Below, piece by piece: positions 1-27,898 of a DNA stretch of 27,898 nucleotides. A program made the position numbers and the translations under genes. Position 1 is the first letter of the stretch; each line of letters begins with the position of its first letter. The DNA comes from a virus. The notes under the pieces were generated by a model. The model saw nothing but the letters and a program-made list of their open reading frames with translations, was not told the DNA's origin and made no database searches. The stretch spans positions 15,943 to 43,840 of the IMG/VR virus record IMGVR_UViG_3300008267_000919, one strand, 5' to 3'.

Positions 1-153
1 ATAGTAGCATTGAATGAGTTCTATCCATCATCCGCAGGCCCTGATGGTTATGCATATAAACTAGTAAGTAATGCTTCTGGTCCTAGCTACGTTTATGAAT
101 TGACAGAGATTTATGGATCATTTAGTTCATGTTCACAATTATGTAATGCTTAA
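1..153 (+). CDS. C-terminal end of an unidentified, probably virion, protein (partial)
   Basis: An open frame enters from the left edge and stops at TAA 151-153, giving the last 50 residues of a protein whose start lies outside the window. The fragment is rich in Ser, Tyr and Gly and ends in SSCSQLCNA with two cysteines, similar in style to the Cys-, Gly- and Thr-rich proteins that follow. No family is recognised. Its position directly upstream of two low-complexity virion-type proteins suggests a structural role, which is inference only. An alternative is a chance open frame, but the frame is clean and ends in a normal 48-base gap before the next gene. Confidence 0.6.
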   Translation: MVALNEFYPSSAGPDGYAYKLVSNASGPSYVYELTEIYGSFSSCSQLCNA

Positions 154-177
154 AATAATTTATTTACAATAAACGGA

Positions 178-185
178 TATTTATA
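178..185 (+). promoter_or_regulatory. TATTTATA box upstream of the gene at 202
   Basis: The octamer TATTTATA lies 16 bases before the ATG at 202 in the short gap between two genes. The same octamer, or a one-base variant, precedes at least eight other starts in the window. It may be the -10-like element of a phage late promoter. It is the reverse complement of the T4 late promoter TATAAATA. AT-richness makes single copies weak evidence. Confidence 0.4.
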
Positions 186-201
186 ATAAAAAAAGAAAAC
201 A

Positions 202-1029
202 ATGACAATTACATTCACATTACAATCGCCTTATACTGGTGCAACATATGTGGCCGGTCCATTTAATATTTCAGGAACAACTACTGGTGGAACCACCTAT
301 CAATTAGCAACAGGGGTAACGAAAAATCAATTAATAAGTGGTTATACAATAAACACCACATATGAAACATTAAGTGGTGGTACAATACAAAGCACTGGAA
401 CATGTAGCACAAGTCAAGAATGGTTAACTGGAATTGGTGGCGGTGGAGGTGGAGGCGGATCTCTGGTAGATCTACAAGTATATGGTAAAGATCTTGATGG
501 TACACCAGCAAATGCTTCAGTTTATTATCAAGTAAACAGTGGAACAACAGAATATTTAACAACGCTTGATCCATTGACAAATAGTTGTTCTTTAATTGGT
601 ACAATTACTGGATTAACATTAGGTGATATTGTTACAATTGGAACAGACCAAACTTATGCGATGGTCGGGGTTGGGTCATCAACATGTCCAGGATCAGCTA
701 CTGGAGGTAACGCAACATATGATCATACGATTGGAATTACCAGTGGAAACGATTATGTCGCGTTTGTTTTAGATTCGGGCGCAAGCTTAACTGGGGCCAC
801 ATTTGATGATATATTTTTTGACACAGTTTGGATAAAAATACAAGATACTGTTACGGATGGGTATATTATTGAAAATGTTAAAATTCATAGTGAAAGTTAT
901 TACGATCCGTGTATGCCGATTTGTGATTTTAGTGGCGGATCTGCAACAGCATCAATAACCCCAACACCAACACCAACTGAAATAATATATTGTGATTTTA
1001 ACAGTGGAACAGCAACAGCAACAATATAA
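202..1029 (+). CDS. Low-complexity virion-type protein with Gly linker and Pro-Thr tail
   Basis: The 275-residue protein is rich in Thr, Gly and Ser. An N-terminal part of about 75 residues with beta-strand character is followed by an eight-glycine linker at about residues 79-86, then a larger beta-rich domain (about 87-238) and a tail. The tail has two related copies, CDFSGGSATASI and CDFNSGTATATI, separated by a TPTPTPTE stretch. No signal peptide or membrane segment is visible. Gly-rich and Pro-Thr linkers between beta domains are typical of fibre or decoration proteins of large phages, so a virion role is inferred. The ATG at 202 follows an A-rich stretch with no Shine-Dalgarno sequence. 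The exact family is not recognised. Confidence 0.75.
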   Translation: MTITFTLQSPYTGATYVAGPFNISGTTTGGTTYQLATGVTKNQLISGYTINTTYETLSGGTIQSTGTCSTSQEWLTGIGGGGGGGGSLVDLQVYGKDLDGTPANASVYYQVNSGTTEYLTTLDPLTNSCSLIGTITGLTLGDIVTIGTDQTYAMVGVGSSTCPGSATGGNATYDHTIGITSGNDYVAFVLDSGASLTGATFDDIFFDTVWIKIQDTVTDGYIIENVKIHSESYYDPCMPICDFSGGSATASITPTPTPTEIIYCDFNSGTATATI

Positions 1030-1044
1030 AAATAAAAGAATTAA

Positions 1045-1052
1045 TATTTATA
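1045..1052 (+). promoter_or_regulatory. TATTTATA box immediately before the gene at 1057
   Basis: The octamer ends only four bases before ATG 1057. If it is a -10 element, transcription would begin at or just inside the start codon, giving a leaderless message. Alternatively it is an AT-rich translation-initiation context. The spacing makes the promoter reading weaker than at 12265 or 26412. Confidence 0.25.
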
Positions 1053-1056
1053 AAAT

Positions 1057-2037
1057 ATGGCATTTAACGCGCTAGTAAATTTAGGTACAGTTGGTGAAGA
1101 TATAACAGGTAGTACTGTTTCAATATCTGGTTGTACAGGTGCTTCTTGTGGAAGTGGTTGTACAAGTTTGGCAACAGGACAAGCTGTTTCTGGGTTTCCA
1201 AAAACAATATCAATAACTAACGATTTGGTAACCTCTTTATATGTTAAGGTTGATAATGGGCAATGTTCGGGGACAACACAATGTATTAATATTAATTTTG
1301 TTGCTGGAGCTACAGCAACTCCAACCGCAACACCTACTAATACACCAACACCAACGCCTACAGCAACGCCCGTAGGTCCAACCGCAACACCAACAAGTAC
1401 ACCAACAAGCACACCTACTAGTACACCAACACCAACACCTACAGCAACAGTTGTAATGTATGGTTGTGGTGATACTGTGTCTGATACATACGCACCAAGT
1501 ACATTTGTAACACAAACAAAATATCTCGATTTGAGTGATGCAACAAATGGCGATATAGTTACAATCACATTTGTGGCAAATGATAGACCAAATAGATTTA
1601 ACATATATGGTGATAGCTCATTAATTGCGAACAGTGGTTGGGTTGGATCTGATAATACATATGCCGGCCCTTGGGGTAGCGCAGGTAGTTTGGTTGATAC
1701 TGATGGTAATGGATCATTTAACTTTACATATTCATCTGGAACAACATATGAATTACGTGTTGATGTTGGCCCAGCAAATCCTGATGGAACACCACCAAAT
1801 CCATCAGATGCTTGGAGTGTAACAATAGGCTGTAGCCCAGCACCAACTGCAACACCAGAGCCAACAGCGGTACCTTACTACGATTTTTATATAGCTTCTC
1901 CATCGCAAACGAGTCAAACTCAAACAACATATTGTTCGAGCCCTGGATATGTTATGTCAGCGGTAGTTAAATCAACGTCATCTACAATTTCAGGAATGCT
2001 TAATTATACTATATATGATTCCAACGGTGCATTTTAA
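1057..2037 (+). CDS. Two-domain virion-type protein joined by a long Pro-Thr linker
   Basis: The 326-residue protein has a small Cys-containing N-terminal domain (about 1-85, with CTGASCGSGC) and a Pro-Thr-Ser linker at residues 86-131 built from TPT, TPTS and TATP units. A beta-rich domain follows at about 135-265, then a second short TATPEPTAVP linker and a C-terminal domain of about 50 residues. The middle domain has a DTDGNGSF stretch that could bind calcium. No signal peptide is present. The architecture of beta domains on Pro-Thr stalks suggests a surface or fibre component of the virion; this is inference. The start follows a TATTTATA box with a four-base spacer. The family is not recognised. 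Confidence 0.75.
   Translation: MAFNALVNLGTVGEDITGSTVSISGCTGASCGSGCTSLATGQAVSGFPKTISITNDLVTSLYVKVDNGQCSGTTQCININFVAGATATPTATPTNTPTPTPTATPVGPTATPTSTPTSTPTSTPTPTPTATVVMYGCGDTVSDTYAPSTFVTQTKYLDLSDATNGDIVTITFVANDRPNRFNIYGDSSLIANSGWVGSDNTYAGPWGSAGSLVDTDGNGSFNFTYSSGTTYELRVDVGPANPDGTPPNPSDAWSVTIGCSPAPTATPEPTAVPYYDFYIASPSQTSQTQTTYCSSPGYVMSAVVKSTSSTISGMLNYTIYDSNGAF
1312..1449 (+). repeat. Degenerate coding repeat for a Pro-Thr linker
   Basis: This stretch is built of short ACACCAAC- and ACACCTAC-like units encoding TP, TPTS and TATP repeats in the protein at 1057. Codon third positions vary between units (CCA, CCT, CCG; ACA, ACC, ACT), so the amino-acid pattern is kept better than the DNA, suggesting selection on the linker. 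Confidence 0.8.
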
Positions 2038-2057
2038 ATAAAAATATAAAATAAAAT

Positions 2058-4163
2058 ATGAGCTTTTTAGATAGTAATAATTCAGAATATTTGTCAGCCA
2101 GAATAACCAGAAAGGGTAGAAAGTCTATTGCTGAAGGTAATTTTGTTATAAAATATTTTCAGGTTGGCGATTCTGAATTTGATTATACGTTTAGTGGATA
2201 TACTGGTACAACGCACCAAAGAGTGTTAGCACCTATGGACGGCGATCAACATATCAAATATCCATATCTAGTTAGCTCTGGTGAAACAATTAATTTTGGT
2301 AATGCTATTCAACAATCTTTAACAGAAACAATTAAAAACCCGATGGGCCCAGCAGGGTTTGTATCAAATTATAAACCATATGATGCTGAAGAATGTAGCG
2401 GTACAACTGTTGAGTGCTTAGTTAAAGAAATTGATATTACTCAAATCGATGGTACAAATTTATTATCAGTTACTGGTGCAACCGGATACACTGGTTGTGA
2501 ATATATTACGATATTATTTAAAACAAGATTATGCGGACAGGATTATACATTAACTGGTGAAACACAAAGTTTAGTTTATAAGATAGTAGATATTTCTGCA
2601 AATGAAATTGAACTAGATAGACCTATGCCTAATTTAACTGGAGAAACTGGATATGCACAAGTTATATGTAATAAGTGTAGTTTAGAATATCCAGAAACAC
2701 CAACAGAATCAACAGTTTGTTCACCTGTACCGGTTGATAATTTAGACCAACACGATCCATGGTCATTAGAATTAATCTGGACTCAAAAACCAGCGGGATT
2801 AGATTCAAATGCTTTTCAAGATTTACTTGATGAAAATATTAGTGGATATACCGGAACCCAATTTGCATCACTAAAAGAGTATCTTGGGTACACATCAACA
2901 TCTGGCCAAACATTTACAAATTTAACTGGAGGGACAATTTCAAATCCAACATCTTACACAAATTCATTTGGTGAAAAGATTAATATCAAACCAGAAGATC
3001 AAAGATGTATTGCAGTTATTCATTATTCAGAATTAGGTGATATTGTTAATGATCCTGAAAGATTTTTTAAGTATGATGATTATATCGGATCAAGTACAAC
3101 AGATGAGTACGAAATTGATGGTGTAGATGTTTCAGATACAGATTATTTTGAGGTCTATATTCCGTTTGTTTTTTATCACAGAAATACTGGAAGTACTATC
3201 GGTGCAAAATTTGTAATGGATACAACAAATTATTATGTTTCATCATCAAAAAACAATAAACCAAACACTAATAATGTTAAGTTTAGATTTTTGTTGGATG
3301 AACAAGGTAATAGAGTTGGTAAAGTTTTCGTTGATAAAAAAATAATTGTTTTTGATGACCAAGAATTGGTTGCAATACTTGATTATAAATCAAATAGAAA
3401 ATGGACACTTCCAGCACCTAGGTTTAGTACAGTTCCAGTTGATCTACCAACATTTTATGATTTAACACCGGTTGTTCAAACCGGAGAAACGGCGTGGGTG
3501 ACCTATATGTTCCAATACACCGGAGATACTGGTAGAAACGGTATGCACTGTAATTATTATGGGAAAATAACTGGATCAACAGATTCAAATATTGGTTTTA
3601 AATTTGATACTAATGATTTCGCTTATTTAAGCTCATCATCATATTTCACAGGATTTACAGCAAATAAGTTTTTTGCCTTAGTTCAAGTAATACCCACAGG
3701 AAATCAACCAACAACAGATGATTGGAGAATGGTTGATTTAACATCACAAATATCTGGACATACAGTTGGTAATTTAATACCAGGTAATAAAATGTGTGGA
3801 TATCAATTTGTTGTAACTGGAGACATGGTAGATTCTGCTGATTATTATGATATTGAAGAATTCTTAGGAAATCAACCATCAGATACTCAGACAACATTAC
3901 CACAATTTGGAGACACACAACCATTCCCCGGAGCGGTTAAGTTAACCAGAGCAACAGACGTTGAGGTATTAAACTTCATGGTTAATCTACCATCAACACA
4001 ATTCTTACATACACAAAATCCAACTTATGTTTCTGGTTTACCTAAAAAAATTACTGAGGTTGCATTATTAAATGATAACAAAGAACCATTAGTAATTGCT
4101 AAAACGGCTAAACCAATAACCAGAACTGCGGCTCAAGTGTTCTCCGTAAAATTAGATTTCTAA
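2058..4163 (+). CDS. Large virion structural protein (unassigned)
   Basis: The 701-residue protein begins MSFLDSNNSEYLSARITRKG, followed by GRKSIAEGNF and YFQVGDSEFDY, an N-terminal block I associate with structural proteins of T4-like phages from marine and freshwater samples. The remainder is beta-rich with many short Gly-Tyr-Thr motifs such as SGYTGT, TGATGYTG and TGETGYAQ. A cluster of cysteines (CNKCSLEYP, then C at about residue 220) may bind metal. There is no signal peptide. It closes the virion cluster at the left side of the window; the next gene is a nuclease after a 41-base gap. Baseplate, tail or neck are possible locations, but the sequence alone does not separate these. Confidence 0.75.
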   Translation: MSFLDSNNSEYLSARITRKGRKSIAEGNFVIKYFQVGDSEFDYTFSGYTGTTHQRVLAPMDGDQHIKYPYLVSSGETINFGNAIQQSLTETIKNPMGPAGFVSNYKPYDAEECSGTTVECLVKEIDITQIDGTNLLSVTGATGYTGCEYITILFKTRLCGQDYTLTGETQSLVYKIVDISANEIELDRPMPNLTGETGYAQVICNKCSLEYPETPTESTVCSPVPVDNLDQHDPWSLELIWTQKPAGLDSNAFQDLLDENISGYTGTQFASLKEYLGYTSTSGQTFTNLTGGTISNPTSYTNSFGEKINIKPEDQRCIAVIHYSELGDIVNDPERFFKYDDYIGSSTTDEYEIDGVDVSDTDYFEVYIPFVFYHRNTGSTIGAKFVMDTTNYYVSSSKNNKPNTNNVKFRFLLDEQGNRVGKVFVDKKIIVFDDQELVAILDYKSNRKWTLPAPRFSTVPVDLPTFYDLTPVVQTGETAWVTYMFQYTGDTGRNGMHCNYYGKITGSTDSNIGFKFDTNDFAYLSSSSYFTGFTANKFFALVQVIPTGNQPTTDDWRMVDLTSQISGHTVGNLIPGNKMCGYQFVVTGDMVDSADYYDIEEFLGNQPSDTQTTLPQFGDTQPFPGAVKLTRATDVEVLNFMVNLPSTQFLHTQNPTYVSGLPKKITEVALLNDNKEPLVIAKTAKPITRTAAQVFSVKLDF

Positions 4164-4204
4164 TTTCTATTTACATTATTATTTTTTTGATTTATAATTA
4201 ATCT

Positions 4205-4807
4205 ATGGATGCTAAAATTAAAAGTAAGTCCAAGATACTTGGATTAGACATTTCAACAAAAACCATAGGTTGGGCTTTGTTTGATTTAACTGGTAAAAAT
4301 TTATTAGAATTAACACATTTCTCACCTAAGATCAAACCACAACCAGAGGACAAATTAGAAGAACTAATAAAGAAAGCAGATGCGTTTAATAAAAAATTGA
4401 GTGAATATGTGGGGTTAGGTATTGTTAAAGTGATAATCGAAGAACCATTACTTAATTCAAATAATGTGTATACTGTAGGTACTCTTTTGCGTTACAATAC
4501 CATGGTGTGTAAATCAGTATATGATACCCTAGGTATTGTTCCAACATTTATTTCAACATATAACGCTAGAAAACATGCGTTCCCAGATTTGGTTGGCGAT
4601 AATGGTAAAAATAAACATGTGTTATTTGGTGGCTATCCAAAAGACATTGACAAAAAGCATGTTATTTGGGAGCACGTTAATGCTGTATGCCCAGAAGTAA
4701 AATGGTTGTACGGAAAAGGTGGAAATTTAAAAAAAGAAAATTATGATATGGCCGATGCAGCAACAGCTGTTATTGGTTATATCAATATGATAAAACAAGG
4801 CGAATAA
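4205..4807 (+). CDS. RuvC-like Holliday junction resolvase
   Basis: The 200-residue protein has an RNase H-like fold typical of RuvC-type crossover junction endonucleases. It opens with ILGLDIST (Asp15 as first metal ligand) followed by the strand IGWALFDL. VKVIIEEP supplies the second acidic position (Glu79/Glu80), and YDMADAATAV near the C-terminus supplies the last (Asp181/Asp184). These enzymes cut four-way junctions made during recombination-dependent replication, so it fits beside the gp46/gp47-like pair and the primase downstream. The insert around residues 125-175 makes it somewhat longer than bacterial RuvC. T4 uses an unrelated enzyme (endonuclease VII) for this step. The ATG follows an AT-rich 41-base gap. 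Confidence 0.85.
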   Translation: MDAKIKSKSKILGLDISTKTIGWALFDLTGKNLLELTHFSPKIKPQPEDKLEELIKKADAFNKKLSEYVGLGIVKVIIEEPLLNSNNVYTVGTLLRYNTMVCKSVYDTLGIVPTFISTYNARKHAFPDLVGDNGKNKHVLFGGYPKDIDKKHVIWEHVNAVCPEVKWLYGKGGNLKKENYDMADAATAVIGYINMIKQGE

Positions 4808-4822
4808 AAAAGGCAACAAATA

Positions 4823-4854
4823 TTTCCAAATAATTTTTTATTTGTTTATATTTA
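4823..4854 (+). promoter_or_regulatory. Bacteroidota-type promoter candidate before the two-hairpin RNA
   Basis: TTTC at 4823-4826 and TATATTTA at 4847-4854 are separated by 20 bases, one mismatch each from the Bacteroidota primary sigma consensus TTTG-N19-21-TAnnTTTG. The predicted start falls near the GGCGG at 4861. The nearest start codon downstream is at 4961, beyond a terminator. Confidence 0.45.
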
Positions 4855-4860
4855 ATTTAA

Positions 4861-4934
4861 GGCGGAAATGTAATAGTTTTTATTACATTTGGTTGGTTCC
4901 CTCAGAGGGTGGTGTCTCTGGGGGATTTTTTTTT
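4861..4934 (+). ncRNA. Candidate small RNA with two hairpins
   Basis: The gap between the resolvase and primase genes holds two consecutive stem-loops. The first is a perfect 9-bp stem at 4866-4874/4882-4890 with a 7-base loop. The second is a 10-bp, GC-rich stem at 4898-4907/4916-4925 with an 8-base loop, followed by nine Ts. A promoter-like pair lies just upstream (4823-4854), so a discrete transcript of about 74 bases is possible. The GC-rich 3' stem stands out in this AT-rich genome. The 3' hairpin could simply be the terminator of the upstream gene, and the 5' hairpin a processing or stabilising element. No known RNA family is recognised. Confidence 0.4.
4898..4934 (+). terminator. Strong Rho-independent terminator
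   Basis: The ten-base-pair stem has arms 4898-4907 and 4916-4925 with one T-G wobble. The loop is eight bases and nine Ts follow at 4926-4934. It would end transcripts from the resolvase gene or the proposed small RNA and separate them from the primase gene. Confidence 0.85.
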
Positions 4935-4945
4935 ATCAAATAATT

Positions 4946-4953
4946 TATTTATA
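4946..4953 (+). promoter_or_regulatory. TATTTATA box before the primase gene
   Basis: The octamer lies seven bases before ATG 4961 and directly after the terminator, so a new promoter is needed here. The overlapping TATATTTC (4950-4957) also resembles a TAnnTTTG box. Its 3' context repeats the CAAATAATTT...TATATTT string seen upstream at about 4827-4853. Confidence 0.4.
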
Positions 4954-4960
4954 TTTCACT

Positions 4961-5398
4961 ATGAACACCACAGAATTAGATTCTTCCGCTATTGTAGAGA
5001 TCCTAGAAGACATTTTAGGTGACTACTATTTGCATAATGATGCAAAGGGACAAATTTCCTTTGATTGTCCTGTTTGTTCCCATGAAATAAAGGGTTTAGA
5101 CGAAGGTGATGGTAAGGGAAACCTAGAAGTAAACTATAAATTAGGTGTTTATAAGTGTTGGTCTTGCGGTGAAACTCACGATACCCATGGAAGTGTTTAT
5201 AAACTGATAAAAAAATATGGAAGCAAAAGGCATATATCGATTTATGAACTATTAAAGCCAGAAGAAACACAAATAACAAAAAATTATAAAAAAATTCTTG
5301 GTTTACCAAAAGAGTTTGTTGCGTTTTCAAGTGCGAGTGCCGGGTTAAAATTAACACATTACTATAAAATGGCTTTTAACTACTTGAAAAAGAATTAA
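4961..5398 (+). CDS. DNA primase, zinc-binding N-terminal part (gene appears broken)
   Basis: The 145-residue product has a DnaG-type zinc-binding domain: CPVC (Cys36, Cys39) and CWSC (Cys66, Cys69), then THGSVYKLIKKYG. This domain reads template trinucleotides for primer synthesis. The protein ends at FNYLKKN, where related phage primases continue into the catalytic core. The missing continuation reappears in the -1 frame directly downstream, ending in the TOPRIM fragment at 5437. A segment of the core between the two halves appears to be absent. I chose ATG 4961 because the longer frame to 4889 would start at TTG inside the terminator hairpin. If the break is real the protein lacks the catalytic TOPRIM residues and cannot prime alone. 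Confidence 0.8.
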   Translation: MNTTELDSSAIVEILEDILGDYYLHNDAKGQISFDCPVCSHEIKGLDEGDGKGNLEVNYKLGVYKCWSCGETHDTHGSVYKLIKKYGSKRHISIYELLKPEETQITKNYKKILGLPKEFVAFSSASAGLKLTHYYKMAFNYLKKN

Positions 5399-5436
5399 AT
5401 TATTTTGTTGCCAGATCCTATTTTGATAACACCAAG

Positions 5437-5796
5437 ATGAAATATAAGAATCCGGAAGTTCAAAAAGAGATAATCATTTTTAATGAAAGTTTAATTGATT
5501 GGGACAAAGAGGTTTATCTTGTTGAAGGGGCGTTTGATAGCATTTTTGTTGAAAACTCAATACCATTACTAGGTAAAGTAATGAGCGAACACATACACTC
5601 TACCTTGTATGATAATGCTAAAAAAATAACCATAGTTTTGGATGGGGATGCCTGGGAAGACGCACAAAATTTATTTCATAAATTGAATACAGGTAAATTA
5701 TTTGGTAAAACATGGATTGTTAAACTACCAAAAGATAAGGACATTGCTGATTTAAAAGGCGATTTCACCAATTTAGAAAAAATACAATTAGATTAA
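5437..5796 (+). CDS. DNA primase, TOPRIM part (split from the gene at 4961)
   Basis: The product from ATG 5437 is 119 residues and holds the TOPRIM catalytic motifs: YLVEGAFDS with Glu30, and VLDGDAWEDA with Asp69 and Asp71. The frame is open back to 5380 without a start codon. That upstream stretch encodes NYFVARSYFDNTK, a conserved piece of phage DnaG-type primases, immediately before ATG 5437. The natural protein therefore began far upstream, and this ATG is probably internal. A -1 shift near 5387-5392 would join the halves as YLKK-ELNYFVARS, but the core segment normally between them would still be missing. It could be a pseudogene half, the product of a frameshift, or an assembly artefact. 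Confidence 0.8.
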   Translation: MKYKNPEVQKEIIIFNESLIDWDKEVYLVEGAFDSIFVENSIPLLGKVMSEHIHSTLYDNAKKITIVLDGDAWEDAQNLFHKLNTGKLFGKTWIVKLPKDKDIADLKGDFTNLEKIQLD

Positions 5797-5797
5797 T

Positions 5798-6559
5798 ATG
5801 GAATTACTACTAGAATTAAACAAGTTTGACCACATTAAGTATCATGATGAGCCACATCATTATTATATTAATGACAAACTAATGACATCTGCAACCACTT
5901 TCATTGGAAAATTTAAAAATAAATTTGATAGTGACGGGCAAGCAGAAAAATATGCTAATAAACATGGTTTAATTAAAGAAAATGTTTTAGCAGAATGGGA
6001 TCACAAGCGTGATTATAGTACTATTAAGGGTAGTGCGGTTCATGATTATGCTGAAAATCACTGGAATAATAAAATTTTTCCATATGACGACGCTCCAGCA
6101 GTAACTAGATTTGGTGAGGACATTGTTAAACCAGCTTATGATAAATGCGTAAAATTATTTGACAAATTTTATCAAGATAGTAGAGTAAATTTAGTACCTT
6201 TAAAAAGCGAATTTGTTATTGGTGACGAAGAGTTAGGTATTTGTGGTATGATCGATCAATTATTTTGGAATAAAAAATCTAATCAAATACAAATTTGGGA
6301 TTGGAAAACCAATAAAGCCATTAACATGAAAAGTGATTATGGTAATAAGTTTAAAAAACCGATTTCACATTTGGATGAGTGTGAATTTAACACATATAGT
6401 TTGCAAACAAGTTTGTATAAGTACATAATTGAAAAAAATACAAACTTAAAAATTGGTGACTTATATTTTGTTTGGTTGTTTGAGGGTAACGATAACTACC
6501 AAGTTTTTAAATGTAAGGATATGAAAGAAGAAATTATTTCCATGTTAAATTACAAGTAA
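5798..6559 (+). CDS. PD-(D/E)XK nuclease, RecB/Cas4-like exonuclease
   Basis: The 253-residue protein carries the RecB-type nuclease motifs in order: KGSAVHDYAE (His82), LVPLKSEFVI (Glu138), GICGMIDQLFW (Asp153), IWDWKT (Asp168, Lys170) and the helix YSLQTSLYKY with Gln203. Asp153, Asp168 and Lys170 would bind metal and catalyse phosphodiester cleavage. The FGEDI and YKYIIE helices are as in lambda-exonuclease/RecB family members. It starts one base after the TOPRIM frame ends and ends one base before the gp47-like gene, so it belongs to the recombination operon. A role in DNA end resection or host DNA degradation is likely; the exact substrate cannot be read. It has no Cys cluster of the Cas4 iron-sulfur type. 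Confidence 0.85.
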   Translation: MELLLELNKFDHIKYHDEPHHYYINDKLMTSATTFIGKFKNKFDSDGQAEKYANKHGLIKENVLAEWDHKRDYSTIKGSAVHDYAENHWNNKIFPYDDAPAVTRFGEDIVKPAYDKCVKLFDKFYQDSRVNLVPLKSEFVIGDEELGICGMIDQLFWNKKSNQIQIWDWKTNKAINMKSDYGNKFKKPISHLDECEFNTYSLQTSLYKYIIEKNTNLKIGDLYFVWLFEGNDNYQVFKCKDMKEEIISMLNYK

Positions 6560-6560
6560 G

Positions 6561-7379
6561 ATGATTAAAAAAATTGTACATATTGCTGATCTACACATAA
6601 GAACAATTCAATTACACGAATTGTACAAAAAACAATTTGATAAATTGTTAGAGGAAATTCATGAGCATTCAGTAGTATGGACATCAGAAGGTGTTCATTG
6701 GGATGAAATTCGTATTGTTATTGCTGGAGATATTGCACATCAAAAAATTAACATATCAAACGAGCAATTATTGTTAACAGCTTGGCTATTGAATAAATTA
6801 AGTAGTTATGGTAAAGTTGTTATTATCCCAGGCAACCACGATTTTCTAGAAAACAATACACAAAGATTAGATAGTATAACACCAGTTGTTGAATTATTAG
6901 ACAATAAAAATATTGTTTATTATAAAGATTCTGGTGTTTATGTTGACGATAATGTTGATTGGGTTGTCTATTCGCTATATCAGCATAATGCGAGACCTGA
7001 TTTTAAAAAAGAAGATGATAGGTTTAGAGTTGGATTGTTTCATGGTCCGATTCAAGGAATGTCTACAGATTTAGGATTTAAATTTGAAGATGGTTATGAC
7101 AGATTAAACTTTGTTGGCTTAGATTTACTTCTTTGTGGTGACATCCATAAAAGACAAACATTTATTCTACCTGGTGGTGGTAATGCGGTAATGGTTGGGT
7201 CTATTATTCAACAGAATTTTGGAGAAACAGTTAAGCATCATGGTTACGGTGTTTATGATGTGAAAACAAATAATTATAAATTCTTTGATTTGGAAAATGA
7301 ACAACCATTTATGCACTTCAGGATAAACGATATAAAAGACATCGAAGATGAAAAAGAAACACTTGTTAACGCTGGATGA
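6561..7379 (+). CDS. Recombination endonuclease subunit, T4 gp47/SbcD/Mre11-like
   Basis: The 272-residue calcineurin-like phosphoesterase has the full metal-site series: HIADLHI (Asp10, His12), VIAGDIAH (Asp57), IPGNHDF (Asn92, His93), GLFHGPI (His161) and LCGDIHKRQ (Asp194, His196). It is the nuclease partner of the SbcC/Rad50-like protein encoded at 8180. Together they process DNA ends for recombination-dependent replication. It is shorter than T4 gp47 (about 340 residues) and seems to lack most of the C-terminal capping region. Its last 32 bases overlap the start of the next gene, which suggests translational coupling. The nuclease assignment is firm; substrate details are inferred from the family. 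Confidence 0.92.
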   Translation: MIKKIVHIADLHIRTIQLHELYKKQFDKLLEEIHEHSVVWTSEGVHWDEIRIVIAGDIAHQKINISNEQLLLTAWLLNKLSSYGKVVIIPGNHDFLENNTQRLDSITPVVELLDNKNIVYYKDSGVYVDDNVDWVVYSLYQHNARPDFKKEDDRFRVGLFHGPIQGMSTDLGFKFEDGYDRLNFVGLDLLLCGDIHKRQTFILPGGGNAVMVGSIIQQNFGETVKHHGYGVYDVKTNNYKFFDLENEQPFMHFRINDIKDIEDEKETLVNAG

Positions 7380-7851
7380 TGACTTTGTAAAATATTGTGA
7401 GATAAACAATATTAAAGATGTTGAATCTTTGGCAAAAAAAGTATTTCAAAGAGGATTTACCATAGAAAAGTATGGTGAGACCCCATCAATGGTTAAAGGG
7501 AAAGAAACTGTTATCGAAAAAGAAGTTATAAAAGAGATAATCAAAGAAGTTCCTGTTGAAAAGATTGTTGAAGTGATTAAAGAAGTGCCGGTAGAGAAGA
7601 TTGTTGAGATAATCAAAGAAGTGCCAATAGAGGTTAAAGGCGAAACTCAAATAGTAACAAAAGAAGTTATAAAAGAGATTTCAGTTGAAAAGCCGATGTG
7701 GGATAATAAAAAAGAAAAAATGCTTGAGGATTTACAATCCGAAAATAAAAAGCTAACAATAGAGTTAGAAAAAATCACAAATACTCTTGAGAAAATAAAT
7801 AAAGCAAAATATCTTAAGAGTAGTGATCTTAATAATTTATATGATGAATAA
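7348..7851 (+). CDS. Coiled-coil protein with KEVPVEKIVE repeats, between gp47- and gp46-like genes
   Basis: The 167-residue protein has a small N-terminal domain (about 1-45: LTLDDDFVKYCEINNIKD, then VFQRGFTIEKYG). I associate this domain with small proteins next to gp46/gp47 in T4-like phages. Residues 52-112 form a repeated block of IKEVPVEKIVE-type units, three to four copies of about 11 residues, and the C-terminus (about 120-160) is a predicted coiled coil. The repeat DNA at about 7530-7640 is also visibly repetitive. It may be an adaptor or oligomeric scaffold for the recombination complex; that is inference from location. No catalytic motif is seen. The start overlaps gp47 by 32 bases. 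Confidence 0.8.
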   Translation: MKKKHLLTLDDDFVKYCEINNIKDVESLAKKVFQRGFTIEKYGETPSMVKGKETVIEKEVIKEIIKEVPVEKIVEVIKEVPVEKIVEIIKEVPIEVKGETQIVTKEVIKEISVEKPMWDNKKEKMLEDLQSENKKLTIELEKITNTLEKINKAKYLKSSDLNNLYDE

Positions 7852-7863
7852 AAAAACAAGTTT

Positions 7864-8175
7864 ATGGATTTATTAATTTTATGGACATTCATTGGATATG
7901 GAATGTCAACAATTTTGGTTTATGGGTCAATTTTCGAAACAGCAAGAACCTGGATAAAAAGAAATTCCAAGTTCTTTGGTGATTTAATTGGCTGTATAAT
8001 GTGTACATCAACATGGGTGGGATTTTTTATGTCACTAGCATTAGGTGGTTTAACAATCAAGTTTTTAAATGTTCATTGGTTCGTAGGTATATTCTTTGAC
8101 GGAATGTTTACTTGTGGTGCTGTTTGGGCGGTAAATGCAATTATTGAATTTTTTGAGGAAAGTAGATTAAAATAA
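7864..8175 (+). CDS. Small membrane protein with CxxC motif, DUF1360-like
   Basis: The 103-residue protein has hydrophobic segments at about residues 3-24, 43-66 and 72-94. Between the first two lies GCIMCTSTWVGF, a Cys-x-x-Cys followed by Trp-Val-Gly, which resembles the CPxCxxFWxG signature of DUF1360-type membrane proteins. The cysteines sit at a membrane boundary. Function is unknown; such proteins occur in many large phage genomes. It lies between the coiled-coil gene and gp46 with spacings of 12 and 4 bases, so it is probably cotranscribed with the recombination genes without being part of their biochemistry. The family match is from memory of the motif. Confidence 0.65.
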   Translation: MDLLILWTFIGYGMSTILVYGSIFETARTWIKRNSKFFGDLIGCIMCTSTWVGFFMSLALGGLTIKFLNVHWFVGIFFDGMFTCGAVWAVNAIIEFFEESRLK

Positions 8176-8179
8176 AAAT

Positions 8180-10513
8180 ATGAATCCATTTATTAAGGTT
8201 GAGTGGGAGGATGTTGTAGAAAACTTTACTCCAGAAAGAATTAAAAGAGTTAAAGCGTATTTCCAAAAGAAATACAATGCAACTAATGTACAAGTAATTA
8301 CTAAAACATTATCTGGTGCAAAAGACACCAGATTAAAGACATTAGAAGTTACCGATAACATTCTAGATCCACAATATCAAAAAACATTAATGAAAGATTT
8401 TCTTTCAGAGAATAAAGTTGATGTTTCTTGGGAAATGATTGATCGTTTGGATAACAGAGTTAATTCTGAAATTGATAAGATAAAACAGAATACCGTTAGA
8501 TATAATAAATGGTTTATAAAAAAAGTTGAGTTTTCAAATTTCCTTTCATTTGGTAAGGATAACACAATTAATTTTACTGAATTAGATGGCATAACAGTTA
8601 TCGAATCAACACCAAGAAATTTTGGTGGTAAATCAACTTCATCCGTAGATTTATTAATGTTTTTGTTTTTTAATTCAACAACAAAAACAAAAACCAATAT
8701 TGAAATTTTTAACAAGTTTACTGAAGATGATACTGTTTTAGTAAAGGGATATCTAACAATTGATGGCGAAGATTATGTTATTGCCAGAACTCTTACTAGA
8801 AAGAAATCTAAATCGGGCGAATATAATGTTAAAAGTGATTTAGAGTTTTATAAAGATAACGGTGATGGAACATTAGAAAACTTAACCGGTGAACAAAGAC
8901 GCGAAACCGAAACGTTTATTGCATCTGCTATTGGATCGGAAGAAGATTTCTTATCAACCATATTGACTACTGGGTATAATCTAGAAGAATTGATCGAATC
9001 CAAACCAACCGCAAGAGGACAAATTCTTACTAAATTTTTAGGATTAGAAAGTCTTAAGCAGAAGGAAGAAATAGCAAAAGAGATATTCAATGATTGGTCT
9101 AAGAAGTTAGTTGGGAATACATATAATGTCGTTCAATTAGAATCTGATATTGAAAATTTTAAAGAAAGTATCACAGATTCAAATAACCAAATAAGTCAAA
9201 ATGAAACCTTATTGGTTGAATATGGTAGTAAACTTAAATCATTAGAAGATCGTAGAGATTTGATCTTAGGTCTTAGAAGTAACGATATTGATCAAGAGCT
9301 AATTAAAATTAATCCAGACTCATTACAAAAAGATATTGATGAGTTGGAGCAGAAAAAAAATGCTGCTAATTTAAATGCAAATGCGGTTGTTGTTGTTGAG
9401 CCATCAAAATATTATGATGAAGCTGAACATAAAGAACTTAGAAGTAAAATGTCAGAAATACAAGGGTTAGATGCCGTCTACAAGTATGAGAAAAGTGATA
9501 AAGAAAAATTGCTTAAACAACTAACCGATGGTACCATTTGTCCAACTTGTAAAAGAGCGTTAGATGATGTGGATCATAGTGATGAAATTGATGAGCTAAA
9601 AAAGCTTATCGAAGACATAACTAAAGAGATGATCTCTAATCAAGAAAAATTTGATCAGTTAAAAAATGAATCAAATACTTTTGATTTATTAAAAACAGAG
9701 TTTGAGACTTACGAAAGAAATAAACTTCGTAAAGAAAGATTTATATTAGAGTCTGAACAGAAACAATTTGAAATAAATCAAATTAAGGATAAGATAACCC
9801 GCTATGAAAATAGTAGAAAAAAACTAGAAGAAAATCAAAAGATTGATGCCGAACTAATAACCCTCAGAACCAGAATTGAGACAGTTAATGGTGATATTAG
9901 AGTATCAAACACATTGATTGAAAGAAATAAGAATAACATTACTTCAATGCAAGAAAAGATCGGGATTAATAAAGACCTTATTAAGAAAATCAAAGCAGAA
10001 GAAGAATTGCAGGCAGTATTTAAGATTTATCTTTCGGTATATGGTAAGAACGGTATATCAAAAACCATCCTTAAAAATATGATACCTCTGATTAATCAGG
10101 AACTACATCGTTTGCTTATTGATAGTTGTTATTTTATTTTGGAATTAAACATTAATGAAAAAAATGAAGTTGAGTTTATTATGATTGATTCGGATACCAG
10201 GGTTGTCAAACCGCTCACCGCTGGTTCAGGTTACGAAAGAACCATATCATCTTTAGCATTAAGATCTGTTTTAACTAAGATATCTTCATTACCAAAACCA
10301 AATATTGTTGTTATGGATGAGGTGTTTGGTAAAATTGCTGATGAGAATTTAGAAATGGTTGGTGAATTCTTCAAAAAGATTAAGAATTACTTTGAACATA
10401 TTCTTGTCATTTCACACAATCCGTTAATCAGGAATTGGTCTGATAATATCATAATGATTAAAAAAGAAGATAATGTATCTTCAATTGACTACATCACAAC
10501 AGGTATTAGTTAA
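8180..10513 (+). CDS. Recombination ATPase subunit, T4 gp46/SbcC/Rad50-like
   Basis: The 777-residue SMC-like ATPase contains FSNFLSFG and the P-loop STPRNFGGKST (142-153), long coiled coils, a zinc hook CPTC (Cys454, Cys457), the ABC signature GSGYERT (682-688) and Walker B VVMDEVFG (Asp713, Glu714), then the switch His in VISHNP. With the gp47-like nuclease it would form the end-processing complex for recombination-dependent replication. Two oddities: about 110 residues precede the ATPase head, where T4 gp46 has only about 10, and the P-loop has Pro in place of the first Gly of GxxxxGK. The Lys-Ser-Thr core is intact, so ATP binding is expected. Confidence 0.93.
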   Translation: MNPFIKVEWEDVVENFTPERIKRVKAYFQKKYNATNVQVITKTLSGAKDTRLKTLEVTDNILDPQYQKTLMKDFLSENKVDVSWEMIDRLDNRVNSEIDKIKQNTVRYNKWFIKKVEFSNFLSFGKDNTINFTELDGITVIESTPRNFGGKSTSSVDLLMFLFFNSTTKTKTNIEIFNKFTEDDTVLVKGYLTIDGEDYVIARTLTRKKSKSGEYNVKSDLEFYKDNGDGTLENLTGEQRRETETFIASAIGSEEDFLSTILTTGYNLEELIESKPTARGQILTKFLGLESLKQKEEIAKEIFNDWSKKLVGNTYNVVQLESDIENFKESITDSNNQISQNETLLVEYGSKLKSLEDRRDLILGLRSNDIDQELIKINPDSLQKDIDELEQKKNAANLNANAVVVVEPSKYYDEAEHKELRSKMSEIQGLDAVYKYEKSDKEKLLKQLTDGTICPTCKRALDDVDHSDEIDELKKLIEDITKEMISNQEKFDQLKNESNTFDLLKTEFETYERNKLRKERFILESEQKQFEINQIKDKITRYENSRKKLEENQKIDAELITLRTRIETVNGDIRVSNTLIERNKNNITSMQEKIGINKDLIKKIKAEEELQAVFKIYLSVYGKNGISKTILKNMIPLINQELHRLLIDSCYFILELNINEKNEVEFIMIDSDTRVVKPLTAGSGYERTISSLALRSVLTKISSLPKPNIVVMDEVFGKIADENLEMVGEFFKKIKNYFEHILVISHNPLIRNWSDNIIMIKKEDNVSSIDYITTGIS

Positions 10514-10545
10514 TTTTTTTTATTAAAATATTTTAGCTATATTTG
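10514..10545 (+). promoter_or_regulatory. Bacteroidota-type promoter before clpP
   Basis: TATATTTG at 10538-10545 matches the Bacteroidota -7 consensus TAnnTTTG exactly. A T-run (TTTT at 10514-10517, consensus TTTG) lies 20 bases upstream. The predicted start is about 10 bases before ATG 10566. It would be read by the host primary sigma or by the phage sigma encoded at 14186. Confidence 0.6.
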
Positions 10546-10565
10546 TTATAGATAAAACAAATAAT

Positions 10566-11240
10566 ATGACCCAGAAGGATTTAAGAAGTTTTGATCTTTA
10601 CGCAAAAGATCGTGGCATCAGCTCATCAAACTTACATTATTTTAATAAAAATATTGAAAGTAGCTTAACACCATATATTTTAGAGGAAAGACAGTTAAAT
10701 GTTACTGCTATGGATGTTTTTTCTAGATTAATGATGGAAAGAATTATTTGGGTAGCTGGTGAAGTAAATGACCACATGTCGACAATAGTTCAAGCGCAAT
10801 TAATGTTCTTGGATAGTTTAGATAATAATGATATTACGATGCATATTGACAGTCCAGGTGGCTCTGTCAAATCTGGGTTATCTATGGTTGATGTTATGGA
10901 ATACATTAATTCAGATATTAGAACAATCAACACCGGAATGGCTGCCTCTATGGGCTCGATTCTTTTGGGTGCAGGTACAAAAGGTAAGAGAGGTTCACTC
11001 AGATTTTCACGCACAATGTTGCATCAATCTAGTGGTGGATTTCGCGGGAATATCCAAGATGCAAAAATTGATATGATTGAGTGGGAAAAACTCAATAATT
11101 TACTTTTCGAATTATTGGGCGGCTATTGTGGTAAAGATGCTAAACAAGTTATGCAAGATGCGTCTAGAGATTTATGGCTATCTGCTGAAGATGCATTAGA
11201 ATACGGTATTATTGACGAGATTGTCAAAAAGAAAAAATAA
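10566..11240 (+). CDS. clpP: ClpP-family serine protease
   Basis: The 224-residue protein has the ClpP fold and catalytic triad: Ser128 in GMAASMGS, His153 in TMLHQSSGG, and Asp202 in SRDLWLSAEDALEYGIID. The Ser-His (25) and His-Asp (49) spacings match bacterial ClpP. HIDSPGGSV forms the oxyanion strand. The N-terminal about 40 residues are longer and unlike the bacterial propeptide. In phages, ClpP-like proteases either mature the head or process host proteins; which applies here cannot be read, and no scaffold is adjacent. It has its own promoter and terminator, so it is a single-gene transcription unit. No ClpX or ClpA-like partner is in the window, although an AAA+ ATPase lies at 23944. 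Confidence 0.93.
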   Translation: MTQKDLRSFDLYAKDRGISSSNLHYFNKNIESSLTPYILEERQLNVTAMDVFSRLMMERIIWVAGEVNDHMSTIVQAQLMFLDSLDNNDITMHIDSPGGSVKSGLSMVDVMEYINSDIRTINTGMAASMGSILLGAGTKGKRGSLRFSRTMLHQSSGGFRGNIQDAKIDMIEWEKLNNLLFELLGGYCGKDAKQVMQDASRDLWLSAEDALEYGIIDEIVKKKK

Positions 11241-11260
11241 TTTTTGCTTTTTTTAGATTT

Positions 11261-11292
11261 AAAGAGGGAAGTTTTTGACTTCCCTTTTTTTT
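11261..11292 (+). terminator. Rho-independent terminator after clpP
   Basis: The stem AGGGAAG (11265-11271) pairs with CTTCCCT (11279-11285) around a seven-base loop and is followed by a T-run to 11292. Upstream As (11261-11263) pair with the first Ts, extending the stem. It lies 20 bases after the clpP stop. Confidence 0.85.
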
Positions 11293-11315
11293 ATCTTTTC
11301 CTTATACTTATTATT

Positions 11316-11409
11316 AGACCTTGTGGTTGAATCGGAAGTGTCCTTGTGGCATTTGAGTTGGAATTGATACCAACGAATTCGGGTTCAAATACAAAAAAAT
11401 ATAAGGAAA
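11316..11409 (+). other. Structured leader region with repeats upstream of the gene at 11410
   Basis: The gap between the clpP terminator and ATG 11410 holds two copies of CCTTGTGG (11319-11326, 11342-11349) and a nested stem. The inner arms GTTGG/CCAAC are at 11357-11361/11370-11374 and the outer arms ATTTGA/TCAAAT at 11351-11356/11385-11390. The string GGGTTCAAAT looks like a tRNA T-loop, but the matching stem is missing, so it is not a tRNA. AGACCTTGTG (11316-11325) is inverted at 12224-12233 beyond the gene. It could be an RNA regulatory leader; function unknown. Confidence 0.35.
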
Positions 11410-12213
11410 ATGAACAGAAGAATTTCAGTTAACACTGGTCTTGCTGTACCACAATCTTTCATTACCAAAGGTAAACAAAGATTAAAACAGCACATAGACA
11501 CCGTATATCTTAACAACGGTGATGAGTTCGAAATCGAGCTTTACAATCCCACACAAAATAAAGTTTTAGCAAAAATCGAATTGAATGGTAATTCAATAGG
11601 GTCTGGTATTATTCTTCGCCCAGGTGAAAGAGTATTCTTAGAAAGATATTTGAATGAAGCCAAAAAGTTTTTGTTTGAAACATATAATGTAAATGGGAAT
11701 AATGAGGAAGTACAAAGAGCTATCGCTGAAAATGGTGATGTTACCGTTAAATTTTACAACGAAACAACACCAACCTATGGAACATACGGATCAGGTAGTA
11801 GCACGTTAACAATTAATAACCCAAATATAGGCTGGACTACAACAACAGGTACACCTTATTATGGAAATATGTTCACAACGACGTCTACTAACAACGTAAA
11901 TACATTTTATAATACGTCATTAACAAGTGGAACGTTCAGCACTTCTAACACCCTTCTTAAATCAAATTCAACAAACACAATAAGAAGTGTTGAGACAGGT
12001 AGGGTTGAAAAGGGATCAAGTTCGGATCAATCATTTACATATGATAGTTCGTCATTTTATACCCACCCATTTCATACAAATTGGTGGAAATTAAAACCAC
12101 AGTCTACTAAGCCATTAGTTGCTGAGGATTTAGCCGTTTATTGCACAGAGTGTGGCGCAAAACGTAAAAAAGATAATCATAAGTTCTGTCCACACTGCGG
12201 AACAAAATACTAA
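11410..12213 (+). CDS. Protein with beta-rich N-terminus and C-terminal zinc ribbon
   Basis: The 267-residue protein has an N-terminal beta domain (about 20-120) with YLNNGDEFEIELYNP and RPGERVFLERYL, a Thr-, Ser- and Asn-rich low-complexity middle (about 125-215), and a C-terminal zinc ribbon CTECGAKRKKDNHKFCPHCG whose four cysteines would hold one zinc. The N-terminal domain seems familiar from uncharacterised proteins of large phages, but I cannot give a name. It stands alone between a terminator and a hairpin, with a structured leader. Possible roles are a virion surface protein or a nucleic-acid binding protein. The start ATG follows AAGGAAA, one of the few purine-rich leaders in the window. 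Confidence 0.75.
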   Translation: MNRRISVNTGLAVPQSFITKGKQRLKQHIDTVYLNNGDEFEIELYNPTQNKVLAKIELNGNSIGSGIILRPGERVFLERYLNEAKKFLFETYNVNGNNEEVQRAIAENGDVTVKFYNETTPTYGTYGSGSSTLTINNPNIGWTTTTGTPYYGNMFTTTSTNNVNTFYNTSLTSGTFSTSNTLLKSNSTNTIRSVETGRVEKGSSSDQSFTYDSSSFYTHPFHTNWWKLKPQSTKPLVAEDLAVYCTECGAKRKKDNHKFCPHCGTKY

Positions 12214-12239
12214 ATAAACTAATCACAAGGTCTTGTCTT

Positions 12240-12260
12240 GAGGTCGCATTTTGCGACCTC
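12240..12260 (+). terminator. GC-rich hairpin after the zinc-ribbon gene
   Basis: A perfect nine-base-pair stem (12240-12248 with 12252-12260) closes on a three-base TTT loop. It is GC-rich for this genome. It is followed by TTGATATTTATA rather than a T-run, so it may be a weak terminator or a 3' stabilising hairpin. It lies just upstream of the TATTTATA box at 12265. Confidence 0.5.
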
Positions 12261-12264
12261 TTGA

Positions 12265-12272
12265 TATTTATA
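12265..12272 (+). promoter_or_regulatory. TATTTATA box before the envelope gene cassette
   Basis: The octamer lies 14 bases before ATG 12287, immediately after a hairpin. This position, between a transcript end and a new gene set, is what is expected of a promoter for the three downstream envelope genes. Confidence 0.5.
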
Positions 12273-12286
12273 GGAAAACCAATTTT

Positions 12287-12688
12287 ATGAAACTTCAAAC
12301 AAGTAATAATAAAACGAACATATTAATCATTATAATTGGTATTATGGCTGCATACAATATTTTGCAAACCAAAGGTATAAAAACCGATGTATCAGCATAT
12401 AACAAAAAAATTGATTTAATACAAAAAGAAATCGATTCTGTACAGGTTTTAAATAAACAGTTAAACATACAGATCGCAAATATCGACACAGAAATTGATA
12501 AAGTTGATGGCGATATTGGTAGAGTAACAAAAAACATAACAATTATTAAAAATCAAACAAATGAAAAAATTGATGCTGTTAATGAGTTTACTTTTAGTGA
12601 CCTCGCTAAGTTTTTCTCAGACCGTTATGACGCAAGAGAAGACAGTAGTGCAGGACACAATAGTACCCCTCAAAACCCAAATCGCTAA
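12287..12688 (+). CDS. Inner-membrane coiled-coil protein, i-spanin-like
   Basis: The 133-residue protein has one N-terminal membrane segment (about 11-27, ILIIIIGIMAAYNIL), a long periplasmic coiled coil (about 38-100) and a polar tail ending NSTPQNPNR. This is the layout of an inner-membrane spanin subunit, and the next gene starts inside it in another frame, as in Rz/Rz1 pairs. Spanins fuse the inner and outer membranes in the last step of lysis of Gram-negative hosts. I chose ATG 12287 because an upstream in-frame TTG at 12251 lies in the hairpin. The lysis role is inferred from architecture, since spanin sequences are poorly conserved. Confidence 0.7.
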   Translation: MKLQTSNNKTNILIIIIGIMAAYNILQTKGIKTDVSAYNKKIDLIQKEIDSVQVLNKQLNIQIANIDTEIDKVDGDIGRVTKNITIIKNQTNEKIDAVNEFTFSDLAKFFSDRYDAREDSSAGHNSTPQNPNR

Positions 12689-12989
12689 ATTAGTCATAAA
12701 AGATTTGATCAGGGGTGATGGTGCCATTGTCGAGGTTAAAGAATTAAACAAAGTGATTGGATTAAAAGACGAACAAATCAGATTGTTTAAAGAAAAAGAC
12801 CTTTTAAAAGATCAAAAAATATCAAACTTGGAGGTAATCATTTCTAAAAAAGATGAGCAATTTTCTTTAGAAAGAGAAAAATCTGAAAAGTTATATAAAG
12901 AATTAAAGGGACAAAGAACTAAAACCTTTTTATATAAAGTTGGAACATTTGTTGGGCTACTTGCCACATCAGTATTACTTGTTAAATAA
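12561..12989 (+). CDS. Secreted coiled-coil protein with C-terminal membrane anchor
   Basis: The 142-residue protein begins with a clear signal peptide (MKKLMLLMSLLLVTSLSFSQ), followed by a charged coiled-coil region (about 45-120) and a C-terminal hydrophobic segment (about 124-141). It overlaps the previous gene by 128 bases in a different frame, a typical spanin arrangement. It lacks a lipobox Cys, so it is not a classic o-spanin lipoprotein; the C-terminal segment would anchor it instead. The signal peptide ending in Ser-Phe-Ser-Gln resembles those of Bacteroidota proteins. The next gene follows with no spacing. A role in lysis or envelope interaction is an inference. Confidence 0.75.
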   Translation: MKKLMLLMSLLLVTSLSFSQTVMTQEKTVVQDTIVPLKTQIAKLVIKDLIRGDGAIVEVKELNKVIGLKDEQIRLFKEKDLLKDQKISNLEVIISKKDEQFSLEREKSEKLYKELKGQRTKTFLYKVGTFVGLLATSVLLVK

Positions 12990-13637
12990 ATGAAAAAACA
13001 CATCACCCCACCCAATATTGCCCTATTAGTACTAGTTTTATTATTAATATTATCAGTATTAAATCCATGGGGAATAATACCCAATAGAGTAACAAACGTT
13101 CCTGTCTATGTGGTTGATTCTATACCATATCCACAGCACGATACAATACCTTTTGAAGTCGAGGTTGAGGTTGAAGTACCCGTAGAAGTTGAAGTACCAT
13201 ATACGGTTCATGATACCATATTAACCCCGGTGGATACTATGGCGATATTAAAAGATTTTTACACAAAAAATATTTCAAAAGAAGAATTAAAACTACCTAA
13301 TAATCAAGGTGTTATAAGCTTGAGTCAAACTATTACCGAGAACAAAGTAGTGTCAACAGAGTTTAATGCTAAAATAACCCCTAAAGTCCAAAAGGATACC
13401 ATTTTATTGCCTGAGCCAAAGAAAACTCAACTTTATTTTGGCGTTGTTGGGGGTGTGTCTAAACCAGATTTTATTTCAAATGTTGGTGCTGGGTTATTAC
13501 TTAAGACAAAAGAGGATAAAATATATAAATTTACAATTGGTGCCGCAAATAGATTAACCAGTGATATTAATGGTACATTCCATCCATACATGGAAGGTGG
13601 GGTGTTTTGGAAAATCAAAGCCAAAAAAAGAAACTAG
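12990..13637 (+). CDS. Envelope-spanning protein with N-terminal anchor and beta-rich C-terminus
   Basis: The 215-residue protein has one N-terminal membrane segment (about 9-27) and a Glu-Val-Pro repeat (EVEVEVEVPVEVEVPY, about 56-71) suggesting an extended stalk. A linker follows, then a C-terminal region (about 145-210) with alternating aromatic and polar strands (QLYFGVVGGVSKP, YMEGGVFWKI) like the end of an outer-membrane beta barrel. An anchor, a stalk and a beta domain could connect inner and outer membranes, as a unimolecular spanin would. It starts directly at the end of the previous gene, so it belongs to the same cassette. It could equally be a receptor-blocking envelope protein. 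No family name is recognised. Confidence 0.7.
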   Translation: MKKHITPPNIALLVLVLLLILSVLNPWGIIPNRVTNVPVYVVDSIPYPQHDTIPFEVEVEVEVPVEVEVPYTVHDTILTPVDTMAILKDFYTKNISKEELKLPNNQGVISLSQTITENKVVSTEFNAKITPKVQKDTILLPEPKKTQLYFGVVGGVSKPDFISNVGAGLLLKTKEDKIYKFTIGAANRLTSDINGTFHPYMEGGVFWKIKAKKRN

Positions 13638-13692
13638 AGCACAATTCAAACATTTTGTTTAATATTATTATAATTTTTATTATATTAAAATA

Positions 13693-14145
13693 ATGAAAAC
13701 ATACATTCTTTTTATCTTCGCTTCCTTTTCTGACCTAGAAGAACTTGAATTTTTCTGTTTTGAACATTTCCCACAACTTTCGATAGGAAGTATTAAGTAT
13801 GTTATAGAATCTAGCGGTAATTGTATTATAATATTTGATAGTGATAAGCAAAAGGAACCCCTGGTTAATTCTTTAGATGAAACCCTATCTTTAGAAAGTA
13901 TAAGATTTTATATGATTTTCGAAAAAAGTTCAATTTTTTGGTCCAAATTGCCAACAGATCTAAATAATTTCGTATTCAAACCACAGCCCAAAAACTTAGG
14001 TATGTTTAAGATTCTAGCTGAAATGGATAAACAACCACTAGAGTCACAATTTAACTTAGATGAGATACTAGAAAAAATCCAAATTGATGGTATTTCTAGT
14101 TTATCCGCCGAGGAAAAAAAATTCTTAGACGATTTTGGAAATTAA
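13693..14145 (+). CDS. Unknown protein with a C-terminal DUF6576-like motif
   Basis: The 150-residue protein has no membrane segment after its first hydrophobic strand MKTYILFIFASFS, which reads as the first beta strand of a small alpha/beta fold. The C-terminal about 30 residues (LDEILEKI, then DGISSLSAEEKKFLDDFGN) resemble a short motif found at the C-termini of Bacteroidota rhomboid proteases and related proteins, catalogued as DUF6576; this match is from memory. It lies 40 bases upstream of the sigma factor gene, whose promoter overlaps its 3' end. The unknown N-terminal domain prevents a functional call. A TTTG at 13654 upstream could belong to a promoter, but no convincing -7 box goes with it. 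Confidence 0.7.
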   Translation: MKTYILFIFASFSDLEELEFFCFEHFPQLSIGSIKYVIESSGNCIIIFDSDKQKEPLVNSLDETLSLESIRFYMIFEKSSIFWSKLPTDLNNFVFKPQPKNLGMFKILAEMDKQPLESQFNLDEILEKIQIDGISSLSAEEKKFLDDFGN

Positions 14146-14164
14146 AAAAAAAATGTTATCTTAG
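14134..14164 (+). promoter_or_regulatory. Promoter candidate before the sigma factor gene
   Basis: TTTG (14134-14137) and TATCTTAG (14157-14164) are separated by 19 bases and fit the Bacteroidota TTTG-N19-TAnnTTTG arrangement with one mismatch in the -7 box. The predicted start is about 10-15 bases before ATG 14186. The leader contains ACAAATAAT, also present before clpP (10557-10565). Confidence 0.5.
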
Positions 14165-14185
14165 CTTAACAAATAATTCCAGAAT

Positions 14186-14998
14186 ATGAAGAAAACCGCA
14201 CCAATCGTCCGCTCCGAAGACATCCAATTTTACCTAAAGGATTTAAAGAAAATCCCGGTAATAACGCATGAACGAGAAATAGAAATTTTCAGAACCTTTA
14301 AGAACAAAAAAGATCTTTCAAAAACCGAAAAACAAAAATTGGTTGATGAAATTGTTAAAGGTAATTTAAGATTTGTGATTTCGATTGCAAAAACATACCA
14401 AAACCAGGGATTGGATGTTGTTGATTTGATATCAGAAGGTAATATCGGTTTAATAAAAGCTGTTGATAGATATGATATTGATTCCGGTTTCAAATTTATT
14501 TCATATGCTGTATGGTGGATTAGGCAACAAATTCTTTATGCTTTAAATGAGTACGCGAGAACAATCAGAGTCCCATCAAATGTTATCCAAGAGGCTCAAA
14601 AATTAAAAAAGAATGAATCTTCTCAGGAAGATCAATATTTTATTGAGCACAGTGAAACATATTTAAATAACATCCCAACAACTGTGGATTTATTTAAAGA
14701 AATAAATGAAGATGGTGATACACTTCTTGAATTAATTATTAATCCAAATGCTGAGTCGCCAGAAAAATTGGCAAATAGCGATGAAGATTTGAAACATAGA
14801 ATCAAATATATGTTGTCATTTTTGGACGAAAGAGAAAGTGCCATAATTGACGGTTATTTTGGGTTAAGCGGTATTGAGAAGAACTTAGAAGACCTCGGTG
14901 AAGAGTTTGGTTGCACAAAAGAAAGAATCAGACAATTAAAAGATAAAGCAATAAAGAAGCTTAGAAATGAAAGCTTTTCTCTATTAAAATATTTATAA
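14186..14998 (+). CDS. RNA polymerase sigma-70 family factor (group 1/2-like)
   Basis: The 270-residue protein carries sigma regions 1.2 (SEDIQFYLKDLKKIPVITHE), 2.1-2.4 (GNLRFVISIAKTYQNQGL, DLISEGNIGLIKAVDRYD, FISYAVWWIRQQI), a shortened region 3 with the finger-like EDGDTLLELI, and region 4 with the helix-turn-helix GEEFGCTKERIRQLKDKAI. It directs RNA polymerase to promoters. It resembles the short Bacteroidota RpoD rather than T4 gp55, which suggests acquisition from a host. The region 3.0-3.1 helices are reduced, so extended -10 or spacer contacts may differ from those of the host sigma. It could read either of the two promoter-like classes in this window; that is open. Confidence 0.93.
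   Translation: MKKTAPIVRSEDIQFYLKDLKKIPVITHEREIEIFRTFKNKKDLSKTEKQKLVDEIVKGNLRFVISIAKTYQNQGLDVVDLISEGNIGLIKAVDRYDIDSGFKFISYAVWWIRQQILYALNEYARTIRVPSNVIQEAQKLKKNESSQEDQYFIEHSETYLNNIPTTVDLFKEINEDGDTLLELIINPNAESPEKLANSDEDLKHRIKYMLSFLDERESAIIDGYFGLSGIEKNLEDLGEEFGCTKERIRQLKDKAIKKLRNESFSLLKYL
14990..14997 (+). promoter_or_regulatory. TATTTATA box overlapping the sigma gene stop
   Basis: The octamer covers the last codons of the sigma gene and lies 11 bases before ATG 15009. Because it also encodes the Tyr-Leu-stop end of sigma, it may be coincidental. Confidence 0.3.
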
Positions 14999-15008
14999 AA
15001 GAAAAAAT

Positions 15009-15296
15009 ATGAAAAAGTTCGTTGAAAATAATTTCGTAATGATTGTTTTTGTTATAATCCTATTAACATTTTTTAAGGGTTGTAGTGATAGCAGAGAAAT
15101 CAAATCCATTAAAAATGAAATAAAAGCTATAAAGGATTCTACATATACAAAAACAGAATTAGGTATCATTCTAAAAATTGAAGGGCTAAGAGCTGAAAAA
15201 AGAATGATACAAGCAACAGATAGAAAAATGTTAGATGTTCAACGTCAAACACAAATTGATGAAGAATTAAAAACATTAGAAAAGTCAATCAAATAA
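15009..15296 (+). CDS. Small membrane-anchored coiled-coil protein
   Basis: The 95-residue protein has one N-terminal hydrophobic segment (about 8-23), then GCSDS with Cys25, and a charged coiled coil to the C-terminus. FFKGC resembles a lipobox but lacks the usual small or Leu residue at -3, so lipidation is uncertain. The end overlaps the next gene's ATG by one base (AATGA type), suggesting coupling to the membrane protein that follows. It is another spanin-like architecture; a role in lysis or in membrane-complex assembly is an inference. No catalytic motif is seen. Confidence 0.75.
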   Translation: MKKFVENNFVMIVFVIILLTFFKGCSDSREIKSIKNEIKAIKDSTYTKTELGIILKIEGLRAEKRMIQATDRKMLDVQRQTQIDEELKTLEKSIK

Positions 15297-16504
15297 TGAA
15301 AAATTGGTTTAATAAAAATTATAAAACAATAATAATTGCGGCATTTCTTGTCCCAATCATAACGGTAGCGATTGTATCTATCTCACACGTTACTATGTGG
15401 TATGGGATATCAAATCCAATTACATGGGCTGTATACTTATCCATTGGTATTGAGATTGCTGCCCTATCTGCTCTTGCGGCAATATCTGCTGACATGGGCT
15501 CTAAAGTATATTTTCCATTTTCAATTGTAACATTAATACAATTCATTGGTAATATATTTTTCGCTTATTCATTTATCGATATAAATTCACAACCGTTTAA
15601 AGATTGGGTTGATCTAGTTTCACCTTTAGTTTCATTTATGGGTGTTGAACCAACCGATTTTGTTGGTCACAAAAGATTCTTAGCATTTTTTGCTGGTGGA
15701 ATGTTACCAGTTATCTCTCTTTCATTCTTACACATGTTAATTAAATTTACGGAAGAAGATAAGCAACAACGTACATCCAAAGATTCTGAACCAGAAAATA
15801 AAATTGATGCTAGTGATATTGTTTCTGAGGTTTCTAGAGTTAGATTAAGTGAGAGCGACTTAAAAAAATTAGAAGAAGTTTTATTAAATCCACCAACACC
15901 AAATGAAGCTTTGGTGAAGGCTGCTGAAAAATATAAACAAAAAACCGATGATGAGATTTTAAAACAAGCTGAAAAAATAAAACAATCTCGTGAAGAGGTA
16001 TCATCAGAATCCGCGATAAATAAAGATATCGTTGAAACAGATGATAAGATAAAGCAAAAAGAAGCTTTGATAAAAATGATGGAATTGGATCAAGAACTTG
16101 GGTTATATGATGATCCAATTGATAATCCATTGATTAAAGAAGATACATACAATATTGCCAAATCAATTCAACAACCAGAGGTTGCGCCAGCTTTGTCTGA
16201 TGAAGAAGTTAAGGAAATGTTTATGGATGAATGGGAAAGAAAATTTGATTTGGTTGAAGAGGAATATGTGCCAACGGAAGAAGATATTATATTAAATGAG
16301 GAATTAAACGCCATTCAAAATGCAGTTGAAAATGAAACTATTCCGGAACCGTTTGCAATACAAGAAGAAGTTCAAAAATTTAATATAGATTTATCTTATC
16401 CACAAAAAGAAGAAGAGGAAGAATATAATACAATTGAAAATAATGATTCTTTTTGGAGGGACCATTTATCTGAAGATATGGACGAAGATGTAAAAAAAAA
16501 GTAG
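15296..16504 (+). CDS. Four-helix membrane protein with long acidic tail (zero-frame product)
   Basis: The 402-residue zero-frame product has four membrane helices (about 11-30, 42-64, 71-93, 127-149) and then a highly charged, Glu- and Lys-rich cytoplasmic region of about 250 residues. It ends in DEDVKKK followed by TAG. The stop comes directly after a run of nine As containing A-AAA-AAG, and the -1 frame continues for 94 codons without interruption as a Pro-Thr repeat and basic tail (16501-16785). So the gene is probably 496 codons with a frameshift, or the two forms are both made. No transporter or enzyme motif is recognised. Neighbours are small membrane and amidase-fold proteins. Confidence 0.8.
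   Translation: MKNWFNKNYKTIIIAAFLVPIITVAIVSISHVTMWYGISNPITWAVYLSIGIEIAALSALAAISADMGSKVYFPFSIVTLIQFIGNIFFAYSFIDINSQPFKDWVDLVSPLVSFMGVEPTDFVGHKRFLAFFAGGMLPVISLSFLHMLIKFTEEDKQQRTSKDSEPENKIDASDIVSEVSRVRLSESDLKKLEEVLLNPPTPNEALVKAAEKYKQKTDDEILKQAEKIKQSREEVSSESAINKDIVETDDKIKQKEALIKMMELDQELGLYDDPIDNPLIKEDTYNIAKSIQQPEVAPALSDEEVKEMFMDEWERKFDLVEEEYVPTEEDIILNEELNAIQNAVENETIPEPFAIQEEVQKFNIDLSYPQKEEEEEYNTIENNDSFWRDHLSEDMDEDVKKK
16492..16504 (+). other. Probable -1 frameshift site (A9-G followed by TAG)
   Basis: Nine As (16492-16500) and a G precede the zero-frame stop TAG at 16502-16504. The zero-frame codons are GTA AAA AAA AAG TAG, so the heptamer A-AAA-AAG, the dnaX-type slippery sequence, is placed correctly directly before the stop. 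Slipping back one base continues as Val-Glu-Ile-Glu into the Pro-Thr repeat. I see no clear downstream stem. Transcript slippage on A9 or a sequencing indel would give the same fusion. Confidence 0.65.
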
Positions 16505-16785
16505 AGATTGAAATAACACCTACTCCAACAGATTACATTGAACCGGAACCAATACCAACAGAGTACATTGAACCAACGCCAACACCTACTGAGTATATTG
16601 AGCCAACGCCTACTCCAACCGAGTACGTCGATCCAATTTATGAGGAAGTTGTTGAACCAACACCTACCCCTACACCGACAGTTTCAAATAAAATTTATGT
16701 GGATGAACTACCACCAAGATTACCAATAGCTGGTTTAAAAACTTTTCAAAGGAATGTTAGAAATTCAAGACGTAGAAGCATTTAA
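16501..16785 (+). CDS. Frameshifted C-terminal extension with Pro-Thr decapeptide repeats
   Basis: The -1 frame relative to the upstream gene is open from the slippery site to TAA at 16783-16785, adding 94 residues. It encodes IEPTPTPTEY-type decapeptide repeats (about 3.5 copies), then VDPIYEEVV, a second PTPTPTPT stretch and a basic end NVRNSRRRSI. It has no start codon of its own, so it is only made by frameshifting. The strong amino-acid pattern with varied third codon positions shows it is translated. TPTPTPTE also occurs in the virion-type protein at 202, which hints at a shared use such as a flexible surface linker. Its last 32 bases overlap the amidase-fold gene. Confidence 0.75.
   Translation, partial: VEIEITPTPTDYIEPEPIPTEYIEPTPTPTEYIEPTPTPTEYVDPIYEEVVEPTPTPTPTVSNKIYVDELPPRLPIAGLKTFQRNVRNSRRRSI
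16513..16626 (+). repeat. 30-base coding repeats for Pro-Thr-Glu-Tyr decapeptides
   Basis: Full units lie at 16537-16566, 16567-16596 and 16597-16626, with a partial unit from 16513. Each encodes I-E-P-x-P-x-P-T-E-Y. Units differ mainly at third codon positions. Confidence 0.8.
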
Positions 16786-17377
16786 CTTACCGAATTTAAA
16801 ATCAAAAAATAGAAAATATAAAAAAACCCAAATTCTTCTATATGACACTGGAAGAAAGTTTGATAATTTTATTAAAAAACTTAAATATCGAAAATTTGGG
16901 GATTATAAAGACATTCCACATTTCTGCATAACCAAAACTGGTGAAGTTTATAGTTTTATTGATCCAGAATACGGTTCAGAGACTTTTGGAGAGAGTAGGA
17001 TTGATAATAAACAAATAAAGATCGCCATAGAAAACCTTGGCTGGTTGAGCAAAAACACCATAAACGGTATCTACCAAAATTGGTTAGATGACGTATATAG
17101 AGGTGCCCCACATATAAGAAGTTGGAGAAATCGAATGTATTGGGACCCATATACCCCAGAGCAATTACAAGCGTTAGCGGATCTATGTTTGATACTTTGT
17201 GTTAAATATGATATAAAGTATAGATGTGTACCTTCTTCTGGATATATTGAAAACATAAAAAATATGGGTGGAATAGTTAGTAAATCAAATTTTTTGGATA
17301 TTTATACTGATATAAACCCATCGTTTAATTTTAATATATTTGAAGAAAATGTCAAACAAACAGAACACAGGTTATGA
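16754..17377 (+). CDS. Amidase_2/PGRP-fold protein with altered zinc site
   Basis: The 207-residue protein follows the N-acetylmuramoyl-L-alanine amidase (amidase_2) pattern: a first strand ILLYDTG (27-33), then IPHFCITKTGEVYSFID (54-70), IKIAIENLGWL (88-98), YTPEQLQALADLC (133-145) and GIVSKSNFLDIYTDINPSF (173-191). In active members the first strand ends in a zinc-binding His and the last motif carries GHR and the final ligand. Here these are Tyr30 and Ser-Lys-Ser, so the classic zinc ligands are not evident. It may be an endolysin variant of phages with SNF-YTD motifs, or a non-catalytic peptidoglycan-binding virion protein. It has no signal peptide. It starts inside the frameshifted extension of the previous gene and overlaps the next gene by 29 bases. 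Confidence 0.75.
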   Translation: MLEIQDVEAFNLPNLKSKNRKYKKTQILLYDTGRKFDNFIKKLKYRKFGDYKDIPHFCITKTGEVYSFIDPEYGSETFGESRIDNKQIKIAIENLGWLSKNTINGIYQNWLDDVYRGAPHIRSWRNRMYWDPYTPEQLQALADLCLILCVKYDIKYRCVPSSGYIENIKNMGGIVSKSNFLDIYTDINPSFNFNIFEENVKQTEHRL

Positions 17378-17828
17378 TGCTATAAAAAAGATGTTGAATA
17401 CACTAAGAACAATTAGTGAAAATACAACCGCATCTAAAACACTGAATGAAGAAAAAATAAATACCCTAGTAATAGGTAATAATGTTGAGGTTAAGGTTCA
17501 TTCTGATGACCAACAAGACCTTAAAATTGGCGATGAAGAGAAGAACTCGTTAAACCAATTGATCGAAAATTTCAAGACACAAGTTTACGAATTGGCCACT
17601 TTTGAAGAGGGGTTTAATATCTACCAAAATAGTGTGAGATTAGACGGTAGTATTGACAACGATTTAACGTTTGTGTTTATCGCTGGCCAAGACAGAGGTT
17701 TATATATCAATGCAAATATGTTAAAATTAGATAATGAAATGGCTCAGATTATTGATAAACTAAGCAAATTCCAACACACATTTGAAGATGTTATGAACGA
17801 ACTAATTGAAACTAGAAAATATAATTAA
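17349..17828 (+). CDS. Unknown protein, probably virion-associated
   Basis: The 159-residue protein (from MSNKQNTGYDAIKKM) has an N-terminal helical part, a Val-rich strand segment (NTLVIGNNVEVKVHSDD) and a C-terminal alpha/beta region ending in a helix. There is no membrane segment or Cys. ATG 17349 was chosen over an in-frame TTG at 17340 because it is the first standard start and sits in an A-rich context. It is followed after two bases by a small helical protein and then by the mosaic protein at 18070, so the four genes 17349-20491 form one run, likely structural or morphogenetic. No family is recognised. Confidence 0.75.
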   Translation: MSNKQNTGYDAIKKMLNTLRTISENTTASKTLNEEKINTLVIGNNVEVKVHSDDQQDLKIGDEEKNSLNQLIENFKTQVYELATFEEGFNIYQNSVRLDGSIDNDLTFVFIAGQDRGLYINANMLKLDNEMAQIIDKLSKFQHTFEDVMNELIETRKYN

Positions 17829-17830
17829 AA

Positions 17831-18070
17831 ATGGCATTAACTAGTGAGGACAAAAAAGAGATAGAAAAAATTGTAAAAAAGGAAATTAAAGATTTTCTTG
17901 ATACAACCAAAGCACACGATATTGTGATAAAGGTTATCCAGAAAGAATTGGGTACTAAAAAAATAGACGATAAAATTGTTGATCTATCAACAAAGGTTGT
18001 TGTTGAGTTATTTAGAACATTATGGCAAAGAAAGGGATTCTGGGAGTCCGCATTAAAAAGTGTTAGATAG
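17831..18070 (+). CDS. Small helical protein, unknown
   Basis: The 79-residue protein is mostly helical and very rich in Lys, Glu and Asp at its start (TSEDKKEIEKIVKKEIKDFL), ending WQRKGFWESALKSVR. It has no membrane segment. It shares its stop with the GTG start of the next gene (TAGTG), so the two are translationally coupled. I associate similar small helical proteins with head or scaffold gene runs of large phages, but cannot name it. Confidence 0.75.
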   Translation: MALTSEDKKEIEKIVKKEIKDFLDTTKAHDIVIKVIQKELGTKKIDDKIVDLSTKVVVELFRTLWQRKGFWESALKSVR

Positions 18071-19248
18071 TGAAATATATTAAGCCAAATTTTGATGAAG
18101 AGTGGATGGAAGCCATACGTTATCCTGAGTTTGAAGAAATGGGATATGAGGGCTGGATGCATACTGCACAAAATAATTTTAGTATAAGTAATTACGAAAA
18201 AATAAAAGATGTTTTATATAATGTTAATTTAGATTATGATAGTCTAGATAAAGACAAAAGAAACAGATTTGAAAAAGCATTTAAAATAGGTAAAGTTGAA
18301 ATACCTATAGTGGTTAAATTTAGCGATACAGACTACGATTTGTTGGGAGGTAACACTAGATTAGCTGGGCTAATTAAAAATGGAATAAACCCTAAATTAT
18401 GGGTTATAGATATGACAAACAACGAAACTGAATTGGAAGAAAAATGGTCTGAGAAGTATAAGAAATCTATAGATTGTAATAATCCAAAAGGGTTTAGTCA
18501 AAGAGCTCATTGTCAAGGTAAAAAGAAAAAAATGAACGAAACTGAAGAATTAGAAGGTGGTTTAGCTGACAATAAAACATTGGTTCAAATTGCTAAAAAA
18601 CATGATGCAAAGAGTTATTACCATATTGACGATATGGTTAAATCTTTGAAAAAGCAATTAGAGATGGGGATGAAAGTGGAAATGGAACATACTGACAGTA
18701 AAGATAAAGCCAAAGAAATTGCTATGGATCATTTATGGGAAGACCCATCATACTATACTAAACTAAAAAAGATTGAAGCAAAAGAAATGACTGGAGCAGA
18801 CTCTGCGGGGGCATTCAGCGCACCAGCCTTTGGCCAAGTCATTAAGAAAAAGAATATTACCAAAATACATAACATGACTGAATCTGAACAAGAAATTGAT
18901 GAAGTTACAGATGCAAGTTCATCTGGTTCATATGATGTTCCTTTTGGTGGTGGTAGAAATGGTAGAAAAAATCCATTAAAAATTGATGGTCCAGATAGTA
19001 TCTATAAAGGTAGAGCTGTTAAAGATAAAAATTTCCCTAAGTGGGGTGGTCCTGGAGGTAAATTTGTTAAGATAAAAGACAAATGTAAGAAATACCCTTA
19101 TTGTAATCAGGGGGATATAAATGCATTAGAGCTAATTGAGAGCGAAGAAATGACTCAAGCAATAGAAAGCGTGTCTCTAAAAAGCGGTTTGAGTAAAGAG
19201 TTCTTAAAGAAAATAGTTCTAAAAGAGATTAAACATATATTTATTTAA
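18070..19248 (+). CDS. Mosaic protein: ParB-like N-terminus, DUF5661-like centre, basic C-terminal modules
   Basis: The 392-residue protein starts with GTG overlapping the previous stop. Modules in order: an N-terminal domain with YDLLGGNTRLAGLIKNG (89-105), like the GGxxR core of ParB/sulfiredoxin-fold proteins; a motif CNNPKGFSQRAHCQGKKKK (136-154); a DUF5661-like stretch (about 190-236, VEMEHTDSKDKAKEIAMDHL, then EDPSYYTKLKKIE); a Gly-, Ser- and Ala-rich link; SYDVPFGGGRNGRKNP; and DKCKKYPYCNQGDINALELI near the end. Such short modules recur in head-associated and replication proteins of large environmental phages, as I recall them. A plausible role is a scaffold-like or DNA-associated virion protein. 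No catalytic site is certain. Confidence 0.8.
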   Translation: MKYIKPNFDEEWMEAIRYPEFEEMGYEGWMHTAQNNFSISNYEKIKDVLYNVNLDYDSLDKDKRNRFEKAFKIGKVEIPIVVKFSDTDYDLLGGNTRLAGLIKNGINPKLWVIDMTNNETELEEKWSEKYKKSIDCNNPKGFSQRAHCQGKKKKMNETEELEGGLADNKTLVQIAKKHDAKSYYHIDDMVKSLKKQLEMGMKVEMEHTDSKDKAKEIAMDHLWEDPSYYTKLKKIEAKEMTGADSAGAFSAPAFGQVIKKKNITKIHNMTESEQEIDEVTDASSSGSYDVPFGGGRNGRKNPLKIDGPDSIYKGRAVKDKNFPKWGGPGGKFVKIKDKCKKYPYCNQGDINALELIESEEMTQAIESVSLKSGLSKEFLKKIVLKEIKHIFI

Positions 19249-19249
19249 T

Positions 19250-20491
19250 ATGAAAAAAGACCAAATGAAAGATTTTATAGAAGAAACTATCGCAAAAGAA
19301 ATTAAAAAATTAATTAGCGAAAGTGTTTCTAATGAAGTTTATATAATAAAACATAATGGCCAACCTGTTGAACAATTTAAAACTCAAGAGGAAGCTGATA
19401 AAGCATTAGAAGTATATAAAGCAAAGCACCCAGATCAAGAACTTATTGTTGAACCTGGTGAAGAACTTTCATTTGAAGAATTAGATAAAATGTCTGAAAA
19501 ATTAGAAAACATGGAAAATATTAATGAAACAAAACATAAGGGCTATTTCACTACGGCTCAAGTAATGAAATTAGCTAAAAAAGCTGGCTATTGGGTTTTA
19601 GACGCCGGAGACGATTTACTAGAATTATGTGCTGCATATGGTGATAAAATTCCCGCAAGCGAAGTTTTCGAAGTTTTGGATGATTATGATATGCAAGAAT
19701 TGAAATCTAAAATAAGAGTAAAAAAGGTCGAACCAAAAGAAGGTGATTTCACTGCACCAGAGGTAACTATGGACGAAAAACTTTATGGCGACCAACATAA
19801 ATTAGATGTTGATAAGGACGGCGATATCGGAGCAGATGATTTGGCCAAATTAAGAGCTGGAAAAGAAGAGACTAAAGAGGAAGAGGAAGAATGTATGGAG
19901 TGTGGTGATGGATATATGGAAGAGGGTGTTTGTGAAAAGTGCGGTAAAGAAATTTGTGAGTGTGGTGGTGGTATAATGGAATCTAAAAAAAGTATTAAAT
20001 TGACTGAATCAGAATTGATTTCATTAATTACTAATATTGTTAATGAATCATTTCCAGCTGCAGAATTACAAGGTACTGTTCATAAAAAAAGTGGTGAGCA
20101 AAACGAAGATGCTCTTTCAGATGTTGAGGAAAAAATAAAAGAATATTTGAATTTCGATGGTAATGATAATTCAGAATTTCCACATCAAGTAGGTGGTGAA
20201 GTTAAAGCCAGAAGAGCTGATGAAAAAGAAGCTGATGAAGTAGATAGACACGAAAAAGCATTAAAAGGTGATACTAAAATGGGTAACTCACAAGATGCTG
20301 CAAACGTAATCCCAAGCAAACTAGGTGAAAAAATTATTAAAAAGGTAAAAAAGAAAGATCAAGAAGAATCTGAGGCTCAAATGTATGCTAAAGCCGTACA
20401 GCCATCAAGAGAAACCAAAAAGAAAGACGTTGTTTCAGAAGAAATTCAAAGAATGAAACAAATGGCTTCGTACAATAAGAAAACTCAATAA
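19250..20491 (+). CDS. Acidic multi-motif protein with EF-hand-like loop and zinc-ribbon-like cysteines
   Basis: The 413-residue protein is rich in Glu and Lys. Visible parts: an N-terminal helix MKKDQMKDFIEETIAKEIKK; a helical region about 95-155; an EF-hand or dockerin-like loop DVDKDGDIGADD (186-197) with acidic residues at calcium positions; a Cys cluster CMECGDGYMEEGVCEKCGKE (215-234) plus CECGG (236-240), likely zinc-binding; a motif KLTESELISLITNIVNES (250-267) that recurs in large-phage proteins; and a lysine-rich C-terminal half with a coiled coil. No membrane segment. It starts one base after the mosaic protein, so the two probably act together, perhaps as prohead core or scaffold proteins. 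That role is inference. Confidence 0.8.
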   Translation: MKKDQMKDFIEETIAKEIKKLISESVSNEVYIIKHNGQPVEQFKTQEEADKALEVYKAKHPDQELIVEPGEELSFEELDKMSEKLENMENINETKHKGYFTTAQVMKLAKKAGYWVLDAGDDLLELCAAYGDKIPASEVFEVLDDYDMQELKSKIRVKKVEPKEGDFTAPEVTMDEKLYGDQHKLDVDKDGDIGADDLAKLRAGKEETKEEEEECMECGDGYMEEGVCEKCGKEICECGGGIMESKKSIKLTESELISLITNIVNESFPAAELQGTVHKKSGEQNEDALSDVEEKIKEYLNFDGNDNSEFPHQVGGEVKARRADEKEADEVDRHEKALKGDTKMGNSQDAANVIPSKLGEKIIKKVKKKDQEESEAQMYAKAVQPSRETKKKDVVSEEIQRMKQMASYNKKTQ

Positions 20492-20517
20492 ATCTTCTTT
20501 TTCTGTTTTTTTATCCT

Positions 20518-20525
20518 TATATTGT
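20518..20525 (+). promoter_or_regulatory. TATATTGT promoter-like box
   Basis: TATATTGT lies nine bases before ATG 20535 in a T-rich gap. It resembles the TATATTG box at 21034. No TTTG is seen at the expected -33 position. Confidence 0.35.
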
Positions 20526-20534
20526 TTTAATATT

Positions 20535-20990
20535 ATGGGTATGAAAAAGAGTGAAGATTATTTGGGATTTGTTTCATCTGAAGATTTTAAAAATCAAGCC
20601 GAAGTTTGGTACAAAGCGTACAATATAATTCGTGAAAAAACAGAACTTTTTCACGATTTTGTAATTTCCCTATATAATTTAATAGACAGCACTTACATGG
20701 GTGCTGATGTTACAACCACAGAGTTGGATAAAAGAAACCACTTTGACTGGTGTTGGAAAAAAGTAATTTCAAATTTTTCAAAAGAATCAATCTTTTTCAA
20801 AGAAAGGGGTCAACACTATGACTATATCTGGTTATTTTTTTATGAAGCCTATTACTTAAATGAAACTAAGAACAATAGGATCAAGGAATATTTCGGTAAA
20901 CTATTCCAATTTGACTACAAAAAGACTCGATCAGAACTAGATATGTTAACCGAGCTTTATAAGATATTAGAATCTAATATAAAGAAATAA
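20535..20990 (+). CDS. Unknown soluble protein
   Basis: The 151-residue protein (MGMKKSEDYLGFVSSEDFKN) is mostly helical and rich in aromatics, with NHFDWCWKKVISNF and the central stretch GQHYDYIWLFFYEAYYLNE. The Phe-, Tyr- and Trp-rich core looks like a soluble helical bundle rather than a membrane protein. A second Met at position 3 is an alternative start. It stands alone between two promoter-like gaps, so it is probably its own transcription unit. I recognise no family. Confidence 0.75.
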   Translation: MGMKKSEDYLGFVSSEDFKNQAEVWYKAYNIIREKTELFHDFVISLYNLIDSTYMGADVTTTELDKRNHFDWCWKKVISNFSKESIFFKERGQHYDYIWLFFYEAYYLNETKNNRIKEYFGKLFQFDYKKTRSELDMLTELYKILESNIKK

Positions 20991-21033
20991 AAAAAAATCC
21001 AGTTTTTAGCTTTAAAAAACCAAACTTTTCCCG

Positions 21034-21041
21034 TATATTGA
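21034..21041 (+). promoter_or_regulatory. TATATTGA promoter-like box before the Hc1-like gene
   Basis: TATATTGA lies 16 bases before ATG 21058 and is related to TATATTTG and TATATTGT boxes elsewhere. The preceding GTTTTTA/TTAAAAAAC pair around 21002-21020 is a weak hairpin that may end the upstream transcript. Confidence 0.4.
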
Positions 21042-21057
21042 GTTAAAATACTTGTAT

Positions 21058-21246
21058 ATGGAGACATTAAAAAAAATAAAAGATCTGGTGGAGAAGATGT
21101 CTGTAGATACCCAAAAAGTTTTTATTAAGGGTAATCGGAGCGCATCTATAAGAGCCAGAAAACACGCTCAAGAGTTAAAAGCTATGATCGGTGTTTACAG
21201 AAAAGAAATTTTAGAAGAAATCAAAAAACATGATAAAGCCGATTAG
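21058..21246 (+). CDS. Histone H1-like protein, Hc1 family
   Basis: The 62-residue basic protein (METLKKIKDLVEKMSVDTQK) continues VFIKGNRSASIRARKHAQELK. This matches the pattern of Hc1-type proteins, in which a Lys-Gly-Asn-x-x-A-x-x-RAR core is followed by Gln-Glu-Leu-Lys. Hc1 proteins bind and condense DNA in Chlamydiae and are common as small histone-like proteins in Bacteroidota. It may compact phage DNA, bind the host nucleoid or affect transcription. ATG 21058 was chosen over an in-frame TTG at 21052. It overlaps the next gene by 17 bases. The family call is from pattern memory and is good but not certain. Confidence 0.8.
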   Translation: METLKKIKDLVEKMSVDTQKVFIKGNRSASIRARKHAQELKAMIGVYRKEILEEIKKHDKAD

Positions 21247-21412
21247 TATATTTCTTTTTATTTTCAGCATCGTATTTTTATTAAGATATGTTGTTGAAGT
21301 TATTTTGGCCATCAGAAGCGAAGAGCCAAGACAAATAAGCATAAATAAAATGATTGAGATATTTTTATATATTTCAATTTCATATATTTTAACATTTTTA
21401 ATAACATTATAG
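21230..21412 (+). CDS. Small two-helix membrane protein
   Basis: The 60-residue protein has hydrophobic helices at about 4-27 and 42-59, separated by a charged loop SEEPRQISINKM. Two helices and small size fit a holin or an accessory membrane protein, but no holin family is recognised. Its start lies in the end of the Hc1-like gene and its stop TAG overlaps the GTG of the next gene, so the three are translationally linked. Confidence 0.65.
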   Translation: MIKPISIFLFIFSIVFLLRYVVEVILAIRSEEPRQISINKMIEIFLYISISYILTFLITL

Positions 21413-21873
21413 TGTACGAATTAATCGCCAGCCTCAGACCGTTTTTCTTCTCTTTAAGAGAGATTGAAAAAAATGTTAGTCTAGATTTAAGAATGCCCAC
21501 AAAATGGAAACTAGAGAACATTCAATTTATTGTTTCTCAGTACAAATCCGTTTCAATGAAAGTTCAAGATAAAAATGATAAATTTCAACTCGTATCGTTG
21601 ATAGCGGTAGCAAATGAGGACGGCTATGATACAACAAGAGTATGTGCATTAGAGATAATCAGATATAATATTGAGTTAGAAGAAAAGGAAAGGCTCTTTA
21701 AAGAAAAGGTAAAAGAACTTGAATTGTTATTTAAAAAAGAATCTTTAGATAAATTAAAAGATATAACTTTTATAGAAGATGAGCAAGAAGATACAACAGG
21801 GGTTGGAATGGTTGTCGAAGGAAATGGAGAAGGACCAGAGGGAAGTGATGAATCACAAGAAGAAGACGATTAA
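21412..21873 (+). CDS. Unknown protein with acidic tail
   Basis: The 153-residue protein begins at GTG overlapping the previous stop. The first block LIASLRPFFFSLREIEKNVSLDLR reads as an amphipathic or hydrophobic N-terminus. A mixed alpha/beta domain follows with a long charged helix (about 80-115), and an acidic, Gly-rich tail ends in SDESQEEDD. The N-terminal block seems familiar from hypothetical proteins of phages with T4-like gene sets, but no function is known to me. No membrane helix is certain. Confidence 0.7.
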   Translation: MYELIASLRPFFFSLREIEKNVSLDLRMPTKWKLENIQFIVSQYKSVSMKVQDKNDKFQLVSLIAVANEDGYDTTRVCALEIIRYNIELEEKERLFKEKVKELELLFKKESLDKLKDITFIEDEQEDTTGVGMVVEGNGEGPEGSDESQEEDD

Positions 21874-21982
21874 CGAAATTAAATCTCTGGATAAAAATAA
21901 AATGTTTGAAGAAAAACCAAAAAAGAAGATATCTATTTTGGATAGGATATTAATTATTTTTGGATATGGAAAAAAAGGGTGA
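21848..21982 (+). CDS. Very small basic protein (start uncertain)
   Basis: The frame encodes 44 residues from MNHKKKTINEIKS to a C-terminal hydrophobic stretch ISILDRILIIFGYGKKG. It overlaps the previous gene by 26 bases. The frame is open from an earlier ATG at 21779, but that part reads as a shadow of the acidic tail. A later ATG at 21902 (MFEEKPKKK) is also possible. It may be a short membrane-associated peptide. Evidence is position in a gene run and the filled gap of about 90 bases. Confidence 0.5.
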   Translation: MNHKKKTINEIKSLDKNKMFEEKPKKKISILDRILIIFGYGKKG

Positions 21983-22199
21983 TTTATTTAATCAATTAGC
22001 AATTATATCTGATTTATTAGAAAAATCAAATGTTGAATCCATCAATCAAACAATTATATTGGAATTATCTAGAGAAGAATTTGTTAGAGTTTACAAACTA
22101 ACACAACTAAAAGCAAAAAAATCTTTGGAGGTTCCAAAAACTAGTTTCAATATTAAGATTGGTGGTGTGAATATAATTTTTAGTATGAGTAATGCCTAA
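21966..22199 (+). CDS. Unknown small protein
   Basis: The 77-residue protein (MEKKGDLFNQLAIISDLLEK) is helical at its N-terminus and ends with strands FNIKIGGVNIIFSMSNA. An ATG at 21960 two codons upstream is an alternative start; both overlap the preceding gene's end at 21982. It converges with the minus-strand gene, overlapping it by 20 bases. No family is recognised. Confidence 0.65.
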   Translation: MEKKGDLFNQLAIISDLLEKSNVESINQTIILELSREEFVRVYKLTQLKAKKSLEVPKTSFNIKIGGVNIIFSMSNA

Positions 22200-22827
22200 A
22201 TAATTCATTTCTAGTGAAGCCTTTCGGTTCAAGCAAATTATAAAGCATCTTTCTTTGGTAACTGGTAACATCTCTTACAAACATAAAATTTTTTCTTTTC
22301 TTATTTAAGAGTTCTGTTTGTAGTATTTCAAATAATCTGGACGTGTCGTTCAGATTTTTATTTTTATATACAGTCACATCATCATCTATTTGAACAAATA
22401 TTTTATTATTCAATGTGAATATCTGTGCCGGCTGAGTTATTTTGGTAACGATGTCAAACATCTCAGGAAAAAAGATATGTTTCTTTTGTTGAAAATCATA
22501 AATCTTTTCTTGCTCCCACCATGGAATAAGTTCTTTTATTCTTAAACCGCTATCAAGCAATTCTATTGGGACATTTTGCCCCATTTCATTTCTTTCATAT
22601 AAAACCTCATCTTTAACCCACCTATTCATTGGGTAGATTAAAACCAATTCAAAATTTAATTTTTGTCTTGATCTACCACGGTTCTCAGCACAGTATAGAG
22701 GTTTTTTTTGTGTTTTATACTCTCTCCAATGTTCATTAATTGTGGTTCTTTTGTTACACTTATGTATGATTTTTTTGCGCTTTCCATTGAGCATCAAAAC
22801 AATCATATATTTGTACTTAGTTTTCAT
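22180..22827 (-). CDS. Unknown 215-residue protein on the minus strand
   Basis: The protein starts MKTKYKYMIVLMLNGKRKK and is an alpha/beta protein with many basic residues. It has a cluster of Trp and acidic residues in the centre (KELIPWWEQEKIYDF), strands IFVQIDDDVTVYK, and a basic C-terminus MLYNLLEPKGFTRNELF. I see no catalytic motif, zinc site or membrane helix. Its ATG overlaps the stop of the preceding minus-strand gene (ATGA), so the two are coupled and probably transcribed from 22988-22995. It is one of only two well-supported minus-strand genes in the window. Function is unknown. Confidence 0.75.
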   Translation of the reverse strand: MKTKYKYMIVLMLNGKRKKIIHKCNKRTTINEHWREYKTQKKPLYCAENRGRSRQKLNFELVLIYPMNRWVKDEVLYERNEMGQNVPIELLDSGLRIKELIPWWEQEKIYDFQQKKHIFFPEMFDIVTKITQPAQIFTLNNKIFVQIDDDVTVYKNKNLNDTSRLFEILQTELLNKKRKNFMFVRDVTSYQRKMLYNLLEPKGFTRNELFRHYSY

Positions 22828-22979
22828 ATGAATTTAGTGATTAATGAGTATAGACCATAAATTGCCAACATACTCCAAACAAGCATAAAAACTACAACCC
22901 CTTTTGAAATAAGAGATACTTGGGTCTGGATTTCATCGATTACACCCGAATCCTTTTTTTTACATTCCTTACATGACAT
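22824..22979 (-). CDS. Small membrane protein with N-terminal CxxC
   Basis: The 51-residue protein (MSCKECKKKDSGVIDEIQTQ) has a Cys-Lys-Glu-Cys pair at residues 3-6 and one membrane helix (about 29-48, VVVFMLVWSMLAIYGLYSL). I chose the start at 22979 because it lies eight bases downstream of a TATTTATA box on the same strand. A longer frame from 23057 would add 26 residues of AT-rich low-quality sequence and overlap the box. Its TGA overlaps the ATG of the next minus-strand gene. It could be a holin or an accessory protein; no family is certain. Confidence 0.65.
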   Translation of the reverse strand: MSCKECKKKDSGVIDEIQTQVSLISKGVVVFMLVWSMLAIYGLYSLITKFI

Positions 22980-22987
22980 ATATTGAA

Positions 22988-22995
22988 TATAAATA
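22988..22995 (-). promoter_or_regulatory. TATTTATA box on the minus strand
   Basis: On the minus strand the octamer TATTTATA precedes the ATG at 22979 by eight bases. It is the only copy noted upstream of a minus-strand gene, which argues that the motif tracks gene starts and not just + strand composition. Confidence 0.4.
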
Positions 22996-23069
22996 ATTTT
23001 TTTGAAAAACAAAATCTTTTTATTCTCATAAAATTTTATTATATTTATTAAACCCATAATAGGGTATAA

Positions 23070-23077
23070 TATTTATA
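23070..23077 (+). promoter_or_regulatory. TATTTATA box before nusG
   Basis: The octamer lies 13 bases before ATG 23091 in the divergent gap between the minus-strand pair and nusG. The surrounding ATTTATAAAT is a perfect palindrome. Confidence 0.45.
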
Positions 23078-23090
23078 AATAAATCAAAAA

Positions 23091-23612
23091 ATGAATAAGT
23101 GGTACGTAATTAAGGTAATGCCAGGCAAAGAAAGACAATTAAACGAACAGTTTAATTCACAGATTTCTTCTGGTAAAATAGCCTATATAAAAAGATTTAT
23201 ATGTCCAACCGAGAAGGAAATGAAGGTTGTTTCAGGTAAAAAAGTATACAAAGAAAAGGTGCTTTATGGGGGATACCTTTATTTTGAAACAATTGAAAGT
23301 TTAACGCAGGACCAACTTGCGTTTATTTCAGCCAATCCATCTGTGATGAGCATGCTTGGCGATAAAACCCCTAAGAGAATGAGTAGTGATGATATTTCTA
23401 GGATAATCAAAGATGAGATATTAGAAAATCTTAAAAAAGAAAAATCTTTAAAATATCTGGTTGGTGAAAGTGTTAAGATTGATATGGGGCCCTTTTCAGA
23501 TTTTACTGGAAACATTGAAAGTATTAAAGGTGATAAAGTTGTTTTAAGTGTCAAAGTTTTTGGTAGAAGTACAACAGTGGAATTAAATTTAGACCAAATA
23601 TCAAAATCGTAA
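23091..23612 (+). CDS. NusG-family transcription factor
   Basis: The 173-residue protein has the NusG N-terminal domain (about 1-105) starting KWYVIKVMPGKERQLNEQ, with VLYGGYLYFE as the conserved core strand before the helix. A C-terminal KOW domain (about 124-170) follows with YLVGESVKIDMGPFSDFTGN and LSVKVFGRSTTVEL. NusG binds the RNA polymerase clamp, suppresses pausing and links to Rho or the ribosome. A phage copy can modify elongation or termination on phage genes. With the sigma factor at 14186 it suggests control of host RNA polymerase at both initiation and elongation. The NGN domain is standard length and the KOW loop is intact. Its stop overlaps the next ATG (TAATG). Confidence 0.93.
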   Translation: MNKWYVIKVMPGKERQLNEQFNSQISSGKIAYIKRFICPTEKEMKVVSGKKVYKEKVLYGGYLYFETIESLTQDQLAFISANPSVMSMLGDKTPKRMSSDDISRIIKDEILENLKKEKSLKYLVGESVKIDMGPFSDFTGNIESIKGDKVVLSVKVFGRSTTVELNLDQISKS

Positions 23613-23905
23613 TGGAAACTGAAGTTTTAATTTATTTACAAAAAATTAAAAGCTATCTAAACACCAATGAGGAAGCTAGAGAATATTTTATTGGAGATTC
23701 CAGCATAGATGAATTTTATAATCACCTATCAATAATCTCCAATAAGAACTTTGAAACAAATGGCCAGCCAGAATTAACAAGAGAACAATTTGAGTTATTA
23801 AGAATGACTATAAAGGTTACAGCAATACGAAAACAAAGAGTTTTTTATAGTGACGACAAGTTATTTTTATATCTTGACGATTTTCCGGGCATTTGTATGA
23901 ATTAG
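23612..23905 (+). CDS. Unknown small protein coupled to nusG
   Basis: The 97-residue protein (METEVLIYLQKIKSYLNTNE) has a helical N-terminus, a central ELTREQFELLRMTIKVTAIRK and an acidic, aromatic C-terminal end YLDDFPGICMN. It starts within the nusG stop (TAATG) and ends 38 bases before the AAA+ gene. No membrane or metal site is seen and no family is recognised. Confidence 0.75.
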   Translation: METEVLIYLQKIKSYLNTNEEAREYFIGDSSIDEFYNHLSIISNKNFETNGQPELTREQFELLRMTIKVTAIRKQRVFYSDDKLFLYLDDFPGICMN

Positions 23906-23907
23906 TA

Positions 23908-23939
23908 TTTGTTTTTTTGAAAAAAAATGCATATATTTT
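23908..23939 (+). promoter_or_regulatory. Promoter candidate before the AAA+ gene
   Basis: TTTG (23908-23911) and TATATTTT (23932-23939) are 20 bases apart and match the Bacteroidota TTTG-N19-21-TAnnTTTG form with one mismatch. The expected start is at or next to ATG 23944, so a message from it would be leaderless or nearly so. Confidence 0.5.
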
Positions 23940-23943
23940 ATAT

Positions 23944-25011
23944 ATGACATTTAAAATTCCCGTAAACTATAATTTGTACGATATGCCTTATGGAAATGAT
24001 ATTCCATCAGAGCAATTATACGTGTTTAATTTTGAAAAATTACCTTCTAGGTTTTATCAAAACAAAAAGTACAGTAGCGAAATAAGAGCATTTATTATAG
24101 ATAGTGATTATATTGAAGTTAATAGAATTACAACTAGAAGAAGAAATGACGACTCTTTTAAACAACTTTTCGCAAATAACAAAAAAAAGATTTTTATAAT
24201 CTTATCACATAACAAGTTCGAAGATATGAACGACAATATCGACCTTGAGATATTATATGACATATCTAATGGTGATATTACGGAACAATTTGATTTCGAA
24301 CAAATAAAAAAATTTGAAAAGCCAGCTAAGAGAGCTCAAATCCATCTTGTTAAAACCGAGATGGGGCATATGGATACTCAAGAGTATGATCTGAATACCC
24401 CAGAAATTGATTTAGAATTGAATTACGGTAAGGATTTTCAAAAAATACATGACGTAATTGTAAAAAGATTAAACGCCGAAAATGACAAGGGAATAATTCT
24501 ACTTCATGGTGATCCAGGTACTGGTAAAACATCTTATATAAAATACCTAACAAAGTTGATTAATAATAAAGATGTTTTATTTATTCCACCATCTATGGCG
24601 GAAATGTTGTCAGAACCATCAATTATCCCATTTTTAATGGATCATAAAAATTCTATTCTAATTATTGAAGATGCGGAAAGGGTTATATCCGACAGACAAA
24701 TAAATGGATCTTCAGCTGGAGTATCAAATATATTGAATCTAACAGACGGTATTTTGGGGGACTGCTTAAACATTCAAGTAATCGCAACCTTCAATATGAG
24801 AAAAGAAAAAATTGATCAGGCTTTATTACGAAAGGGTAGATTAATCGCTGAACATAAATTTGAAAAACTAACAGTAGAAGAAACCAATAATTTATTAAAA
24901 TTTTTGGGTAAGGACATAATTGTTGACGAAGGTTTGGTTTTAGCAGATATATATAATATAGATGTTGAGGAATATAAAACAGTAAATAAAAATTTAAAAA
25001 TAGGATTTTAA
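23944..25011 (+). CDS. AAA+ ATPase (BCS1/FtsH-like ATPase core)
   Basis: The 355-residue protein has an uncharacterised N-terminal domain (about 1-160) and an AAA+ core with Walker A HGDPGTGKTSY (188-198), Walker B SILIIEDAE (237-245), sensor 1 VIATFN (279-284) and arginine finger region LLRKGRLI (294-301), then a helical lid. AAA+ ATPases of this type remodel or unfold proteins. I chose ATG 23944 because the longer frame to 23893 overlaps the previous gene and its promoter. No protease domain is fused, so a partner such as the ClpP encoded at 10566 is possible but unproven. It is followed within two bases by the thioredoxin gene. Confidence 0.9.
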   Translation: MTFKIPVNYNLYDMPYGNDIPSEQLYVFNFEKLPSRFYQNKKYSSEIRAFIIDSDYIEVNRITTRRRNDDSFKQLFANNKKKIFIILSHNKFEDMNDNIDLEILYDISNGDITEQFDFEQIKKFEKPAKRAQIHLVKTEMGHMDTQEYDLNTPEIDLELNYGKDFQKIHDVIVKRLNAENDKGIILLHGDPGTGKTSYIKYLTKLINNKDVLFIPPSMAEMLSEPSIIPFLMDHKNSILIIEDAERVISDRQINGSSAGVSNILNLTDGILGDCLNIQVIATFNMRKEKIDQALLRKGRLIAEHKFEKLTVEETNNLLKFLGKDIIVDEGLVLADIYNIDVEEYKTVNKNLKIGF

Positions 25012-25012
25012 T

Positions 25013-25318
25013 ATGGAATTAGTAACAGCAGCAGATTTAGAACAACTAAAATCAACCGGAAAACCAATTTTAGCAGATTATTTCGCAAATTGGTGTGGAC
25101 CCTGTAAGGCTCTTATGCCTAGATTAGAAAATCTTGAAAAAGATTATCCAAATGTAAAATTTGTCAAATTAAATGTTGACGAAAATATGGACCACTCAAT
25201 TCAAATGGGAATTAGATCGGTACCAACAGTAGTTTTTTTTAAGGATGGCGCTGAGTATAATAGATCTAGTGGAGCAAACCCAAATGGGTTTTATAAAGAT
25301 ATTTTAAATGATTTGTAA
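25013..25318 (+). CDS. Thioredoxin
   Basis: The 101-residue protein is a full-length thioredoxin with active site FANWCGPCKAL (Cys28, Cys31) and cis-proline RSVPTVVFF (Pro71), followed by the Gly-rich end. It reduces disulfides, and in phages it can supply electrons for ribonucleotide reductase or act as a polymerase processivity factor (as host thioredoxin does for T7). No reductase gene is in the window. Its TAA overlaps the ATG of the glutaredoxin gene (TAATG). Confidence 0.95.
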   Translation: MELVTAADLEQLKSTGKPILADYFANWCGPCKALMPRLENLEKDYPNVKFVKLNVDENMDHSIQMGIRSVPTVVFFKDGAEYNRSSGANPNGFYKDILNDL

Positions 25319-25599
25319 TGGCTTACACAGTAAATGTTTTTACCTTAAACGGATGTTCACATTGTAAAATTCTTAAAGAAGAATTAAATAAAAATGGAAT
25401 TCCATTTAAAGAATTTGAAGTTAGAGAACATAAGGAAATATATGATCAGGTAGTTGAAATAACTAAAGTAGATGCATTACCCACTGTTTTTTTACAAAAT
25501 CCGGAAACAGAATCCGGGCCAATATTTGTGGCCGGAAGAGATTTTGATACCAAAGAACAAGCATTACTAAAAATAAAAAAATATATAAAAGAAAGTTAA
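25318..25599 (+). CDS. Glutaredoxin-like protein
   Basis: The 93-residue protein has a redox site NGCSHCKIL (Cys13, Cys16) and cis-proline DALPTVFL (Pro55), as in glutaredoxins and NrdH-like proteins. It likely works with the preceding thioredoxin, possibly for a ribonucleotide reductase encoded elsewhere. It starts inside the thioredoxin stop and is followed directly by a terminator, which ends the nusG-to-glutaredoxin run. Confidence 0.92.
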   Translation: MAYTVNVFTLNGCSHCKILKEELNKNGIPFKEFEVREHKEIYDQVVEITKVDALPTVFLQNPETESGPIFVAGRDFDTKEQALLKIKKYIKES

Positions 25600-25600
25600 G

Positions 25601-25629
25601 AAAGGGATTTAAAAAAAATCCCTTTTTTT
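25601..25629 (+). terminator. Rho-independent terminator after glutaredoxin
   Basis: The ten-base-pair stem has arms AAAGGGATTT (25601-25610) and AAATCCCTTT (25616-25625) with a five-A loop. Ts continue to 25629. It begins one base after the glutaredoxin stop. Confidence 0.88.
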
Positions 25630-25651
25630 ATGCAAAGAACGATAATAAAAG

Positions 25652-25659
25652 TATTTATG
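25652..25659 (+). promoter_or_regulatory. TATTTATG box before the first tail-fibre-like gene
   Basis: This one-base variant of TATTTATA lies 22 bases before ATG 25682, after the terminator. Its context AATAAAAGTATTTATGTAA closely matches that at 26412. Confidence 0.5.
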
Positions 25660-25681
25660 TAAAAGACTTTACTTTTATTAG

Positions 25682-26398
25682 ATGGCATCACAAATTAATT
25701 GGCTACAGATTGACACCCAAAGAGTTCCACTAGACGCTAGTGGCTCAGCCTCTTTAGTAATACTCGGTGGAACAGGATCAAATTATCTTGAAGCAGTATA
25801 CGCAAAAAATCTATATTCTTCTGGTTCTTTAACTGTAGGGGGTGATTTAGATATTCCGGGAAATTTAGTTGTTAGTGGTAATTTAACTGTAAAAGGGACA
25901 ACAACTGCGGTAGAGTCGAATGTTGTCACAATTGGTGATAATATTGTTGAACTAAATGGAACATCAGCCGCTTTTGGTGGTTTGTTAATCAAAGACCCAA
26001 CCGCGCCAAATACTATTTCAGGCTCATTATTATGGGATGCAACCAATGATTATTGGATCGGTGGTCCATTAGGTAGCGAAGAAAAAATAATTTTACAAAG
26101 TGATTTAGATGCGAGCAGTATTTGGCAAGAAACTGGGTCATTTTATGCAACAACTAACGATCTACAGGTAACTGGATCAATGATTATTAAAGGGGATTTG
26201 AGAGTTGAGGGTACCACCACAATGGTACAAACCTTAAATCCATCTATGGAGTCATTAATTGTTTCTGGAGCAATGAGTATTGTTAGAAATCAATTAACAC
26301 CACAAATAGTATCAGCCTCATTATCAATTCAAAATCTGGGAACATTATCTGACAGGTCTTTAGCGACGGTATTAGATTGTGGAGATGGATTTTTTTAA
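25682..26398 (+). CDS. Tail-fibre-like virion protein
   Basis: The 238-residue protein is built of short beta repeats of the type LTVGGDLDIPGNLVVSG, NLTVKGTTTAVES and DLRVEGTTTMVQT, each pair forming a turn of a triple-stranded fibre in T4-like tail fibre and baseplate-associated proteins. The N-terminus MASQINWLQIDTQRVPLD is typical of such proteins. It ends in ATVLDCGDGFF. No membrane segment. It stands between a terminator and the next fibre gene, each with a GTATTTAT box. The exact virion location (fibre, neck or baseplate) is not readable. Confidence 0.85.
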   Translation: MASQINWLQIDTQRVPLDASGSASLVILGGTGSNYLEAVYAKNLYSSGSLTVGGDLDIPGNLVVSGNLTVKGTTTAVESNVVTIGDNIVELNGTSAAFGGLLIKDPTAPNTISGSLLWDATNDYWIGGPLGSEEKIILQSDLDASSIWQETGSFYATTNDLQVTGSMIIKGDLRVEGTTTMVQTLNPSMESLIVSGAMSIVRNQLTPQIVSASLSIQNLGTLSDRSLATVLDCGDGFF

Positions 26399-26411
26399 AT
26401 AAAAAATAAAG

Positions 26412-26419
26412 TATTTATA
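26412..26419 (+). promoter_or_regulatory. TATTTATA box before the second tail-fibre-like gene
   Basis: The octamer lies 24 bases before ATG 26444. The shared surrounding AATAAAGTATTTAT with the box at 25652 makes this pair the best support for a real promoter element. Confidence 0.55.
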
Positions 26420-26443
26420 TAATAAAACAAGAAACATTAGAAA

Positions 26444-26689
26444 ATGGCTCAAATAATTAAACACAGAAGAGGTAGTATAACCCAATTAAAGGATGTTACC
26501 GCTAGAATTGGTGAATTGGTTGTTGCAACGGGTTCAATTAGTGATTTGAATGGTCCTATGGTCTTTGTTGGTGAAACAGAAGGCGTTGCTGGGGCATACA
26601 GACCACTATCCAAGATTTATCAAGGCTCATCTGCACCAACAATTACTGTTGGTTCACATGGTTCCGTAATCGATGGAACACCATTCTAA
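26444..26689 (+). CDS. N-terminal part of a tail-fibre-like protein (frame broken)
   Basis: The 81-residue frame starts MAQIIKHRRGSITQLKDV, a head typical of long fibre-like proteins, and stops at TAA 26687-26689 after VIDGTPF. A frame with the same character, ADIDLTGNIEGNTIS, opens directly downstream and runs past the window edge. One protein seems to be split by a net +1 shift. The downstream frame also has its own ATG at 26673, overlapping this one by 17 bases, so two coupled proteins are the alternative. A collapsed five-base repeat ATTCT near 26682 would explain the shift and restore PFYSNADIDL; that is a guess. Confidence 0.75.
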   Translation: MAQIIKHRRGSITQLKDVTARIGELVVATGSISDLNGPMVFVGETEGVAGAYRPLSKIYQGSSAPTITVGSHGSVIDGTPF

Positions 26690-27898
26690 TGCGGATATCG
26701 ATTTAACAGGTAACATTGAGGGTAACACCATCAGCAATGTAACAATAACTTCCCTTACCGGAAGTAATGCAAATATTTCAAACGTTACAGGTACAACTTT
26801 AACGAGTACAAACGCTAACATAACATCAGTTACTGGTAGCAATGGTAATTTTACTTATTTAACTGGAACAACATTTACAAGTACAAATAGTAATATCACC
26901 GCATTAACTGGTAGCAGCGCAGTTGTTACTAATGTTACAGGTGGTACATTAACCGTTACTGGCCAAACTAATTTGGGCGGTGATCTATATATCACAGGAA
27001 ATACAATTCAAACAGGTTCAATTGATTTAACGGGTAATATTAAATTAGGTGGAAATATAAACATAGGTGACGCCACAACAGATTTTGTAACATTTGGTGC
27101 TGAAGTATCATCATCAATTGTGCCAGATGTTCACGATGCATTTGATTTAGGATCTTCAGATAAAAACTGGAGAAATTTACACGTTAGCGGAACAGCATAC
27201 ATTAATATATTAGAAGCGCAATCAATATCTCTAGATGGAATTACAGTATTTGATGATTTAGCGGTAAGTGGTAACACATTCCTTGGGCAAGGTGGTGGAG
27301 ATATTCTTGTTGTTTCTGGTTCAATTTATAATGATGCATTAACACAAAACAGAATTGTTGTTGTTGGTGCAAATGGTCAAATAACAGATAATAATAACTT
27401 AGTATTTGACACTGCGAAATTACAAGTAGGTGAAGGTCAATTTGAAGTTGACGTTACTGATGGCGATATTAGAACATCTGGATCACTAATTGTTACCTCA
27501 ACGTCACAATTAAAAGGTGCGGTTGGAATGAATTCAACATTAGATGTTACTGGATCAGCAACTCTTAAAGATAATTTATCTGTAAGTGGAACAACAACAG
27601 TAGTTGGCGCAACAACTTTACAAAACACATTAACAGTAAACTCAACATCAGAGCTTAAAGGCGCTGTTGGAATGAATTCAACATTAGATGTTACTGGTTC
27701 TGCACAATTCAAGAGTACAATTAATGTAGATAGTGAAGCAACATTAGCATCAGCAACAGTTGAAGATTTAACACAAGATAGAATTGTAACTGTGGGTGCG
27801 GGTGGTTCATTGATTGACAGCTCAGGATTTACATATAACGGAACAGTATTCAAAATTGGTAACGGTCAATTTGAAGTTGATACGAATGATGGTGATAT
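26673..27898 (+). CDS. Large tail-fibre-like protein (partial, runs off the window)
   Basis: The frame is open from ATG 26673 (MEHHSNADIDLTGNIEGNTI) to the window end, at least 408 residues with no stop. It is made of Thr-, Asn- and Gly-rich beta repeats: an early block of TGTTLTSTNANIT-like turns, then fibre-like repeats (LDVTGSATLKDNLSVSG, NTLTVNSTSELKGAVG). A 143-residue module repeats: QFEVDVTDGDI at about residue 257 and QFEVDTNDGDI at about residue 400. Such proteins form trimeric fibres in T4-like phages. The start could instead be at 26444 if the frame break is an artefact. The far end is outside the window. Confidence 0.85.
   Translation, partial: MEHHSNADIDLTGNIEGNTISNVTITSLTGSNANISNVTGTTLTSTNANITSVTGSNGNFTYLTGTTFTSTNSNITALTGSSAVVTNVTGGTLTVTGQTNLGGDLYITGNTIQTGSIDLTGNIKLGGNINIGDATTDFVTFGAEVSSSIVPDVHDAFDLGSSDKNWRNLHVSGTAYINILEAQSISLDGITVFDDLAVSGNTFLGQGGGDILVVSGSIYNDALTQNRIVVVGANGQITDNNNLVFDTAKLQVGEGQFEVDVTDGDIRTSGSLIVTSTSQLKGAVGMNSTLDVTGSATLKDNLSVSGTTTVVGATTLQNTLTVNSTSELKGAVGMNSTLDVTGSAQFKSTINVDSEATLASATVEDLTQDRIVTVGAGGSLIDSSGFTYNGTVFKIGNGQFEVDTNDGD
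27435..27898 (+). repeat. Tandem fibre modules with an exact 32-base repeat
   Basis: GGTCAATTTGAAGTTGA at 27435 recurs at 27864, 429 bases (143 codons) later, together with similar flanks (NRIVVVGANGQ and DRIVTVGAGGS in the protein). Within the module a perfect 32-base repeat lies at 27522-27553 and 27666-27697, 144 bases (48 codons) apart. All offsets are multiples of three, so the repeats keep the frame of the fibre gene. Confidence 0.85.

Follow-up and report, generated by a model that had tools for sequence, protein, structure and literature searches.

We identified a membrane-protein gene, encoded immediately upstream of the gene for an amidase, a cell-wall-cutting enzyme, in uncultured, mostly large phages, that carries a conserved run of nine to eleven adenines at the joint between two reading frames, and comparison of its relatives suggests that the run is probably a programmed transcriptional slippage site, allowing two proteins, one short and one long, to be made from the gene. 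The sequence analysed, referred to here as the window, is a stretch of 27,898 nucleotides (positions 15,943 to 43,840 of IMG/VR virus record IMGVR_UViG_3300008267_000919), in which the locus contains the following features, numbered from the first letter of the window.

15009 to 15296, plus strand: small protein, single membrane helix at the N-terminus, a conserved upstream neighbour (open reading frame, homologues).
15296 to 16504, plus strand: short form of 402 residues, made up of a membrane domain and an acidic tail (open reading frame, homologues).
15296 to 15760, plus strand: membrane domain with four long predicted helices and one short one (AlphaFold2, pLDDT 71; conserved, 46 sequences).
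15806 to 15937, plus strand: segment resembling the C-terminal half of TacA-type antitoxins (match to PF08681 above cut-off).
16492 to 16500, plus strand: run of nine As (A9), the proposed slippage site, which with the following G contains A_AAA_AAG (direct reading).
16501 to 16785, plus strand: extension in the -1 frame, 94 codons and a stop (open reading frame and the two tests of selection given below).
16507 to 16626, plus strand: 30-nt tandem repeat, 4.0 copies, encoding a PTPTEYIEPT-like Pro-Thr decapeptide (Tandem Repeats Finder).
16754 to 17377, plus strand: amidase (PF01510, family match), its first part, 16754-16785, shared with the end of the extension.

The joint in the window reads GTA AAA AAA AAG TAG, with the TAG at 16502-16504. 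A sequence-only reading of this DNA had drawn attention to the A9 run, the adjacent TAG, the heptamer A_AAA_AAG and a 94-codon -1 extension lacking a start of its own, all of which are present: beyond a stop at 16471-16473, the -1 frame is open through the run to a stop at 16783-16785, 32 nt inside the amidase gene, and no start codon lies near its beginning. Joined to the short form, the -1 extension gives a fusion of 496 residues. At least nine consecutive As occur at a single intragenic site of the 43.8-kb record, which is the window joint; its remaining sites of this kind lie at gene ends or, judged by the list of open reading frames, apparently between genes. Pro-Thr repeats (such as TPTPTATPTNTPTPTPT) are also found in two open reading frames at 202-1029 and 1057-2037 of the window, so linkers of this kind appear to be common in the phage and not particular to the frameshift tail. 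Elsewhere in the window, three successive small membrane or exported proteins that are spanin-like by eye are encoded at 12251-13637, upstream of a sigma factor; the third, the one that was searched, has no family match.

To place the joint among its relatives, public viral contigs were searched with three queries: the membrane protein, an alignment of it and an amidase alignment. The 123 amidase-bearing sequences, window included, formed 70 clusters at 95% DNA identity, and L087 was counted separately (for a total of 71) because its membrane domain is unlike those of the rest of its cluster. At the same joint as the A9 run of the window, 59 of the 71 clusters have nine to eleven As (A9 in 2, A10 in 45 and A11 in 12), and no run-bearing lineage has a run of seven or eight there. 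Of the 71, 54 encode the short form, another frame leading on to the amidase start; in these the stop comes 0-12 nt past the run, or 58 nt past it in L124. Of these short-encoding clusters, 53 have the same frame relation, flanks compensating for run lengths of 9, 10 and 11. A further five (L053, L114, L118, L120 and L125) encode the fusion in a single frame, and all five keep A10. The 12 clusters with no run comprise eleven related short single-frame genes and L092.

These counts bear on the possibility, raised earlier as the main alternative, that an indel in the A9 run has split a gene that is truly in one frame. Homopolymers are error-prone and some relatives are indeed single-frame, but a sequencing or assembly error would have to recreate the same frame relation in 53 clusters, across runs of 9 to 11 and with a stop at most 12 nt past the run, and A10 is also assembled in lineages where everything is in frame. 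The recurrent frame relation refutes an indel artefact at the level of the family, leaving error with a negligible probability. Aligned homologues retain the A9-A11 run and the change of frame, as the sequence-only reading had proposed to check, although the heptamer itself is not the conserved unit. Single-frame homologues, which it had named as a potential refutation, do exist, both in a run-less related clade and in the five fused A10 lineages, but the two-product case stands: the conserved run, the frames and the selected extension of the relatives support its proposal that one gene gives products of 402 and 496 residues.

The extension might instead be a gene of its own, on which ribosomes re-initiate once they have finished the short form, directly behind whose stop it lies. 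However, an ATG occurs in the reachable first part of the frame in just 1 of 54 lineages (ATG, GTG or TTG in 17), and five lineages encode the fusion as one frame, which makes re-initiation extremely improbable. Reassignment of TAG was also considered and rejected: further zero-frame stops follow soon after, by eye, and TAA or TGA stands in that place in other lineages.

On the amidase tree, a quick tree in which many inner branches are weak, a single gain and a single loss suffice to explain the run, and the fused state calls for five separate changes. An earlier amidase tree, built without six of the no-run rows, placed the run-bearing rows and L092 in one group with full support. Amidases of the run-bearing clade extend down to about 51% identity with that of the window, and no cultured phage with this amidase was found in INPHARED. 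For the membrane gene, a single distant match turned up, in a 462-kb uncultured phage that lacks the run. Searches of genome contigs for a host returned no match to the amidase and, for the membrane domain, only a 3.3-kb contig in an Alphaproteobacteria MAG, which likewise lacks the run and may be a mis-binned phage. The Shine-Dalgarno signal at gene starts of the loci is slight (22 of 622, against 16 when shuffled), which we take to fit a Bacteroidota host.

Substitution patterns indicate that the extension is under purifying selection, as had been proposed from its sequence in the window. Upstream of the amidase ATG its dN/dS is 0.26, compared with 0.24 for the last 100 zero-frame codons (29 related pairs), and 248 of 463 differences in the extension fall at third positions (13 disjoint pairs, p 3e-19). 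Of 59 extensions, 40 contain an LYWE-like motif outside the amidase overlap, in many cases with NPNQVIYDLENN-VIIP after it; L114 and similar fused relatives encode the motif in frame. The Pro-Thr repeat is not the essential feature, as repeats of this type occur in a minority of extensions and tails are found behind two membrane domains that are unrelated to each other. We did not count the C-terminal R-N-V-x-N-S-x-R-R as evidence because it lies inside the amidase overlap; the sequence of the amidase start could by itself account for this conserved basic C-terminus. The extra tail of the long form is probably disordered.

How the second frame is reached is a separate matter, and here we infer that the polymerase is more likely than the ribosome to slip at the run. 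Three features by which transcriptional slippage sites are recognized come together at this locus: a conserved run at the joint that is at or above the slippage-prone length of about nine A or T, a second frame that is coding and selected, and avoidance of runs of such length in other genes of the same genomes. The length threshold near nine for slippage-prone runs is that of Baranov et al. (PMC1088944). Five observations favour the polymerase, none of them decisive alone: the length of the run, its avoidance elsewhere, the lack of RNA structure, the A10 of fused lineages and the frames of L124.

The sequence-only reading had instead proposed programmed -1 frameshifting by the ribosome on A_AAA_AAG, or A_AAA_AAN, within the run, followed by translation of the extension. 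Many phage tail genes contain ribosomal -1 sites, as does E. coli dnaX. A suitable heptamer is in phase both in the window (A_AAA_AAG) and in run-bearing short-encoding relatives (A_AAA_AAN), the direction is right in 53 of the 54 short-encoding clusters, and every run includes sequence that allows a -1 ribosome slip; ribosomes are, moreover, reported to slide on poly(A) (PMC4363877). For such a slip, however, seven As, or six and a G, suffice, yet every run-bearing joint has at least nine.

The treatment of runs in other genes also differs from what ribosomal slippage would lead one to expect. Among 638 other open reading frames from the same loci (441 kb), we counted 12 A9 runs and none of A10 or longer, with none within 35 nt of a stop; the presence of such runs at the joint in 59 of 71 clusters thus greatly exceeds chance. 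Against expectations from a synonymous-codon shuffle of 630 other open reading frames (433 kb), observed and expected counts were 501 and 523 for A7, 110 and 180 for A8, 12 and 69 for A9, and 0 and 55 for A10 or longer; runs of A5 to A7 are near expectation and A9 is about 6-fold depleted. A7 runs in the phase on which ribosomes could slip show no avoidance (178 observed, 189 plus or minus 14 expected). Long-run avoidance may stem partly from DNA replication slippage. Set against synonymous shuffles, the depletion of A runs of eight or more in coding regions shows a sharp threshold, and T runs of six or more are also depleted in the coding regions of all loci.

Nor did pseudoknot-free folding reveal a downstream stimulatory RNA structure in 54 loci (mean z -0.14 over 55 nt and -0.24 over 80 nt). 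The run persists whichever frame is encoded, which favours the polymerase. In four of the five fused lineages, the frame that loss of one A opens has a stop no more than 7 nt away, whereas a stop in the -1 frame, as -1 ribosomal shifting would require, is equally close only in L053; in L114, L118 and L120 a ribosome could arrive at the near stop only by a +1 shift. Finally, the long frame of L124 is reachable only through the opposite shift, which a -1 ribosomal slip does not supply. We therefore regard ribosomal frameshifting as the weaker of the two readings and as unlikely.

A different kind of slippage, during replication of the phage DNA, could vary the length of the run and so toggle the tail by phase variation. 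Homopolymer runs this long mutate easily, both encoded states occur, and the run of L060 differs in length from those of its close relatives. Yet in the other multi-contig clusters run length is identical in 13/13, 7/7, 6/6 and 5/5 contigs (consensus contigs), 54 of 59 lineages encode the short state rather than both freely, and the fused state of L114 accompanies an altered flank with the run unaltered. Because run length is the same across the contigs of a cluster, L060 excepted, switching at the DNA level is very unlikely. L060 itself has A10 where L059 and L061 have A11, with about ten other differences over the 900 nt compared, and its fusion requires the loss of one A or the gain of two; a single added A does not give it.

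Under the polymerase-slippage reading, which we prefer, RNA polymerase would add one A at the A9-A11 run in a fraction of mRNAs and, in some lineages, would drop one. An mRNA made without a slip would give the short membrane-anchored protein, ending just past the run, and an mRNA longer by one A would give the long protein with its tail (496 residues in the window). As the A9 run of the window is the shortest seen, slippage there may be weak.

The position of the two ends relative to the amidase raises a further possibility. In 71 of 71 clusters the end of the long form falls between -24 and +44 relative to the amidase ATG, so as to overlap or abut the gene, and short forms with a run end 105-420 nt upstream of that ATG. 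Ribosomes completing the long form would terminate on or beside the amidase start codon, and those completing the short form well before it. From this we infer that the slipped fraction probably raises amidase translation by coupling; judged by position, slippage may thereby set amidase translation. The locus may plausibly serve as a lysis or envelope cassette, though we hold this at somewhat below an even chance. More speculatively, the site could act as a slippage dial in such a cassette of double-stranded DNA phages, governing the ratio of isoforms and, via coupling, the dose of amidase.

The AlphaFold2 model of the window protein places the long predicted helices at residues 9-35, 41-64, 68-93 and 122-163. 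At cut-off, neither Pfam nor PHROGs gave a known family for the membrane domain or a holin-family match for the membrane protein, and the domain model has no fold match in the PDB; two uncharacterised viral models match it, with 58 and 54% identity. Two types of membrane domain, T1 and T2, precede the same kind of tail, run and amidase. Homology between them was rejected (hhalign probability 1.4%); the structure model of T2, whose loci include L057, L058 and L113, is poor (pLDDT 66). L087 and L081 have amidase and tail in common but different membrane domains, and such near-identical downstream DNA with different N-terminal domains suggests that the domain has been swapped between phages. Since tail and amidase are joined to unrelated membrane domains, the conserved unit seems to be a membrane anchor, a tail attached at a slippage joint, and an amidase. 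The TacA-like segment follows the membrane domain in the window, L001, L002, L053 and L059, and so with both domain types. Its match covers profile positions 36-79 of 80, and the RHH DNA-binding part of a TacA-type antitoxin is absent; one possibility is that the segment acts on an acetyltransferase toxin as a decoy or binder.

Known examples of programmed transcriptional slippage come from IS elements, secretion systems, Thermus dnaX and RNA viruses; our searches of an open-access library turned up no description of tailed phages using it as a conserved device. The putative slippage site described here is retained through a whole clade of mostly large phages and joined to unrelated membrane domains. 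Genes of this kind will be split by gene callers. In addition, the natural variants (A9, A10, A11, short-encoded, long-encoded and run-less) offer a ready experiment for separating slippage by the polymerase from slippage by the ribosome.

Several known systems share parts of this arrangement. In lambda gpG/gpGT and E. coli dnaX, too, a single gene supplies two products at a fixed ratio, and the A_AAA_AAG of the window recalls them, but both are ribosomal, with a heptamer that is enough and usually with stimulators, and the phage gene is no tail chaperone. In Thermus thermophilus dnaX, slippage gives a short form from an encoded long one (PMC5009743), as we propose for L053, L114, L118 and L120, although that is an unrelated bacterial replicase gene. 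The tssM1 gene of Citrobacter rodentium has an A11 run a few bases before its stop; when an A is added the long form results, and both forms and their ratio are required (PMC4256274). The phage gene resembles it as a membrane-protein gene with an A run shortly before the stop and a long form that would arise from an added A. The proteins are unrelated, however, and the T6SS site is sporadic whereas that of the phages is kept through their whole clade; no overlap of tssM1 with a downstream hydrolase is described, whereas the phage gene overlaps or abuts its amidase. Yersinia tssM3, which is long-encoded and thus the opposite of tssM1, resembles the five fused phage lineages (PMC4256274). In Shigella spa13-spa32, a C-terminal extension made by slippage overlaps the next gene and strongly affects its expression, and in both this pair and mxiE the end of a slippage extension reaches the next gene (PMC5009743), as does the end of the phage extension. 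The Shigella examples are plasmid type III secretion genes in which the effect was measured, whereas in the phages it is the geometry that is seen. That the geometry of spa13 goes with so strong an effect on the next gene leads us to propose that slippage in these phages could both make two isoforms and feed ribosomes to the amidase.
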